From NCBI RefSeq assembly GCF_023634025.1, contig NZ_JALJCW010000003.1:310001-374000 (forward strand): a stretch of 64,000 nucleotides of DNA. Direction: 5' to 3'. Shown here in pieces: positions 1 through 64,000 of this stretch. Below the pieces are notes generated by a model that saw only the letters and a list, made by a program, of their open reading frames with translations, was not told where the DNA came from and did no database searches. A program made the translations under genes and the position numbers. How positions within the stretch are numbered: the first letter of the stretch is position 1; each line of letters opens with the position of its first letter. Source of the stretch: Hanstruepera flava. GTDB taxonomy: Bacteria; Bacteroidota; Bacteroidia; Flavobacteriales; Flavobacteriaceae.

Positions 1-1009
1 AATGTGTTTTTGGTGCTTCGTCGCCTCCAATATGTATATATTCACTTGGAAATAAAGTTATAACCTCATCCAATACATTTTCTAAAAATTGAAAAGTTTC
101 GTCTTTCGTGCAATATACCTCTTCAAAAACGCCCCATTTTTTAGCCACTTCAACTTGTTCTCCAGTGCAACCTAATTCTGGATAGGCTGCAATAGCTGCT
201 TGGCTATGTCCTGGCATTTCTATTTCTGGAATAATGGTAATATTACGGGTATTTGCATAAGCAACAATATCTTTTATCTCATTTTGTGTGTAAAACCCAC
301 CATACTTTTTACCATCAAATTGATGTGGTTGATCGCTGTAATGACCTACTAGAGTTTCATCTCTGTAAGCTGCTATTTCTTGAAGTTTTGGATATTTCTT
401 AATCTCTATTCGCCAACCTTGGTCTTCGGTTAAATGCCAATGGAATGTGTTCATCTTTAGCATAGCTAACGCATCGATGTATTTTTTAATAAAAGCGACC
501 GAATACATATGGCGACCAACATCTAAATGCATACCACGATATTTGAATCTGGGTTCATCTTCAATTTTAATGCATGGAATGCTTACTTCTTCTTTATTGA
601 ATGAACCATCTTCGAATGCGACTGGCAGTAGTTGTCTTATAGTTTGAATAGCATAAAAAGCACCTCTGTCTGTTTTGGCATGTATCTCAATATTTGAAGG
701 TGTAATATGTAACTTATAACCCTCATCATTATTTATTGTTTCATCTTTTATTAGAGCAATCGCATTATTTTCTTTCAAAATAATACTGCTACTATGCTCA
801 ATAAATGACTTTAAAAAATTGGCAGAAATATTAAACGCTTTATCATATTCAATGCCTGTATTACTATTCAAAACAAACTGTCCTTCAACAGTTTCTTGAT
901 TTTGAGGAATTGGAATAATTTGCGATGTAACAATTTCATGAGGTTTGTTTTTACAATTGAAAATAACACCTATAAAAACAAAGTAAACGATTAATTTCTT
1001 GATTGGCAT
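1..1009 (-). CDS. beta-N-acetylhexosaminidase (GH20), 3' part outside window
   Basis: The first 336 codons of a glycoside hydrolase family 20 enzyme, which removes terminal beta-linked GlcNAc/GalNAc from glycans. The start ATG is at 1009. The N-terminus is a short basic, hydrophobic signal ending in I-F-N-C, a plausible relaxed Bacteroidota lipobox, so a periplasmic or surface lipoprotein is likely. An N-terminal GH20b-like domain covers about residues 30-150, and the TIM barrel starts near residue 155 with the family string RGMHLDVGRH. The catalytic Asp-Glu pair of the HIGGDE motif falls at D330-E331, just before the window edge. The gene is divergent from the GH92 mannosidase across only 42 bp, which suggests a shared control region for N-glycan use. 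The family call is firm; the natural substrate is inferred from neighbours. Confidence 0.93.
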   Translation of the reverse strand, partial: MPIKKLIVYFVFIGVIFNCKNKPHEIVTSQIIPIPQNQETVEGQFVLNSNTGIEYDKAFNISANFLKSFIEHSSSIILKENNAIALIKDETINNDEGYKLHITPSNIEIHAKTDRGAFYAIQTIRQLLPVAFEDGSFNKEEVSIPCIKIEDEPRFKYRGMHLDVGRHMYSVAFIKKYIDALAMLKMNTFHWHLTEDQGWRIEIKKYPKLQEIAAYRDETLVGHYSDQPHQFDGKKYGGFYTQNEIKDIVAYANTRNITIIPEIEMPGHSQAAIAAYPELGCTGEQVEVAKKWGVFEEVYCTKDETFQFLENVLDEVITLFPSEYIHIGGDEAPKTH

Positions 1010-1051
1010 TTTAGTATATTAGATGCTTTAAATTTAGCAATCCTTTTTTTA

Positions 1052-3973
1052 ATGAAACTTCATATCTCTTTCTTTTTTATTTTCGTTTTGCTAGCATCAA
1101 GCTGTCAGCAAGAAAAAACTATTGAGCCAGCTGAAAAAGATGGCAAACTTATTTCCTTTGTCAACCCTTTTATTGGAACAGGAGGTCATGGCCATACCTA
1201 TCCTGGAGCAACCATGCCGTTTGGTATGATGCAATTATCACCAGACACACGTTTAGATGGTTGGGATGGCTGTTCTGGGTATCATTATTCAGACAATTAC
1301 ATCTATGGTTTTTCGCATACCCATTTAAGTGGAACGGGTGTTTCTGATTATGGTGATATTTTATTGATGCCAACCAATGAAATTAATTTCCATAATGGAG
1401 CAGATGGTAAAAAAGGGTATCGCGCACATTTTTCTCATGACAATGAAATTGCAGAACCTGGTTACTACAAAGTACATTTAGATTCAACAAATATTGATGT
1501 TGAGTTGACCGTTTCAAAACGTAGCGGAATGCATAAATACCGATTTCCATCTTCAGAAAATCAAGTGGTGATTTTGGATTTAGAACATCGGGATGAATTA
1601 ATTGGGGGATCTGTTCAAATAATATCTGAAACAGAAGCTTTGGGTATGAGAAAATCTAAAGCTTGGGCTACTAATCAAATATTATTTTTTCATATAAAGT
1701 TTTCACATAAAATAAAAGATTGGAACAGAAGGTATGAAGTATATCCTACAAAAGAAAAATTTGTTTTTGACAACCCAAACAACGATCCTGTTTATATCAA
1801 AATTGGTATTTCAGCCGTTGATGAAGAAGGTGCACGAAAGAATTTAGAAACTGAAATAGTTAACAAAAGCTTTGAAGAAGTAAAACAAGAAGCCCAAGAT
1901 GCCTGGGAAGCCCAACTCAACAAAATTGTAGTTGAAAGTACCAATACCGATTACAAAACCAATTTTTATAGCTCTTTATATCACACCATGATTGCTCCAA
2001 ACTTATATCAAGATGTTGATGGTCGCTATCGTGGCATGGATTTGGAAATCCATCAAACTACAGATTTTGAGTATTACACCGTGTTCTCACTTTGGGACAC
2101 CTATCGTGCGGCACATCCACTTTACACCATTATTGAAGAAGACCGAACCAATGATTTTATCAATACCTTTTTAGCCAAATATGAAGAAGGCGGCATTATG
2201 CCTATCTGGGATTTATCAGCTTGCTATACAGGTTGTATGATTGGGTATCATGCAGTACCAGTTATTGCTGATGCCTATTTAAAAGGCATTCGCGGTTATG
2301 ATACTGAAAAAGCTTTTCAAGCCATGAAACATTCGGCAACACGAGATAAATTGGGTTTAAAAAGTTATAAGAAGTTTGGTTTTATTCCTGTTGAAGAGGA
2401 AAGCGAGTCGGTATCAAAAACTTTGGAATATGCTTATGACGACTGGACTATTGCACAAATGGCAAAAGCCATGAATAAAACTGACGACTATAAAACATAT
2501 AGCGAACGCGCACAATATTACAAAAACGTGTTTGACCCAGAAACACAGTTTATGAGAGGTCGTTTTAGAAATACCTGGTTCTCTCCTTTTGACCCTTATG
2601 AAGTCAATTTCAATTATACAGAAGCCAACTCTTGGCAATACAGTTATTATGTACCACAGGATGTATCAGGATTTATAAATCTGTTAGGCGGAAAAGATAA
2701 ATTGGAATCCCATTTAGATAAATTATTTACTGCTGAAGCAGAAACTTCAGGACGTGACCAAGCTGATATTACTGGATTAATTGGACAATATGCGCATGGC
2801 AACGAACCAAGTCATCACATGGCATATTTGTATAATTTCGTTGGAAAACCTCATAAAACCCAAGAAAAAGTCCATCAAATATTAACAGAATTGTATACCA
2901 ACGAACCAGACGGTATTTCAGGTAATGAAGATTGCGGGCAAATGAGTGCCTGGTATGTGTTTTCATCATTGGGATTCTATCCGGTTACACCAGGAAGTAA
3001 TCAGTATATTATTGGAACACCTTTGTTTGAAAAAGCGACTATTAATTTAGAAAATGGTAAGCAATTTACTGTGATAGCTGATAATTTGAGTGATACAAAT
3101 ATCTATATTGAATATGCTTATCTTAACGGAAAAGCTTTAGAACACTCCTACATTAGTCATAATGATATCATGAATGGTGGTCTTTTAGAATTTAAAATGA
3201 CAGACAATCCTGCCATTTGGGGAAGTCGTGAAAATGAAGAACCTAAAACAAGTATTGATGAACACATTATTGTTCCAGTGCCATTTATTGCCAAAGGTGA
3301 TGTGGCCTTTAAGGGTGAAACCAAAGTTGTTTTAGAAAACGTAGATAAGGAAGCTCAAATTTTATATCGATTAAATGATACCGAATTTGAGGTTTATAAA
3401 AACCCCATTACTATTTCAGAGCCAACGACTCTTGAAGTTTATGCTAAAGAAGGAACAAAAGAAAGTGCACGTATATCTACTAAATTCTATAAAATCGATC
3501 CAAACATCTCCATAAAGCTAGACACCGAATACGCTAACCAATATAATGGTGGTGGACAAAACGCTTTGATTGATGGCATCTACGGTACACAAGATTTTAG
3601 AACAGGAACTTGGCAAGGCTATTTTGATGAAGATTTAATAGCAACGGTTGATTTAGGAAGTTTAAAAACTATAAATCAGATTTCCGTTAATTTTCTTCAA
3701 GATCAAAAGTCTTGGATTTTTCTTCCTACCCATGTTGATTTTTTAATTTCAACAGATGGAAAAAGCTTTAAATCTATATATTCAAAAACTTTCAATGAGC
3801 CAAAACCTATAGAAGGTTCAAAAATTGAAACGCTGAACTTTGAATTAAATAATGAAAAAGCTCGTTATATAAAAATCATCGCCAAAAAATTAGGCAAACT
3901 CCCTAAGTGGCATTTAGGTTATGAACATGATGGTAGAAGCTGGTTGTTTGTTGATGAAATAACCATTAAGTAA
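1052..3973 (+). CDS. GH92 alpha-mannosidase lipoprotein with C-terminal discoidin-like domain
   Basis: A 973-residue glycoside hydrolase family 92 exo-alpha-mannosidase (mostly alpha-1,2 in characterised members; calcium-dependent). A lipoprotein signal ends in LLASSC (Cys18), so it should sit in the periplasm or on the cell surface. The family signature NPFIGTGGHGHTYPGA starts near residue 38. HGNEPSHH lies at 582-589 and GNEDCGQMSAW at 624-634; in the family these hold the general acid Glu and the acidic residues that activate water. After the catalytic part come a small beta-sandwich of chitobiase C-terminal type (about 735-815) and an F5/8 type C (discoidin) carbohydrate-binding-like domain (about 830-973). 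It neighbours GH20 and a glycosylasparaginase, which fits stepwise trimming of high-mannose N-glycans. The exact linkage specificity cannot be read from sequence. Confidence 0.95.
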   Translation: MKLHISFFFIFVLLASSCQQEKTIEPAEKDGKLISFVNPFIGTGGHGHTYPGATMPFGMMQLSPDTRLDGWDGCSGYHYSDNYIYGFSHTHLSGTGVSDYGDILLMPTNEINFHNGADGKKGYRAHFSHDNEIAEPGYYKVHLDSTNIDVELTVSKRSGMHKYRFPSSENQVVILDLEHRDELIGGSVQIISETEALGMRKSKAWATNQILFFHIKFSHKIKDWNRRYEVYPTKEKFVFDNPNNDPVYIKIGISAVDEEGARKNLETEIVNKSFEEVKQEAQDAWEAQLNKIVVESTNTDYKTNFYSSLYHTMIAPNLYQDVDGRYRGMDLEIHQTTDFEYYTVFSLWDTYRAAHPLYTIIEEDRTNDFINTFLAKYEEGGIMPIWDLSACYTGCMIGYHAVPVIADAYLKGIRGYDTEKAFQAMKHSATRDKLGLKSYKKFGFIPVEEESESVSKTLEYAYDDWTIAQMAKAMNKTDDYKTYSERAQYYKNVFDPETQFMRGRFRNTWFSPFDPYEVNFNYTEANSWQYSYYVPQDVSGFINLLGGKDKLESHLDKLFTAEAETSGRDQADITGLIGQYAHGNEPSHHMAYLYNFVGKPHKTQEKVHQILTELYTNEPDGISGNEDCGQMSAWYVFSSLGFYPVTPGSNQYIIGTPLFEKATINLENGKQFTVIADNLSDTNIYIEYAYLNGKALEHSYISHNDIMNGGLLEFKMTDNPAIWGSRENEEPKTSIDEHIIVPVPFIAKGDVAFKGETKVVLENVDKEAQILYRLNDTEFEVYKNPITISEPTTLEVYAKEGTKESARISTKFYKIDPNISIKLDTEYANQYNGGGQNALIDGIYGTQDFRTGTWQGYFDEDLIATVDLGSLKTINQISVNFLQDQKSWIFLPTHVDFLISTDGKSFKSIYSKTFNEPKPIEGSKIETLNFELNNEKARYIKIIAKKLGKLPKWHLGYEHDGRSWLFVDEITIK

Positions 3974-4020
3974 GTAATTTAAGTTTTTTATATTTAAAAG
4001 GATTTTAAAACCAATTCATT

Positions 4021-4407
4021 ATGGGAATGATTCACTATTATAATGTTGAAGATGGCGAATTTTTTGTTTTTGACGAATTTTTAATTTGTCAAATTGCTGA
4101 AGGCGTTAGTGTAACTCCTGGTCATTCAGAAATTTTAAACGAAGTCATTAAAAAGCATTTTCTTGGAAAGGATTTAGTTTATATTTCTAATCGTGTGAAT
4201 TCCTATTCAGTAGATCCGCTAACTTACGTAGAAGTAGAACATATCCCTAATCTTATTGCCATAGCTATGGTTCCAGATGATGATGTTATGCGAAAAAATG
4301 CTGAATACGAACGTAACTTTTACGATAAACCTTACGAAATTTTCAACAACTTAAGTCAAGCAATAGAATGGTCCCACAGAATGATTAACGACCATGTTTT
4401 AGGTTAA
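4021..4407 (+). CDS. conserved-looking hypothetical protein
   Basis: A 128-residue soluble protein that I do not recognise. It has no signal peptide or membrane segment. It starts MGMIHYY and has alternating strand/helix character (for example IAIAMVPDDD near 80) with an acidic, Tyr/Asn-rich surface. The layout resembles small single-domain alpha/beta proteins such as SpoIIAA-like folds, but no diagnostic motif is present. It lies 47 bp after the GH92 gene and 43 bp before the glycosylasparaginase, on the same strand, so it may share their transcript. No role in glycan use can be argued beyond position. Confidence 0.72.
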   Translation: MGMIHYYNVEDGEFFVFDEFLICQIAEGVSVTPGHSEILNEVIKKHFLGKDLVYISNRVNSYSVDPLTYVEVEHIPNLIAIAMVPDDDVMRKNAEYERNFYDKPYEIFNNLSQAIEWSHRMINDHVLG

Positions 4408-4450
4408 AACAATATGTCAAATTTCAAAACCCTATTATTGAAATAGTCTT

Positions 4451-5461
4451 ATGAAACGAAGAAACTTTATTAAAAATGCAGCATTATCAGGTGCAAGTGT
4501 TGCAGTTGGCAGTACGCTATTAAGTTGTGCTGAAAATGATAAAAACAAAAAAAAAGAAACCATAACACCTGTTGCTAATTCAAAAGTATCATTACCATTA
4601 GTAATTGCGACTTGGCATGTTATTGATGCTACTGCTAAAGCCATGGAAATTTTACAAGCAGGAGGAACTGCTTTAGATGCCGTTGAACAAGGTTGTATGG
4701 TGGAAGAAGCTAACGAAAAAGGGCAATCAGTTGGGAAAGGTGGTTTACCAGATCGTGAGGGCAATGTGACTTTAGACGCTTGTATTATGGATAAACATGG
4801 TAATTGTGGCTCTGTAGTTTATTTGCAAAACATAACCCATGCCGTTTCAGTAGCCCGAAAAGTTATGGAAGATACACCGCATGTGATGCTTGCTGGAAAA
4901 GGAGCTGAACAGTTTGCTTTAGAGCAAGGGTTCAAAAAGGAAAATTTATTAACGGAAGCTTCAAAAAAAGCATGGGAAGAATGGAAAGTAGAATCTAAAT
5001 ATAAACCCATCATCAATATTGAAAACCACGATACCATTGGCATGCTTGCCATTGATAAAAATGGTGATATTTCCGGAGCTTGTACAACGAGTGGTTTGGC
5101 CTATAAAATGGCAGGTCGTGTTGGAGATTCGCCAATAATTGGGTCTGGTCTATTTGTCGATAACGAAATAGGTGCTTGTGTTGCTACTGGATTGGGCGAA
5201 GAAGTAGTAAAAACTGTGGGTAGCTTTTTAGTGGTAGAATTGATGCGTCAAGGTAAAAGCCCTCAAGAAGCTTGTGAAGAAGCCATTGGCAGAATAGTAA
5301 ATAAACCTAATAGTGATTACAAAAACTTTCAAGTTGGCTATATCGCTGTTAACAAAAAGGGAGAAACGGGAAGCTATTCCATTCACCAATGGTTTAGTAT
5401 GACTAAATATCAAGATGGTGTGAATGAGCAAATTCAGTCAGATTTTTTTAATAAATCTTAA
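4451..5461 (+). CDS. N4-(beta-N-acetylglucosaminyl)-L-asparaginase (glycosylasparaginase), exported
   Basis: An Ntn-hydrolase of the aspartylglucosaminidase family, which cleaves the GlcNAc-Asn bond left after N-glycan trimming and protein degradation. The 336-residue precursor carries the autoproteolysis site H-D-T-I-G with the cut between D194 and T195; T195 becomes the N-terminal nucleophile. The later GRVGDSPIIGSG and ATGLGEE strings are substrate-pocket motifs of the family. The N-terminus starts KRRNFIKN, then a hydrophobic stretch ending LLSC (Cys26). That is a twin-arginine-like signal with a lipobox, so a folded, lipid-anchored periplasmic enzyme is likely. Its stop codon overlaps the stop of the convergent aldehyde dehydrogenase gene. 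Together with GH20 and GH92 it would complete N-glycan removal from asparagine. Confidence 0.92.
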   Translation: MKRRNFIKNAALSGASVAVGSTLLSCAENDKNKKKETITPVANSKVSLPLVIATWHVIDATAKAMEILQAGGTALDAVEQGCMVEEANEKGQSVGKGGLPDREGNVTLDACIMDKHGNCGSVVYLQNITHAVSVARKVMEDTPHVMLAGKGAEQFALEQGFKKENLLTEASKKAWEEWKVESKYKPIINIENHDTIGMLAIDKNGDISGACTTSGLAYKMAGRVGDSPIIGSGLFVDNEIGACVATGLGEEVVKTVGSFLVVELMRQGKSPQEACEEAIGRIVNKPNSDYKNFQVGYIAVNKKGETGSYSIHQWFSMTKYQDGVNEQIQSDFFNKS

Positions 5462-6867
5462 AACCATTTTATAGTCAAATCCACTATTTTTTGTTTCCAA
5501 TTACTATATGGCGGTTTTAATAAATCAACTGCCCCAAAGGTATGTTGTTTTAATAGCGATCGTTGGTTGGTAAACTCCAAAAAACCAAAATAGCCATGGG
5601 ATTTCCCAATGCCGCTATTGTTAGAGCCGCCAAATGGTAAATTATGATTTAAGTATTGTAATAAATTATGATTGATGCAGGTTCCTCCAGCACGTGTGTT
5701 GTCTAAAATATAATTGATATTCTTTTTCTTCTTGCTATATATATACAAGGCCAAAGGCTTTTCTTTTGAATTAATGTAGTCTACAGCTCCTTCAAGTGTC
5801 TTATACGTTTTCAAAGGTAAGATTGGACCAAAGATTTCTTCATTCATGAGTTTACTATCCTCATTCAAATCTGAAATCAACGTTGGTTCTATATAATTGT
5901 CTTCATCATTTGACTGACCTCCCGAGTCTATTCTGGCGTTTTTGGTTTTTGCCTCTTCCAGTCCTTCGTTCAGGCGACTGAAATGCTTTTTGTTTACAAT
6001 TCTACTCAACGCTTTGGAGGACTCTGGTTTTTCAGAATAAAATGTGGTTATCTGTTTTTTGAAACTCGATATAAATGAATCTTTCATACGTTCATCAATC
6101 AGCACATAATCTGGTGCTATACAGGTTTGTCCTGCGTTCATAAATTTTCCAAAGATTAATTTACCTACAACTCTATCAATATCAACAGAATCATCAATAA
6201 TTGTTGGGGACTTCCCTCCTAATTCCAAAGTCACCGAAGTGAGATGCTTTGAAGCTGCCTTCATCACAATTTTACCTACTGCTGGAGAACCTGTGAAGAA
6301 AATATGATTGAATGGTAATTCCAATAAAGCTTGTGACGTTTCCACTTCACCTTCAACTAACGCTATTTCGTTTTCATCAAACAAATCAGATACTATTCTA
6401 GCCATCAAGCTAGAAGTATTTTGTGTCATTTCCGAAGGCTTCAAGATAACTGTGTTACCTCCAGCAATTGCAGATACCAACGGCCCAAATGTTAAGTTTA
6501 TAGGATAGTTCCAAGGCGAAATAATCAAACATACACCTTTAGGTTCGTTGATAATATAAGAACTGCTTCCCAACATGGCCAATGGTGTGTCTACCTGCTC
6601 TTTTTTTAACCAAGATTTTAACTGACTAGAAACATATTTTATCTCATCTATTACAGGATAAATTTCAGTTAAATCAACTTCCAATTGAGGTTTTTTAAAA
6701 TCAGCATAAAGTGCATCTCGAATATCTTGCTTGTAAGTATACTCTAACGCATGTTTGAGTTTCTTAAGTTTTTTTATGCGTTCCTTATAAGTTGTATTGC
6801 CAATATTGAATTGGTTTGCTTTTTGTTTATCAAATAAACTTGCAAACTTATTTTCAGAATAGCTCAT
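5458..6867 (-). CDS. aldehyde dehydrogenase family protein (class 3-like)
   Basis: A 469-residue NAD(P)-dependent aldehyde dehydrogenase that oxidises an aldehyde to the acid. Visible motifs are the cofactor-binding ISPWNYP (116-122), the FTGSPAVGK Rossmann turn (191-199), the general base E215 in LELGGKSP and the nucleophile C249 in AGQTCIAPDY. The short length and the lack of N- and C-terminal extensions fit the ALDH3-like group, often active on medium- and long-chain or aromatic aldehydes. It is convergent with the glycosylasparaginase gene (stops overlap) and 7 bp downstream of cphA on the same strand, so it is probably co-transcribed with cphA. Its substrate is unknown. Confidence 0.93.
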   Translation of the reverse strand: MSYSENKFASLFDKQKANQFNIGNTTYKERIKKLKKLKHALEYTYKQDIRDALYADFKKPQLEVDLTEIYPVIDEIKYVSSQLKSWLKKEQVDTPLAMLGSSSYIINEPKGVCLIISPWNYPINLTFGPLVSAIAGGNTVILKPSEMTQNTSSLMARIVSDLFDENEIALVEGEVETSQALLELPFNHIFFTGSPAVGKIVMKAASKHLTSVTLELGGKSPTIIDDSVDIDRVVGKLIFGKFMNAGQTCIAPDYVLIDERMKDSFISSFKKQITTFYSEKPESSKALSRIVNKKHFSRLNEGLEEAKTKNARIDSGGQSNDEDNYIEPTLISDLNEDSKLMNEEIFGPILPLKTYKTLEGAVDYINSKEKPLALYIYSKKKKNINYILDNTRAGGTCINHNLLQYLNHNLPFGGSNNSGIGKSHGYFGFLEFTNQRSLLKQHTFGAVDLLKPPYSNWKQKIVDLTIKWF

Positions 6868-6874
6868 AAAATCA

Positions 6875-9514
6875 TTAGGCCATAAATGGCTCGCCTTTTA
6901 AATCTTGTTCTTTAAATTTCTTTACCAACTCTAAAGCATCAGGGATGACATCACTACATAAAATAATTAACGACCCTTTTTCTGCATTTTTTACCGCATG
7001 GGTTATAGCCTCTCTTTCTGAAGGAATAATGGTAGTTTTCTTATTAGGGTCTTTCATTTGAATACCATCGTTCAAGAGTTTAATAAGTTCCTCTTCTGTA
7101 CGTCCTCTTAATCGTTTGTCCTGACGGATAATGATTTCATCAAACATTTCTGCAGCGATACTCCCGACTTGATTAGTATCCTCATCACGCCTATCACCTA
7201 CACCAGCAATAATACCCACCTTAACCGTAGCCTCTAATTCATCAGTAAATTTCTTTAATGCTAGCATACCAGCTGGATTGTGCGCATAATCAAGAAGAAT
7301 GGTGAAATCTTTAAATTCGAATAAATTCAATCGCCCTGGTGTTTGCGAAGCAGAAGGAATAAAAGTTTCCAAAGCAGCTTTAATATCTTCAATGCTGATT
7401 CCTTGTACATGCGCTGCCAAAACTGCAGCTAGTACATTTTGAATCATAAAGGAAGCTTTACCTCCATAAGTCAATGGAATATTTTCGGCTCTCATAATAC
7501 GCATTTTCCAAACACCCCTGCAAATAGTGACATAACCATTTTCATAAACAGCTGTAATTCCATTTAATCGTTGTAAAGCTTTTACTCTTGGATTGTTTTC
7601 GTCCATTGAGAACAAGGCCACGTTACACTCCACCGAACGACGCATATCGTAAACCAAATCATCATCGGCATTTAAAATAGCATAACCATCTGGTAAAACA
7701 GTTTCAGGAATTACGCCTTTAACTTTTGCCAACTGTTCAATGGTATGAATCCCTTTTAATCCCAAATGGTCTGCAGCTACGTTGGTCACAATTCCTACAT
7801 CACATTTTTTAAAGCCCAAACCAGCACGTAATAAACCTCCTCTTGCACATTCCAAAACAGCGAAATTGACGGTTGGATCTTTTAAAACAAATTCTGCACT
7901 CGCTGGACCAGTACAATCGCCTTTCATCAACAAACGGTTTTGAATATAAACACCATCACTTGTGGTGTAGCCCACTCTGTATCCTTTCATTTTGGCAATG
8001 TGTGCCATTAAACGTGAGGTTGTAGTTTTCCCATTTGTTCCAGTAATGGCAACAATAGGAATGCGTCCTGTGTCGCCTTTTTGAGGAAATAATTTGTCAA
8101 TCACAGGTGCCGCAACATTTCGAGGCAAACCAGATGTTGGAGCCAAGTGCATTCTAAATCCAGGTCCTGCATTAACCTCTAAAACGGCTCCACCAGTTTC
8201 CGATAGCGGTTGCGATATATCAGTCGTCATAATATCAATACCACATATATCCAAATCAATGATTTTTGAAATACGCTCTGCCATACTTACATTGGCAGGA
8301 TGCACAATGTCGGTAACATCTTCAGCTGTTCCGCCTGTACTCAAATTGGCCGTGTCTTTCAGAATTAATCGTTCACCTTTAGCTATCACAGAATCTAAAC
8401 TATAACCAGCATCCTTGATAATGGTTTTGGTCAAATCATTAACCGTAATTTGAGTAAGTACATTCTCATGTCCATAACCACGACGCGGATCTTTATTAAC
8501 CTCATCTATCAATTCCTGGACGGTAGACTTGCCATCACCTGTCACATGAGCAGGTGTTCGCTTGGCTGCTGCAACCAATTTATTATTGATAACCAACAAT
8601 CTATAATCTTCACCCACAATAAATTTTTCAACTATTATCGCTCCGCTTCTAGAACTTTCTTTGGCTTGCCTAAACGCTTCTAGAGCTTCCTCGTAGCTTT
8701 GAATATTCACAGTAATACCACGACCATGATTGCCATCAATAGGTTTTATAACCAATGGAAATCCTACATAGTCACAGGCTTCTTCTAGGCTACGTTCCCT
8801 ACGAATAATATCGCCACGTGGCACTTCAACTTCAGCTTGTTCCAATAAATATTTGGTATCCTCTTTATCACAAGCCAACTCAACTCCTATACTACTGGTT
8901 TCACTAGTCACTGTCGCTTGGATACGTTTTTGATTCGCTCCGTAACCCAATTGGCACAGAGAATATTTATTTAAACGGATCCAAGGAATGCCTCTTGCTT
9001 CAGCTTCTTCAACAATAGAACCTGTACTAGGTCCTAGACGATCATCCTCACGTAATTCACGCATTTTCTGAATATCATCAGTCATATCATAATCTTCGCC
9101 TTCAATCAATGCTTCGCATATTCTAACAGCTGCCTTTGCGGCATAACGTCCAACCGATTCCTCCATATAAGCAAATACCACGCTATAAACACCTTCTTCG
9201 CCATATCCACGTGTACGACCAAATCCAACGTCCATGCCTGCCAAGGTCTGTATTTCCAAAGCAATATGCTCAATAATGTGACCCATCCAAGTCCCTTCTT
9301 CTACGCGTTGAAAAAAGCCTCCTGGTTCACCAACTGAACAACGATGCTCATACATGGTTGGGAACATGGTGGTGAGTCGTTCGTAAAATCCATCAATAGT
9401 ATTAGAAGGCCTCTCTTCCATTTCTTCAAGATCAAGAACCATTACTATTAATTTATGACGACGTACAGACCAGTAATTTGGTCCTCTCATGGCATTTATT
9501 TCTCGTATTCTCAT
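6875..9514 (-). CDS. cphA: cyanophycin synthetase
   Basis: An 879-residue ATP-dependent ligase that builds multi-L-arginyl-poly-L-aspartate (cyanophycin). It shows the full CphA1 architecture: an N-terminal domain (1-160), an ATP-grasp domain that adds Asp to the backbone (about 165-480, with KPIDGNHGRG at 257-266 and EVNAGPGFR near 446), and a Mur-ligase-like domain that adds Arg to the side chain (about 485-879, with P-loop GTNGKTTT at 492-499 and a DYAHNPAG string further on). Length and domain order match bona fide synthetases, not the shorter dipeptide-condensing CphA2 form. It is divergent from cyanophycinase across about 100 bp. Start at 9514 (MRIREINAMRGPNYWS) matches the family N-terminus. 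Presence of the polymer in this organism is inferred. Confidence 0.96.
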   Translation of the reverse strand: MRIREINAMRGPNYWSVRRHKLIVMVLDLEEMEERPSNTIDGFYERLTTMFPTMYEHRCSVGEPGGFFQRVEEGTWMGHIIEHIALEIQTLAGMDVGFGRTRGYGEEGVYSVVFAYMEESVGRYAAKAAVRICEALIEGEDYDMTDDIQKMRELREDDRLGPSTGSIVEEAEARGIPWIRLNKYSLCQLGYGANQKRIQATVTSETSSIGVELACDKEDTKYLLEQAEVEVPRGDIIRRERSLEEACDYVGFPLVIKPIDGNHGRGITVNIQSYEEALEAFRQAKESSRSGAIIVEKFIVGEDYRLLVINNKLVAAAKRTPAHVTGDGKSTVQELIDEVNKDPRRGYGHENVLTQITVNDLTKTIIKDAGYSLDSVIAKGERLILKDTANLSTGGTAEDVTDIVHPANVSMAERISKIIDLDICGIDIMTTDISQPLSETGGAVLEVNAGPGFRMHLAPTSGLPRNVAAPVIDKLFPQKGDTGRIPIVAITGTNGKTTTSRLMAHIAKMKGYRVGYTTSDGVYIQNRLLMKGDCTGPASAEFVLKDPTVNFAVLECARGGLLRAGLGFKKCDVGIVTNVAADHLGLKGIHTIEQLAKVKGVIPETVLPDGYAILNADDDLVYDMRRSVECNVALFSMDENNPRVKALQRLNGITAVYENGYVTICRGVWKMRIMRAENIPLTYGGKASFMIQNVLAAVLAAHVQGISIEDIKAALETFIPSASQTPGRLNLFEFKDFTILLDYAHNPAGMLALKKFTDELEATVKVGIIAGVGDRRDEDTNQVGSIAAEMFDEIIIRQDKRLRGRTEEELIKLLNDGIQMKDPNKKTTIIPSEREAITHAVKNAEKGSLIILCSDVIPDALELVKKFKEQDLKGEPFMA

Positions 9515-9583
9515 GTGGCTAGACTTGTTAATTTTTTAGTGAAAGATTATAAATATATACATTTTTCTAATAAAAAATTAGTT

Positions 9584-9591
9584 TATTTTTG
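9584..9591 (+). promoter_or_regulatory. -7 promoter element of cphB
   Basis: TATTTTTG matches the Bacteroidota TAnnTTTG -7 consensus and sits 24 bp before the cphB ATG. No clear TTG lies at the expected -33 distance, only a T-run near 9562-9566, so the promoter may be weak or activated. Confidence 0.55.
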
Positions 9592-9615
9592 CCCAATAAT
9601 TTTGAACGTGATTAG

Positions 9616-10476
9616 ATGAAGTTAATAAAGGGGACACTAATTCCAATTGGAGGAAATGAAGACAAAGGATATAGTGAAGATGATTATAACAAAGTTGATT
9701 ATATTGAGGAAGGCATTCTATCGCATGTGGTCCGTGAAGCTGGAGGTGTAGATGCAAACATTGTCGTTATTCCTACTGCGTCAAGTATTCCTATTGAGGT
9801 TGGCAAAAATTACATTGAAGCTTTTAAAACACTGGGTTGTGATAACGTAACTGTTTTAGATATTAGAAATCAAAAAGATGCTGAAAAGCCTGAAGCTATT
9901 GCATCAATAAAATCAGCAAATTGCATCATGTTTTCTGGAGGCGACCAATCTAAAATCACTAAAAAAATAGGTGGTTCAACCATTCACAATATTATGTTGG
10001 ATCGTTTTAAAAACGAAAAAGGTTTTGTAATTGCTGGAACAAGCGCTGGTGCCATGGCTATGGCAAAAGAAATGATTGCTGGCGGTAGCGCTTCCGAAGC
10101 TTTTGTAAAAGGCGCTGTAAAAATGAGTAATGGACTTGGTTTAATTCCGCAATTAACTATAGACACACATTTTATTCGTAGAGGCCGTTTTGGGCGTTTG
10201 GCTGAAGCTGTTGCCAAATATCCTAAATTGATTGGGATTGGATTAGCCGAGGACACAGGTTTAATCATTAAAAATAATGTTGTTCGTGTTATTGGTTCTG
10301 GAATGGTTATCGTTTTTGACCCAAGAAAATTGAAACACAATAACGAAAAAATCCTAAAAGGAGGTACGCCTATGTCTCTAACTAATTTAAAGACACATGT
10401 TTTGGCTAATGGTGACCGATTTAATGTAAAAAAGAAAAAAGTTAAAGTCTTACCTGTTGCAGAACCATTTATTTAG
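9616..10476 (+). CDS. cphB: cyanophycinase
   Basis: A 286-residue peptidase of family S51 that cuts cyanophycin into beta-Asp-Arg dipeptides. Family marks are the N-terminal LIPIGGNED, FSGGDQ at 106-111, the nucleophilic elbow GTSAGA with S143, and DTHFIRRGRFGRL with H185. There is no signal peptide, so it acts in the cytoplasm on intracellular granules. It is transcribed away from cphA. A -7-like TATTTTTG lies at 9584-9591, 24 bp before the ATG. The next gene, on the other strand, encodes the enzyme that would split the dipeptide product. Confidence 0.95.
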   Translation: MKLIKGTLIPIGGNEDKGYSEDDYNKVDYIEEGILSHVVREAGGVDANIVVIPTASSIPIEVGKNYIEAFKTLGCDNVTVLDIRNQKDAEKPEAIASIKSANCIMFSGGDQSKITKKIGGSTIHNIMLDRFKNEKGFVIAGTSAGAMAMAKEMIAGGSASEAFVKGAVKMSNGLGLIPQLTIDTHFIRRGRFGRLAEAVAKYPKLIGIGLAEDTGLIIKNNVVRVIGSGMVIVFDPRKLKHNNEKILKGGTPMSLTNLKTHVLANGDRFNVKKKKVKVLPVAEPFI

Positions 10477-10496
10477 CTTTCTACTTTACAGAAATT

Positions 10497-11426
10497 TTAT
10501 TTATATATAGATACTTCTTCAACACCAGAAGAAGATTTACTAGCGCGATACATCCCTTCTGTATTAAAAGGCATGGCTATGTTTCCTTTAGAATCTACAG
10601 CTATTAAACCACCATCACCTCCAATTTCAAGAATCCGCTTATTTATGACTTCGTTTGAGGCATCCTCTAATGACATTCCTCTATGCTCCATTAAACAAGA
10701 CACATCATAAGCTACTACACCTCTAATAAAAAACTCACCACTACCAGTACAACTTACAGCACATGTTTTGTTATTGGCATAATTACCTGCACCAATCATT
10801 GGGCTGTCTCCAACACGGCCCCATTTTTTATTGGTCATACCACCTGTGGATGTGGCTGCTGCGATATTTCCTTCTTGGTCGCATGCTACCGCTCCAACAG
10901 TTCCAAATTTCGAATCTTTTTTTAATGAATGATCGAGTTGAAAGCTATCAGTATCTTTTATTTCTAACCATTGCTTGTGTCGTAAATCATCATAAAAATA
11001 ATTAGCATCTTCCAATATATAATTTAGCTCTTTAGCAAATGTCATAGCGCCTTCACCAGCTAAAAACACATGCTCACTTTTTTCCATCACATCACGTGCT
11101 AAACTAATTGGATTTTTAATACCTGTTATCAAACTAACAGCTCCTGCATTTAGAGTCTGGCCATCCATTATTGAAGCATCCATTTCGTGAGTTTCTTCGG
11201 CTGTAAAGACACTACCCCTTCCTGCATTGAACAATGGTGAATCCTCTAGGTGTTTAACCGCTATTTCAACAGCATCAATGGCTGTTCCACCGTTTTGCAA
11301 AATATTATAACCAGTATCTAATGCTTGTTTTAAAGCTTCTCTGTATTTAGTTTCCAGCTCTGGTGTCATCATCCCCTTCACCAAAGTTCCTGCTCCGCCA
11401 TGTATGGCTATTGAAAATGTTCCCAT
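10497..11426 (-). CDS. iaaA: isoaspartyl peptidase / L-asparaginase (plant-type)
   Basis: A 309-residue Ntn-hydrolase that hydrolyses beta-aspartyl dipeptides and L-asparagine. It starts MGTFSIAIHGGAGT, the family N-terminus. The self-cleavage site is G175-T176 in K-F-G-T-V-G-A-V, and T176 becomes the nucleophile. GRVGDSPMIGAG and CTGSGEFFIR are substrate-binding strings. There is no signal peptide, so it is cytoplasmic. It is convergent with cphB and separated from it by 20 bp. Position and specificity together suggest it converts the beta-Asp-Arg dipeptides released by CphB to Asp and Arg. It differs from the exported glycosylasparaginase at 4451-5461 by its missing signal and different processing site. 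Confidence 0.94.
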   Translation of the reverse strand: MGTFSIAIHGGAGTLVKGMMTPELETKYREALKQALDTGYNILQNGGTAIDAVEIAVKHLEDSPLFNAGRGSVFTAEETHEMDASIMDGQTLNAGAVSLITGIKNPISLARDVMEKSEHVFLAGEGAMTFAKELNYILEDANYFYDDLRHKQWLEIKDTDSFQLDHSLKKDSKFGTVGAVACDQEGNIAAATSTGGMTNKKWGRVGDSPMIGAGNYANNKTCAVSCTGSGEFFIRGVVAYDVSCLMEHRGMSLEDASNEVINKRILEIGGDGGLIAVDSKGNIAMPFNTEGMYRASKSSSGVEEVSIYK

Positions 11427-11496
11427 CTGTAATTTTTTGTGGTTGTGAAATTACAAATTGCAAACCAATTCGCATTCATGAAAGCATAACTTTTTG

Positions 11497-11504
11497 TAGC
11501 TTTG
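11497..11504 (+). promoter_or_regulatory. -7 promoter element of polA
   Basis: TAGCTTTG fits TAnnTTTG and lies 22 bp upstream of the polA ATG. The -33 region has no obvious TTG. Confidence 0.5.
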
Positions 11505-11526
11505 AGATTCTTACAAAAACAATTCT

Positions 11527-14373
11527 ATGTCTGAACAAAAACGCCTTTTTCTTGTTGATGCCTACGCTCTTATTTTCAGAGGTTATTACGCTTTTATTAA
11601 AAATCCAAGAATAAACAGTAAAGGCATTGACACATCGGCCATTATGGGCTTTATGAATTCATTATTAGACGTCATTAAGCGTGAAAGACCGGATCATTTA
11701 GCCGTCTGTTTTGACAAAGGTGGTAGTACCGATCGATTGGAAATGTTCGAGGCCTATAAAGCCAATCGTGACGAAACTCCAGAAGCTATTAAAGTAGCCG
11801 TTCCTTACATTCAAGAAATTTTGAAAGCTATGCACATACCTATTATGGTAAAGGAAGGTTATGAAGCGGATGATGTTATAGGAACTTTATCAGTACAAGC
11901 AGAAAAGCAAGGATATCAAACGTTTATGGTCACACCAGATAAAGACTTTGCGCAATTGGTGACAGAAAATGTGTTTATGTACCGACCTAAATCCTTTGGT
12001 GGTGGTTATGAAACTTGGGGCATTGAAGAAGTCAAGAAAAAATTTGAAGTCGAAAGACCAGAGCAAGTTATCGACTTTTTAGGCATGATGGGTGATTCCA
12101 GTGATAACATTCCCGGATTACCTGGTGTAGGTGAAAAAACCGCCAAAAAGTTTATTCAGGCTTATGGCAGTATTGAAGGCTTGTTTGAAAACGTCCACGA
12201 ACTAAAAGGTAAAATGAAGGAAAAGGTAGAGGCTAACCAAGAACTCGGTCTTCTGTCCAAAAAATTAGCGACTATCATGTTGGATGTTCCTGTGGTATTC
12301 GATGAAAAAGACTTTGAACTAAACACACCAGACATAGAGAAAGTAAAAGAAATATTTCAGGAGCTTGAGTTTAGACGTCTAACCGAGAATTTCCTTAAAA
12401 CCTTCGCAACCGAAGGAGCTGTTACCACAACTGCTCCCGAAGTAGCCAAAACAGAGGAAAAACCCAAGCCAAAAGCTAAATCGACGGCTGGAGCTGGACA
12501 ATTTTCACTGTTTAATTCAGATGGTGATACACCAACGGACACTACAACTTCTTACACCAGAAAAACTGCTGAAACCGCAAGTCATTTCTATCAAAGTGTC
12601 GCAACGGGTATGGCTACCAAGTTGTTCATTAAAAATTTAATGAGTCAAACCAGTGTCTGTTTTGATACCGAAACAACAAGCATCAATCCCATTGAAGCCG
12701 AATTGGTTGGTATTGCCTTTTCATGGGAAGCCGGCAAAGGTTTTTATGTGCCTTTTCCTGAAGACAAAACACAAGCTCAAGAACTCATAGAGCAATTGCG
12801 CCCGTTTTTTGAAAATGAAAATATTGAGAAAATTGGTCAGAATTTAAAATACGATATTAAGGTTTTGGCTAAATACAACCTTCAGGTTAAAGGCAAACTA
12901 TTTGACACGATGTTAGCACATTATTTAATCAACCCTGATATGCGTCATAATATGGATGTACTGGCAGAAACCTATTTGAATTACACGCCTATCTCTATTG
13001 AAACACTAATTGGCAAGAAAGGTAAAAACCAATTGTCTATGCGTGACGTTCCTTTGGATAAACAGACTGAATATGCTGTAGAAGATGCCGATATTACCCT
13101 GCAATTAAAAGAACATTTTCAAAATGAATTAGGTGAGGCCAATACTCAAAAATTGTTTGATGAGATTGAAATTCCGCTTTTGCGCGTTTTGGCTTCTATG
13201 GAATTGGAAGGCATTAATCTGGATAAAGACTTTTTAGGTTCGCTTTCGGAGGCATTAACCAATGATATTGCTGCTCTAGAAAAAAGTATCTATCAAGCAG
13301 CTGGTGAAGAATTCAATATTGCATCACCTAAACAATTGGGTGTTATTTTGTTTGAAAAAATGAAACTGGTTGATAAGCCTAAAAAGACCAAAACAGGACA
13401 ATATTCAACGGCTGAAGACGTCTTGAGCTATTTGGCAAAAGATCATGAAATTATTCAGAATATTTTAGATTTTAGAGGCTTATCGAAGCTAAAAAGCACC
13501 TATGTAGATGCACTGCCTCTACAGGTTGAACCAACAACCGGACGTGTACATACAGACTATATGCAAACGGTTGCAGCTACTGGTAGATTGAGTAGTAACA
13601 ATCCGAATTTACAGAATATTCCCATTCGTACCGAACGCGGTCGTCAAGTACGGAAAGCCTTTATTCCACGAAACGAAGATTACACCCTACTAGCTGCCGA
13701 TTATTCTCAAATAGAACTCCGCATTATTGCTGCTTTGAGTGAAGAAGAAACGATGATTGAAGCCTTTAAAAATGGTGAAGACATTCATGCTTCAACTGCT
13801 TCAAAAGTATTTAATGTGCCGCTTACTGAAGTGACTCGCGAACAACGCAGCAATGCTAAAACGGTTAACTTCGGAATTATTTATGGTGTATCAGCTTTTG
13901 GGTTGAGTAATCAGACCAATTTATCACGAAGTGAATCCAAAGAGTTGATAGACACTTATTACGAAACCTATCCGAAGCTTAAAAACTACATCAGTAAGCA
14001 AGTAGATTTTGCCAGAGACCATGGTTATGTACAAACTGTTTTGGGTCGTCGTCGCTATTTAAAGGATATTAATTCTAGAAATGCAGTAGTTCGTGGTGCT
14101 GCTGAACGCAACGCCGTAAATGCACCAATACAAGGTAGTGCAGCAGATATCATTAAAATAGCTATGATTAATATTCATAAGAAATTAACTGAAGGGAATT
14201 TTAAAACCAAAATGTTGTTACAAGTACATGACGAATTGGTTTTTGATGTGTACAAACCTGAACTGGATACCATTAAAACACTTATTAAAACCGAAATGGA
14301 AAATGCTTATAAATTATCCGTGCCTTTGGATGTTGACTTGGATATTGGTGATAATTGGTTAGAAGCGCATTAA
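11527..14373 (+). CDS. polA: DNA polymerase I
   Basis: A 948-residue family A DNA polymerase for Okazaki fragment maturation and repair. The domains in order are: 5'-nuclease (1-290, starting LFLVDAYALIFRGYYA, with GVGEKTA helix-hairpin-helix); a Pro/Lys-rich linker (about 310-330); 3'-5' exonuclease with its acidic motif intact (DTETTS, so proofreading is expected); and polymerase (about 540-948) with motif A YSQIELR, O-helix KTVNFGIIYG and motif C LQVHDELVFDV. All catalytic acids appear to be present. Its stop codon overlaps the stop of the convergent WYL regulator gene. Confidence 0.98.
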   Translation: MSEQKRLFLVDAYALIFRGYYAFIKNPRINSKGIDTSAIMGFMNSLLDVIKRERPDHLAVCFDKGGSTDRLEMFEAYKANRDETPEAIKVAVPYIQEILKAMHIPIMVKEGYEADDVIGTLSVQAEKQGYQTFMVTPDKDFAQLVTENVFMYRPKSFGGGYETWGIEEVKKKFEVERPEQVIDFLGMMGDSSDNIPGLPGVGEKTAKKFIQAYGSIEGLFENVHELKGKMKEKVEANQELGLLSKKLATIMLDVPVVFDEKDFELNTPDIEKVKEIFQELEFRRLTENFLKTFATEGAVTTTAPEVAKTEEKPKPKAKSTAGAGQFSLFNSDGDTPTDTTTSYTRKTAETASHFYQSVATGMATKLFIKNLMSQTSVCFDTETTSINPIEAELVGIAFSWEAGKGFYVPFPEDKTQAQELIEQLRPFFENENIEKIGQNLKYDIKVLAKYNLQVKGKLFDTMLAHYLINPDMRHNMDVLAETYLNYTPISIETLIGKKGKNQLSMRDVPLDKQTEYAVEDADITLQLKEHFQNELGEANTQKLFDEIEIPLLRVLASMELEGINLDKDFLGSLSEALTNDIAALEKSIYQAAGEEFNIASPKQLGVILFEKMKLVDKPKKTKTGQYSTAEDVLSYLAKDHEIIQNILDFRGLSKLKSTYVDALPLQVEPTTGRVHTDYMQTVAATGRLSSNNPNLQNIPIRTERGRQVRKAFIPRNEDYTLLAADYSQIELRIIAALSEEETMIEAFKNGEDIHASTASKVFNVPLTEVTREQRSNAKTVNFGIIYGVSAFGLSNQTNLSRSESKELIDTYYETYPKLKNYISKQVDFARDHGYVQTVLGRRRYLKDINSRNAVVRGAAERNAVNAPIQGSAADIIKIAMINIHKKLTEGNFKTKMLLQVHDELVFDVYKPELDTIKTLIKTEMENAYKLSVPLDVDLDIGDNWLEAH

Positions 14374-15326
14374 AGTTTTGTAATTGCCTTTTCTAAAATA
14401 TCTTTTATCTGAAGTTTTAAACTTTCAGGTTCAATTATTTTAGCATAATCGGAAAACACGATGTACCATCTTGAAAAGCCATGCTCAACATAAGATGTCA
14501 TGAATGTCATTTCTACTTGATTTCCTTTTACTTTTTCAGAGACAAAACCATATTGCATTTTACTATTGTTTATATACCTTACGACACTTTTTTCAACAGA
14601 AATAATAACTTTTGTTTTTGGTGTATTTTCATACTGACTACGATATTCATCTAACGTAATGTGTTCTCTAGTAAAACTATGTTGAGTAGATTTTATAGCT
14701 AGCATTCTATCGGTTCTAAATTGTCTGTAATCACTTCTTAAATTACAAAAAGCTAATACATACCAAAATCCTGATTCGTGATAAATACCCACAGGTTCCA
14801 CAAAACGTTCAGTAGGTGTTTCTCTATTCAACGCTTGGTATTTTAAAAACACCTGTCTTTTCTCTGCAATACATTCAAACAAGGTTTCAAGTGCGTTTGG
14901 TAAGCTATCATTAAATAATTTATGCGCAGGATCAACTAATATTTGTGATTCTAAAGCGGAAATCCAATCTTTTTCACGACCTCGCAACACTGATTTTAGC
15001 TTCATCATAGCAGACTCGTAGTAATTCCCTAATGATTTATCTACAAACTTCTGCATTAGTTTTTCGGCAGCCACAAAACTCCCTACCTCCTCTCTAGTAA
15101 ACATAACAGGATGCAAACGGTATCCCTCCATAATTGAATAGCCCACACCTGCCTCACTTATAATTGGTACACCGGAAGCCTCAAGAGTTCGTATATCACG
15201 ATAAATGGTACGTAGGCTCACCTCAAATCTATCGGCTAATTCTTTTGCCTTTACAATACGTTTAGATTGTAACTGAATAAGAATGGCTACAATTCTATCA
15301 AAACGTTTTACCGTGTCTAAACTCAT
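14370..15326 (-). CDS. WYL-domain transcriptional regulator (YafY/DeoR-like)
   Basis: A 318-residue DNA-binding regulator. I chose the ATG at 15326 (MSLDTVKRFDRIVAIL) because an HTH_11 winged helix follows at once: residues about 5-60 with LADRFEVSLRTIYRDIRTLE as recognition helices. A longer in-frame start at 15395 would add 23 residues unlike the family. The middle and C-terminal part is a WYL ligand-sensing domain (about 140-230, with FWYVLAFCNLRSDYRQFRTDRM). It is divergent from the DinB-family gene. Two identical TGACA-N6-TGTCA sites lie in the 215-bp gap and are the likely operators. The ligand is unknown. Confidence 0.93.
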   Translation of the reverse strand: MSLDTVKRFDRIVAILIQLQSKRIVKAKELADRFEVSLRTIYRDIRTLEASGVPIISEAGVGYSIMEGYRLHPVMFTREEVGSFVAAEKLMQKFVDKSLGNYYESAMMKLKSVLRGREKDWISALESQILVDPAHKLFNDSLPNALETLFECIAEKRQVFLKYQALNRETPTERFVEPVGIYHESGFWYVLAFCNLRSDYRQFRTDRMLAIKSTQHSFTREHITLDEYRSQYENTPKTKVIISVEKSVVRYINNSKMQYGFVSEKVKGNQVEMTFMTSYVEHGFSRWYIVFSDYAKIIEPESLKLQIKDILEKAITKL

Positions 15327-15433
15327 AATGCTATAACATATTTCCCAAAGATATGATTTCAGGCTGAAGTATTTTTCGAATTTTAGCTTCAACATAATAA
15401 CTATACTTTAAATACAAATAAACGTACAGCAAG

Positions 15434-15449
15434 TGACAACCGCTTGTCA
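15434..15449. promoter_or_regulatory. operator candidate TGACA-N6-TGTCA, copy 1
   Basis: A perfect inverted repeat, TGACA and TGTCA around six bases (inner arms extend it to TGACAA-N4-TTGTCA), on the regulator side of the divergent gap. An identical arrangement recurs 48 bp to the right. It is probably a dimer site for the adjacent WYL regulator (inference). Confidence 0.6.
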
Positions 15450-15481
15450 ATAGTCATTTTTAATTTTTTCTTTTTTACTAC

Positions 15482-15497
15482 TGACATAAAGCTGTCA
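15482..15497. promoter_or_regulatory. operator candidate TGACA-N6-TGTCA, copy 2
   Basis: Second copy of the same inverted repeat. It ends 11 bp before the -7 element of the DinB-family gene and so covers the -33 region. That position favours repression of the DinB operon when bound. Confidence 0.62.
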
Positions 15498-15508
15498 CCA
15501 CCACATAT

Positions 15509-15516
15509 TAATTTTG
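15509..15516 (+). promoter_or_regulatory. -7 promoter element of the dinB-like gene
   Basis: TAATTTTG is a full match to TAnnTTTG, 25 bp before the ATG at 15542, and lies just downstream of operator copy 2. Confidence 0.6.
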
Positions 15517-15541
15517 GTTTCAAATAATAAAAATTACAATT

Positions 15542-16033
15542 ATGGAATCAACAACAAACGCATTATTAGAACAAGTAATTACTCCCTCTCAATTATTAGC
15601 ACATTGGCAAGGGCATAGAGGTTTAACCCGAAGAACTATTGAAGCTTTTCCAGAAGAAGATTTTTTTAATTACTCTATAGGAAGCATGCGCTCTTTTGCC
15701 GATATGGTAATGGAACTTTTAGGTATAGCTAGTCCAGGTATTAAAGAAATTGCTAGTGGAGAAATTCAGAAATTAATTGAACAAGTAGACCATGACAACA
15801 AAAAAGCAAAAATTCTTGAATTTTGGGATGAAGCTACTGATGAAATAAACACCTATTGGGCAAAGATAAAACCAGAGCAGTTTCAACAAAACATTAAGAT
15901 CTTTGGTCAATATGAAGGTACGGTTTGGTCATCAATCTTTTATTTTATTGATAATGAAATCCATCATCGCGGACAAGCGTATGTATATTTGCGCGCTTTA
16001 GGTATTGAACCTCCATATTTTTATGAACGTTAA
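15542..16033 (+). CDS. DinB-family protein
   Basis: A 163-residue four-helix-bundle protein of the DinB/YfiT-like superfamily, whose members are often metal-binding thiol-transferases or stress proteins of unknown chemistry. The C-terminal signature EIHHRGQAYVYLRALG (about 139-154) is the clearest mark and supplies metal-ligand histidines; LAHWQGHRG near residue 20 provides others. It is cytoplasmic. It lies divergent from a WYL regulator with two shared operators, and the small gene at 16044 follows 10 bp later, so the two form an operon. The biochemical activity cannot be deduced. Confidence 0.9.
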   Translation: MESTTNALLEQVITPSQLLAHWQGHRGLTRRTIEAFPEEDFFNYSIGSMRSFADMVMELLGIASPGIKEIASGEIQKLIEQVDHDNKKAKILEFWDEATDEINTYWAKIKPEQFQQNIKIFGQYEGTVWSSIFYFIDNEIHHRGQAYVYLRALGIEPPYFYER

Positions 16034-16043
16034 TCAAACTAAA

Positions 16044-16262
16044 ATGAAAACAGTTTTGGTATTTAAGACATCCATTACAAAAAAAAGAGAAGTCCGTTTT
16101 GTAAAGCCTTTTTTAAATAAACTGTTGACCAAAACCGATTATTGGAATTTTGACCTGGAGGATTGCGACAATATCCTTCGGGTTGAAACCCAAAACGCAA
16201 AAGCCATTTCTATCGCATCATTATTCCATCATTTAGGCTTTTATTGTGAAGAGTTACAATAA
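16044..16262 (+). CDS. small hypothetical protein downstream of the dinB-like gene
   Basis: A 72-residue protein starting MKTVLVFKTSITKKREV. This ATG follows the DinB-family stop by 10 bp. Upstream in-frame starts at 16005 or 16023 would overlap that gene and add an unconserved-looking tail, so I reject them. The beta-alpha-beta pattern with a basic first helix and a C-terminal alpha/beta half (SIASLFHHLGFYC) recalls ferredoxin-like HMA-fold proteins, but the metal-binding CxxC is absent. It is probably co-transcribed with the DinB-like gene. Function unknown. Confidence 0.75.
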   Translation: MKTVLVFKTSITKKREVRFVKPFLNKLLTKTDYWNFDLEDCDNILRVETQNAKAISIASLFHHLGFYCEELQ

Positions 16263-16310
16263 TATATTATAAGGCCTTATAAACAGCTAACAAAAAATAG
16301 CCTTAGACTA

Positions 16311-16341
16311 TTTGGTAATCAAATATATAATCGTAAATTTG
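16311..16341 (+). promoter_or_regulatory. promoter of rplM-rpsI
   Basis: TTTGG at 16311-16315 and TAAATTTG at 16334-16341, 18 bp apart, form a strong Bacteroidota -33/-7 pair. Transcription should start near 16348, leaving about 42 nt of leader before the GTG at 16390. Any start upstream of about 16348 is therefore excluded. A 16-bp perfect palindrome, TTATAAGGCCTTATAA, lies just upstream at 16267-16282. Confidence 0.72.
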
Positions 16342-16389
16342 CAAACTCTTTTTGGGAGAGGAATGTTTAATAAGAAAAAATTAATACGT

Positions 16390-16845
16390 GTGGACACATT
16401 AAGCTACAAAACGATTTCAGCAAACAAAGCTACTGTTAATAAAGAGTGGGTTTTGGTTGATGCTGAAGGTCAGACGCTTGGTCGTTTAGCTTCTAAAGTT
16501 GCAAAACTTTTAAGAGGTAAACACAAGCCAAACTTCACACCTCATGTTGATTGTGGCGATAACGTAATTGTTATCAATGCCGAGAAAATCAACTTAACTG
16601 GAAACAAATGGACAGATAAATCTTATATCCGTCACACAGGTTATCCAGGTGGTCAAAGAAGTTTATCTGCTACTGAATTGTTTGGAAAAGACCCAGCAAG
16701 ATTAGTAGAAAAATCAGTTAAAGGAATGTTACCTAAAAACAAATTAGGTGCAGATCTATTCCGTAACCTTAACGTTGTTGTTGGTTCAGAACATGCTCAT
16801 GAAGCGCAAAAGCCAAAAACAATTAATTTAAACGAATTTAATTAA
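16390..16845 (+). CDS. rplM: 50S ribosomal protein L13
   Basis: A 151-residue protein that binds 23S rRNA early in large-subunit assembly. Motifs are [40 protein letters not shown] and [12 protein letters not shown] place the start at GTG 16390 because the protein then begins (M)DTLSYKT, has the 151-residue length typical of this family in flavobacteria, and leaves a sensible leader after the promoter at 16311-16341. An ATG at 16363 would add nine basic residues (MFNKKKLIR). An in-frame TTG at 16312 lies inside the promoter. The stop overlaps the first base of the rpsI start. Confidence 0.95.
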
Positions 16846-17231
16846 TGGAAGTAATTCACAAAATTGGCCGTAGAAAGACGGCTGTTGCTCGTGTATACGT
16901 TGCCAAAGGAAAAGGTAACATTACGGTGAACAAAAAAGACATGGCGGTTTATTTTCCTACTGCAACATTGCAGTACAAAGTAAACCAACCTTTAGCTATG
17001 ACTAACAATGATAGCAACTTTGATATTACAGTAAATGTATATGGAGGTGGCATTACAGGTCAAGCTGAAGCTATCCGTTTGGCATTATCTCGTGCTATGT
17101 GCGAAGTTGATGCAGAAAACAGATCAATTTTAAAACCAGAAGGTTTATTAACAAGAGATCCAAGAATGGTTGAGCGTAAGAAATTCGGTCAGAAGAAAGC
17201 GCGTAAGAAATTCCAGTTCTCTAAACGTTAA
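16845..17231 (+). CDS. rpsI: 30S ribosomal protein S9
   Basis: A 128-residue small-subunit protein whose C-terminal tail reaches the P-site tRNA. Family motifs are IGRRKTAVARV at the start, YGGGITGQAEAIRLALSRA in the middle and the basic end RKKFGQKKARKKFQFSKR. It is translationally coupled to rplM (TAATG overlap). A long hairpin begins 9 bp after the stop. Confidence 0.98.
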   Translation: MEVIHKIGRRKTAVARVYVAKGKGNITVNKKDMAVYFPTATLQYKVNQPLAMTNNDSNFDITVNVYGGGITGQAEAIRLALSRAMCEVDAENRSILKPEGLLTRDPRMVERKKFGQKKARKKFQFSKR

Positions 17232-17239
17232 TATTATCC

Positions 17240-17284
17240 TCAACTTGATTGGGAATCTTATTAAAAGCTTTCCAATTAAGTTGA
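17240..17284 (+). promoter_or_regulatory. 16-bp stem-loop after rpsI / 5' of rpsB
   Basis: Arms 17240-17255 and 17269-17284 pair over 16 bp with only two G-U pairs and a 13-nt loop. The T-run (17295-17300) starts 10 nt after the stem, so it is not a classic terminator. With the second hairpin at 17322-17348 it looks like a structured leader for rpsB, or a processing site in an rpsI-rpsB transcript. Confidence 0.65.
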
Positions 17285-17321
17285 ACTTAAAACAATTTTT
17301 TAACCCAGTTATTGTTGTCCA

Positions 17322-17348
17322 TGACATTCCGAAAGTTATCGGAAGTCA
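17322..17348 (+). promoter_or_regulatory. second stem-loop in the rpsI-rpsB gap
   Basis: TGAC plus TTCCGA (bulged A at 17326) pairs with TCGGAA plus GTCA around a 6-nt loop, giving ten pairs. It lies about 90 nt before the rpsB ATG. A pair of stable hairpins in a 208-bp gap without genes suggests an autoregulatory S2 leader (inference). Confidence 0.55.
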
Positions 17349-17439
17349 GGATTTAGTTTAGCATCTAAATGGTTAAGGCGATTTAAAATAAAGACCACTT
17401 AATCATTGCTAATTCAACAGAACGTAAACTATTACAAAA

Positions 17440-18216
17440 ATGGCAGTAGAAGTAAAAGAACTACTAGAAGCAGGTGTACACTTCGGACACTTGACACGTA
17501 AGTGGGACCCAAACATGGCTCCTTACGTTTATATGGAGCGTAACGGCATCCATATTATTAACCTTTACAAAACAGCAGCTAAAATGGAAGAGGCTGGAGC
17601 AGCATTAAGTAAAATTGCAGCTTCAGGTCGTAAAATTTTATTTGTAGCTACTAAAAAACAAGCAAAAGATATCGTTGCAGAAAAAGCTGGCGCTATCAAC
17701 ATGCCATACATCACAGAAAGATGGCCAGGTGGTATGTTAACCAACTTTGTTACTATTAGAAAAGCCGTTAAGAAAATGGCTGCTATTGATAGAATGAAAA
17801 AAGATGGTACGTTTAATTCTTTATCTAAAAAAGAGCGTTTACAAGTAGATCGTCAACGTGCAAAATTAGAAAAGAATTTAGGTTCTATTTCAGATATGAC
17901 ACGTTTACCAGGTGCTCTATTTGTTGTTGATATCAAGCGTGAGCATATTGCAATTAAAGAAGCTCAAAAATTAAACATTCCAATCTTTGCAATGGTTGAC
18001 ACAAACTCTGACCCACGTCAAGTTGATTTTGTTATTCCAGCAAACGACGATGCTTCTAAATCAATAGACAAAGTATTATCATACGTTGCAGATTCAATCG
18101 CTCAAGGATTATCTGAACGCAAAGCTGAAAAAGATGGTGCTAAAGCTGAAAAAGCTGCACCTAAAGCAAAAGCTGCTGCTAAAAAAGCAGTTGCTGCAAC
18201 AGAAGAGGAAGAATAA
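17440..18216 (+). CDS. rpsB: 30S ribosomal protein S2
   Basis: A 258-residue small-subunit protein. Family strings are [37 protein letters not shown] and [18 protein letters not shown]. The last 30 residues are a low-complexity Ala/Lys/Glu tail, common in Bacteroidota S2. It is followed by a terminator-like structure and then tsf, the widespread rpsB-tsf pairing. Confidence 0.98.
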
Positions 18217-18235
18217 ACAAATAAACAAAACTATT

Positions 18236-18287
18236 AAAGTCGTTTAATACGTTTCTTCCTAAAGAAATAACATTATACGACTTTTTT
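18236..18287 (+). terminator. terminator or attenuator between rpsB and tsf
   Basis: Outer arms AAAGTCGT (18236-18243) and ACGACTTT (18277-18284) pair perfectly and run into a six-T tract. An inner hairpin TTTCTT/AAGAAA (18252-18267) fills the loop. It probably lowers tsf expression relative to rpsB by partial termination. Confidence 0.65.
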
Positions 18288-18302
18288 AAATTAAAAAATA
18301 TT

Positions 18303-19274
18303 ATGGAAGCTATAAAAATAACAGCAGCAGAAGTAAATAAATTAAGACAAGCTACAGGAGCCGGAATGATGGACTGTAAAAAAGCTTTAGTTGAAGCTGA
18401 AGGTGATTTTGACAAAGCTATTGAAGTACTTCGTAAGAAGGGTCAGAAAGTAGCTGAAAAAAGAGCAGATAGAGACTCATCTGAAGGTGCTGCAATTGCT
18501 AAAATTAACGATGACAACACAGCTGGTGTTGCTATCGTTTTAGGTTGTGAAACAGATTTCGTTGGTAAAAACGAAAACTTTGTGGCATTAGCTAACGATT
18601 TAGCCGAAGCTGCATTAAATTACAACTCTAAAGAAGAATTTTTAGCAGCAGATTTCGGTGGCATGACCGTTGCTGAAAAATTAACTGAACAAACTGGCGT
18701 AATTGGAGAAAAGTTAGACATTACAGCTTTTGAAAAATTAGAAGCACCTTATGTTGGACAGTACGTTCACATCAACAAAATTGCTGCTTTAGTTGGTTTA
18801 TCTTCAAAAGTTGATAATGCTGAAACTTTAGTTAAAGATGTCGCTATGCAAGTTGCATCAATGGGAGCAACTTCATTATCATACAAAGATTTTGATCCTG
18901 CTTACATTGCAGCAGAAACTGAAGCAAGAATTGCCGTTATTGAAAAAGAAAATATCGAATTAGGTCGTTTAGGAAAAACCCTAAAAAATGTACCGCAATA
19001 TATTTCTATGGCACAATTAACTCCTGAAGTTTTAGCACAAGCTGAAGAAGCTGCTAAAGCCGAGTTAAAAGCTGAAGGTAAGCCAGAACAAATTTGGGAT
19101 AGAATTCTTCCTGGTAAAATGGAGCGTTATATTTCTGATAACACGACATTAGACCAAGAGCAATGTCTTTTAGACCAAAAGTTCATTAAAGATGAAAAGC
19201 AAACTGTTGCGCAATATGTTGCATCTTATGGTAATGTTGAAATTACTGGGTTCAAACGTGCTACAGTAGGATAA
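18303..19274 (+). CDS. tsf: elongation factor Ts
   Basis: A 323-residue nucleotide exchange factor for EF-Tu. The N-terminal UBA-like domain carries LRQATGAGMMDCKKALVEA and the conserved CETDFVGKNENF follows near 78-89. The protein is slightly longer than proteobacterial forms, usual for this phylum. It ends before a strong terminator at 19297-19326. Confidence 0.98.
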   Translation: MEAIKITAAEVNKLRQATGAGMMDCKKALVEAEGDFDKAIEVLRKKGQKVAEKRADRDSSEGAAIAKINDDNTAGVAIVLGCETDFVGKNENFVALANDLAEAALNYNSKEEFLAADFGGMTVAEKLTEQTGVIGEKLDITAFEKLEAPYVGQYVHINKIAALVGLSSKVDNAETLVKDVAMQVASMGATSLSYKDFDPAYIAAETEARIAVIEKENIELGRLGKTLKNVPQYISMAQLTPEVLAQAEEAAKAELKAEGKPEQIWDRILPGKMERYISDNTTLDQEQCLLDQKFIKDEKQTVAQYVASYGNVEITGFKRATVG

Positions 19275-19296
19275 TTATTTATCATATAATTTACTA

Positions 19297-19326
19297 AAGC
19301 CTCTCATGAAATTGGGAGGCTTTTTT
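19297..19326 (+). terminator. intrinsic terminator of the rpsB-tsf unit
   Basis: AAGCCTC pairs with GAGGCTT (stem extended by T-G and C-G to nine pairs) and is followed by a run of six T. Confidence 0.88.
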
Positions 19327-19374
19327 ATTGCAATTCCGTTTAAAAAATCTCAATTCAAAAACAAAAAAATTGTG

Positions 19375-19382
19375 TAGTTTTG
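19375..19382 (+). promoter_or_regulatory. -7 promoter element of pyrH
   Basis: TAGTTTTG fits TAnnTTTG and lies 20 bp before the chosen ATG at 19403. It rules out the longer reading that starts at 19328 inside the tsf terminator. Confidence 0.62.
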
Positions 19383-19402
19383 CTAAACGCTCAAAAGTAA
19401 CC

Positions 19403-20110
19403 ATGAAATACAAAAGAATACTCTTAAAACTTTCAGGAGAAGCCTTAATGGGAAATCGCCAATATGGTATAGATCCTGACCGTTTAGCTGAATATGCAAA
19501 TGATATTAAAACCATAACAGATCAAGGCGTAGAAGTTGCCATTGTAATCGGTGGTGGTAATATTTTTAGAGGTGTTGCTGGTGCGAGCAATGGTATGGAT
19601 CGTGTTCAAGGAGATCACATGGGTATGCTAGCAACTGTAATAAATGGTTTGGCTTTGCAAAGTGCATTGGAAAATGCAGGTGTACCAACCCGATTACAGA
19701 CAGCCATAAAAATTAATGAAGTTGCCGAACCCTTTATACGTAGAAAGGCTATGCGCCATTTAGAAAAAGGCCGTGTGGTAATATTTGGAGGAGGAACTGG
19801 TAATCCATATTTTACAACCGATTCAGCTGCTGTATTGCGTGCCATAGAAATTGAAGCTGATGTTATTTTAAAAGGCACTCGTGTTGATGGCATTTATACA
19901 TCAGATCCTGAAAAAGATGCCAACGCTATTAAATTTGACCACATAACCTTTGATGATGTGCTGCGCAAAGGTTTAAAAGTTATGGATACGACTGCTTTTA
20001 CCTTAAGTCAAGAAAACGAATTACCCATTATTGTTTTTGATATGAATAAAAAAGGGAATTTGCTTAAAGTCGTATCTGGAGAAAACATAGGAACCAAAGT
20101 TAATTTATAA
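19403..20110 (+). CDS. pyrH: UMP kinase
   Basis: A 235-residue hexameric kinase converting UMP to UDP. The start ATG at 19403 gives [17 protein letters not shown], the canonical N-terminus; a longer in-frame start at 19328 would overlap the promoter. Motifs are [43 protein letters not shown] and [13 protein letters not shown]. It precedes frr as in most bacteria. Confidence 0.97.
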
Positions 20111-20158
20111 TTGTGGCGTATTTTTTGAGTACGTTATTTTAAATTTAATTTTTAAGAA

Positions 20159-20713
20159 ATGGAAGACATACAATTTATATTAGACACTGCTAAAGAAGCC
20201 ATGGATGCTGCTATTAAGCATTTAGAAAAACAATTGGTCAATATACGAGCTGGTAAGGCAAGTCCAGCTATGTTGGGAAGCGTTATGGTTGACTATTACG
20301 GTTCTCAAACACCATTAAACCAAGTTGCCAATGTAAACACTCCTGACGGTAGAACTATTACTGTACAGCCTTGGGAAAAAGCCATGCTTCAAGAAATTGA
20401 ACGAGGCATTATGCATGCTAATTTAGGATTCAACCCTATGAATAATGGTGAATCTATAATTATAAATGTTCCGCCTTTAACAGAGGAGCGCAGATCTTCT
20501 CTAGCCAAGCAAGCAAAAGCCGAAGCCGAAGATGCTAAAGTTGGTGTTAGAAATGCTAGAAAAGAGGCTAATCATGAAATTAAAAAACTAGAAGACGCTT
20601 CAGAAGATCTAAAAGGAAATGCAGAAATAGATGTTCAAACAATGACCGATAAATATGTTGAAAAAATTGATCATATTTTCGAGAACAAGGAAAAGGAAAT
20701 TATGACCGTATAA
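20159..20713 (+). CDS. frr: ribosome recycling factor
   Basis: A 184-residue tRNA-shaped factor that splits post-termination ribosomes with EF-G. Family strings are LVNIRAGKASPAML, VDYYGSQTPLNQVAN, RTITVQPWEKAML and the helical LTEERRSSLAKQAK. It is co-linear with pyrH (48-bp gap) and ends at a clear terminator. Confidence 0.98.
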   Translation: MEDIQFILDTAKEAMDAAIKHLEKQLVNIRAGKASPAMLGSVMVDYYGSQTPLNQVANVNTPDGRTITVQPWEKAMLQEIERGIMHANLGFNPMNNGESIIINVPPLTEERRSSLAKQAKAEAEDAKVGVRNARKEANHEIKKLEDASEDLKGNAEIDVQTMTDKYVEKIDHIFENKEKEIMTV

Positions 20714-20718
20714 TTTTT

Positions 20719-20750
20719 AAAAGCAACTTTTTTTAGAAGTTGCTTTTTTT
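20719..20750 (+). terminator. intrinsic terminator after frr
   Basis: AAGCAACTT pairs with AAGTTGCTT around a short T/A loop and is followed by a seven-T tract. Confidence 0.87.
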
Positions 20751-20832
20751 ATATTCTCATCGTATATATTATCTATTAAGCATTCAACAAATACATAGGT
20801 TTTTGCTACCTTTGCCGTTCGTTTGAAACCTT

Positions 20833-23238
20833 ATGTTTAAATTACTTACAAAGAATTTTTGGGACGTTGTTGCTAGACTAATTTTAAGAAATAAAATTGG
20901 TATTCTAGTTGTTATTTTAATAACCACTATTTTTTTTAGCAGACAATGGGACAACATGCGTTTCACCTATACTGAAGCCAATTTACTACCAGACGACCAT
21001 CCTGTAACTGTAACGTATAACGAATTTTTTGAAATCTTTGGCGAAGAAGGCAACCTAGTGGTATTAGGTGTTAAGGATTCGTCGTTATTTACGGTTGAAA
21101 AACTTAATGCATGGAATAATTTTTCGGAGCAATTCAAAGCATTTGATGAAGTTGAAGCCGTAATTTCATTAAAAGATTTAAAAAAACTTAAAAAAGACAC
21201 CGAAAAGGAACGTTTTGTTTTGGAGTCGTTTATAACCGATTCTGTTTCGAGCGCAGCTGAAATTTCAAAACTTAAGGAAGACTTATTTGAAAAATATCCG
21301 TTTTACGATAATTTTCTCTTTAACAAAGAGACACAAACCATTCGTACAGCCATTTATCTAAAGAAGGATATTGTTAACACCGCTGTTCGTAAAGACTTTG
21401 TGTTTAATGATTTAATTCCGCTTATTGAAGAATTTGAGAACACTTATAACTTGGATGTTCGTGCTTCTGGCATGCCGTATGTAAGAACCCTAAATGCTCA
21501 AAATATTGTTGACGAAATAGGTGTTTTTATTGGTGCTGCCTTATTGGTTACGTCTCTTATTTTCTTTTTCTTTTTCCGTTCGTTTAGGGCTACATTAATT
21601 TCCATGTTTGTGGTGTGTTTAGGTGTTATGTGGACCTTTGGCATTATAGGTTTATTGGAATATGAGATAACCGTTTTAACAGCTTTAATTCCGCCATTAA
21701 TTATAGTAATTGGGATACCAAATTGTATTTTCTTAATTAATAAATATCAGCATGAGGTAAAACTTCATGGTAATAAAGTTAAGTCGTTACAACGTGTTAT
21801 TACAAAAATTGGTAATGCCACATTAATGACCAATGTTACAACAGCTTCCGGTTTTGCTACGTTTATGCTAACTGAAAGCACATTGCTTAAAGAGTTTGGT
21901 TTAGTAGCATCCTTAAGTATTTTGGCCATATTTATATTATGTCTTCTTATTATTCCCATTATATACACGTTTTTGCCGTTTCCAAAAGATCGCCATTTAG
22001 AGCATTTAAATAAGCGATGGATAGGTGGTTTCGTCAATTGGATGGAACGCATGGTAAAACAAAGACGTATTACCATCTATATTGCTTCAATCGTGCTTTT
22101 GGTGGTAAGTATGATTGGAATGAACCAAATTAGAATTTCTGGTAGCCTTATTGAGGATATGTCTAAAACCTCTAGTTTTTTTGAAGACATTCGATTTTTT
22201 GAAGAAGAGTTCAATGGTATTATGCCTTTGGAAATTCTAGTGGATACTAAACGTAAAAAGGGCGTTACTAAATTATCAACTTTAAAACGTATGGATGAGT
22301 TAGAGGAACTTATAATAGAAACTCCAGAGTTATCCAAACCCATTTCTGTTGTTGGCCTTGTGAAATATGCCAAACAAGCCTACACTAATGGCAACCCAAA
22401 ATACTACCAGTTACCTACCAGTCAGGAAAATTTATTTATCTCTTCTTACATAAAAAATTCAACTTCAGAGGTTGACTTGTTAAAGGATTTTGTTGATAGC
22501 ACGGGCCAATATGCCCGAATTACCACATTTATGAAGGATGTAGGAACTGACAAAATGGAGCGTATTGAAGAGAACATACAGACCGAAATCGACAAAGTTT
22601 TTCCTGAAGAAAAATACGACATAACCATAACTGGCAAAGCTTTGGTTTTTCAAAAAGGGACCAAATATCTGGTTAAAAACCTAGCTATATCACTGACTTT
22701 AGCCATATTTTTGATATCCTTATTTATGGCCTATATGTTTCGTTCCTTTAGAATGATAATTATATCCCTAATCCCAAACTTACTTCCGCTGGTTATTACA
22801 GCTGGGCTTATGGGGTTTTTAGGTGTTCCTATAAAACCTTCAACAATTTTAGTATTTAGTATTGCCTTTGGTATCTCGGTTGATGATACCATTCATTTTC
22901 TAGCAAAATACAGACAAGAGCTACAAGCCAACCATTGGAAAATTAGAGTTTCCGTTTATGCGGCCTTACGTGAAACTGGTGTAAGTATGTTTTATACATC
23001 CATCGTTTTGTTTTTCGGTTTTTCGGTGTTTACAATATCCAGTTTTGGCGGCACAGTGGCATTAGGAGCTTTAGTTTCTGCCACCTTGTTATTTGCCATG
23101 TTATCTAACTTGTTATTGCTTCCTTCTTTGTTATTGTCATTAGAACGCAGTATCGCTAATAAACAAGTATTAAAAGAGCCAAGCATTAATATTATTCCTG
23201 ACGATGATGATGACAATGATATAATTGAAAACAACTAA
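20833..23238 (+). CDS. RND-superfamily predicted exporter (MMPL/Patched-like)
   Basis: An 801-residue inner-membrane protein with two repeats. Each has one N-terminal transmembrane helix (about 22-38 and 405-425), a large periplasmic loop and a block of five helices (about 215-365 and 620-780), so about 12 helices in all. The sterol-sensing-like strings LIPPLIIVIGIPNCIF and FSIAFGISVDDTIHF are typical of the COG1033 group; the Asp-Asp in the latter is a candidate proton relay. There is no adaptor or outer-membrane partner nearby, unlike the tripartite pump at 44-50 kb. The C-terminus is a cytosolic Asp-rich tail. Substrate unknown; relatives move lipids or hopanoids. Confidence 0.88.
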   Translation: MFKLLTKNFWDVVARLILRNKIGILVVILITTIFFSRQWDNMRFTYTEANLLPDDHPVTVTYNEFFEIFGEEGNLVVLGVKDSSLFTVEKLNAWNNFSEQFKAFDEVEAVISLKDLKKLKKDTEKERFVLESFITDSVSSAAEISKLKEDLFEKYPFYDNFLFNKETQTIRTAIYLKKDIVNTAVRKDFVFNDLIPLIEEFENTYNLDVRASGMPYVRTLNAQNIVDEIGVFIGAALLVTSLIFFFFFRSFRATLISMFVVCLGVMWTFGIIGLLEYEITVLTALIPPLIIVIGIPNCIFLINKYQHEVKLHGNKVKSLQRVITKIGNATLMTNVTTASGFATFMLTESTLLKEFGLVASLSILAIFILCLLIIPIIYTFLPFPKDRHLEHLNKRWIGGFVNWMERMVKQRRITIYIASIVLLVVSMIGMNQIRISGSLIEDMSKTSSFFEDIRFFEEEFNGIMPLEILVDTKRKKGVTKLSTLKRMDELEELIIETPELSKPISVVGLVKYAKQAYTNGNPKYYQLPTSQENLFISSYIKNSTSEVDLLKDFVDSTGQYARITTFMKDVGTDKMERIEENIQTEIDKVFPEEKYDITITGKALVFQKGTKYLVKNLAISLTLAIFLISLFMAYMFRSFRMIIISLIPNLLPLVITAGLMGFLGVPIKPSTILVFSIAFGISVDDTIHFLAKYRQELQANHWKIRVSVYAALRETGVSMFYTSIVLFFGFSVFTISSFGGTVALGALVSATLLFAMLSNLLLLPSLLLSLERSIANKQVLKEPSINIIPDDDDDNDIIENN

Positions 23239-23279
23239 AAATTATATACTTTTGGCTTGAATAAATATTATGGTCAGGC

Positions 23280-23309
23280 TTGAAAGCCATTAGGCTTTTT
23301 TTATATTTG
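23280..23309 (+). promoter_or_regulatory. promoter of asnS
   Basis: TTG at 23280-23282 and TATATTTG at 23302-23309 with 19-bp spacing form a full Bacteroidota promoter. The ATG follows 20 bp after the -7 element. Confidence 0.72.
23283..23303 (+). terminator. intrinsic terminator after the RND exporter, overlapping the asnS promoter
   Basis: AAAGCC-ATTA-GGCTTT followed by a T-run. The stem lies between the -33 TTG (23280-23282) and the -7 TATATTTG (23302-23309) of asnS. Confidence 0.7.
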
Positions 23310-23328
23310 CAATCAAAATTTTAGTCAC

Positions 23329-24762
23329 ATGAAAACGTACACAGTTGCGGAATTGCTTGAGAAGAATCTTGTTTTACAAGAAGTAGAAGTTAAAGGTTGG
23401 GTTCGTACATTTAGAGCCAACAGATTTATTGCCTTAAATGATGGCTCTACTTTAAATAACATTCAATGTGTTGTAGATTTTGAAAATCTTGACGAGTCGG
23501 TTTTAAAACGTATCACAACCGGTGCTGCTGTTCATATTATAGGCGAGTTAACCGAAAGTCAAGGGAAAGGACAAAATGTAGAAATTCAGGTGTCTAAAAT
23601 TGATGTTTTAGGTGATTCAGATCCTGAAACCTACCCTATTCAACCCAAAAAACATTCTTTTGAATTTTTAAGAGAAAATGCTCATTTGCGTACAAGAACC
23701 AATACGTTTAGCGCCGTTATGCGACTGCGCTCTTCGTTATCGTTTGCCATACACCAATATTTTAATGAGAATGGTTTCTACTACATGCATACGCCAATTA
23801 TTACAGGTAGCGATGCCGAAGGTGCCGGTGAAATGTTTAGGGTAAGTGCATTGAATGCTAAAAATCCACCTTTAACAGAAGATGGTGAAGTAAATTATAA
23901 AGAAGACTTTTTTGGAAAGGAAACCAACTTAACAGTTTCAGGACAGTTGGAAGCCGAAACCTACGCTATGTCATTGGGTAAAGTCTATACATTTGGACCT
24001 ACTTTTAGAGCCGAAAACTCAAACACATCACGACATTTAGCAGAGTTTTGGATGATTGAGCCTGAAGTAGCATTTATGGATTTGGATGGCAATATGGATT
24101 TGGCTGAAGATTTCATGAAGTATGTTTTAAAGTATGTATTAGAACATAATTCAGATGATTTAGCCTTTTTAGAAAAACGTCTTTTGGACGAGGAAAAAAC
24201 TAAACCTCAAGCCGAGCGTTCTGAAATGAGCCTTATTGAAAAAATTAAATTTGTTGTCGACAACAATTTCAAGCGTGTAAGTTATACTGAAGCGATAGAA
24301 ATTTTAAGAAATAGTAAACCTAACAAGAAGAAAAAATTCAAATATATAATTGAAGAATGGGGAGCCGATTTACAAAGTGAGCATGAACGCTATCTTGTTG
24401 AGAAACACTTTAAGTGCCCTGTGATTTTATTTGATTACCCAGCTAACATTAAAGCGTTTTACATGCGTTTAAATGAAGACGGAAAAACTGTTCGCGCCAT
24501 GGATATCCTATTCCCAGGAATTGGTGAAATGGTAGGTGGCTCACAACGTGAAGAACGTTTGGATGTTTTAAAAGATAAAATGGCTGCTTTAGATATTGAT
24601 GAACAAGAATTATGGTGGTATTTAGACTTGCGCAAGTATGGAACCGCTGTTCATTCTGGCTTTGGTTTAGGCTTTGAGCGTTTGGTTATGTTCGCCACAG
24701 GAATGGGTAATATTCGTGATGTGATTCCATATCCAAGAACACCGCAAAATGCTGATTTTTAA
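23329..24762 (+). CDS. asnS: asparaginyl-tRNA synthetase
   Basis: A 477-residue class II aminoacyl-tRNA synthetase. An N-terminal OB-fold anticodon-binding domain (about 15-110, VEVKGWVRTFRANRFIALNDG) is followed by the catalytic core: motif 2 around FGPTFRAENSNTSRHLAEFWMIEPE and motif 3 near GFGLGFERLVMFATG. The final IRDVIPYPRTP is the usual C-terminus. The promoter upstream overlaps a terminator of the preceding gene. Confidence 0.98.
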   Translation: MKTYTVAELLEKNLVLQEVEVKGWVRTFRANRFIALNDGSTLNNIQCVVDFENLDESVLKRITTGAAVHIIGELTESQGKGQNVEIQVSKIDVLGDSDPETYPIQPKKHSFEFLRENAHLRTRTNTFSAVMRLRSSLSFAIHQYFNENGFYYMHTPIITGSDAEGAGEMFRVSALNAKNPPLTEDGEVNYKEDFFGKETNLTVSGQLEAETYAMSLGKVYTFGPTFRAENSNTSRHLAEFWMIEPEVAFMDLDGNMDLAEDFMKYVLKYVLEHNSDDLAFLEKRLLDEEKTKPQAERSEMSLIEKIKFVVDNNFKRVSYTEAIEILRNSKPNKKKKFKYIIEEWGADLQSEHERYLVEKHFKCPVILFDYPANIKAFYMRLNEDGKTVRAMDILFPGIGEMVGGSQREERLDVLKDKMAALDIDEQELWWYLDLRKYGTAVHSGFGLGFERLVMFATGMGNIRDVIPYPRTPQNADF

Positions 24763-24802
24763 CTTACAGTTGGCTTTTATTATCAGAATAAAAGTCAAAA
24801 AA

Positions 24803-27415
24803 TCAAAATGTAAACAACGCGGTCAACAAAACCTGTGATGGTCTAATAACATAAAGGCTTTGTAAATTATAATATTCATTATTTTGAGTGTTTACATAAT
24901 TTCTTGTGTTTAAAATATTATTCCAAGAGAGACTTATATCTATCGGGTGTTTTTCAAATGAGTATTGATATTTTATATTCATAATAACTGCATTCTGGCT
25001 ATTTTGAAGATTATTGTAATAATGCTCTATAGCACCATTTAAATATTGTTTTTTATCTAAATAAAAAAATGCATTCACAGAATTGACCCAGTTTTCCACC
25101 CTATTAAAACTAAAATCTTGCGACTTAAGTTGAGAAGTATTGAACGTAGAATTTACTTTTATACCAAACCACTTTTCAGCATCAATATCTGCTTTAAACT
25201 CATACAATTGCCCGTAGGTTTTATATCGATCAAAAGCATTATTTACAATTTGGTCTTGTTCTACTAAATAAAAACTTCCGCCCCCGCTTAATGTAGTTTT
25301 CCAACTGTCTAAATACTTACTGAAATTAAATGAAATATTTTTCTGGATTTGATTATTGTTTTGTTCAATACTTTTAATGGCTAAACCACCTTCTGGAGAC
25401 ACTTGATAGTCAAAAATTAAATTATTTTTGTTTTTTATTATAGAAAAATTAAGTGAGCCAAATACTGCTTTTAAAGCATTTCTGTATCTAAGTCCAGTAG
25501 AAGCATTATATTGTGTTTGCCTGCTTAATATTGGATCATATCGCACTAAACTTCTATAATTTTTTAATATAAAACCGTTATGAAGATTTTCTGCTTCGCC
25601 AAACGAATTAGATATTTGACCTGATAATCGTACTTCCCAAAAAGGAGTAAGCTTTTTTGACACAAAAATACGGGGTTCAAAGGTCAGAGGTTTAGAAGAA
25701 ATACTATATTCAGGTAATTTAAAGCTTCTAACAAACAAAGGAGTTTGTAATGTAATTTGCCAGATTTTATCTTTATACTCAAGCTTATTTGAAATGAAAA
25801 AGGTAGTACTTTTTAAAGAATAATTGTTACTGGTATTGGGAAATGTATTCGTTATTGTTGTAATTATTTCAGATTCAAACTGTTCTTTTCTAAAAGAAAG
25901 ACCAACTGTTGGCGCAAGTGTAAACTTTCCTAGCTTTTTAGCTAACCCAACTGTATTATCAGTATAAAAAGCTCGGTATTCTAAATATTGATGTATTTGA
26001 TCATAACTCTCACCATTGTTAAAGAAATCAACGAAAGTTCCAGGTGCTACTATTAGTTCTTGATTAGTACTTACATAACCTGTTTTCGAATTGAATTCGA
26101 TTAATTGTTTCCCAATCGGCATTAAAATATGAAAATGATTTTTTAAGTTCCAATAGGGACTTGAAAGTTGTTGAGAAATCTCAGATGCGTTGTTATTTAT
26201 TAAACCTTGACTACTATCCCAATATGATTGGGATGAAAGTTCATTTTTAAAATAATTTTTGCTCGTGTTCTTCTCTAATGTAATTTTAGAATCCAAGGAA
26301 TGTAAATAATATTTATTATTTATACTTTCTAAATAATTTAGGCTATCTGAAGAACTTATATAGGTACTTTTTTGCGAGCCCATTTCCAAACGACTTCCAT
26401 TGAGATAAGATAAATTAATTTTTAAATCCATTTCTTTTTTTAATCTTTCCAAATGGTTTATCGTACCGTAATGATCACTATTATCCAACCATCGTTCTGG
26501 AGTAAAAGGCGGTTTTTGTAATTGTTGCACTTCCAAAAGGCCTTTCTTTGAAGTGTTGAATTCAGGAAGCAGAGATTGTGATGAAGAAAAACTCTTAAAA
26601 TTAGAAGCCAAATCTTCACCTGCATTATTGTACTGATAACTTACTAAAGTTTGTCGCTTTTTAGAAAGCAACAACGGAGTAATGGTTGTTTTAATTAAAC
26701 CTGGCGAGAAACCTGCACCTAATTCAGCTTTACCACTTAAGCTCACATTATTTTTTAATTTTATATTGATGGAAGTGCGATCTGACCCCACCAAACTATC
26801 TAAAACTTTAATTGGTTGATGGTTCTCCAATACTTCTACACGAGCAACATCATCAGCAGAAATACTTTCATTGGCCAATTTATATTTTCCTTCCATTAAG
26901 TCTAGACCTTCAATATAGTATTTTTCTATAGGCTCACCCATATATGTAATTTGTCCAGATGGGAGCACATTCATTCCAGGCATTTTTTCAATTACATCTG
27001 CAATTGTACGATCGCTTTTATTTTTAAAAGCGGATACAGCGTATGCAAGTGTATCACCTCGCTGTCTTATTGGATCTGCTTTTAAAATCACCTCTCTTAA
27101 TTCTTCTACTGATTCTTGTAATTTAATTTCAAAATGGGTTTTCTGTGCTTCAAGTATATTTTTCCATGTCATAAACCCAAGAGACTGTATCTCCATCTCC
27201 AACCCCTTTACAACAGAGTCTATTTGAATTGAAAAACCTCCTAATTCATCAGTGACTGTATAAGCAATAATTACTTGAGTGTTTGTTTTTTTTATTATTA
27301 CTGTGGCCCTTTCTACAGGGTTGTCGGAACTATCTTTTACAATGCCTGATAGTTGTGTTTGGGAATTGCCAACAAAACCTAATATCCCCAAGATAATAAA
27401 CAGCCATAATTTCAT
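24803..27415 (-). CDS. TonB-dependent receptor-like outer-membrane protein with carboxypeptidase-like N-domain
   Basis: An 870-residue outer-membrane protein. A signal peptide ending near G-N-S-Q-T-Q is followed by a CarboxypepD_reg-like beta-sandwich (about 22-105, LSGIVKDSSDNPVERATV) and a plug-like domain (about 115-225: IADVIEKMPGMNVLPSGQITYMG and ADDVARVEVLENHQP). The rest is Asn/Ser/Tyr-rich beta-barrel. It lacks SusC hallmarks and has no SusD neighbour. It lies 3 bp downstream of a GLPGLI-family gene on the same strand, so they form an operon. Substrate unknown; the GLPGLI pairing may mean a peptide or metal-related role, but this is a guess. Confidence 0.86.
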   Translation of the reverse strand: MKLWLFIILGILGFVGNSQTQLSGIVKDSSDNPVERATVIIKKTNTQVIIAYTVTDELGGFSIQIDSVVKGLEMEIQSLGFMTWKNILEAQKTHFEIKLQESVEELREVILKADPIRQRGDTLAYAVSAFKNKSDRTIADVIEKMPGMNVLPSGQITYMGEPIEKYYIEGLDLMEGKYKLANESISADDVARVEVLENHQPIKVLDSLVGSDRTSINIKLKNNVSLSGKAELGAGFSPGLIKTTITPLLLSKKRQTLVSYQYNNAGEDLASNFKSFSSSQSLLPEFNTSKKGLLEVQQLQKPPFTPERWLDNSDHYGTINHLERLKKEMDLKINLSYLNGSRLEMGSQKSTYISSSDSLNYLESINNKYYLHSLDSKITLEKNTSKNYFKNELSSQSYWDSSQGLINNNASEISQQLSSPYWNLKNHFHILMPIGKQLIEFNSKTGYVSTNQELIVAPGTFVDFFNNGESYDQIHQYLEYRAFYTDNTVGLAKKLGKFTLAPTVGLSFRKEQFESEIITTITNTFPNTSNNYSLKSTTFFISNKLEYKDKIWQITLQTPLFVRSFKLPEYSISSKPLTFEPRIFVSKKLTPFWEVRLSGQISNSFGEAENLHNGFILKNYRSLVRYDPILSRQTQYNASTGLRYRNALKAVFGSLNFSIIKNKNNLIFDYQVSPEGGLAIKSIEQNNNQIQKNISFNFSKYLDSWKTTLSGGGSFYLVEQDQIVNNAFDRYKTYGQLYEFKADIDAEKWFGIKVNSTFNTSQLKSQDFSFNRVENWVNSVNAFFYLDKKQYLNGAIEHYYNNLQNSQNAVIMNIKYQYSFEKHPIDISLSWNNILNTRNYVNTQNNEYYNLQSLYVIRPSQVLLTALFTF

Positions 27416-27418
27416 AGG

Positions 27419-28210
27419 TTATTCTCTTTCAAGGGGGTTATTTTCTTTTTCTAATATTTCGGCAAAAGATTCTATATACTTTTTATGGACTTCTGGTGAA
27501 ATAGTTAGATTAGGGTTTTTTTGATAACAAAAAGGATCTCTCCTATAACGTAGTTCCGTTTCAAGAAATGTTTTTCTATCTGTATGAATATAGTATTTCA
27601 GATTAGTTTTGAATGCCGGTTTTGGGTCTAACTTTTCAAAGCCAATTAATTCAAAATGATAGTGGTTTTGAGTATCATACAATTCAATTATCAACCCAGG
27701 TAGACCGCTGAACTTGTATGGACCATCCGACACTGGTACTTCTGGTGTAAACCAACCAACATAATCTCTACCTGAAAAAATTGTTGTGGCTTTCTGTGCT
27801 TTATAACCATTTAAAGTTTTGGTTTCACCTATTAATTTCCAAGAGCACAATCTTTTAGGCTGCTCATAATAAAAAAAATCTTCTTTGATTTGACGGGTAT
27901 AGTATATGAAATCTCTTTTGTAATCTTTTAACACTATATAGTGTAAATCGGTAACGGCATTTATAGATGTGTGTCCAGAATTACCGCGCACTGATGGCTT
28001 ATTTTCCAAAGATTTGGATCGGCTGGAAAAAGCCGAAATATTTTCACCTATTAGCAAGACCATTACCTCACTTTTTGGAAATGAAGTTGCAGTAGAATCT
28101 AAAATATAAGTAAGTTTGTAAATTGCCTTATATTGGAAATTATCTTTCAAGTTTTGAGCATAAAGACTTATTGAAATAAAAGCAAAAAACCAAAAAAAAG
28201 TATTTTTCAT
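27419..28210 (-). CDS. GLPGLI family protein
   Basis: A 263-residue exported protein. A signal peptide (MKNTFFWFFAFISISLYAQ) is followed by a beta-rich domain with the naming motif in GPYKFSGLPGLIIELYD near 168-184. The family (TIGR01200) is confined to Bacteroidota and has no established function. It is the first gene of a two-gene operon with the TonB-dependent receptor-like protein (3-bp gap). The protein is probably periplasmic or outer-membrane associated. Confidence 0.93.
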   Translation of the reverse strand: MKNTFFWFFAFISISLYAQNLKDNFQYKAIYKLTYILDSTATSFPKSEVMVLLIGENISAFSSRSKSLENKPSVRGNSGHTSINAVTDLHYIVLKDYKRDFIYYTRQIKEDFFYYEQPKRLCSWKLIGETKTLNGYKAQKATTIFSGRDYVGWFTPEVPVSDGPYKFSGLPGLIIELYDTQNHYHFELIGFEKLDPKPAFKTNLKYYIHTDRKTFLETELRYRRDPFCYQKNPNLTISPEVHKKYIESFAEILEKENNPLERE

Positions 28211-28390
28211 AACATAATAGATTTCATATTATTTTAAAAAATTAGTTTAATGAGAAGAAATATATAAAACTACATAATTTAATATTAAAATAGATTTTGT
28301 AGGATTTTTTTTCAAACGAAAAACTATCTTCGTTATTCTGTTCACAGAGTAGATTGTTTTTTTTATTTTTATAAAAACCCAAATAACAGC

Positions 28391-29851
28391 ATGCTAAAGC
28401 AGTATTTACAATTTAAATTATCACAAAAATTATCCCCTCAACAGATTCAGTTAATGAAACTGATTCAACTACCTACACAAGCTTTTGAGCAGCGTTTAAA
28501 ACAAGAACTTGAGGAGAACCCAGCTTTAGAAGGTGGTAAAGAATCGCTAGACGATGATTTTGATGACAATTTTGATAATAGTACTGACGACTATGACGAT
28601 AATGAGTCTATTAACTCTGAAGATATTAACGTTGATGAATATTTGAGTGATGATGAAATACCAGATTATCGCACCCAAGCTAATAATTATAGTGCCGACG
28701 ATGATGAAAAGTCTGTACCTTATGCTGCCGGAACGTCGTTTACACAACATTTAATCAATCAGCTTAACACATTTCGTCTAGATGATGAAGAGCGTGATAT
28801 TGCTGAATTTTTAGTAGGTAGTGTAGACGAAAGTGGTTATATACGTCGCGAAGTAAGTGACATTATGGACGACTTGGCATTTACGCAGAATGTTTATACA
28901 ACAGAAGATAAAATTGAAGCGGTTTTTAAAATTGTACATCAGTTAGATCCTGCGGGTGTTGGTGCAAGAAATCTTCAAGAATGTTTAAGTATTCAATTAC
29001 ACCGAAAAGAAAAAACTGCAGATACTGAACTTGCTATACAAATTATTGATAATGCCTTTGAGCAATTTAGTAAAAAGCATTATAAAAAACTGCTTCAGAA
29101 ATTTGATATAACAGAAACCCAATTAAAAGATGCCATACATGTTATTGAGCACTTAAATCCTAAACCAGGAGGTTCTTATGCGGGTAATAATCGTATAGTT
29201 GAACATGTTGTACCAGATTTTGCCATTAAAATTGTTGATGGTGAATTAGAACTAACCCTAAACGGAAGAAATGCTCCTGAGTTACATGTTTCCCGAGAGT
29301 ATAATAACATGCTAAAGGGCTATAAAGATTCCAAAGAAAAGTCGAAGTCGCAGAAAGATGCCGTACAATTCATAAAGCAAAAATTAGATGCTGCCAAGTG
29401 GTTTATTGAAGCCATTAAGCAAAGACAACAAACTTTATTTGTAACCATGAGTGCCATTATGCACTACCAAAAAGACTATTTTTTAACTGGTGACGAGCGT
29501 AAATTAAGACCCATGATCCTCAAAGACATTGCCGATGAAATTGACATGGATGTCTCGACTGTTTCGCGTGTGGCTAATAGCAAGTATGTTGACACCCCTT
29601 ATGGCACAAAACTCATTAAGGATTTCTTTTCAGAATCTATGACAAACGACCAAGGCGAAGAGGTTTCTACCCGAGAGATTAAAAAAATTCTTGAAACGGT
29701 TATAGAAGAAGAAAACAAGAAGAAACCGCTTACCGATGAGGCTCTAGCTAAAATTCTTAAAGAAAAAGGATACCCTATAGCAAGACGAACAGTGGCCAAA
29801 TATAGAGAACAATTGGATATTCCAGTTGCCAGATTGCGTAAAAAAATATAA
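28391..29851 (+). CDS. rpoN: RNA polymerase sigma-54 factor
   Basis: A 486-residue alternative sigma factor that needs AAA+ activators. Region I is Gln/Leu-rich (LSQKLSPQQIQLMKLIQLP, then FEQRLKQELEENPAL). Region II is a strikingly acidic stretch (about 55-115) rich in Asp/Asn. The core-binding and HTH regions follow, and the RpoN box ARRTVAKYRE lies about 20 residues from the end. No enhancer-binding protein is encoded nearby. The stop overlaps the start of the next gene by one base. Confidence 0.97.
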   Translation: MLKQYLQFKLSQKLSPQQIQLMKLIQLPTQAFEQRLKQELEENPALEGGKESLDDDFDDNFDNSTDDYDDNESINSEDINVDEYLSDDEIPDYRTQANNYSADDDEKSVPYAAGTSFTQHLINQLNTFRLDDEERDIAEFLVGSVDESGYIRREVSDIMDDLAFTQNVYTTEDKIEAVFKIVHQLDPAGVGARNLQECLSIQLHRKEKTADTELAIQIIDNAFEQFSKKHYKKLLQKFDITETQLKDAIHVIEHLNPKPGGSYAGNNRIVEHVVPDFAIKIVDGELELTLNGRNAPELHVSREYNNMLKGYKDSKEKSKSQKDAVQFIKQKLDAAKWFIEAIKQRQQTLFVTMSAIMHYQKDYFLTGDERKLRPMILKDIADEIDMDVSTVSRVANSKYVDTPYGTKLIKDFFSESMTNDQGEEVSTREIKKILETVIEEENKKKPLTDEALAKILKEKGYPIARRTVAKYREQLDIPVARLRKKI

Positions 29852-30459
29852 TGCATCACATACTAAAAGGTATATCGTTTGTTTTTCACCCTATAATAAT
29901 GCCGCTATTAGGTGTTGTATTTTACTTTTCTAAATCGCCACGCTATATTCCTTATCAAATAGTTCAAGCTAAACTTATTTCGTTATTTATTTTAACGGTT
30001 TTATTACCAATACTGTTATACTATTTACTTAAAACTTTAGGTAAAGCCACTTCCATTTATTTATCAAATACGAAGGAGCGTATTATTCCATTAATTTTAA
30101 ATTCAGTTATAACTGTTTTGATTTTAATTCGTGTGCTCCCAAAAGATGAAATTATAGAACTTCATTACTTTTTTGTTGGTATTCTATTTTCAAACCTCAC
30201 CTGTTTGTTTTTAGCTATTTTAAAGTTTAAAGCCAGTATACACATGATTGCTGTTGGTGGTATATTTATGTTTTTTGTGGCTTTAAGTATTCATTTTAGC
30301 ATTAACATAAATGGAACATTGGCCTTAATGGCCATTATTATTGGAGCTGTTGCAACTTCGCGTTTAGATTTACTTGCACATGACTTTAAAGAGTTGTTAG
30401 TTGGCTTCTTTATTGGTGTATTACCACAACTTATTTTAGTGAATTATTGGTTACAGTAA
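29851..30459 (+). CDS. membrane protein with degenerate PAP2-phosphatase-like motifs
   Basis: A 202-residue membrane protein with about six transmembrane helices and no signal cleavage site. Its layout recalls PAP2 lipid phosphatases: TKERIIPL near 70-78 in place of KxxxxxxRP, a single KASIH near 129 in place of PSGH, and SRLDLLAHDFKE near 169 approximating SRxxxxxHxxxD. Each motif deviates, so it may be a non-catalytic or divergent member. It is coupled to rpoN by a one-base overlap. The family link is tentative. Confidence 0.75.
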   Translation: MHHILKGISFVFHPIIMPLLGVVFYFSKSPRYIPYQIVQAKLISLFILTVLLPILLYYLLKTLGKATSIYLSNTKERIIPLILNSVITVLILIRVLPKDEIIELHYFFVGILFSNLTCLFLAILKFKASIHMIAVGGIFMFFVALSIHFSININGTLALMAIIIGAVATSRLDLLAHDFKELLVGFFIGVLPQLILVNYWLQ

Positions 30460-31155
30460 ATAAAATATTAAGCCTACTTTAAGCACATTCATATCGGTAC
30501 TAAAGTTACTGCTACTATTTATATCTCCTAAAATAGGATTAAGTCCGTAATAAAAGTAAATATTCCATGTATTATATCCCGCACTTATAGTCAAGCCGTA
30601 TTGAAAATCGCTAATGCTTTTAATGTTATTGTTTTTTATTGTTCCTAATTCGCCCTTATATTTAGAACTGCTAGCAAAAACATATTCAATGTTTAAACCT
30701 GCATAAATACGCCAAAATTTATATTCAGATTGAGTTGAGGTACGCCATCGGATTTGTATGGGCAAATTGACAGTATAAGTCGTGAATTTATTTTTAGTAT
30801 ATTCAATATCCTCTTCATCTAATAAGATATAATCGAAGTTCCCGTTAGCATCTTTAGTAATTAGAAGATTATTATTATAGGAATCTGCTGAAACGCCTAA
30901 ACCAACACCAAATCCAAAGTTTCTTTTTTTATTTAACGGAATATCCCGAATATAACCCAAATGAAATCCGCTAGAAAATCCGCTTTGAGAAAGTCCGTTG
31001 GGCTTTTTACCTAGAATATTATAGGTGATGGCGGCGTAAAATTGGTCTTCCAAATATCGTGGGTCTTCAATTTTAGGAACCGTATCTTGTTCTTTTTGGG
31101 CCATTGATTGTTGGAACCAAAGCATTCCAACAAGGAATAAAAAAATATGCTTCAT
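30451..31155 (-). CDS. PorT-like outer-membrane beta-barrel protein
   Basis: A 234-residue protein from ATG 31155 (MKHIFLFLVGMLWFQQSMAQ, a clean signal peptide). The in-frame start five codons earlier has no such signal logic. The mature protein opens with DPRYLEDQFYAAITYNIL and alternates short amphipathic strands with aromatic ends (IYAGLNIEYVF, IYFYYGLNPILG), as in an eight-stranded porin-family barrel. The N-terminal string and length resemble flavobacterial PorT/SprT, a T9SS accessory protein. The window also encodes a T9SS substrate, so this is plausible but not proven. Its 3' end overlaps the convergent membrane gene by 9 bp. Confidence 0.8.
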   Translation of the reverse strand: MKHIFLFLVGMLWFQQSMAQKEQDTVPKIEDPRYLEDQFYAAITYNILGKKPNGLSQSGFSSGFHLGYIRDIPLNKKRNFGFGVGLGVSADSYNNNLLITKDANGNFDYILLDEEDIEYTKNKFTTYTVNLPIQIRWRTSTQSEYKFWRIYAGLNIEYVFASSSKYKGELGTIKNNNIKSISDFQYGLTISAGYNTWNIYFYYGLNPILGDINSSSNFSTDMNVLKVGLIFYLL

Positions 31156-31186
31156 GATAGTAACTAACAAGATGAATTTAATAAAA

Positions 31187-31216
31187 AAAGACGTATTGAT
31201 TTCTCAATACGTCTTT
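31187..31216 (-). terminator. terminator of the ExbB/ExbD operon
   Basis: A 13-bp perfect stem with a 4-nt loop (arms 31187-31199 and 31204-31216). On the minus strand it is followed by at least seven T. It separates the exbD gene from the PorT-like gene. Confidence 0.88.
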
Positions 31217-31238
31217 AAATTATAAAATTAAGAGTAAA

Positions 31239-31721
31239 TTATTGGTTAAGGCTTGCTAAAGCATCGCCTTGTCTTGTTTTGTAATTAATTTTAAGGGCGT
31301 TTACTTTACGTAATTCCTGTTTAATATCGGAAACTAGCCCCATATTTGTTTCTTTATCCACACTTAAAACAGTGGTTAAAAACGGGACCTCTTCTTCACG
31401 TTTACTAGCACGTTCTGCCGCAATAAATGCTGCAATTTCAGACACATCGGCAAACTTATCATTTAATTGAATTCTAGCAACTGTACCCATATCTTTATAG
31501 GCACTACTAGGTTTACCTGCATAAATATACATTAACAAATTACGCTTGGCTAGCTTTTCAACCTGATCTGCAGCTGGTAACCTATTTTCAATTTTTAATG
31601 TGTTCTGACGCATAACTGTTGCAACCATAAAGAAGAATAACAGCATAAATACAATATCAGGCAATGATGCTGTAGAGATTGCCGGTAAATCGCCTCCTTT
31701 TTTCTTTTTAAATTTAGACAT
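31239..31721 (-). CDS. exbD: ExbD/TolR-family biopolymer transport protein (second copy)
   Basis: A 160-residue single-pass inner-membrane protein with a short basic N-terminus (KFKKKKGGDLPAISTASLPD) and a transmembrane helix near 22-40 whose preceding Asp in SLPDIVFMLLFFFMV is the conserved proton-path residue. The periplasmic domain is about 45-160. It works with the ExbB-like channel at 32861 to energise TonB or a gliding/T9SS-like motor. It ends at a strong terminator. Confidence 0.92.
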   Translation of the reverse strand: MSKFKKKKGGDLPAISTASLPDIVFMLLFFFMVATVMRQNTLKIENRLPAADQVEKLAKRNLLMYIYAGKPSSAYKDMGTVARIQLNDKFADVSEIAAFIAAERASKREEEVPFLTTVLSVDKETNMGLVSDIKQELRKVNALKINYKTRQGDALASLNQ

Positions 31722-31739
31722 AAATTATACGTTTTTTAT

Positions 31740-32375
31740 CTAATTAGACTTTCTTGGTTCTGCTTCAGAGAATTTCTGTGGAATTAAAAGCTTTATAGCT
31801 TCTAATTTATCCTTTAAGAACGCTTTCTCTTCAGGAGTTGTCCTAGCATCGTTATACTTCTTTTCCGCTTCAACGTAACTCATATTCAAGTTTGGATAAT
31901 CTGCCACAAACTCTCTATTACGCAATTCGTTATAAGCTGCTATAATTTCGTTCTGAACCGCTATGTAAGTTTCATAACTTGTAAACCTATCATTTTGTAA
32001 AGAAATAATAGCTTTATCAAAATTATCTGAAGAACTTGGATTACGTTTTCCTTTACAACGTTTACATGCATCTTCACCTGTTCCTCCTCCGTTATCCAAA
32101 AAAGCAACAGCTTCCTTACGTAAATCTTTCAATTCAATAATTTTACCATCGTTGCCATTGGCTTTTAAAAGCAATTGGTTTTTTCCATTTACAGTTAATT
32201 GAAAAATGTTTCTTTGCTTGATAATAGGCGGTTCGGTTTCTTCTATTGGCGGCAACTTTCGGTTTAGACCAGAGTCTATTTCAATGGTAGTTGTTACCAA
32301 GAAGAATATTAGTAATAAGAAAGCAATGTCAGCCATTGAGCCAGCATTAACTTCCGGTGCTGATCGTTTTGCCAT
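31740..32375 (-). CDS. exbD: ExbD/TolR-family protein with periplasmic CxxC
   Basis: A 211-residue ExbD/TolR paralogue. The cytosolic start is AKRSAPEVNAGSMADIAFLL, and the conserved transmembrane Asp is D16 (SMADIAFLLLIFFLV). The periplasmic part is longer than usual, with an inserted basic segment holding C104-K-R-C107, and a coiled-coil-like tail. The Cys pair is unusual in ExbD and could form a disulfide. It lies 18 bp before the second exbD, in the exbB operon. Confidence 0.9.
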   Translation of the reverse strand: MAKRSAPEVNAGSMADIAFLLLIFFLVTTTIEIDSGLNRKLPPIEETEPPIIKQRNIFQLTVNGKNQLLLKANGNDGKIIELKDLRKEAVAFLDNGGGTGEDACKRCKGKRNPSSSDNFDKAIISLQNDRFTSYETYIAVQNEIIAAYNELRNREFVADYPNLNMSYVEAEKKYNDARTTPEEKAFLKDKLEAIKLLIPQKFSEAEPRKSN

Positions 32376-32381
32376 AATAGT

Positions 32382-32834
32382 TTATTTATTCATCATTTTT
32401 TTGACACCTGAAAACAACATAGCTCCTCCTGCAATAAGCACTAAAAAGTAAAACATATACAATCCAGCACCTACCATTTTAGAGCCGTTTGCAGATAAAA
32501 CTTCTCCATCACGTAAAGGTGTTTCAACGCCTTGAGCAAAAGCGAAATAACAGATTAATGCCAATATAACGAAGGCTCCCACACCTACTAAAGTGTTTTT
32601 AAGCGTGGCAGTATTTGTAAACAGATTTTTTAAAACAAAAACCAATACAAACAACAGTGTAATCCCCATGATTATGTAAGCTACGATTGCCATTGGCTCA
32701 ACAATGGCTGTATCGCCCATTTCAGCTGCTGCTTTAATAGCTTCATCACCTTCATTAATAATTCGAATTAAAAAGATAATTCCTGCAAGTCCTAAAACAG
32801 CTGCTACTATTTTTAAAATTTTGTGTAAATTCAT
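32382..32834 (-). CDS. hypothetical four-helix membrane protein in the exbB-exbD operon
   Basis: A 150-residue inner-membrane protein with about four hydrophobic helices (about 7-24, 48-68, 80-100, 122-142) and a basic C-terminus. It sits between exbB and exbD with gaps of 26 bp and 6 bp, so it is very likely part of that operon. I do not recognise a family. It may be an accessory subunit of the proton channel. Confidence 0.8.
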   Translation of the reverse strand: MNLHKILKIVAAVLGLAGIIFLIRIINEGDEAIKAAAEMGDTAIVEPMAIVAYIIMGITLLFVLVFVLKNLFTNTATLKNTLVGVGAFVILALICYFAFAQGVETPLRDGEVLSANGSKMVGAGLYMFYFLVLIAGGAMLFSGVKKMMNK

Positions 32835-32860
32835 AATTTAAAAATTATTGCTGTTAGTAA

Positions 32861-33634
32861 TTACTTCTTGTTTCTAATCAATAAATCCATTAATGTTATA
32901 GAAGCGTCTTCCATATCATTTACGATACTATCAATTTTAGCAATAATATAGTTATAGAAAATTTGAAGAATAATAGCTACAATTAAACCAAATACGGTTG
33001 TTAAAAGAGCTACTTTAATACCACCAGCAACAAGTGATGGTTGCATATCTCCAGCAGCTTGAATTTTATCGAATGCTTGGATCATACCAATTACAGTTCC
33101 CATGAAGCCTAACATTGGTGCCAAAGCGATAAATAATGAAATCCAAGATACATTTTTCTCTAATTGACCCATTTGAACACCACCATAAGCAATAACCGCT
33201 TTTTCGGCAGCTTCGATACCTTCGTCTGTTCTATCTAATCCTTGGTAGAAAATAGAAGCAACAGGTCCTTTTGTATTTCTACAAACTTCTTTAGCTGCAT
33301 CTACACCACCAGATTGCAGTGCATCTTCAACATCTTGAGTTAATTTTTTAGTATTTGTAGTAGAAAGGTTTAAAAAGATAATTCTCTCTATGGCTATGGC
33401 TAAACCAAGAATTAAACATAAAAGCACAATACCCATAAATCCTGGTCCACCTTCAATAAAACGTTTTTTAAGTTCTTGGTGAAATCCTAATTCCTCTGCA
33501 GCCGCATCATCAGCAGCATCATCTTGAATTGTAGTAACAACTGTACTTGCATTTGTGTTTGCATTTGTAGTTGCATTAGCTGTTCCGAATGCCATAAAAC
33601 ATAAAATGGCTAGGATAGAAAATAATCTTTTCAT
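32861..33634 (-). CDS. exbB: MotA/TolQ/ExbB proton channel family protein
   Basis: A 257-residue proton channel subunit. It has an N-terminal signal-like segment (MKRLFSILAILCFMAFGTANA) and an Asn/Thr/Asp-rich periplasmic stretch. Three core helices follow (about 70-90, 158-180, 205-230), with the family string APMLGFMGTVIGMIQAFDKI at about 171-190. It is the first gene of an operon with a small membrane protein and two exbD genes. It supplies proton-motive energy to TonB-dependent transport, of which this window has two receptor genes. Confidence 0.94.
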   Translation of the reverse strand: MKRLFSILAILCFMAFGTANATTNANTNASTVVTTIQDDAADDAAAEELGFHQELKKRFIEGGPGFMGIVLLCLILGLAIAIERIIFLNLSTTNTKKLTQDVEDALQSGGVDAAKEVCRNTKGPVASIFYQGLDRTDEGIEAAEKAVIAYGGVQMGQLEKNVSWISLFIALAPMLGFMGTVIGMIQAFDKIQAAGDMQPSLVAGGIKVALLTTVFGLIVAIILQIFYNYIIAKIDSIVNDMEDASITLMDLLIRNKK

Positions 33635-33709
33635 TGTTCTTGTTCTTAATTTTATTAGTTAAAGTGTTAAAGATATAAAAAAATTGTAATTAAAAAATTA
33701 AAATTACAG

Positions 33710-33797
33710 CAGAGAGGAAGGGATTCGAACCCTCGATACGCTTTTGGCGTATACACACTTTCCAGGCGTGCGCCTTCGACCACTCGGCCACCTCTCT
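33710..33797 (-). tRNA. tRNA-Ser(GGA)
   Basis: An 88-nt cloverleaf on the minus strand. The acceptor stem AGAGAGG/CCTCTCT has G as discriminator. The D-arm is GGCCGAGTGGTCGAAGGC, the anticodon loop CTGGAAA (anticodon GGA, reading UCC/UCU), followed by a long type II variable arm (TATACGC/GCGTATC) and the T-arm GAGGGTTCGAATCCCTT. The CCA end is not encoded. Confidence 0.95.
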
Positions 33798-33879
33798 GTA
33801 ATTAATTTTATTACAGTGTGCCAAATAACAAAAAAACTAGCAAAGCTGAAAATTTTGTAAGTTAATTTATTGCCATTTT

Positions 33880-34911
33880 TTAGGTTAACTCTCCTCTTAA
33901 CGATGTTTCAAAAACTGTTTTAAAGGTTTTGGAAGAAATTTCTTCGCCTAACAAATACATTAGTTTTGTAATAGCTGCTTCTGTGGTAATATCTTTTCCT
34001 GAAATTACGCCTATATTTTTTAGTTGAGAACTTGTTTCGTACTGCCCCATATTAACACTTCCACCAGAACACTGGGTTACATTTATAATATGAATATTAT
34101 TTTTTATAGCTTCTTTTAAGGGTTGGATGAACCAATCTTCATTTGAGGCATTACCAGCACCGTATGTTTCTAATACTACGCCTTTAAGGTTGGGCGTCTT
34201 TAAAAGACTTTCTAAAATAGCTCCTGAAATTCCTGGAAACAACTTTATTAGAGCGATATTTGTATCAAATGCTTTATGGACTACTAATTTTTTTCTGGTA
34301 TTAGGACTAAAAAGTGCTTCACTATTTAGTTTAATATGTACACCCGATTCGGCTAAATGTGGATAGTTTAGAGATTCAAAGGCTTCAAAATGTTCTGCAT
34401 TGATTTTGGTAGTTCTGTTCCCTCGATATAATTTATATTCAAAATACAAACACACCTCTCTTATTACAGGCCTGTTTCTATATAGTAACGATGCCATTTG
34501 AATAGAAGTTATTAAATTCTCTTTAGCATCAGTTCGTAAATCTCCAATTGGTAATTGAGACCCTGTTAGTATAACAGGTTTGGCCAAATTTTCTAGCATA
34601 AAACTTAAAGCCGAAGCTGTGTAACTCATGGTATCACTACCATGCAACACCACAAAACCATCATAGTTGTTGTAGTTGTCTTCAATAATGGTGACTAATT
34701 GTACCCAATAATTTGGGTTCATATTAGAAGAGTCTATTGGCTCATCAAAAGCTACTGTTTCAATATTACAGGTAAGTAATTTTAATTCCGGAATACGCTT
34801 TAGAAGGTTGTTAAAATCAAATGATTTTAATGCACCAGTATTGGGATTCTTAACCATTCCAATAGTACCCCCTGTATAAATCAATAGAATGTTCGGGTTA
34901 TTGCTTTCCAT
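33880..34911 (-). CDS. ansA: L-asparaginase type I, cytoplasmic
   Basis: A 343-residue asparaginase of the bacterial AnsA/AnsB fold, hydrolysing L-Asn to Asp and ammonia. Catalytic strings are YTGGTIGMV (first Thr) and HGSDTM (Thr-Asp of the second triad) near residue 90. There is no signal peptide, so it is type I. It follows tatD by 3 bp in the same operon. It is unrelated in fold to the two Ntn-type enzymes near 5 and 11 kb. Confidence 0.95.
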   Translation of the reverse strand: MESNNPNILLIYTGGTIGMVKNPNTGALKSFDFNNLLKRIPELKLLTCNIETVAFDEPIDSSNMNPNYWVQLVTIIEDNYNNYDGFVVLHGSDTMSYTASALSFMLENLAKPVILTGSQLPIGDLRTDAKENLITSIQMASLLYRNRPVIREVCLYFEYKLYRGNRTTKINAEHFEAFESLNYPHLAESGVHIKLNSEALFSPNTRKKLVVHKAFDTNIALIKLFPGISGAILESLLKTPNLKGVVLETYGAGNASNEDWFIQPLKEAIKNNIHIINVTQCSGGSVNMGQYETSSQLKNIGVISGKDITTEAAITKLMYLLGEEISSKTFKTVFETSLRGELT

Positions 34912-34914
34912 GAA

Positions 34915-35682
34915 TTAAATATTAAAAACGTCTTTTGAGTTTTGAGTCGTAATTTCGGTAATTTTTTCTTGAGGTAACTGGTATAATTCTGAAAGTTTTT
35001 CCAAAACCTTAATAATATAACTGCTTTCATTTCGCTTTCCTCTGTAAGGCTTTGGAGCCAAATATGGCGAATCGGTTTCAAGAACAATATGCTTTAAATC
35101 TATTTCACTAATAAATTGGTCTATTTTTCCATTTTTAAAGGTAACTACTCCGCCAATGCCCAATTTCATATTGAAGGAAATAGCTCGTTTGGCTTGCTCT
35201 TTTGTTCCAGTAAAGCAGTGAAAAATTCCAAACAAGTCATCTGATTTTTCGGTTTTCAAAACTTCGAAAATCTCGTCAAAAGCATCGCGACAATGGATAA
35301 CTATGGGCAATTTATATTTTTTAGCCAATTGAATTTGATGCTTAAATGCTTTCTTTTGAATCTCCAATGTTGATGTATCCCAATACAAGTCAATTCCAAT
35401 CTCACCAATGGCAAAAAATGGTCTTTTAGCCAACATGGCTTCAACATGGGCTAATTCTTCTTTATAATTTTCTTTTACAGAAGTGGGATGTAAACCCATC
35501 ATTAAAAAAACATGATTTGGATAGTGTTGCTCTAATTGCAACATGGAATCTGTATATGAAGAATCAATAGCTGGAATAAAAAAGCGCTTAACGTTATTAT
35601 CTAAAGCACGCTTTATCATTTCGGATCTGTCCTCATCAAAAGCTTCGCTATATAAATGTGTATGGGTATCGGTAATTATCAT
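34915..35682 (-). CDS. tatD: TatD-family metal-dependent hydrolase (DNase)
   Basis: A 255-residue amidohydrolase-fold nuclease. Metal ligands visible are DTHTHL (H7, H9), GEIGIDLYWD (Glu near 93), IVIHCRDA (His), FHCFTGT (His) and ETDSPYLAPKPYRGKRNE (Asp). It is cytoplasmic and the first gene of the tatD-ansA pair. Relatives act as 3'-5' exonucleases in DNA repair or RNA processing. Confidence 0.95.
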   Translation of the reverse strand: MIITDTHTHLYSEAFDEDRSEMIKRALDNNVKRFFIPAIDSSYTDSMLQLEQHYPNHVFLMMGLHPTSVKENYKEELAHVEAMLAKRPFFAIGEIGIDLYWDTSTLEIQKKAFKHQIQLAKKYKLPIVIHCRDAFDEIFEVLKTEKSDDLFGIFHCFTGTKEQAKRAISFNMKLGIGGVVTFKNGKIDQFISEIDLKHIVLETDSPYLAPKPYRGKRNESSYIIKVLEKLSELYQLPQEKITEITTQNSKDVFNI

Positions 35683-35710
35683 GAGACAAAAATATATCTT
35701 TTTACATTAC

Positions 35711-35718
35711 TATCTTTG
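35711..35718 (+). promoter_or_regulatory. -7 promoter element of the retropepsin-like gene
   Basis: TATCTTTG fits TAnnTTTG and ends 16 bp before the ATG at 35735. A longer reading frame from 35543 would start far upstream of it, inside tatD. Confidence 0.6.
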
Positions 35719-35734
35719 CTATAAACTATTAGTT

Positions 35735-36175
35735 ATGGAAAGCATTCAAGATTTTCTTCTCAATAAAGGCTACACCAAGGTTAAATTAAAGCTAACCAAA
35801 ACCAACCATTTTGAAATTAAAGCTACCATTAATGGTATAAAGGGACGTTTTATTTTAGATACTGGCGCATCTAACTCTTGTGTTGGATTTGATGCCGTAG
35901 ATAATTTTAAATTAAAGGCTAAAGACTCTGAAGTTAAAGCTGCTGGTGCTGGAGCCATTGATATGCTTACTCAAATTTCTAAAAGGAATAAGTTAAAAAT
36001 AGGTAAATGGAAACATGACAAGGTTGCGCTTATTCTATTCAATTTGTCACATGTAAACACAGCACTTACCAATCATGATGCCGAACCTGTTGATGGTATT
36101 ATTGGTGCGGATATTTTAAAGAAATCAAAGGCCATCATTGATTACGAAAAGAAATATTTGTATCTAAAAATGTAG
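35735..36175 (+). CDS. retropepsin-like aspartic protease family protein
   Basis: A 146-residue single-domain protein with the clan AA motif ILDTGASNSCV (catalytic Asp D42) and the later hydrophobic-Gly string GIIGADIL near 126, as in dimeric retroviral-type proteases. I chose the ATG at 35735 because it follows the -7 element and removes a 64-residue stretch antisense to tatD. It has no signal peptide, and the substrate is unknown. It lies 55 bp before the response regulator gene on the same strand, so the two may be co-transcribed. Confidence 0.86.
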   Translation: MESIQDFLLNKGYTKVKLKLTKTNHFEIKATINGIKGRFILDTGASNSCVGFDAVDNFKLKAKDSEVKAAGAGAIDMLTQISKRNKLKIGKWKHDKVALILFNLSHVNTALTNHDAEPVDGIIGADILKKSKAIIDYEKKYLYLKM

Positions 36176-36230
36176 TGCAATTCTTATAATTTGTTATTTT
36201 TATAGCACAATCCAAATCAGTCTTATATAC

Positions 36231-36863
36231 ATGACACCTTCCATAATTATTGCTGATGATCACCCACTGATGTTAAGAGGCTTGAATGACTTTCTAGAAT
36301 CAAAAGGCTACAACATTATTGGAAGTGCCAGTGATGGTCAAGAAGCATACAACCTTATAATAAAGTTAAAGCCACAGATAGCCATTTTAGATATTAGAAT
36401 GCCTTATAAAACAGGATTGGAAGTAGCAGAAGAGTGTCAAAAAAATAATATTGAAACCAAAATTATTTTAATAACCTTTGATAAAGGTGAAGCTCTTTAC
36501 GATAGGGCTAAAGATTTAAATGTATATGGTTACATATTAAAAGAGTTTGCCATTGAAGAAATAGAAAAGTGCATTGAAAATGTTAAAAAAGGGAATCCTT
36601 ACTTTAGTGATGAAATAGCCACTTACCTAACCGAATCTATTCCTTTAGCTAAACCTGTGGACATTAAAGGTTTAACTAAATCTGAATTAAAAATACTTAA
36701 GTATATATCAGATAATTATACTAGCCAAGATATTGCTAATACACTTAAAATATCTATTAGAACGGTGACAACCCACAGAAGCAATATCGTACACAAATTA
36801 AAACTAGAGAACCGCCCTTCATCTTTATTTCTTTGGGCTACAAAAAACAAAAACTTATTGTAA
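36231..36863 (+). CDS. orphan NarL/LuxR-type response regulator
   Basis: A 210-residue two-component regulator. The receiver domain is 1-120: acidic pair D9-D10 in IIADDHP, phospho-acceptor D54 in AILDIRMP, Thr in ILITFD, Lys in YILKEFA. The C-terminal LuxR-type HTH is about 147-200 (LTKSELKILKYISDN, then DIANTLKISIRTVTTHRSNI). No histidine kinase gene adjoins it. The stop codon overlaps the first of three palindromes that occur at fixed distance upstream of -7-like elements in the next 310 bp. The regulator is the obvious candidate to bind them: NarL-type proteins bind inverted 7-bp half-sites spaced by 2 bp, the geometry seen here. Confidence 0.92.
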   Translation: MTPSIIIADDHPLMLRGLNDFLESKGYNIIGSASDGQEAYNLIIKLKPQIAILDIRMPYKTGLEVAEECQKNNIETKIILITFDKGEALYDRAKDLNVYGYILKEFAIEEIEKCIENVKKGNPYFSDEIATYLTESIPLAKPVDIKGLTKSELKILKYISDNYTSQDIANTLKISIRTVTTHRSNIVHKLKLENRPSSLFLWATKNKNLL

Positions 36864-36914
36864 AAAATACGTACAAGTACGTATTTTTTAATACCTCATT
36901 ATTATGTAATTTTA
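36862..36914 (+). promoter_or_regulatory. palindromic activator site plus -7 element, module 1
   Basis: A perfect inverted repeat with 13-bp arms (A6-TACGTAC / GTACGTA-T6) around a central AA occupies 36862-36889. A TAATTTTA element (36907-36914) starts 31.5 bp after its centre. No TTG stands at -33. The centre would lie near -42 of a start around 36921, the class II activator position. The palindrome could also terminate the response regulator transcript. Confidence 0.72.
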
Positions 36915-36920
36915 CATTGC

Positions 36921-36989
36921 TATTAATCAAGTTCTATATTTAGGGAGAACTTAAAGGCTTTGAAGCAAATTGTTTTGAAGCCTTTTTTT
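36921..36989 (+). ncRNA. predicted small RNA 1 (about 69 nt)
   Basis: The unit begins 7 nt after the -7 element with TATTAAT. Hairpin A follows (AAGTTCT 36929-36935 with AGAACTT 36946-36952, 10-nt loop ending AGGG), then at once an intrinsic terminator (AAAGGCTT 36953-36960 with AAGCCTTT 36978-36985, run of seven T). There is no ATG or reading frame. It is a sequence and layout relative of the unit at 37052-37117. Transcription itself is inferred. Confidence 0.66.
36953..36989 (+). terminator. intrinsic terminator of small RNA 1
   Basis: An 8-bp stem AAAGGCTT/AAGCCTTT with a 17-nt loop, followed by T7. Confidence 0.75.
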
Positions 36990-36992
36990 ATG

Positions 36993-37045
36993 AAAAAATA
37001 CGTATAAGTACGTATTTTTTTTAGGTGTAATTCACCGTACATTTA
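36993..37045 (+). promoter_or_regulatory. palindromic activator site plus -7 element, module 2
   Basis: A6-TACGTAT-AA-GTACGTA-T8 (one inner mismatch compared with module 1) is centred at 37006.5. TACATTTA at 37038-37045 starts exactly 31.5 bp after the centre. It has no -33 TTG. Confidence 0.72.
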
Positions 37046-37051
37046 CACTGC

Positions 37052-37117
37052 TATTAATTATTACAGGGAATTGTTAGAAGCTCATTACTATTGAAAAGGT
37101 TTTGAGCTTCTTTTTTT
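37052..37117 (+). ncRNA. predicted small RNA 2 (about 66 nt)
   Basis: The unit begins with the same TATTAAT, 7 nt after its -7 element. A weak hairpin follows (AATT 37056-37059 with AATT 37069-37072) whose 9-nt loop ends CAGGG, comparable with the AGGG loop of unit 1. A terminator (AGAAGCTCA 37076-37084 with TGAGCTTCT 37103-37111) ends in T8. It has no ATG. It is a paralogue in layout of small RNA 1, with a diverged terminator stem. Confidence 0.64.
37076..37117 (+). terminator. intrinsic terminator of small RNA 2
   Basis: A 9-bp perfect stem with an 18-nt loop, followed by a T-run to 37117. Confidence 0.75.
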
Positions 37118-37119
37118 AT

Positions 37120-37172
37120 AAAAAATACGTATAAGTACGTATTTTTTATACAATAAATACATCATAAATTTA
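37120..37172 (+). promoter_or_regulatory. palindromic activator site plus -7 element, module 3
   Basis: A5-6-TACGTAT-AA-GTACGTA-T6 is centred at 37133.5. TAAATTTA at 37165-37172 starts 31.5 bp after the centre, the same spacing as in modules 1 and 2. The predicted start near 37179 leaves a leader of about 16 nt before the small membrane protein ATG at 37195. Confidence 0.72.
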
Positions 37173-37194
37173 CATTCCCAAAATTCATAGAAGA

Positions 37195-37323
37195 ATGCCT
37201 GAACTACCAGAAGACAATTATATTATGGAAACAAATAGCAACAAAAACACGTTCTTTATAATTGGATTAGTAATAGTTGTGATTACTGTAATTTCAATAA
37301 ATATTCTTGTTAGTTTTTTTTAG
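37195..37323 (+). CDS. 42-residue single-pass membrane protein
   Basis: The frame starts MPELPEDNYIMETNSNKN and continues into one hydrophobic helix (about 20-42, FFIIGLVIVVITVISIN) before TAG at 37321. A second Met at residue 11 is an alternative start. The acidic, polar N-terminus should face the cytoplasm or be short enough to insert either way; topology is not certain. It follows activator module 3 with a 16-nt leader and is followed by a strong terminator at 37340-37371, so it has its own transcription unit. I know no family for it. Confidence 0.7.
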   Translation: MPELPEDNYIMETNSNKNTFFIIGLVIVVITVISINILVSFF

Positions 37324-37339
37324 TTAGTTAGTTACAAGA

Positions 37340-37371
37340 AAAAAGCGCCAACTAAATAGTTGGCGCTTTTT
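37340..37371. terminator. bidirectional terminator between the small membrane protein gene and odhB
   Basis: AGCGCCAACT-AAAT-AGTTGGCGCT with A-rich and T-rich flanks on both sides. It serves the plus-strand small gene and the minus-strand odhB, whose stop is at 37389. Confidence 0.9.
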
Positions 37372-37388
37372 ATTTTTTTGTTTAAATG

Positions 37389-38606
37389 TTATAATTCCAA
37401 CGCTTTTTTAATGTTGTTATCCATTAACAACTCGGTTGGATTTTCTAAAGCTTCCTTAACGGCAACTAAAAATCCTACAGATTCTTTACCATCAATAATT
37501 CTATGATCATAAGACAATGCCACATACATGATTGGTCTAATCTCAACCTTACCATCGATTGCAACTGGCCTTTCAACAATATTGTGCATACCTAAAATGC
37601 CACTCTGTGGAGGATTAATAATTGGAGTAGATAACATACTACCAAAAACACCACCATTAGAAATAGTAAATGTTCCTCCTGTCATTTCATCTACTGTAAT
37701 TTGACCATCACGAGCACGAATGGCCAATCGTTTTACTTCGGCCTCCACACCTCTAAACGTTAATTTTTCAGCATTTCGAATAACAGGCACCATAAGTCCT
37801 TTTGGCCCAGAAACCGCAATAGAAACATCAACAAAATCATAACTAATCATTTCCTTACCGTCTATCATTGAATTCACTGCAGGATACATTTTTAACGCTC
37901 TAACAACAGCCAAAGTAAAGAATGACATAAAGCCTAAACTCACACCATGTTTTTCTTTGAACGCTTCTTTATATTCTTTACGTAAGGCAAAAATAGGAGA
38001 CATATCTACCTCATTAAAAGTAGTCAACATTGCCGTTGTATTTTTAGCTTCCACTAAACGCTCTGCTACTTTACGTCGAAGCATAGACATTTTACTTCTT
38101 GATGTACCTCTTCCTTCTACATTTACTTCTTTGCCCATTGAAGGAACAGCTTTAACGGCATCTTCTTTAGTAATTCGGCCATCTTTACCTGTGCCAACAA
38201 CATTTGATGCTGTTATATCTTTTTCAGCTAATATCTTCTTTGCAGCCGGACTAGCGGTGCCTGTCGCATAATTATTGCTCTTATTACTTACAACTGCAGT
38301 TTGAGTTGGTGCTTCTGAAGCCTTATCCTTATTATCTGAAGTAACAGAAGCTTGACCTTCTGGTTTTTCAGCACTAGTATCAATAAGACACACTACCTGA
38401 CCTACAGCAACGGCATCACCTTCTTCAGCTTTTAATGTAATTGTCCCACTTGCTTCTGCCGGAAGTTCTAATGTAGCTTTATCGCTATCTACTTCTGCAA
38501 TGGCCTGATCTTTTTCTACGTAATCACCATCTTCTACTAACCAAGTAGCAATTTCAACTTCTGTTATAGATTCCCCAGGTGAGGGAACTTTCATTTCTAA
38601 AATCAT
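37389..38606 (-). CDS. odhB: 2-oxoglutarate dehydrogenase E2 (dihydrolipoyl succinyltransferase)
   Basis: A 405-residue E2 subunit of the TCA-cycle complex. The N-terminal lipoyl domain (1-75) carries the lipoylated Lys in DSDKAT. A flexible Ala/Ser/Thr linker follows, then an E3-binding domain (about 118-155, [13 protein letters not shown]) and the catalytic domain with HxxxD in [10 protein letters not shown] near the C-terminus. It is 28 bp downstream of sucA in one operon. Confidence 0.97.
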
Positions 38607-38634
38607 TCTGTTTCCTATTTTAGTATTCTTTTAA

Positions 38635-41391
38635 TTATCGTTGGTTGTTTTTTGTTTTATCAAAAACATAATCTATCACCTCTTGATGTCTTTTTTTAGA
38701 ACGCACTGCACTACCTGCTGCTGGTGCACTATATGCTCGTCTTGTAGCCGCTCTAAAAGTTTTGGTTTCATCCAAGTGCATAAGCATATGACTGTAAGCA
38801 CCCATATTTCTTGGCTCTTCTTGTGCCCAAACTATATCATCGGCTCCTTTGTACTTGCTTAAAATATTTCGTATTTCGTCGATTGGCAATGGGAACAATT
38901 GCTCTATTCTCACCAAGGCCACATCATCACGCTCCAATTTTTCACGTTCTTCTAATAAATCATAGTAGAACTTACCTGTCATAAAAACTAATGTTTTTAT
39001 TTTGGAAGCTTCAGCTTGCTTATCATCAATAAGCATTTGGAAACTTCCATTTGCAAACTCATCAACTGTTGAAATAACACGTGGATGCCTCAATAAACTT
39101 TTAGGCGTAAAAACAATAAGTGGTTTTCTAAAATTGGCCTTCATTTGTCTACGCAACAAATGATACATATTGGCTGGAGTTGTACAATCAGCAACATACA
39201 TATTGTCTTTAGCGCACAACTGCAAATAGCGCTCCATACGTGCTGATGAATGCTCTGCTCCTTGTCCTTCATATCCATGAGGCAGTAGCATGACCAAACC
39301 ATTCTGTAATTTCCACTTATCTTCTGCAGCAGAAATATATTGGTCCAACATGATTTGGGCGCCATTACTAAAGTCTCCAAACTGTGCTTCCCAAATAGTT
39401 AAGGTTTTAGGGCTAGCCATTGCATAACCGTAATCAAAACCTACTACACCGTATTCTGATAATAACGAATTATAGATAAAGAACTTACCCTGATTGTCAC
39501 TTATATTGTTTAACAAAACAACTTCTTCTTCGCTATCTTCCACTTTAACAACTGCATGACGATGCGAAAATGTCCCACGTTCAACATCTTGACCTGAAAT
39601 TCTAACATCGTGTCCTTCTTCTAAAAGTGTTCCATAAGCTAAATGTTCGGCCATGGCCCAATCTAGCTTATCTTCATCGAACATAGTGCGTCTAGACTCA
39701 ACCAATCGTGATATTTTACGAATAAATTTTCTATCCTTTGGTAAAGTTGAAATAACATCCGCAATTTTAGACAAACCTTCTTTAGAATAGGTTGTATCTA
39801 TTCTTTTCATCATTTCATCTTCTTGAACAGGTGTATAATTTTCCCATTCATTCTGCATAAATGCGGTTATAACGGTCTTATCCTCTTTTCTAGAGTCTTC
39901 TAAATTTTCTTCTAATTTTGCTTTGTAATTTTCTTCCAGTTGCTTTACAAAGGCTTGATCGACAATGCCTTCAGACATTAATCGAGCTGCATATATATCT
40001 CGTGGGTTTTGATGCTTAGCAATGGCCTTGTATAATAATGGCTGTGTAAAACGTGGTTCGTCACCTTCGTTATGACCATATTTTCTATACCCCAATAAGT
40101 CTATAAATACATCACGTTTAAATGTCATTCTAAAATCTAAGGCAAACAACATGGCATGTACAACAGCTTCGGCATCATCTGCATTAACATGTAAAACTGG
40201 TGAAAGGGTTACTTTACCAACATCTGTACAGTAGGTACTAGATCGAGCATCTAAATAGTTTGTGGTAAAACCTATTTGGTTGTTTACTACAATATGAATG
40301 GTTCCATTTGTTTTATAACCATCTAGCTGTGCCATTTGTACAACTTCATAAACTAATCCTTGACCAGCAATTGCAGCATCACCGTGAACAACAATTGGTA
40401 AAACCTGCGACGGATTTTCTGGGTACTTATCGTCTTGTTTAGCTCTAACGATACCTTCTACCACTGCTCCAACGGTTTCTAAATGAGAAGGATTTGGCGC
40501 TATGTTGAGATTGATTTTTTTACCTGAATCGGTAATACGATCACTGGTCCAGCCTAAATGGTATTTTACATCACCATCAAAAACCTCTTGTTCATAATCC
40601 TTACCATCAAACTCGCTAAAAATATCTTTTGCCGATTTCCCAAAAATATTTGTAAGCGTACTTAAACGACCTCTATGCGCCATACCCATTACAAACTCCT
40701 TAACATCATATTTTGACGCTTTCTCAATTAATGTATCTAGAGCAGGAATTAGAGTTTCACCACCTTCTAATGAAAATCGTTTTTGGCCTACATATTTAGT
40801 ATGCAAAAAGGTTTCAAACGAAACCGCTTCGTTCAGTTTTTTCAGGATATGCTTTTTCTCATCAGCTGTAAAGTTTGGCTGATTGTCATTTATATTCAAT
40901 TTATTTTGAATCCACTCAATCTCTTCTGGCTTTCTAATATACATGTACTCTACACCAATAGAATCACAATATATTTTTTCTAAATGGTCAATTATTACAT
41001 TTAGACTTTGAGCACCAATTCCTAGAATTTCACCTGCATTAAAAACGGTTTCTAAATCGTTTTGCGATAATCCAAAATTTTCAATTTCAAGTGTTGGTGC
41101 ATATTTTCTTCGGGCACGAACAGGATTTGTTTTGGTAAACAAATGTCCGCGAGTCCTGTAACCGTCTATTAATTTAAGAACCTGAAACTCCTTCTGAACG
41201 TGTTCTGGAATTTGTGTTGAAACACCCTCGACAATTTCGCCATCCATTCCATAATTCTCACTACCAAAATCATAACCTTGAAAAAAGGCTCTCCAACTTG
41301 GTTCAACAGAATCAGGATTTTCTAAATATTGTTCGTATAAATCAGCGAAATAGGCTGTATGAGCGGCGTTTAAAAAGGAATATTTATCCAT
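38635..41391 (-). CDS. sucA: 2-oxoglutarate dehydrogenase E1
   Basis: A 918-residue thiamine-diphosphate enzyme that decarboxylates 2-oxoglutarate and passes succinyl to OdhB. The N-terminus MDKYSFLNAAHTAYFADLYEQYL is the segment that contacts E2. Family strings are GMAHRGRLS, HGDAAIAGQGLVYE, NNQIGFTT and LLPHGYEGQGAEHSSARMER. It is first in the sucA-odhB operon. A -7-like TACTTTTG on the minus strand (41430-41437) lies inside a palindrome. Confidence 0.98.
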   Translation of the reverse strand: MDKYSFLNAAHTAYFADLYEQYLENPDSVEPSWRAFFQGYDFGSENYGMDGEIVEGVSTQIPEHVQKEFQVLKLIDGYRTRGHLFTKTNPVRARRKYAPTLEIENFGLSQNDLETVFNAGEILGIGAQSLNVIIDHLEKIYCDSIGVEYMYIRKPEEIEWIQNKLNINDNQPNFTADEKKHILKKLNEAVSFETFLHTKYVGQKRFSLEGGETLIPALDTLIEKASKYDVKEFVMGMAHRGRLSTLTNIFGKSAKDIFSEFDGKDYEQEVFDGDVKYHLGWTSDRITDSGKKINLNIAPNPSHLETVGAVVEGIVRAKQDDKYPENPSQVLPIVVHGDAAIAGQGLVYEVVQMAQLDGYKTNGTIHIVVNNQIGFTTNYLDARSSTYCTDVGKVTLSPVLHVNADDAEAVVHAMLFALDFRMTFKRDVFIDLLGYRKYGHNEGDEPRFTQPLLYKAIAKHQNPRDIYAARLMSEGIVDQAFVKQLEENYKAKLEENLEDSRKEDKTVITAFMQNEWENYTPVQEDEMMKRIDTTYSKEGLSKIADVISTLPKDRKFIRKISRLVESRRTMFDEDKLDWAMAEHLAYGTLLEEGHDVRISGQDVERGTFSHRHAVVKVEDSEEEVVLLNNISDNQGKFFIYNSLLSEYGVVGFDYGYAMASPKTLTIWEAQFGDFSNGAQIMLDQYISAAEDKWKLQNGLVMLLPHGYEGQGAEHSSARMERYLQLCAKDNMYVADCTTPANMYHLLRRQMKANFRKPLIVFTPKSLLRHPRVISTVDEFANGSFQMLIDDKQAEASKIKTLVFMTGKFYYDLLEEREKLERDDVALVRIEQLFPLPIDEIRNILSKYKGADDIVWAQEEPRNMGAYSHMLMHLDETKTFRAATRRAYSAPAAGSAVRSKKRHQEVIDYVFDKTKNNQR

Positions 41392-41424
41392 AAAATAGGT
41401 TAAAACTAAATCGTTCTAATAAAT

Positions 41425-41440
41425 TTGTACAAAAGTACAA
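41425..41440. promoter_or_regulatory. 16-bp palindrome over the sucA promoter
   Basis: TTGTAC-AAAA-GTACAA, a perfect inverted repeat, overlaps the minus-strand -7 element TACTTTTG (41430-41437) of sucA. A plus-strand TAAATTTG (41420-41427) also overlaps and may serve the gene at 41501. It is an operator candidate for both directions. Confidence 0.5.
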
Positions 41441-41500
41441 CTTTTAGGAAAATTAGGTATGCTTTTATTATTTTTATAACATTGATTTAAAATATTTAAA

Positions 41501-42034
41501 ATGAAAAAGAAAACTCAAAGTAACCCATTAAAAAAAACAAGTATTTTTCTTGCGCTTTTTTTCGGATTGATATTTTCTGTACAGTCGCAAAGTAAAAGTG
41601 AATTTTGGCAACATGTTGCTTTTGGAGGTAGTGTTGGATTAAGTTTTGGCGATGGCTTTTTTGGTGGCACTATTGCACCAAGTGCTATCTACCGATTTAA
41701 TCCAAGATTTGCCATGGGTATAGGTGCCAACTACACGTATAATGAAGAAAAGAACTTTTACAGATCATCAATTATTGGAGGTAGCTTAATCGGTTTATTC
41801 AACCCCATACCACAGTTACAACTTTCAGCAGAATTTGAACAATTAAATGTGAATAGGAATTATAATAACTCCACGCCTTTTTTAGACGAAAACTACTGGT
41901 ACCCGGCTTTGTTTCTAGGTGTTGGTTATAATGCTGGGCCTGTAGCTATGGGAATACGCTTTGATGTTCTTTATAATAGAGACAAGAGTATTTATGCTAA
42001 CTCTTGGGCGCCTTTTGTAAGGGTTTACTTTTAG
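41501..42034 (+). CDS. outer-membrane beta-barrel-like protein next to sucA
   Basis: A 177-residue exported protein. The signal region is KKTSIFLALFFGLIFSVQSQS, then glycine- and aromatic-rich strands (FGGSVGLSFGDGFFGGT, IGANYTYNEEKNFY, LGVGYNAGPVAMGIRF) ending in an aromatic FVRVYF, typical of small outer-membrane barrels. Relatives in flavobacterial genomes are sometimes labelled alpha-ketoglutarate decarboxylase. Nothing here supports an enzyme; the label probably arose from its location beside sucA. Its stop overlaps that of the convergent gene at 42031. Confidence 0.85.
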   Translation: MKKKTQSNPLKKTSIFLALFFGLIFSVQSQSKSEFWQHVAFGGSVGLSFGDGFFGGTIAPSAIYRFNPRFAMGIGANYTYNEEKNFYRSSIIGGSLIGLFNPIPQLQLSAEFEQLNVNRNYNNSTPFLDENYWYPALFLGVGYNAGPVAMGIRFDVLYNRDKSIYANSWAPFVRVYF

Positions 42035-42378
42035 TACTTGTTCCTAAACCAAACTTTTTGCCATTCGCGCTGAAGTATCATGAAGGCCACTTTTTCAGAC
42101 ATTTCTAGAGTATCAACACCATCCAGCGTTTTTATTTTCTTTTCTGAAACATCTATAATATATAGTAAATTAAGGTAATCCATAAATCGTTCTTGTATTA
42201 ATTTATAGATCATTTCGTGCAATAATAATTTTAGGCTCGTAGGTAGAACATCTTCACAAAAGCTTAAATCTATATTAGCCAATGCCAAGTCCTTATTAAG
42301 TTGCTTAACCAACTGCTCATAAAGCTTAAGACCTTCGGCTTCAGCAACTAACTCATTAAATGTTTGCGGCAATTGCAT
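42031..42378 (-). CDS. conserved-looking hypothetical protein downstream of prenyl synthase
   Basis: A 115-residue helical, soluble protein that I do not recognise. It starts MQLPQTFNELVAEAEGLKLYEQLVKQLNKD. Its ATG overlaps the stop of the prenyl synthase gene (TAATG), so the two are translationally coupled. There is no membrane segment. It may be an accessory of that enzyme, but only position supports this. Confidence 0.78.
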   Translation of the reverse strand: MQLPQTFNELVAEAEGLKLYEQLVKQLNKDLALANIDLSFCEDVLPTSLKLLLHEMIYKLIQERFMDYLNLLYIIDVSEKKIKTLDGVDTLEMSEKVAFMILQREWQKVWFRNKY

Positions 42379-43352
42379 TAAACAGATCGATCCATTAATT
42401 GTTCTCCAAAAGCTTTTAACACGACTTTTTTAGAATCTGAAATATTTAGATTGTCTAATACACTAAAAGCTTTATTAGTATATAACATAATTTCTTTTTT
42501 TGTGGCCGCAGCAGCACCAGAGGACTCAAAAATTGATTTTATGGTTTCTATTTTATCAGTTTGATCGTTAGGTTTTAAACTGTATAGATGTTCTATTTGT
42601 TTCTTATCGTCTTCTGAACCCAGTTCTTGGGTTTTTAAGTACAAAATGGTTTTCTTGTTTTCTATGATGTCTCCACCCATTTGCTTACCAAAGGTTTCAG
42701 GGTTTCCAAAAGCATCAAGGTAATCATCTTGCAGCTGGAAGGCTATGCCTAAATTTTTTCCGAACTCATAAATATTATTCTGGTCTTGCTTATTGGCTTT
42801 GGCAACAATTGCTCCCATTTTCATTGCAGCACCTACCAAAACAGCTGTTTTGTATTCAATCATTTTTAGATATTCAGGTATTACCACATCATCTCTAGTC
42901 TCAAAATCAACATCGTATTGCTGTCCTTCACAAACCTCCAAAGCTGTTTTACTAAACAATTTAGCCAATGACTGAAATATTTCACCTTCATAGTTTTCAA
43001 ATAATTGGTAAGCCATGATAAGCATAGCATCTCCAGATAATATACCTGTGTTAATATCCCATTTTTCATGAACAGTTTCTTGTCCTCTGCGCAAAGGTGC
43101 ATCGTCCATAATATCATCATGGACTAAAGAAAAATTATGAAACACTTCAATGCTTAAAGCCGCATCAAGTGCTTTTTTATAATCTTCATCAAAAACTTCT
43201 GCTGCCATTAAAGTTAAAACAGGCCTTAAACGCTTTCCTCCTAGTTTGAGAATATAATTTATGGGATTATATAAACTGGCTGGCTCTCGTGCCTTTAAAA
43301 ACTCCTTTAAATGATTGGTAAAAGCCTCTTGATAAAATGAAATATTCTGCAT
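42378..43352 (-). CDS. polyprenyl (geranylgeranyl/farnesyl) diphosphate synthase
   Basis: A 324-residue trans-prenyltransferase. The first Asp-rich motif is LVHDDIMDD (D79, D80, D83) with no insertion, and the second is FQLQDDYLDAFG (D209, D210, D213). GGKRLRP at 38-44 binds the diphosphate. An aromatic F74 five residues before the first Asp is typical of short-chain (C15-C20) producers. It uses isoprenoid precursors from the MEP pathway, whose first enzyme (dxs) is also in this window. A minus-strand promoter (CAA 43386-43388, TACTTTTG 43357-43364) places the transcript start at or next to the ATG, so the mRNA may be leaderless. Confidence 0.93.
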   Translation of the reverse strand: MQNISFYQEAFTNHLKEFLKAREPASLYNPINYILKLGGKRLRPVLTLMAAEVFDEDYKKALDAALSIEVFHNFSLVHDDIMDDAPLRRGQETVHEKWDINTGILSGDAMLIMAYQLFENYEGEIFQSLAKLFSKTALEVCEGQQYDVDFETRDDVVIPEYLKMIEYKTAVLVGAAMKMGAIVAKANKQDQNNIYEFGKNLGIAFQLQDDYLDAFGNPETFGKQMGGDIIENKKTILYLKTQELGSEDDKKQIEHLYSLKPNDQTDKIETIKSIFESSGAAAATKKEIMLYTNKAFSVLDNLNISDSKKVVLKAFGEQLMDRSV

Positions 43353-43356
43353 TATG

Positions 43357-43388
43357 CAAAAGTAAAGTAATTGATAGGATTAAAACAA
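43357..43388 (-). promoter_or_regulatory. promoter of the prenyl synthase gene
   Basis: On the minus strand TTG (43388-43386) and TACTTTTG (43364-43357) are 21 bp apart. The -7 element ends 5 bp before the ATG at 43352, which implies a leaderless or nearly leaderless mRNA. Confidence 0.62.
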
Positions 43389-43425
43389 CTTCTGGTTTGT
43401 AATGTTAAAAAATCATTAAAACTTT

Positions 43426-43453
43426 GGAAACTTTTTTTGTTTTTAAAGTTTCC
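43426..43453. promoter_or_regulatory. TetR operator in its own promoter
   Basis: GGAAACTTT-N10-AAAGTTTCC, a perfect 9-bp inverted repeat. It lies between the -33 TTTG (43436-43439 is within the spacer) and the -7 TACTTTTG (43459-43466) of the tetR gene. That position is typical of autorepression. Confidence 0.75.
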
Positions 43454-43466
43454 TTAAGTACTTTTG
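43436..43466 (+). promoter_or_regulatory. promoter of the tetR-efflux operon
   Basis: TTTG at 43436-43439 and TACTTTTG at 43459-43466, 19 bp apart. The ATG at 43476 is 10 bp after the -7 element, leaving a very short leader. The operator overlaps the promoter. Confidence 0.72.
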
Positions 43467-43475
43467 CCAACAATT

Positions 43476-44084
43476 ATGAAAGAAGATATTTTAAAAACAG
43501 CCGTTGATTTATTCTTAACCTATGGTTTTAAAAGTGTGACTATGGACGATATTGCCAATAATTTGGGCATATCTAAAAAAACCATTTATCAATACTTTGA
43601 AAACAAAACCATCTTGGTAGAAGAATCTGTTATGTACTTGTTCCAATTTATTTCAAGTGGTATAGAAGATATTAGGGACATGGAAAAAAACCCTATTGAG
43701 GAGATTTACGAGATCAAAAAATTCTTGATGCACAATCTTAAAGATGAAAAGTCATCACCACAATACCAGTTGGAAAAATATTATCCTAAAATATTTAAAG
43801 ACATAAAAGAGAAGCAATATTGCGTTATGGATGATTGTGTGAGTTGCAATTTAGAAAGAGGAAAAAAAATCGGCTTGTATAGGGAGAACCTCAATGTAAA
43901 CTTTATTTCTAAAATCTATTTTAATTGCATGATGTCATTAAAAGACAAAGGCCTTTTCCCTCTTGAGAATTTTTCAATGAAAACCCTTATGGATAACTAT
44001 CTTGAATATCACTTGCGTGGTATTTGCACGCCTAAAGGTCTTGAACTGTTAAATGAATATTTAAAAGTCAATCAATCAAATTAA
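43476..44084 (+). CDS. TetR/AcrR-family repressor of the efflux operon
   Basis: A 202-residue regulator from ATG 43476 (MKEDILKTAVDLFLTYGFKSVTMDDIANNLGISKKTIY is the HTH, residues 1-45). An in-frame TTG four codons earlier lies in the promoter and is rejected. The ligand-binding part holds three close cysteines (C116, C121, C124), which could respond to thiol-reactive compounds or metals (inference). It heads a four-gene cluster with TolC, adaptor and RND pump genes spaced 24, 21 and 36 bp apart. The inverted repeat at 43426-43453 is its probable operator. Confidence 0.93.
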   Translation: MKEDILKTAVDLFLTYGFKSVTMDDIANNLGISKKTIYQYFENKTILVEESVMYLFQFISSGIEDIRDMEKNPIEEIYEIKKFLMHNLKDEKSSPQYQLEKYYPKIFKDIKEKQYCVMDDCVSCNLERGKKIGLYRENLNVNFISKIYFNCMMSLKDKGLFPLENFSMKTLMDNYLEYHLRGICTPKGLELLNEYLKVNQSN

Positions 44085-44108
44085 AACCCTACAGAAAAAA
44101 AACTATTC

Positions 44109-45449
44109 ATGAAACACATTATTTATTTAATAGGTTTTCTTTTTACCTCATTAACATTTGGTCAGGAAAACTCATATAGCTTTACATTACAAGAAGCAAT
44201 AGATTTTGCTCTTGAAAATAATAGAAATGCAAAAAATGCCATTCGCGATGTTGAAATTGCAGAAAAGGAAAAATGGGAAACCACTGCAACAGGTTTACCA
44301 CAAATAAATGGTAATATAGATTATCAAAACTGGATTAAACAACAGATTTCGTTATTGCCTGGCGAAATTGCCGGTGGAGAACCAGGTACTTTTGTGCCGG
44401 TAACATTTGGAACACAACAAAGTATGGTTGCAGGTGCGACTTTAACACAATTACTTTTTGATGGCTCTTATCTAGTTGGACTTCAAGCAGCTAAAGTATA
44501 TTTGTTAATCTCTGAAAACTCTAAAGTAAAAACAGATTTAGAAGTGAGAAAAGCTGTAATTAATGCCTATGGCAATGTATTACTTGCTGACGAAAGTTTA
44601 ACAATTGTAGAAAACAATATAGCTGTTTTAGAAAAGAACCTTAATGAAACTACAAAAATTTATGAAAATGGGTTGGGCGAAGAAGAAAGTGTCGAGCAGC
44701 TTCAAATAACTTTATCGAGTTTAAAGAGCTACTTAAACAATAATATTCGCTTGAGAGATTTAGCCTATAAAATGTTCAATATTACATTAGGCCTAGATGT
44801 AAATTCCAACACCACTTTATCTGATGATTTGGAAACGTTAACCCTTCAAAATATTTCGCTTGATTTATTAAATACAGATGATAGTGTAGAAAACGCTATC
44901 GATTATCGTATAGCCTCAAATTATATGGAAACGCAAGAGCTTTTATTAAAACTTGAAAAAAGCGCATACTTACCACGTTTAAATGGTTTTGTATCTGCTG
45001 GCTACAATGGTTTTAGTGAAGAATTCACTTTTGCCAATAATAATCAAAATTGGTTTGGTCAAGCACAATTTGGTGTATCCATGAATATCCCAATCTTTAG
45101 TTCTGGATTAAGACGTGCTTCAGTGCAGCGTGCTAAAATTGAAGTGGCCAAAGCAGAAGAAGAGTTAACAGAAGTGGAACAACAGTTGCAATTTCAAATT
45201 GCAAGCGCCAAGAGTGATTATCAATTTGCCATAGAAGAATATGACAATAAAAAAGAGAATTTAGACCTTGCAGAACGTATCGAATCTAAAAACGAAACCA
45301 AGTTTTTTGAAGGTATTGCTTCCAGTTTTGACTTGAGACAAGCACAAACACAATTATATACTGCCCAGCAAGAATACTTGCAAGCCATGTTTAATGTCAT
45401 TGCTAAAAAGGCAGAATTAGAAACCATATTAAACACCGTTAAATTTTAA
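44109..45449 (+). CDS. TolC-family outer-membrane efflux protein
   Basis: A 446-residue outer-membrane channel. A signal peptide (MKHIIYLIGFLFTSLTFGQ) is followed by two outer-membrane efflux repeats of long coiled-coil helices (about 20-215 and 240-440). The first repeat opens SFTLQEAIDFALENNRNAKNA and the second holds AQFGVSMNIPIFSSGLRRASVQRAK. It is the exit duct for the RND pump encoded two genes on. It is second in the tetR operon. Confidence 0.95.
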   Translation: MKHIIYLIGFLFTSLTFGQENSYSFTLQEAIDFALENNRNAKNAIRDVEIAEKEKWETTATGLPQINGNIDYQNWIKQQISLLPGEIAGGEPGTFVPVTFGTQQSMVAGATLTQLLFDGSYLVGLQAAKVYLLISENSKVKTDLEVRKAVINAYGNVLLADESLTIVENNIAVLEKNLNETTKIYENGLGEEESVEQLQITLSSLKSYLNNNIRLRDLAYKMFNITLGLDVNSNTTLSDDLETLTLQNISLDLLNTDDSVENAIDYRIASNYMETQELLLKLEKSAYLPRLNGFVSAGYNGFSEEFTFANNNQNWFGQAQFGVSMNIPIFSSGLRRASVQRAKIEVAKAEEELTEVEQQLQFQIASAKSDYQFAIEEYDNKKENLDLAERIESKNETKFFEGIASSFDLRQAQTQLYTAQQEYLQAMFNVIAKKAELETILNTVKF

Positions 45450-45470
45450 GCTATTACAATACAAACAAAC

Positions 45471-46649
45471 ATGAAAAATATACTTTCACTAATATTAATT
45501 ACTATTTTACTTGCTTCATGTGGAGGCGAAAAGAAAAAAACTGTAGAAGACGTCATTGCAACTCAAGATTTATCTCAAATTAGAGCTAAAAAAGACGAAA
45601 TATCCAATAAGCAACTTGAACTTGCCGAACAAATAAAATTACTGGATGAAGAAATTTCAAAACTAGATACCAATAAAAAAGTATCTTTAATTACAACCTT
45701 TACAGCCAAAGAAGAAGTTTTTGATCATTATTTAGAACTTCAAGGTAACGTAACTACCAAAACCCTTTTGACTATAACACCTGAATACAATGGCATATTA
45801 ACTCATGTTTATGTAAAAGAAGGTCAAAAAGTAAGTAAAGGACAGACACTTGCTAAAATTGATGATGGTGGTTTAAGCCAACAATTGGCCCAAATGCAAA
45901 TACAAACCGAATTGGCTAAAACAACTTATGAACGCCAAAAGCGCTTATGGGATCAAAACATTGGTAGTGAAATTCAATATCTGCAAGCAAAATCCAATTA
46001 CGAAGCTCAAGAAAAAGCCATCAGTCAACTAAACCAACAAATAGCCAAAACTGTTGTAAAAGCACCATTTTCTGGAACTATTGATGATATAATAACCGAA
46101 GAAGGAAACGTAGTTGCTGCCGGAACATCACCTTTAATGAGGTTAGTAAACCTTAACGACATGTACGTTGAAACTGAAGTACCCGAAAGCCATTTAACCA
46201 CAGTTACAAAAGGCAAGAAAGTGTTGGTTGAGTTACCTGTTTTAGGAGAAACAATAGACACTAAAATTCGTCAAGCAAGTGATTTCATTAATCCAGCTAA
46301 CCGAACTTTTAAAATTGAAGTTCCTGTTCCTAATAAGGATAAAACTATTAAGCCAAACTTGACTGCCAAGTTAAAAATCAACGATTACACTAATCCAAAA
46401 GCAATATTGATTCCTCAAAGTATTATTTCAGAAAATGCTCATGGCGAACAATATATTTATGTGGTCAAAGACAAAAAAGATAACATTGGAACTACCCAAC
46501 GTGTCATTATTAAAACAGGTAAAACCCAAGGTGATTTTATCGAAATTTTGGACGGTTTAAAAGTTAATGATGAAATAATTCAAGAAGGTGCTCGTAGCGT
46601 TAAAGAAGGGCAATCTGTAGAAGTCATCAATCTTGAAGAAAACGAATAG
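45471..46649 (+). CDS. RND efflux periplasmic adaptor (HlyD/AcrA-like) lipoprotein
   Basis: A 392-residue membrane fusion protein. The lipobox is LLASC (Cys17). An unusual N-terminal coiled coil (about 35-68) precedes the lipoyl/barrel-sandwich halves (EYNGILTHVYVKEGQKVSKGQ and VVKAPFSGTIDDIITEEG), with a helical hairpin between them (about 140-185). A beta-barrel and membrane-proximal domain follow (about 225-390). It bridges the pump and the TolC-like duct. It is third in the operon. Confidence 0.95.
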   Translation: MKNILSLILITILLASCGGEKKKTVEDVIATQDLSQIRAKKDEISNKQLELAEQIKLLDEEISKLDTNKKVSLITTFTAKEEVFDHYLELQGNVTTKTLLTITPEYNGILTHVYVKEGQKVSKGQTLAKIDDGGLSQQLAQMQIQTELAKTTYERQKRLWDQNIGSEIQYLQAKSNYEAQEKAISQLNQQIAKTVVKAPFSGTIDDIITEEGNVVAAGTSPLMRLVNLNDMYVETEVPESHLTTVTKGKKVLVELPVLGETIDTKIRQASDFINPANRTFKIEVPVPNKDKTIKPNLTAKLKINDYTNPKAILIPQSIISENAHGEQYIYVVKDKKDNIGTTQRVIIKTGKTQGDFIEILDGLKVNDEIIQEGARSVKEGQSVEVINLEENE

Positions 46650-46685
46650 AAATCCTCCTCTTTAAAAAGACTAAAGACATTTCCC

Positions 46686-49600
46686 ATGACCGAACAACAA
46701 AAAAAAGTAAATAAAGAGTTTAGATTATCCTCTTGGGCCATAGAGAACAAAACCACTATGTATGTGTTGATTGTTCTCTTCTTATTACTTGGTATTAGTG
46801 CCTTTTTCAGTATGCCAAGAGAGAATTTCCCAGAGGTTAACGAAACCAAAATATATGTGAGTTCTATGTACTTTGGCAACACTGCTGAAGATATAGAAAA
46901 GTTAATCACTGATCCTTTAGAAGATAAGTTAAAAACCGTAAGTAATGTAGTAGAAATTACCTCAACATCTCAAGAGGATTTTTCTATGATTGTTGTGGAG
47001 TTTGATGAAAACATAACAGTTGATGCTGCGAAACAAAAGGTAAAAGATCAAATTGATACTGAAACATCTTCTGAAGATTGGCCAACCTTTAATGGAGCCA
47101 AAGTTGAGCCCAATGTTTTTGAGTTGAGCATGTCTGAAGAAATGCCAATCATGAACATTAATATTTCTGGGGACTATCCTGTAGATAAATTAAAGGAATA
47201 CGGTGAATATCTTGAAGATGAAATTGAAAATCTACTGGAAATTAAGCAAGTAGATATTCGTGGGGCACAGGAAAAAGAAGTAGAAGTAGCCGTTGATATT
47301 TACAAAATGATGGCTGCCCAAGTGAGTTTTGATGATATTACAGGAGCCATTCAAGGTGGCAACATGACCATGTCCGCAGGTAATTTAATAACCAGTGGAC
47401 AGCGACGTACCATCCGTATTTTAGGTGAAATAGAAAAGCCTTCAGATCTTAAGAATTTTGTAGTCAAATCTGAACATAATAACCCTATTTACCTAAAAGA
47501 CATTGCCACTATTTCTTTTAAAGAAAAAGATAGAACCACCTACGCACGCGATTTTGGAAAACGTGTTGTCATGCTCGACGTAAAAAAGCGGGCTGGCATG
47601 AATATGGTTGATGCAACGACCCAAGTAAGAGAAATAGTAAAAAATGCCGAGGAGAATGTTTTTCCCAAAGACTTAAACATTTCAATTACCAACGATCAGT
47701 CCAACGTAACTATTACTATGGTTGACGACTTGGTTAACAACATTATTTTTGGGGTTATTCTAGTGGTAACGGTACTTATGTTCTTTTTAGGTTTCAAAAA
47801 TGCACTTTTTGTTGGCTTTGCAATACCTATGTCTATGTTTATGTCCATATTTCTATTAAGTACTTTGGGTTACACTCTAAATGTTATGATTCTTTTTGGA
47901 CTCATCATGGGACTAGGTATGCTAGTAGACAATGGAATTGTGGTAGTAGAAAATGTCTATAGACTTATGGATGAAGAAGGCATGAGTCGTATTCAAGCTG
48001 CCAAAAAAGGAATTGGCGAAATAGCATTTCCTATTATTATTTCCACTGCAACTACTGTAGCCGCATTTATCCCGCTTGGTTTGTGGCCAGGAATTATGGG
48101 AGAATTTATGATTCTTTTACCTATAACACTTTCAACAGTATTAGGTTCTTCATTGCTTGTCGCTATATTTTTCAACTCTGTTTTGGTTTCACAATTTATG
48201 AGTGTTGAGGATTTCAATATTACATTCAAGAAAAGAGTAACTACAACTATCATCATGGTAGTACTTGGAATATTGATTTTTGTATTTGGAGGAATTTACA
48301 AAGGCCTTGGAACACTTTTAATATTTGTGGCCATTATGCTATGGATATATAGACTCGTATTAAGAGGGTGGATAGATTTTTTCCAAACAAAAGTCCTTAC
48401 ACGATTGGAAAATTGGTATGAAAAACAATTACGCAGTGCTTTAACAGGTTGGAAAGGCTGGAAGCCTTATGTGTTAATTGTTGGAACTTTTCTGTTGCTT
48501 TTTATAGCATTTGGAGCTTTTGGATGGTCTTTGGGAATTCAACGTACCGAAGTACAATTTTTCCCAGATAACAAACCAAACCAAATTATAGTTTACATTG
48601 AATATCCTGAAGGTACTGATATTGAAAAAACTAATGAGATTACCAAGTCCATTGAAAAACGGGTCTATAATATTTTAAATGATGCTGTTTACATGGATGG
48701 CGACCATAATTTCATGGTAGAAAGTGCTGTATCACAAGTTGGTGAAGGTGCTGGAAATCCACAAACAGATATTGGCACAACCGAAATGCCTCACCGAGGA
48801 AAAATTACAGCTTCTATGAGGGAGTTTAAATTTAGACGTGGGCTAGACAGTCAAGATTTGCTTGAAAAAGTCCAAAAAGATTTGGTTGGCATCTATCCTG
48901 GAGTTTTAATTTCTGTTGAAAAAAATGCAGATGGACCACCTGTTGGACATCCAATTAATATAGAGCTTCAAGGTCAAGATTATGATGAATTAATCGTGAC
49001 TGCGGAGAAAATGAGAAACTATATTAACTCAAAAAGTATTGCTGGTATAGATGAACTTAAAATAGATGTGAACAAAGACAAACCTGCAATGCAAGTTGTT
49101 ATTGACAGAAAAAAAGCAGGAGAGCTAGGTGTCAATGCTTCTCAAGTAGGAAACCAGCTGCGTAACTCTATTTTTGGTGTAAAAGCAGGTATTTACAAAG
49201 AACATGGCGAGGATTACGATGTGTACGTAAGATTCAATGAAGAAAACAGATATAATACCAGTGCTTTATTCAATCAAAAAATCACCTTTAGAGACATGGC
49301 ATCTGGGCAGATAAAAGAGATTCCTGTATCTGCTGTTGCCCAACAAACCAATAACTCTGGGTTTAGTTCTATAAAACATAAGAATACCAAAAGAGTCGTA
49401 ACTGTTTATTCGGCTTTGGCTCCCGGTTACACTGATGCAACTGCGGTTGTTAGTAAAATTCAGCATGAAATGCAAAGCTTTACCGAGCTTCCAAATAATA
49501 TTTCAATAGATTATACAGGACAAATAGAGGAACAGAATAAAGAAATGACTTTTCTGGTTAGCGCTTTTTTTATTGGTCTTTTCCTCATATTTTTCATCTT

Positions 49601-50198
49601 AATTTTTCAATTTAATTCTGTTTCCAAACCTGGCATCATCATGATAGCTATCTTTTTAAGCTTCATTGGAGTATTTGGAGGTATGGTTATATTTAAGCAA
49701 CCCTTTGTTATTATGATGACCATGATGGGAATTATTTCTCTTGCTGGAATTGTGGTTAATAATGGTGTTGTACTTCTCGATTATGCACAACTATTAATTG
49801 ACAGAAAAAAAGTAGATAATAATCTTGAAAAAGAAGATTACTTAAACAATGTTGATTTGTTTGAATCAATTGTTAAAGCTGGAAAAGCACGTTTGCGTCC
49901 AGTTCTTTTAACAGCCATTACTACTATTTTTGGTTTAATACCGCTAGCGATAGGGTTCAATATTAACTTCTTCACTTTAATGAGTGAATTTGACCCAAAA
50001 ATTTATTTTGGTGGAGACAATGTTGTTTTCTGGAGTCCATTGGCATGGGCAGTAATATATGGCTTGTTTATAGCAACCTTCTTAACCTTAATTGTAGTTC
50101 CTATACTGTTTTTCCTAATCATGAAATTCAAAATGTGGTTAAATGTAAAACGCAAAGGTAATTTACAAATTGAAAGAGAATCATTATCCCTTAAATAA
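46686..50198 (+). CDS. RND efflux pump, inner-membrane transporter subunit
   Basis: A 1170-residue AcrB-type transporter. The first transmembrane helix is at 20-37, porter domains are at about 40-340 and 660-950, and helix blocks are at about 350-590 and 960-1150. An extra hydrophobic segment near 525-555 explains the length above 1040. The proton-relay positions differ from AcrB: VDN at D415-N416 replaces Asp-Asp, and V-N-N at N1025 replaces the Lys of helix 10. It is likely still an active pump, possibly with a different relay or ion. It is last in the tetR-tolC-adaptor operon; substrate unknown. Confidence 0.95.
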   Translation: MTEQQKKVNKEFRLSSWAIENKTTMYVLIVLFLLLGISAFFSMPRENFPEVNETKIYVSSMYFGNTAEDIEKLITDPLEDKLKTVSNVVEITSTSQEDFSMIVVEFDENITVDAAKQKVKDQIDTETSSEDWPTFNGAKVEPNVFELSMSEEMPIMNINISGDYPVDKLKEYGEYLEDEIENLLEIKQVDIRGAQEKEVEVAVDIYKMMAAQVSFDDITGAIQGGNMTMSAGNLITSGQRRTIRILGEIEKPSDLKNFVVKSEHNNPIYLKDIATISFKEKDRTTYARDFGKRVVMLDVKKRAGMNMVDATTQVREIVKNAEENVFPKDLNISITNDQSNVTITMVDDLVNNIIFGVILVVTVLMFFLGFKNALFVGFAIPMSMFMSIFLLSTLGYTLNVMILFGLIMGLGMLVDNGIVVVENVYRLMDEEGMSRIQAAKKGIGEIAFPIIISTATTVAAFIPLGLWPGIMGEFMILLPITLSTVLGSSLLVAIFFNSVLVSQFMSVEDFNITFKKRVTTTIIMVVLGILIFVFGGIYKGLGTLLIFVAIMLWIYRLVLRGWIDFFQTKVLTRLENWYEKQLRSALTGWKGWKPYVLIVGTFLLLFIAFGAFGWSLGIQRTEVQFFPDNKPNQIIVYIEYPEGTDIEKTNEITKSIEKRVYNILNDAVYMDGDHNFMVESAVSQVGEGAGNPQTDIGTTEMPHRGKITASMREFKFRRGLDSQDLLEKVQKDLVGIYPGVLISVEKNADGPPVGHPINIELQGQDYDELIVTAEKMRNYINSKSIAGIDELKIDVNKDKPAMQVVIDRKKAGELGVNASQVGNQLRNSIFGVKAGIYKEHGEDYDVYVRFNEENRYNTSALFNQKITFRDMASGQIKEIPVSAVAQQTNNSGFSSIKHKNTKRVVTVYSALAPGYTDATAVVSKIQHEMQSFTELPNNISIDYTGQIEEQNKEMTFLVSAFFIGLFLIFFILIFQFNSVSKPGIIMIAIFLSFIGVFGGMVIFKQPFVIMMTMMGIISLAGIVVNNGVVLLDYAQLLIDRKKVDNNLEKEDYLNNVDLFESIVKAGKARLRPVLLTAITTIFGLIPLAIGFNINFFTLMSEFDPKIYFGGDNVVFWSPLAWAVIYGLFIATFLTLIVVPILFFLIMKFKMWLNVKRKGNLQIERESLSLK

Positions 50199-50220
50199 AG
50201 GATGGATTAATAGCAGAAAG

Positions 50221-50246
50221 AGCCTTAACAATTGTTGAGGCTTTTT
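50221..50246 (+). terminator. intrinsic terminator of the efflux operon
   Basis: AGCCTTAAC and GTTGAGGCT pair (one G-U) around an AATT-type loop and run into five T. Confidence 0.8.
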
Positions 50247-50270
50247 CATTTAATAATCATTTAACTTCAT

Positions 50271-50278
50271 TAAATTTG
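50271..50278 (+). promoter_or_regulatory. -7 promoter element of aspS
   Basis: TAAATTTG, 18 bp before the ATG at 50297; matches TAnnTTTG. Confidence 0.58.
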
Positions 50279-50296
50279 CAGCTCTAAATTTTGGTT

Positions 50297-52051
50297 ATGT
50301 ATAGAAGTCATAATTGTGGTGAATTAAGGTCATCACACATCAACAAAGAAGTTACATTAGCAGGATGGGTTCAAAAATCTCGTGATAAAGGGTTTATTGT
50401 TTGGGTAGACTTACGAGACCGGTATGGTATTACCCAATTGGTTTTTGACGAAGAACGCACATCAAAAGACATGATGGAAAAAGCCCAAGACTTAGGGCGT
50501 GAATTTGTTATCCAAGTCACTGGTAAAGTCATTGAACGAGCTTCAAAAAACCCTAACATGCCTACTGGTGACATTGAAATATTGGTTTCAGAATTAACCA
50601 TTTTAAATGAGGCTAAACTTCCGCCTTTTACTATTGAAGACAAAACTGATGGCGGTGAAGATTTACGTATGAAATATCGCTATTTAGACATTCGCCGTAA
50701 CCCAGTTAAAAACAGTTTGATTTTTAGACATAAAGTCACTCAAGAAGTCCGAAATTACTTATCGAAAGAAGGTTTTATTGAAGTAGAAACGCCTTATTTA
50801 ATTAAATCTACTCCTGAAGGTGCTCGTGATTTTGTAGTACCTAGTAGAATGAATGAGGGACAGTTTTACGCACTTCCGCAATCACCACAAACGTTTAAGC
50901 AATTGCTTATGGTTGGTGGTATGGATAAGTATTTTCAAATTGTTAAATGCTTTAGAGATGAAGATTTACGTGCAGATAGACAGCCAGAATTTACGCAGAT
51001 TGACTGTGAAATGGCTTTTATTGAGCAAGAAGATATTTTAAATGCTTTTGAAGGTTTAACACGTCATTTGTTAAAAGAAATTAATGGCGTTGTAGTTGAC
51101 AAGTTCCCAAGAATGCTTTATGATGATGCTATGCGTTTATACGGAAATGACAAGCCAGATATCCGTTTCGGGATGGAGTTTGGTGAATTAAACGAGGTAG
51201 CACAACATAAAGATTTCAACGTATTTAATTCAGCGGAATTGGTTGTGGGAATTGCTGTCCCTGCAGGAAATGCTTACACCAGAAAAGAAATCGACAAGTT
51301 GATTGATTGGGTTAAGCGCCCACAAGTTGGTGCTTTAGGTATGGTATATTGTCGTTGTAATGATGATGGTTCCTTTAAATCTTCAGTTGATAAGTTCTAC
51401 AATCAAGATGATTTAGCCAAATGGGCAGAAGTAACCGGAGCTAAACCTGGCGATTTAATTTGTGTGCTTTCTGGTGACACCAACAAAGTAAGAACGCAAT
51501 TGAGTGCCTTACGCATGGAGTTAGCCGAGCGTTTAGGGTTAAGAAAACCTGATGAATTTGCACCACTTTGGGTCATGGATTTCCCTCTATTGGAATGGGA
51601 TGAAGATACCGAACGCTATCATGCTATGCACCACCCATTTACATCACCAAAACCCGGACAAATTGAATTATTGAAAACCGATCCTGGTGCTGTAAAAGCC
51701 AATGCTTATGATTTAGTTTTAAACGGAAACGAGATTGGTGGAGGCTCTATAAGAATCCACGATAAAGAAACCCAAGCCTTAATGTTTGATTATTTAGGTT
51801 TCACTGAAGAGGAAGCTAAAGCGCAATTTGGGTTCTTAATGGATGCGTTTCAATATGGTGCACCTCCACATGGTGGTTTAGCTTTTGGATTAGATAGGTT
51901 GGTAGCCATTTTAGGTGGCCAGGAAACCATTCGTGATTTCATTGCATTTCCAAAAAACAATGCAGGACGTGATGTTATGATTGATGCGCCTGCTCCTATA
52001 GATGACGAGCAATTAAAAGAACTCAATTTAAAACTCAATTTAAATTCGTAA
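50297..52051 (+). CDS. aspS: aspartyl-tRNA synthetase
   Basis: A 584-residue class II synthetase from ATG 50297 ([25 protein letters not shown]). An in-frame TTG two codons upstream is unnecessary. The OB-fold anticodon-binding domain is 1-105. Catalytic motif 2 is in [18 protein letters not shown] and motif 3 in [15 protein letters not shown]. The bacterial GAD insertion is about 290-420. The C-terminal [17 protein letters not shown] is typical. It is monocistronic between two terminators. Confidence 0.98.
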
Positions 52052-52055
52052 CAAT

Positions 52056-52082
52056 AAAATCCCGCTAAAGCGGGATTTTTTA
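52056..52082 (+). terminator. intrinsic terminator after aspS
   Basis: AAAATCCCGC-TAAA-GCGGGATTTT, followed by further T. Confidence 0.92.
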
Positions 52083-52095
52083 GTAGATTTAATTG

Positions 52096-53898
52096 ATGGC
52101 TAAACAGAATTATATTAAGCGATTTTTGATTTGGAAGTATAGAAATATTTCTCAAAAAAACTTTGTTTATATATTAAGTGTAGTTGTTGGTTTACTTGCA
52201 GGAGTTGCAGCTGTAACTTTAAAGAATATTACTTTTACAATTCAATCTGCATTAGAGCATGGTATAGTATTTTCGCAAAATCAGCTCTATTTTATTTTAC
52301 CAATTATAGGGTTGCTATTAGTTTATATTTTAAAGAAATTCTTTTTTAATAAACCCCTGGAGCCTTCGGTTCCAAAATTCGTGAAAAGAGCAATTCCTTC
52401 TTTACTTTACTCTTTATTGCGCCAAAAAGGGCTATTGTCCTACAAACTCATATATCATCCTTTAATTATGGCTCCACTTACAGTGGGTTTTGGTGGTTCG
52501 GTTGGACTTTTAGGACCTTCAATAACTTCAGGTTCCGCCATCAGTTCTAATTTAAGCCGGATGTTACATGTTGATAAAAAAACACGAACATTATTAATTG
52601 CTTGTGCTACAGCTGGTGCTGTAGCTTCCATGTTTAAATCACCTATAGCCGCTATTGTATTTGCTGTAGAAGTCTTTAGCCTTGATTTGACATTTGCTTC
52701 ATTATTGCCATTGCTTATTGCTTCCATTTCTTCTGTTTTAACATCCTATTTCTTTTTAGGAGATGAAGTACTTTTTAATTTTAATGTTTCTGATAAGTTT
52801 ACCTTGTATGATACTGCATTTTACATCATTTTAGGTATTGGCACAGGTATAGCATCCATTTATTTTACTAAAATTTATTTTGCTATTTATGCCTTTTTTG
52901 ACCGTTTTAAAACACGTTTTTCCAAATTACTAGTTGGTGGATTGGCTATTGGTGTTATGCTTTATTTTATTCCACCTTTATATGGTGAAGGGTTAAGCTT
53001 TACCAGAGATTTATTTGATGGAAATCATTTACACGCATTAGGTTCAACGTTATTTGATGACTATCTCGGGAATATATGGGTCGTCATTTTTCTATTAATT
53101 GGATTTACTTTTTTCAAGGCTATTGCAATGACCACAACTTTTGCTGCAGGTGGAGTTGGTGGTGTAATTGTACCTACTATGGTTATGGGTAGTGCATTGG
53201 GTAATGTTGTCGCTAAAATTATAAACAATATAGGTTTAGGGCATCAAGTATCTGAAGCAAATTTCACATTAATTGGAATGGCTGGATTAATAGCTGGTGT
53301 AATTCATGCTCCATTAACCGCAATTTTTTTAATTGCGGAAATTACAGGTGGATACGAATTGTTTTTACCGCTTATGATTACGGTAGCTATTTCATATATG
53401 ATTACAAAAAATTATATGGAACACACCATCTATACACGTGAATTGGCAGAGCGCGGTGATTTAATAACCCACAATAAAGATCAAAATGTATTGACATTAA
53501 TGACTATTGACAGTGTAATAGAAACCGATTTTATTACCTTAAATCCTGAAATGTCGCTAGGTGAAATGCTTCATTTTGGTGTAGCCAAATCAAATAGAAA
53601 CCTGTTTCCCGTAATAGATGACAATAACCGTCTAGTAGGCATTATTTTATTGGATGATATACGAAATATTATGTTTGACCAAGAACTATACAAATCAACA
53701 TCTGTTGAAACTTTTATGCAAATACCTCCAGGTGTTATTGATTATGAGAAAGATACTATGCGAACTGTTATGCAGAAATTTCAAGATTTAAATGTTTGGA
53801 ATTTACCCGTAGTCAAAAACGGATGCTATCTAGGTTTTGTATCAAAATCTAAACTATTAACAGCATATAGGCGTGAATTAATTAATTTTACATCGTAA
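52096..53898 (+). CDS. ClC-family chloride channel/transporter with CBS pair, gating Glu missing
   Basis: A 600-residue ClC protein from ATG 52096. About 18 membrane segments span 20-435, followed by two CBS domains (about 455-590) that may bind adenine nucleotides. The first selectivity region reads GGSVGLLGPS (134-142 region), so Leu139 stands where exchangers have the gating/proton Glu of GREGP. The later GGVGGVIVP replaces GxFxP with Val for Phe. Loss of that Glu usually uncouples proton exchange, so passive anion flow is expected (inference). It is followed 11 bp later by a small membrane protein gene. Confidence 0.92.
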   Translation: MAKQNYIKRFLIWKYRNISQKNFVYILSVVVGLLAGVAAVTLKNITFTIQSALEHGIVFSQNQLYFILPIIGLLLVYILKKFFFNKPLEPSVPKFVKRAIPSLLYSLLRQKGLLSYKLIYHPLIMAPLTVGFGGSVGLLGPSITSGSAISSNLSRMLHVDKKTRTLLIACATAGAVASMFKSPIAAIVFAVEVFSLDLTFASLLPLLIASISSVLTSYFFLGDEVLFNFNVSDKFTLYDTAFYIILGIGTGIASIYFTKIYFAIYAFFDRFKTRFSKLLVGGLAIGVMLYFIPPLYGEGLSFTRDLFDGNHLHALGSTLFDDYLGNIWVVIFLLIGFTFFKAIAMTTTFAAGGVGGVIVPTMVMGSALGNVVAKIINNIGLGHQVSEANFTLIGMAGLIAGVIHAPLTAIFLIAEITGGYELFLPLMITVAISYMITKNYMEHTIYTRELAERGDLITHNKDQNVLTLMTIDSVIETDFITLNPEMSLGEMLHFGVAKSNRNLFPVIDDNNRLVGIILLDDIRNIMFDQELYKSTSVETFMQIPPGVIDYEKDTMRTVMQKFQDLNVWNLPVVKNGCYLGFVSKSKLLTAYRRELINFTS

Positions 53899-53909
53899 AT
53901 ATAGTTGTA

Positions 53910-54140
53910 ATGAAATATATTATTGCCTTTCTCTTTATCATAGTTCTTGGAAGCATCACTATGGGATTTGTTTTAGATGTACCTTATTCAGAAAAACTTA
54001 TAGGAGGAGGCATAGCTGGTTTGGTATTTATTGTATTTCCTTTATTTTCTTGGTATCGTTGGAAAGACAGAAATGTTAAGGATTATTTATTGACTAAAGA
54101 AAATTTAGATAAAATGCGTGAGTTTAATGACGGTGATTAA
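53910..54140 (+). CDS. small two-helix membrane protein
   Basis: A 76-residue protein with two hydrophobic helices (about 3-22 and 31-48), a short loop with VPYSEK, and a basic then acidic cytosolic tail (WYRWKDRNVKDYLL). It follows the ClC gene by 11 bp and is probably co-transcribed with it. I do not recognise a family. Its stop overlaps the stop of the convergent tadA gene. Confidence 0.78.
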   Translation: MKYIIAFLFIIVLGSITMGFVLDVPYSEKLIGGGIAGLVFIVFPLFSWYRWKDRNVKDYLLTKENLDKMREFNDGD

Positions 54141-54586
54141 TTTAGATTTCGCTTTTCAATAAAAAAACGCTTTAATAAGTCTGAAGACTCTTTTGCCAAT
54201 ATGCCACCTTCAATTTTTGTTTTTGGATGCAATTTGGTTTTTAAATTAATGCACCCTCTTTCTTCATCTCTAGCTCCATATACAATTTGGCTAATTTGGC
54301 TCCAATACAAAGCTCCTGCACACATTTGGCAAGGCTCTAAAGTAACATATAAGGTACAATTCAATAAATATTTTCCTCCTAAATAATTTGAGGCAGCTGT
54401 TATAGCTTGCATTTCTGCATGGGCTGTAACATCATTTAAAAGCTCGGTTAGGTTGTGTCCTCTAGCAATGACTTTATTATCAATAACTATAACAGCACCT
54501 ACAGGTATTTCGCCTTTGTCGAAAGCAATTTCTGCTTCCTGTAAGGCTTTCTTCATAAAATAATTATGGTCAAAGATGCTTTCCAT
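54137..54586 (-). CDS. tadA: tRNA-specific adenosine deaminase
   Basis: A 149-residue zinc deaminase that converts A34 to inosine in tRNA-Arg(ACG). Zinc and catalytic residues are HAEMQA (His, Glu) and PCQMCAGAL (two Cys). The start is MESIFDHNYFMKKALQEAEIAFDKGEIPVGAV, the usual N-terminus. It is divergent in sense from no neighbour; upstream lies the terminator of the protease gene. Confidence 0.96.
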   Translation of the reverse strand: MESIFDHNYFMKKALQEAEIAFDKGEIPVGAVIVIDNKVIARGHNLTELLNDVTAHAEMQAITAASNYLGGKYLLNCTLYVTLEPCQMCAGALYWSQISQIVYGARDEERGCINLKTKLHPKTKIEGGILAKESSDLLKRFFIEKRNLN

Positions 54587-54597
54587 TTATGTAAAAA

Positions 54598-54631
54598 TAA
54601 AAAAGGCAACTAAAATTTAGTTGCCTTTTTT
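54598..54631 (-). terminator. terminator of the M36 protease gene
   Basis: A stem of about 14 bp, AAAAAGGCAACTAAA with TTTAGTTGCCTTTTT, lies 19 bp beyond the protease stop. T-runs flank it on either strand reading, so it could work in both directions; the protease gene is the adjoining 3' end. Confidence 0.88.
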
Positions 54632-54649
54632 CAATTATTTTATAACACG

Positions 54650-57310
54650 TTAGTTTTTAATAATCTTATTGTTTGAGTTAATGCTTTGTCCATTGATATT
54701 TAAAATATAAATACCTGATTGCAATTGACTCATATTAATCTCAACTTGATTGTATAACTCTGTTTGGGTTGAGTAAACCTGTCTTCCATTTAAGTCTGTT
54801 AACGTAATTCTTACCTCACCTAAACTTCTGTTAGTTTTAATGTAAACGTTACCGTTTGTTGGATTAGGGTACACTTTATAATCATTTTGATTAAATTCAT
54901 CAACACTTAAACTTGTACAATTTGCTAACGAAGGGTCAGAGTCAGGTGGCATTGTAAAATCTTCAACCTGGTCAGTTCTACTAAATGGAGTACCTTCAGA
55001 AGCATTTAGTCCTAAACCTCTATTGGCAAACACTTCCCAAATTAAACATTGGTCTTCTCCTCCAGTTAAAGCATTATCAGCGGCAAGAATAGCGTCTCTT
55101 CCATCAACAAAACCTGGGTTACATTGTTGGAGTTTTAATCCATCCATAACAATTTGCATCACTTTATTATTCCCTCCAGTTCCATTTAAAAAATCTTCAT
55201 CAAAGCCATACTTATCTACATATGCCCATGTTAAATCCCATAATACAGTTGCCCAAATAGTACCGACACCATGAGGAATTGAATTTGAGGTGTCATTGGT
55301 GTCACCATAAGTAAATGGGTTAATTGCAAAATCAGTACTGTAAGGATAACGTCTTATACCAACATCTTCTGGGTTTTGCCCTACTGAATATGTAGCCATA
55401 CCCTTTGGATCTTCTGGAAGATCTGTTGTTTTCATTGTTAGCATTAAGGCAAACCAGTCAGACCAACCTTCTCCCATTTGGGTTATGTTTGTTAAACAAT
55501 TTGTAGTATTTGCACCACCTGTTAATCTGTTGGAAATACCATGGCCATATTCATGCGCCACAATAAGGTTATCCAAACTTCCATCTTTTTGGTAAGGCCC
55601 TGCATCCAATAAAGACGCATTAATTGTATCGCCATTTAATAATGCGGCAATAAGTGCCTCACCATCAATATTATTAATCATTATTGAAGGGATAGTTACA
55701 TTAGCGCCAACAGCTCCACCACCCATTGTAATAGGATCTCCAGCAACATTATTAACCATTATAACAGCAACTGCACCTTCATTTTCTGCAGCTAATATTT
55801 TAAAACCAAATTCGCAAACACCACGACGAATAACAACTATCTTACCATTTAAATCAGCACCATTAGTAATATTGTTACAACCATCTTGTGGATCTGTTGA
55901 ACTCATTCCTCCAATGTTATTATCTACAACCAATGCTAAATCAGCAGTAATTGGTGTTGAAGATAATGTGCCTCCAAAGTTTGCTGGTAAACCAGCATAG
56001 TCTCCAGATAAAGAACCATTGTTAATCGTTAATGGATCACCTGCGGGACCTGATGCTGACCATAAGAACATTGTCATTCCTGGATTACCACCATCTGGAG
56101 GTGTTCCAAAAGTTGCATTATTTAATCCAGCACCATCTTGACCATCTGCAAAAACAAAATCGTTCCCAATACCTCCATTGCCATAGTTGTTTTCTTGAAA
56201 ATTACCACTAGCTTCATCAAAACCATACTCATACCATACATCATGCATCATATTATTCATATAGAATAAATTTGTTAATGATACATCTTCATATAGGGCT
56301 GGTGCTTGATTTAAATTCAGAGGAAAATCAAAATTTAAAGAAGCCGTTCCGTCAGGCATATAACCATTATCATCATTATTGGCATCTCTATCTTCCTGTG
56401 CCCAAACATTATTACCTCTAGTAACAGTATATTCAGGTCCACTAACTCCGTTTGTATCATGCCATCCAAAAGGTGACGCGTTTGGATTTGCAGGTTCGCT
56501 TACTAGTGTTCTGTCTCCATCATTTGGACCTCCAACTGGTATGGCATAAATATTATATTGAGATCCATCTACACGACGGTAATCATCTCTAAATAAAGAG
56601 AAATTATTAGATCCTACATTATGTTTTTCAACATGGTTATGAGAAATATGATTAGCGTCTCCAAAATTACAAGTTAAAATCCAATCGTTTTGGCTTAATA
56701 CTTCCCCATTTAATGCATCGATACGAACACTTGGCCAAGTGGTACCATCTAAAGAATAAATACTGACATCCCAAGCTAATTTTAATTCTCCATTACTATT
56801 ATAATAAACTAATTCAACTGGAATATTAACTTTAGAAATGTTACCATTAGTGTAAACATATCTCTTTTCAGCGGTTTCTAATAAAGTTAAATTTTGAGCA
56901 CTTCCTAAATTTAACTCCGAAGCTGCTCTTTGTATGGCTTGTTCAGGTGATAATTGCGGAGCTATTGCGTTAACACGTTGAGCAATATTACCCATAAAAT
57001 TATTGGCGTAATAAAACACAACATTATCTTTAATAGCTATACTTGAAATAGCATTAAAGATATTGATGCCTTGATATCGTTGGTTAACATAGACATGTGT
57101 TAATTTTGATTTTGTGGAAAAGAATTCTTTACTCACATATAAATCTGCTATGTCTGAGCTAACTAGATTTAAGGACTCTTTTTTTTGGTCTAAATACGAT
57201 TGGATAACCGAACCATATTCTGAATTAGTCAAATTACTTTGTGCAAAACCTAGATTGGTAAGTAAAGCAATTACTAAAAACAAAACAGAATTGATGTAAT
57301 TGTTTTTCAT
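54650..57310 (-). CDS. T9SS-secreted M36 metalloprotease (fungalysin-like) with PA domain
   Basis: An 886-residue zinc protease from ATG 57310 (MKNNYINSVLFLVIALLTNLGFAQ, a signal peptide). An upstream in-frame start at 57364 precedes the -7 element at 57352-57359 and is excluded. An FTP-type propeptide spans about 30-200. The M36 catalytic part begins near 290 and is interrupted by a protease-associated domain (about 425-560). The zinc site HEYGH follows (H586, E587, H590). The C-terminal ~75 residues are a type A sorting domain (YKVYPNPTNGNVYI ... GIYILNI), which directs export by the type IX system. The role is probably extracellular protein digestion. Confidence 0.94.
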   Translation of the reverse strand: MKNNYINSVLFLVIALLTNLGFAQSNLTNSEYGSVIQSYLDQKKESLNLVSSDIADLYVSKEFFSTKSKLTHVYVNQRYQGINIFNAISSIAIKDNVVFYYANNFMGNIAQRVNAIAPQLSPEQAIQRAASELNLGSAQNLTLLETAEKRYVYTNGNISKVNIPVELVYYNSNGELKLAWDVSIYSLDGTTWPSVRIDALNGEVLSQNDWILTCNFGDANHISHNHVEKHNVGSNNFSLFRDDYRRVDGSQYNIYAIPVGGPNDGDRTLVSEPANPNASPFGWHDTNGVSGPEYTVTRGNNVWAQEDRDANNDDNGYMPDGTASLNFDFPLNLNQAPALYEDVSLTNLFYMNNMMHDVWYEYGFDEASGNFQENNYGNGGIGNDFVFADGQDGAGLNNATFGTPPDGGNPGMTMFLWSASGPAGDPLTINNGSLSGDYAGLPANFGGTLSSTPITADLALVVDNNIGGMSSTDPQDGCNNITNGADLNGKIVVIRRGVCEFGFKILAAENEGAVAVIMVNNVAGDPITMGGGAVGANVTIPSIMINNIDGEALIAALLNGDTINASLLDAGPYQKDGSLDNLIVAHEYGHGISNRLTGGANTTNCLTNITQMGEGWSDWFALMLTMKTTDLPEDPKGMATYSVGQNPEDVGIRRYPYSTDFAINPFTYGDTNDTSNSIPHGVGTIWATVLWDLTWAYVDKYGFDEDFLNGTGGNNKVMQIVMDGLKLQQCNPGFVDGRDAILAADNALTGGEDQCLIWEVFANRGLGLNASEGTPFSRTDQVEDFTMPPDSDPSLANCTSLSVDEFNQNDYKVYPNPTNGNVYIKTNRSLGEVRITLTDLNGRQVYSTQTELYNQVEINMSQLQSGIYILNINGQSINSNNKIIKN

Positions 57311-57351
57311 CTTTAAAATATTAGTAATTCTTATTTTTTTTGATAATTTCA

Positions 57352-57359
57352 CAAAGATA
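57352..57359 (-). promoter_or_regulatory. -7 promoter element of the M36 protease gene
   Basis: CAAAGATA on the plus strand reads TATCTTTG on the minus strand, matching TAnnTTTG. It is 41 bp upstream of the ATG at 57310. Confidence 0.58.
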
Positions 57360-57456
57360 GGCAAGTGTCACAGATAAATTAACATATTATTAAATAAATA
57401 TTTAAAACAACTTTTTTTCGGTCTATTTTGATAATTTTATACCATAATTGGTATTA

Positions 57457-59220
57457 ATGGATTCTCACCTACTAAACACAATAAATTCACCAAAAGACCT
57501 TCGAAAATTAAAGGTTAAACAGCTACTGGATCTTACAAAAGAGTTACGGCAATTTATTGTTGATATTGTTGCAACAAAAGAAGGCCATTTAGGTGCAAGT
57601 TTAGGAACAGTAGAACTTACAATTGCTCTACACTATGTTTTTAATACACCTGATGACATATTGGTCTGGGATGTAGGTCATCAAGCCTATGGTCATAAAA
57701 TACTTACTGGAAGGCGAGATCAATTTATCACCAATAGGCAACTTAATGGCATTAGTGGTTTCCCAAAAAGATCTGAAAGTATCTATGACACTTTTGGTGT
57801 AGGCCATTCATCCACATCTATTTCAGCAGCTTTAGGTATGGCAATTGCCTCTCAATTAAAAGGGGAAGAAAAACACCATATTGCAGTAATAGGCGATGCT
57901 TCAATTGCTAGTGGTATGGCATTCGAAGGACTTAATCACGCTGGTGTAACCGATGCTAATTTATTAGTAATTTTAAACGACAATGCTATTGGTATTGATC
58001 CAAGCGTTGGGGCTTTAAAGCAATATTTAACTAATGTTAAAAAGGGCAAGGATGATCAAGATAATATTTTTGAGGCCTTAAACTTTAGTTATTCAGGCCC
58101 AGTTAATGGTCATGACATTGAAGCATTAATTACAGAATTCAACAGGTTAAAGCTTTTAAAAGGCCCGAAATTATTACATGTAGTTACTACTAAAGGAAAA
58201 GGCTTAAAGCTTGCCGAAGAAAACCAAGTTACCTACCATGCTCCTGGTAAATTTGATTCTACAACTGGAGAGCTTACTCCAAAAAGCAGTATAATGCAAC
58301 CTCCAAAATATCAAGATGTTTTTGGACATACTATTTTAGAATTAGCAAAAAAGAACAAAAAAATTATTGGTATTACACCCGCCATGCCAACAGGAAGTTC
58401 ACTAAAATACATGATTGAAGAACTTCCTAATCGTGCTTTTGATGTTGGTATTGCAGAACAACATGCCGTAACTTTTTCTGCTGGAATGGCTACTCAAGGC
58501 TTTATTCCGTTTTGCAATATTTACTCAACATTTTTACAACGTGCTTACGACCAAATCATTCACGATGTAGCCTTGCAGAATCTCCCTGTTGTTTTTTGTT
58601 TGGATCGTTCAGGCTTGGTCGGCGAAGATGGCTCTACCCATCATGGTGTTTTTGATTTAGCGTATTTACGATGCATTCCTAATCTAATAATTTTTGCTCC
58701 TAGAAATGAAGTTGAATTGCGTAATATACTCTATACAGCTCAATTGCAAAAAGCTAAAAACCCTATCGCTATTCGATACCCAAGAGGCTCGGGTGTTACT
58801 TTAAATTGGAATCAAGAATTTCAAGAAATTGAAATTGGTAAAGGCTTTGAATTACATAAAGGAAAATCTATAGCTGTTTTAAGCATTGGGACCATTTCAA
58901 AAAATGTGAGCGAAGCCATTCAAAATATGCCTTCAGTAGGCCATTATGACTTACGTTTTGTAAAACCTTTAGATAAAAAATTATTGCATAAAGTTTTTTC
59001 CAACTATTCTAAAATAATAACAATCGAAGATGGTTCTATAGTTGGAGGGTTTGGCAGCGCTATTTTAGAGTTTGCCAATAAAAACAATTATAAAAACGAA
59101 ATTTATGTTTTAGGTATTCCAGATGAGTTTATAGAACATGGCACAATACAAGAACTCCAAACTAGTATTGGTCTTGACTCTAAAAGTTTAAGTAAATTCA
59201 TTTATAAATTACTTAAGTAG
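57457..59220 (+). CDS. dxs: 1-deoxy-D-xylulose-5-phosphate synthase
   Basis: A 587-residue thiamine-diphosphate enzyme that condenses pyruvate and glyceraldehyde-3-phosphate, the first step of the MEP isoprenoid pathway. The ATG at 57457 gives MDSHLLNTINSPKDLRKL; an upstream in-frame TTG at 57448 is not needed. Motifs are DVGHQAYGHKILTGR, FGVGHSSTSISAALG, the cofactor string GDASIASGMAFEGLNHAG with LNDN, catalytic Glu in GIAEQHAVTF, and GLVGEDGSTHHGVFD. It is slightly shorter than proteobacterial forms (about 620). It is monocistronic. Confidence 0.97.
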   Translation: MDSHLLNTINSPKDLRKLKVKQLLDLTKELRQFIVDIVATKEGHLGASLGTVELTIALHYVFNTPDDILVWDVGHQAYGHKILTGRRDQFITNRQLNGISGFPKRSESIYDTFGVGHSSTSISAALGMAIASQLKGEEKHHIAVIGDASIASGMAFEGLNHAGVTDANLLVILNDNAIGIDPSVGALKQYLTNVKKGKDDQDNIFEALNFSYSGPVNGHDIEALITEFNRLKLLKGPKLLHVVTTKGKGLKLAEENQVTYHAPGKFDSTTGELTPKSSIMQPPKYQDVFGHTILELAKKNKKIIGITPAMPTGSSLKYMIEELPNRAFDVGIAEQHAVTFSAGMATQGFIPFCNIYSTFLQRAYDQIIHDVALQNLPVVFCLDRSGLVGEDGSTHHGVFDLAYLRCIPNLIIFAPRNEVELRNILYTAQLQKAKNPIAIRYPRGSGVTLNWNQEFQEIEIGKGFELHKGKSIAVLSIGTISKNVSEAIQNMPSVGHYDLRFVKPLDKKLLHKVFSNYSKIITIEDGSIVGGFGSAILEFANKNNYKNEIYVLGIPDEFIEHGTIQELQTSIGLDSKSLSKFIYKLLK

Positions 59221-59225
59221 TAATA

Positions 59226-59357
59226 CTAATCTTCAGCGTAAAACTCTGTACCCTCAAAATCTGGAGCGTTCTCTGTATTCGATACTTCTTTAATTACTAA
59301 TAAAAAAGCAAAGGTTACAAAGAAAATAACAATTGCTCCAAGCAAGTTTTTTTTCAT
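59226..59357 (-). CDS. 43-residue single-pass membrane protein
   Basis: The frame runs from ATG 59357 to TAG at 59226. It has a basic start MKKNLLG, one hydrophobic helix (about 6-22, AIVIFFVTFAFLLVI) and an acidic tail ending FEGTEFYAED. The tail should be periplasmic if the positive-inside rule holds. It is too short for many gene callers. It is convergent with dxs, 5 bp from its stop. No family is known to me; the ordered charge pattern and clean frame support a real gene. Confidence 0.66.
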   Translation of the reverse strand: MKKNLLGAIVIFFVTFAFLLVIKEVSNTENAPDFEGTEFYAED

Positions 59358-59444
59358 GATAATTACACATTATGATTGGGGAAATAAACATATACAAAAT
59401 ACCGATTAAAAGCAAATTTAATCGATGAAATGCGTTTTTTATAC

Positions 59445-60791
59445 TTACAAACCTATACCTTCAATGCTTTTATATTCTAATATAGCACGACTATCAGATA
59501 ACGAAGCCACATAATTACTAACATTTAACAGCCTATCATAAATAGTATCATTTGCTTTTCTCACAATACCTTTTGGCAATGTTTTTAAGATGAGTTTATC
59601 GTAATTTGACTCTTGATTATTATAACTATTATTAATTGCCGTTATATAGGTCTCAAGCAACTTATTGATTACTTTATATCCAATAATTTCTTTATTTATA
59701 ACCTCATCAGATTGATAAACATTTTCAATACTAATCTTTATTATGTCGTTTATTTGAGCTTCATACTTACTTTTATCCAGTAGAGCAGTTTTAAAATTTC
59801 CTTTGAGAATAGCTTCCTCATTAGACACAAAAATCTCTACGGCTTCATTTATTAATGTATTTATGGCAAGTGCCCTTAAATAACTAATTCTATCTTGGGT
59901 GCTACTTAACTGATTGTATTTTTTAGTATGAATAGTGTCCCTAACAAGATTTATTAAATACTCTAAAGCAAATTCTTCTTGAATGAGTCCTAAATTTATA
60001 CCATCTTCAAAATCAATAATAGTATAACATATGTCATCTGCCGCTTCAACTAAAAATGCTAAAGGGTGCCTTGAAAAGCTTATGTCTTCATTAGAACCCG
60101 TTTTAATTAAGCCTAATTCATCAACAACATCTTGAAAGGCTAATTTTTCACTTTGAAAAAATCCATACTTCTTATCTGCTATATGATTGGTTGGTTTTTT
60201 AGGCAACGACTCTTTTGGATACTTTATAAAAGCGCCGAGAGTGGCATAGCTTAAACGTAAGCCGCCTTCTCTACCCGTTCTACTTTCGGTTAAAATTTTA
60301 AATCCGTTGGCATTGCCTTCAAAATCACATAAATCTTGGTATTGCTTTTTTGTTAATTTATCTTTAAAACCAAACCCTTTTCCCGTTTTAAAATATTCAC
60401 CTATAGCTTTCTCTCCCGAATGTCCAAAAGGCGGATTACCAATATCATGAGCAATAGCGGCAGCTGCAACTATAGCGCCAAAGTCATTGGCCCGATATCC
60501 ATGTATACTTTGTAAGTGTGGGTATTTTTCCAATAATTTTATTCCTACTCGTCTACCTAACGTTCTACCAACAACACTTACCTCTAAACTATGTGTTAAT
60601 CGCGTATGCACAAAATCGGTTTGAGATAATGGAATAACTTGGGTTTTATCTTGAAGGCTTCTAAACTCGGTAGAAAAAATAATTCTGTCAAAATCTACTT
60701 CAAAGCCCAATCGTGTTTCATCCTGCTCTTTTCGCAGGCGTTTATTGGTATCGCCAAATCGTTTTAAAGAAAGTAATTGTTCCCAATTCAT
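59445..60791 (-). CDS. dgt: deoxyguanosinetriphosphate triphosphohydrolase (dNTPase)
   Basis: A 448-residue HD-domain enzyme that hydrolyses dGTP or other dNTPs to nucleoside and triphosphate. The start at ATG 60791 (MNWEQLLSLKRFGDTNKRLRKEQDETRLGFEVDFDRIIFS) matches the family; an upstream start at 60827 adds 12 unconserved residues. Metal ligands are in HTRLTHSLEVSVVGR (His), IAHDIGNPPFGHSGE (His-Asp) and the later ADDICYTIIDFEDG (Asp). It is divergent from the TonB receptor gene. Confidence 0.94.
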   Translation of the reverse strand: MNWEQLLSLKRFGDTNKRLRKEQDETRLGFEVDFDRIIFSTEFRSLQDKTQVIPLSQTDFVHTRLTHSLEVSVVGRTLGRRVGIKLLEKYPHLQSIHGYRANDFGAIVAAAAIAHDIGNPPFGHSGEKAIGEYFKTGKGFGFKDKLTKKQYQDLCDFEGNANGFKILTESRTGREGGLRLSYATLGAFIKYPKESLPKKPTNHIADKKYGFFQSEKLAFQDVVDELGLIKTGSNEDISFSRHPLAFLVEAADDICYTIIDFEDGINLGLIQEEFALEYLINLVRDTIHTKKYNQLSSTQDRISYLRALAINTLINEAVEIFVSNEEAILKGNFKTALLDKSKYEAQINDIIKISIENVYQSDEVINKEIIGYKVINKLLETYITAINNSYNNQESNYDKLILKTLPKGIVRKANDTIYDRLLNVSNYVASLSDSRAILEYKSIEGIGL

Positions 60792-60869
60792 AATGCTAAA
60801 ATTGGTTTGCAAGATACATTTTTTCAATGTTAAGAAATTGTTTTTAAAAGCGATTTTTTTGTGCCTGAC

Positions 60870-60920
60870 GGTAACGTTTAGGTAACAGTTTTATGATTTA
60901 GGTTTAACCTGCAATTAACC
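60870..60920 (+). promoter_or_regulatory. two pairs of 11-bp-spaced direct repeats upstream of the TonB receptor gene
   Basis: GGTAAC at 60870-60875 and 60881-60886 (11-bp period), then TTAACC at 60904-60909 and 60915-60920 (11-bp period, related to the first pair as an inverted form, GGTTAA). The second pair abuts the -33 TTG at 60921. Direct repeats one helical turn apart are the mark of OmpR/PhoB-family sites. Confidence 0.55.
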
Positions 60921-60948
60921 TTGACTTTACATTTATCCGGTTTCTTTG
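60921..60948 (+). promoter_or_regulatory. promoter of the TonB-dependent receptor gene
   Basis: TTG at 60921-60923 and TTTCTTTG at 60941-60948 (one mismatch to TAnnTTTG), 17 bp apart. The ATG is at 60974. The weak -7 element suggests dependence on an activator bound just upstream. Confidence 0.52.
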
Positions 60949-60973
60949 CGACATCAAAATTCAAGAAAATATA

Positions 60974-63784
60974 ATGAGACATATATTACTATTTATTCTA
61001 CTTATTTCGGCTTCATTTATTCAAGGTCAAAGTTCGGGAGAGCTTGTTGGTAAATTAACTGATAAAGATTTCAACGACGAACCTTTAGCATTCGCTAATA
61101 TTTTATTAAAAGGAACTATTAAAGGAACTACCTCTGATTTAGATGGACTATACAGTATAACAAATATTGAACCAGGAGTATATACTGTTGAATACAGTTT
61201 TATTGGATATGAAACTCAAGAAATTGAAGTTACCATTGAGGCGGATAAAGTAACTGAAATTAACATTTCAATGTCGGCTTCTGCGGCTTCTTTAGATGAA
61301 GTTGTAATTAAAACAACTACTAGACGTGATAGTGAGGTTGCTCTACTTTTGGAACAGAAAAAAGCAGTGGAAATTAAACAAAGTATAGGCGCTGAAGAAC
61401 TATCAAGAAAAGGAGTTAGTGATGCAGCTGGTGCTGTTGCTAAAATTTCAGGTGTTTCAAAGCAAGAAGGTTCTAGTAACGTTTATGTACGTGGTTTAGG
61501 TGATCGCTATTTAAATACAACTATGAATGGCTTATCGTTACCATCAAATGATGTTAATAAAAAGAATATCGATTTAGATTTATTTTCATCAGATATTATT
61601 GAAAATGTATCTATTAGTAAAGCTTATTCTACTAATTTCTATGGGGATTTTTCAGCGGGAAATGTAGATATAAGTTCAAAAAATTTCAAAGGTGATTTTT
61701 ATGTAGATGCTTTTGTTAGTTCAGGTTTTAACACCAATGCCATTGATAAAAACTTTGTTAGAAGTGAAGGTACGGGATATTGGGGATATTATGGTCGTTA
61801 TGAGCACAATCCTTTTGCTGTAATATTATCACATGGTGTAGACCCTGTTGATGCTGGATCACCAATTAATATTGGTTATGGTGCTTCAATTGGCAAAAGC
61901 TTTGATTTCAAAAATGATTCGCGCTTAAGTATTTTTATTACTGGTTCTTTTGAAAACGGTTTTGAATATAGAAAAGGAACCAATACAGATTTCACATTGG
62001 TTGAAAAGAAAGCCTATATAGATAGTGCTGAAGAATTTGATTACGGCACCACATCTACTGCAATGGCCAATTTAAACTACAGAATTGATGACAACAACAC
62101 TTTAAAATTCAACTCGTTGTTTATCAATAGTTCTAGTGATGTGGTAGGATATTTTGGTATAGATGGTAAAGGTAGAAACCGAGACGCTATTTTAAATACC
62201 GACGAAGGTTTTTATCAAATGAACGTACAGTTTGATCAAACTAGAATGTTTGTTAATCAGTTATTAGGAAATCACAAATCTGGAGATTTTGAAGTAGATT
62301 GGGGGTTTGGTTATAATTCGGTTTTTTCAGACCAACCAGATAGAAGACGTGTAAGTATTGAAAATTACCAATATGCACTAGACAACGACCCACTTACTAA
62401 CCCTACATTTTACAACAATATTGATTTTGACAACCAGCGATACTTTCAAAATATTGAAGACGAAGAGTACAATGGTAGGTTAAATATATCTTACGAGCCA
62501 AGTGAAACCATAAAAATAAATTTAGGGTATAACGGCAAAACCAAAGAACGTAACTTTGAGAACATTCGTTATGGGTACGAAATAGTTGATACAGACTACC
62601 AAATTACAGATGTTAACAATTTAAATAGCATCTTCAACTTATCAAACTTAAATATAAGTGAAGGTAGCGACGGTATTTACCAAATTAAAGTTATAAACAG
62701 CTATCCAGGACAATCTAACACCAACCGTCCAGGTTTACCAGAAAACACCTACACAGGTAATTTAGATATTTATGCTGGTTATTTAAATGCTGAAATTAAA
62801 GCTGGTGAAAAATGGTTATTCGTTCCTGGTGTAAGATTAGAATCTGTAAATCAAAAAATTGCTTATGATGTTATTAATTTAGGTAACAACGGAAAAGCAG
62901 AAATTGGATTCTACGACAACTTCTTCTTACCAAGCTTGAATGTGAAATATGCTTTAAATGAAGATCAAAACCTTCGCTTTTCAGCAAGTCAAACTATTTC
63001 AATTCCTGAATTCAAGGAAGTAGCACCTTTTGTTTACGAAAATATTTCTACTAGAATTGGTGGTAACCCAGATTTATTAGACAAAGGAGTATCTAAAATA
63101 TTCAATATTGACTTAAAGTACGAATGGTTCTTTAGCAGCAGTGAAATTTTCTCTGTTGGTTTATTTGCCAAGCAAATTAACGATCCTGTAAATTTAGTTG
63201 TAGCAGCAGACGCAACCGGAACACAACGTTTTTTCCGAACTGGAGATAAAGCCGAAGTTTTCGGTGTTGAAGTTGAAGTTAGAAAAGACTTGCTTAAGAA
63301 TACTGATGATGACACGATATTGTCAGCAGGTTTAAATGCAACATACATGCACACCAATCAAGATTTGTATGACGAAATCAATGGTACATTTAGTGTAAGC
63401 TTCGATTCAGATGAAGATGAACTTCAAGGTGCATCACCGTTTTTAATAAATGCAGATGTTAGCTTCTCTCCTACTTTCAATAATTATAAGCCAGTAGCTA
63501 ATTTAGTGTTCTCATATTTTTCAGACAGAATTGATGCTTTAGGCGGTGGCCAGCTAGGTAATATTATTGAATATGGCGTACCTACTTTAGATTTTATTTG
63601 GAAAAATACAATAAAGGAGAACTTCCAAGTTAATTTAAGCTTACAAAACCTTTTAAATCCAACCATAAAATATGTTCGTGAAACTACTTTAGGTGAAGTT
63701 GTAGTAAACTCCGCTAATGGTAATGGCGTTTCTGATTACAAACGCGGCATGAACATAGGATTACAATTAAAATATAATTTTTAG
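60974..63784 (+). CDS. TonB-dependent receptor with carboxypeptidase-like N-domain
   Basis: A 936-residue outer-membrane receptor. The signal peptide is MRHILLFILLISASFIQGQ. A CarboxypepD_reg-like sandwich follows (about 24-105: LVGKLTDKDFNDEPLAFANILLKGT), then a plug domain (about 130-240, with GVSKQEGSSNVYVRGLGDRYLNTTMNG) and a 22-stranded-type barrel ending in an aromatic LKYNF. It is not a SusC relative by motif and has no SusD gene. A lipoprotein gene begins 44 bp after its stop, a common receptor-lipoprotein pairing. 11-bp direct repeats upstream hint at control by an OmpR/PhoB-type regulator. Substrate unknown. Confidence 0.92.
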   Translation: MRHILLFILLISASFIQGQSSGELVGKLTDKDFNDEPLAFANILLKGTIKGTTSDLDGLYSITNIEPGVYTVEYSFIGYETQEIEVTIEADKVTEINISMSASAASLDEVVIKTTTRRDSEVALLLEQKKAVEIKQSIGAEELSRKGVSDAAGAVAKISGVSKQEGSSNVYVRGLGDRYLNTTMNGLSLPSNDVNKKNIDLDLFSSDIIENVSISKAYSTNFYGDFSAGNVDISSKNFKGDFYVDAFVSSGFNTNAIDKNFVRSEGTGYWGYYGRYEHNPFAVILSHGVDPVDAGSPINIGYGASIGKSFDFKNDSRLSIFITGSFENGFEYRKGTNTDFTLVEKKAYIDSAEEFDYGTTSTAMANLNYRIDDNNTLKFNSLFINSSSDVVGYFGIDGKGRNRDAILNTDEGFYQMNVQFDQTRMFVNQLLGNHKSGDFEVDWGFGYNSVFSDQPDRRRVSIENYQYALDNDPLTNPTFYNNIDFDNQRYFQNIEDEEYNGRLNISYEPSETIKINLGYNGKTKERNFENIRYGYEIVDTDYQITDVNNLNSIFNLSNLNISEGSDGIYQIKVINSYPGQSNTNRPGLPENTYTGNLDIYAGYLNAEIKAGEKWLFVPGVRLESVNQKIAYDVINLGNNGKAEIGFYDNFFLPSLNVKYALNEDQNLRFSASQTISIPEFKEVAPFVYENISTRIGGNPDLLDKGVSKIFNIDLKYEWFFSSSEIFSVGLFAKQINDPVNLVVAADATGTQRFFRTGDKAEVFGVEVEVRKDLLKNTDDDTILSAGLNATYMHTNQDLYDEINGTFSVSFDSDEDELQGASPFLINADVSFSPTFNNYKPVANLVFSYFSDRIDALGGGQLGNIIEYGVPTLDFIWKNTIKENFQVNLSLQNLLNPTIKYVRETTLGEVVVNSANGNGVSDYKRGMNIGLQLKYNF

Positions 63785-63827
63785 AAACCATAATAATAAA
63801 TAAAGACAATAATTAAACTCAAAAACA

Positions 63828-64000
63828 ATGAAGAATAATTTAATTTTAGGATTAGCAATTGTATCAATGCTTTTCTCTTGTACTACAGATGATACTGCTG
63901 ATGTTGTTATTAATGACAACAGTGTGATTAACAATAATGGAAATGGTGGTGGACCAACTGATCCAGAAACGATTTTCTTATCAGGAACTTATACTGAAGA
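63828..64000 (+). CDS. lipoprotein, N-terminal part (continues beyond window)
   Basis: The first 57 codons of a lipoprotein: MKNNLILGLAIVSMLFSC with lipobox LFSC (Cys18), then an Asp/Asn/Gly-rich linker (NNNGNGGG). It follows the TonB-dependent receptor gene and is probably its partner on the cell surface. The domain that would name it lies outside the window. Confidence 0.8.
   Translation, partial: MKNNLILGLAIVSMLFSCTTDDTADVVINDNSVINNNGNGGGPTDPETIFLSGTYTE

Follow-up and report, generated by a model that had tools for sequence, protein, structure and literature searches.

The question raised by this locus is what a lone response regulator might control through three near-identical palindromes located behind its gene. 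The window, a 64-kb (64,000-nucleotide) stretch from the genome of the marine bacterium Hanstruepera flava, carries on its forward strand a gene (36231-36863) for a 210-aa NarL/LuxR-type response regulator, a putative activator assigned from its Pfam domains and its orthologues. The product showed the NarL/FixJ arrangement of a receiver domain (Response_reg, PF00072, 7.2e-24) and a LuxR-type helix-turn-helix (GerE, PF00196, 2.3e-13). The first-pass annotation had described this regulator as an orphan, and indeed no kinase was found among the genes at about 32.9 to 42.0 kb; a 177-aa ORF at 41501 gave no Pfam match. The upstream neighbour of the regulator is a retropepsin-like aspartyl protease gene (PF13650; 35543-36175), and by eye a protease-like upstream neighbour was also present in loci L247, L248, L252 and L253.

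Inspection of the region downstream of the regulator revealed TACGTAYAAGTACGTA at 36868-36883, 36999-37014 and 37126-37141, and the palindrome centres given by the first-pass annotation were therefore right. A TAnnTTTA element lies 31.5 bp past each centre, as had also been claimed: box 1, TAATTTTA (36907-36914); box 2, TACATTTA (37038-37045); and box 3, TAAATTTA (37165-37172), with at, ca and aa, respectively, at the two variable positions and all three on the forward strand. The 7-2-7 form of the palindromes fits the inverted 7-bp half-sites of NarL/FixJ-type regulators, and each is a putative site for the adjacent regulator. In Flavobacterium psychrophilum, the promoter box is located at -12 to -5 relative to the start, according to the part of the source available (PMC9723704). 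This spacing places the predicted starts at 36919, 37050 and 37177 and the palindrome centres at -43.5. The statement that these promoters lack a TTG at -33 holds for the three in the window and fails as a general property, since among the relatives' loci listed a TTG at -36 to -30 was found in 14 of 49 same-class promoters and in 20 of 20 promoters of a second class, which belongs to a PAS-LuxR regulator. The pattern TACGTA-N4-TACGTA occurred three times in the window, each time with a box at 31.5 bp, and 200 first-order Markov sequences of 64 kb contained neither a palindrome nor a palindrome with a box. A laxer control, in which the 16-mer was allowed up to three mismatches, gave 7 matches, where shuffled sequences had a mean of 1.63; a count of 7 was reached in 1 of 100 shuffles.

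To compare the promoter geometry across relatives, loci were chosen by regulator orthology alone (L001-L018, 44-100% identity; L098-L122, 66-72%) and read downstream of the regulator. The palindrome promoter was present in all 43 loci, at 99 sites with TTTR required at the fixed offset; the palindromes were thus neither absent nor unspaced in close relatives. The motif GCTATTAAT was found at +1 in 80 of the 99 sites, and the other 19 include peptide promoters and degenerate copies. Both the RNA model and the contig scan used below contain GCTATTAAT, and its conservation was therefore judged on the regulator-chosen loci only. The information content in these loci was 0.07-0.81 bits from -29 to -13 and 1.24-1.66 bits from +1 to +9. 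When the box requirement was dropped, 78 of 83 palindromes had a box at exactly one distance; seven other distances were represented by one case each. The five misses were L018, with a box at 34.5, and four palindromes resembling odhB coding sequence. This comparison of relatives bears out the proposal of a fixed palindrome-box spacing across a diverged spacer. The association of site, geometry and regulator also supports the idea that the regulator activates three tandem promoters, although binding and activation are judged here from sequence. The promoter was absent from 12 more distant homologue loci (L019-L030). Six stretches with paralogues of 40-45% identity were also examined; a variant palindrome, TACGTA-N4-TACG[TC]A, was located close behind the stop of the paralogous regulators in L241, L242, L243 and L245, none was seen in L244, and in L246 a different ORF was taken.

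With its flanking A-run and T-run, palindrome 1 spans 36862-36889, and it can form a 12-bp hairpin (z -4.32); it starts at the stop codon of the regulator. The palindromes could accordingly be terminators of upstream transcripts, built from an A-run, a hairpin and a T-run, rather than operators. This reading does not explain the box at a fixed distance downstream, nor the presence of another palindrome in the equal place at PAS-LuxR loci; moreover, the unit RNAs described below finish in hairpins of their own ahead of sites 2 and 3, and the palindromes were not listed by the terminator scan, which demands three G-C pairs. We regard it as extremely unlikely, and it is possible that site 1 is both operator and terminator.

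Boxes 1 and 2 each precede a unit (71 nt and 68 nt, respectively) composed of GCTATTAAT, a hairpin, a terminator and a T-run. Promoters 1 and 2 are each predicted to drive a small RNA of ~70 nt, a product that the first reading of this DNA had overlooked. Predicted small RNA 1 (36919-36989, forward strand) starts with GCUAUUAAU and contains a hairpin at 36929-36952 and a terminator at 36953-36985 followed by the T-run; it is called from its fold (z -3.80), from the terminator scan, which listed its terminator, and from its conserved family. Predicted small RNA 2 (37050-37117, forward strand) has the same 5' end, GCUAUUAAU, with a weak hairpin and an interrupted terminator stem before the T-run. 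It is called from its fold (z -2.87; 2 of 200 shuffles folded equally well), and its terminator was missed by the scan. No Rfam family fitted the RNAs, either in the window (E <= 1) or at 13 loci (gathering threshold). Sub-threshold Rfam matches within 37290-37489, positioned around the terminator behind the peptide, look like chance.

Box 3 is followed by a short leader and then by an ORF encoding 32 or 42 aa, and promoter 3 is predicted to drive a ~32-aa peptide with one helix, which had likewise been overlooked. The micropeptide gene (37225-37323, forward strand; 42 aa if the start is at 37195) would encode a single hydrophobic helix and is supported by the relatives' peptides and by a dN/dS of 0.05-0.29 in 10 within-genus pairs. 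A terminator hairpin listed by the scan (37340-37371, no strand assigned) lies behind it towards odhB, and odhB and then odhA follow in convergent orientation. Pfam gave no match to the 42-aa form and NCBIfam none to the 32-aa form. A hydrophobic small ORF between the regulator and odhB (or within 1 kb) was found in 60 of the 67 loci listed, five of which were fetched twice (L003/L178, L006/L162, L013/L180, L014/L181 and L017/L195 are likely the same loci, which affects the peptide-ORF counts only). A motif like FIIGL...ISINILV was common to most of these ORFs, and the one in L176 seems spurious. The odhB gene was at the expected place in 52 of the 67 loci listed, and some of the remaining stretches end early. 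In L010 and L012, the regulator, site and peptide were present and the RNA was absent; the regulator and the peptide may therefore be the older core.

The same two loci, with site and peptide only, would also suit a model in which the units are tandem leader or attenuator copies of the micropeptide mRNA, not trans-acting RNAs, and only the peptide matters. Several relatives, among them L006, L007 and L013, point in that direction as well, as their peptide ORF lies behind a unit with a matching 5' end and hairpin and a partly weak terminator. In the window, however, units 1 and 2 each have their own promoter and terminator and end 8-9 bases before the next palindrome, and the PAS-LuxR loci that were read by eye contain one unit followed by a convergent gene, not by a peptide. 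We consider the leader model unlikely, and separate small RNAs the better account of the two units.

A 14-sequence alignment of the RNA revealed double-sided changes in 12 of the 13 pairs of the terminator helix, in which 95.1% of cells pair; slid versions of the helix reached no more than 59.2%. Hairpin 1 showed zero double-sided changes, and L239 and L240 lack the AGGG loop. The RNA model matched 142 of 397 family genomes and 101 of 237 genera at E <= 0.01, with up to nine matches per genome; matches near 0.01 include some chance, and 95 of the 397 genomes matched at 1e-6. The regulator matched 175 of the 397 at E <= 1e-40. When the thresholds were set at 1e-6 (RNA) and 1e-50 (regulator), 88 genomes had both, 7 had the RNA only, 65 the regulator only and 237 neither (Fisher 3.6e-37, kinship ignored). 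Sampling across the order gave RNA matches at 1e-4 in 5 of 296 genomes, all five from the window's family.

We inspected the seven genomes with the RNA and without the regulator at these thresholds (L247-L253). A PAS-LuxR gene and its site were present in L249 and L250, and in L253 the regulator was split into two ORFs. In L247, L248 and L252, the RNA and TACGTA-like sites were present, and the stretch from the protease-like neighbour to the RNA contained no regulator; a paralogue may act there, or the sites may be relics. L251 had the RNA alone, without palindrome or regulator. Elsewhere, L137 showed an intact regulator with one decayed site; by eye, L151 lacked the regulator and had a decayed site, and in L166 the PAS-LuxR gene was seemingly interrupted and the site was too near the box.

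The RNA core was also found beside a second class of regulator. A scan of species genomes for this core gave at least 116 stretches, and the 80 loci listed include Algibacter, Formosa, Olleya, Hyunsoonleella, Tamlana, Jejuia and Seonamhaeicola. Among these 80, the ORF directly upstream of the core was an orthologue of the window regulator in 49, a PAS-LuxR protein of 256 aa in 20, a different ORF in 9 and none in 2; a few of these ORFs are fragments at contig ends. The PAS-LuxR reference protein matched GerE (3.2e-15), with a PAS_3 match just under the cut-off. The site was of the TACGTA type at 48 of the 49 window-orthologue loci and was TACTCAAWTTGAGTA at all 20 PAS-LuxR loci, so that regulator class and site class agreed at 68 of 69 of the loci listed, with zero crossover. 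The centres were at -43.5 for the TACGTA type and at -43.0 for TACTCAAWTTGAGTA; the survey of centres took the best-scoring palindrome and includes some false centres, and class agreement was tested at the fixed position +-2. Seven second units had GCTATTAAT one base later (44.5); by eye, their box was at the usual distance. The first 28 RNA bases were common to both regulator classes and divergent afterwards, with the qualification that 21 of the first 23 were preset by the core scan. Where the neighbouring LuxR-type regulator was different, the palindrome was different too, and the position and the RNA core were constant. When sought by protein alone, the PAS-LuxR gene was found in 2 of 10 genomes and was absent from the window's own genome; both genomes carry TACTCAAATTGAGTA and GCTATTAAT and lack the AGGG loop. 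Of the 11 loci with another ORF or none upstream, L178, L179 and L193 appear to be truncated members of the two classes, and L134, L144, L170 and L173 had TACC...GGTA palindromes at -43.5; by eye, a GerE-like gene lies downstream in L134. RNA-core copies adjoining sensor-kinase or response-regulator genes were observed in L127 (second copy), L173 and L200; the first two have TACCAA...TTGGTA palindromes, and L200 has neither site class. In L184, a PAS-LuxR fragment, a TACTCAAATTGAGTA site and the RNA lie directly before an odhB-like gene, a place that usually belongs to the response-regulator branch.

Sequence comparison supports the palindromes, their geometry, the RNA family, the conservation of the peptide and the agreement between regulator and site class. 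From these we infer binding, activation, transcription starts, pairing, targets and feedback. We propose, with a probability of about 0.72, that LuxR/NarL-type activators bound close to -43.5 turn on sibling small RNAs and, in the branch represented by the window, also a membrane peptide that possibly acts in feedback. The NarL-type regulator would bind the three 7-2-7 palindromes and, bound at about -43.5, would activate three tandem promoters, each with just a -7 box at this locus. Two promoters would yield small RNAs of ~70 nt that start with GCUAUUAAU and stop at intrinsic terminators, and the third would yield the ~32-aa membrane peptide. The small RNAs most likely act in trans, with the exposed 5' end or the AGGG loop pairing with mRNAs. 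A membrane kinase may be the target of feedback by the peptide, a guess drawn from the peptide's place and its helix. The 28-nt 5' module is found elsewhere under other LuxR-type regulators and thus looks like one output with several inputs. More broadly, we suggest tentatively, at slightly less than an even chance, that a widespread unnamed small-RNA family of the Flavobacteriaceae is a shared post-transcriptional output, connected one unit at a time to several different LuxR-type regulators, whose individual palindromes occupy a common promoter position, and joined in the response-regulator branch by a sensor-feedback membrane micropeptide.

A search of 8 genomes for the 12-base complement of the RNA 5' end gave 28 places, of which, counted by locus, 14 were not antisense to an RNA copy; the tally of 18 skipped places includes neighbouring RNA copies seen twice. 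No gene recurred across genera in these 8 genomes; one place was just before an accB-like gene in one genome, and two were in the same 3' region of two congeneric species. CsrB and RsmY RNAs act in another way, by titrating CsrA, and the RNAs of this family might similarly titrate an RNA-binding protein through an AGGGA loop. Many copies do have a purine hairpin loop, and there are several copies per locus; however, each RNA carries a single motif, which is absent in L239 and L240, and CsrA was over the Pfam cut-off in 0 of 40 genomes, the window's own included (one sub-threshold match, G051). We find titration very unlikely; a protein other than CsrA could possibly be the one titrated. Searches for further RNA-binding proteins found Hfq in 0 of 21 genomes and RRM_1 in 0 of 13 family genomes and 2 of 21 over all.

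We compared this arrangement with known systems. At E. coli ogt1052, one 7-2-7 site, which has its centre at -44.5 and lies 32 bp before the -10 element, is enough for NarL-dependent induction, as stated in the accessible portion of the report (PMC9314961). The present loci likewise have one 7-2-7 inverted repeat at a similar promoter position; in contrast to that sigma-70 promoter, the centre is at -43.5, the box is of the Bacteroidota type and the products are predicted small RNAs. The streptococcal csRNAs, in the available part of their description, comprise 2-6 related RNAs per genome, each with a CiaR site, a box at a set distance and a terminator (PMC3091779). The system described here resembles them in kind, in that a regulator site, a spaced box and a terminator would yield several short RNAs; regulator, site, RNA and peptide differ. 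CiaR recognises the direct repeat TTTAAG-N5-TTTAAG, whereas here the repeats are inverted TACGTA repeats of the NarL type, and the RNA, the tandem array beside the regulator gene, the micropeptide and the second regulator class also set it apart (PMC3091779, same part). The Bacteroides RNAs FopS and GibS are similar as paralogous Bacteroidota RNAs of ~65-70 nt with a common 5' part; in the text at hand, pairing at mRNA starts is a feature of FopS and GibS, FopS RNAs pair through the 5' part near susC starts, and their promoters are called canonical sigma-ABfr with the regulator unknown (PMC11697453). Rfam GibS gave no match at the window RNAs (E <= 1) and none at gathering in 13 loci, and its sole match in the window was sub-threshold on the minus strand (37336-37433). 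Unlike the FopS/GibS setting, RbpB-type RRM_1 proteins were not found in the 13 family genomes. LuxO of vibrios is a sigma-54-class regulator. The Qrr RNAs are also siblings activated by one response regulator, LuxO, but, in the portion of the source covered, they are distal, not tandem, and the regulator type and RNA differ (PMC4211561). Rfp18 of F. psychrophilum is another conserved flavobacterial small RNA; it pairs through a third stem-loop, whereas RNAs of the window type have two, a distinction drawn from the available part of its description (PMC9723704).

Searches of an open-access library, without subscription journals or supplements, showed no paper on this regulator/RNA/peptide system, and a transcriptome table might list the RNA without naming it. 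To our knowledge, a regulator has been assigned to few of the small RNAs in Flavobacteriaceae. This locus combines a regulator and a defined site with a conserved 5' end and exactly predicted starts, so that its regulon and pairing become directly testable, in a group without detected Hfq (0/21) or CsrA (0/40). It also offers a clean case of rewiring, in which one RNA core stands beside different regulators and the site changes accordingly. In addition, a conserved membrane micropeptide is linked here to a response regulator that lacks a neighbouring kinase gene. If the proposal is true, a modular control layer with many inputs and one RNA would operate in bacteria without detected Hfq or CsrA.

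Two further exact sites with palindrome and box were observed in the window's own genome, at G000:C4:90558 (L046) and G000:C5:25946 (L051), which by eye precede an HTH-like gene and a lipoprotein-like gene, respectively; both are candidates for further members of the regulon. At G000:C1:64119 and G000:C2:1166-1338 (L055 and L058), the same palindrome, with unchanged spacing to a TAnnTTTG box, stands at the head of a repeated element that reaches ~170 bp and is located before varied accessory genes. Similar palindrome-headed elements were found in G001-G004 (L048, L052, L053, L054 and L059). This element looks like the head of a mobile cassette and may be under the control of the window regulator.
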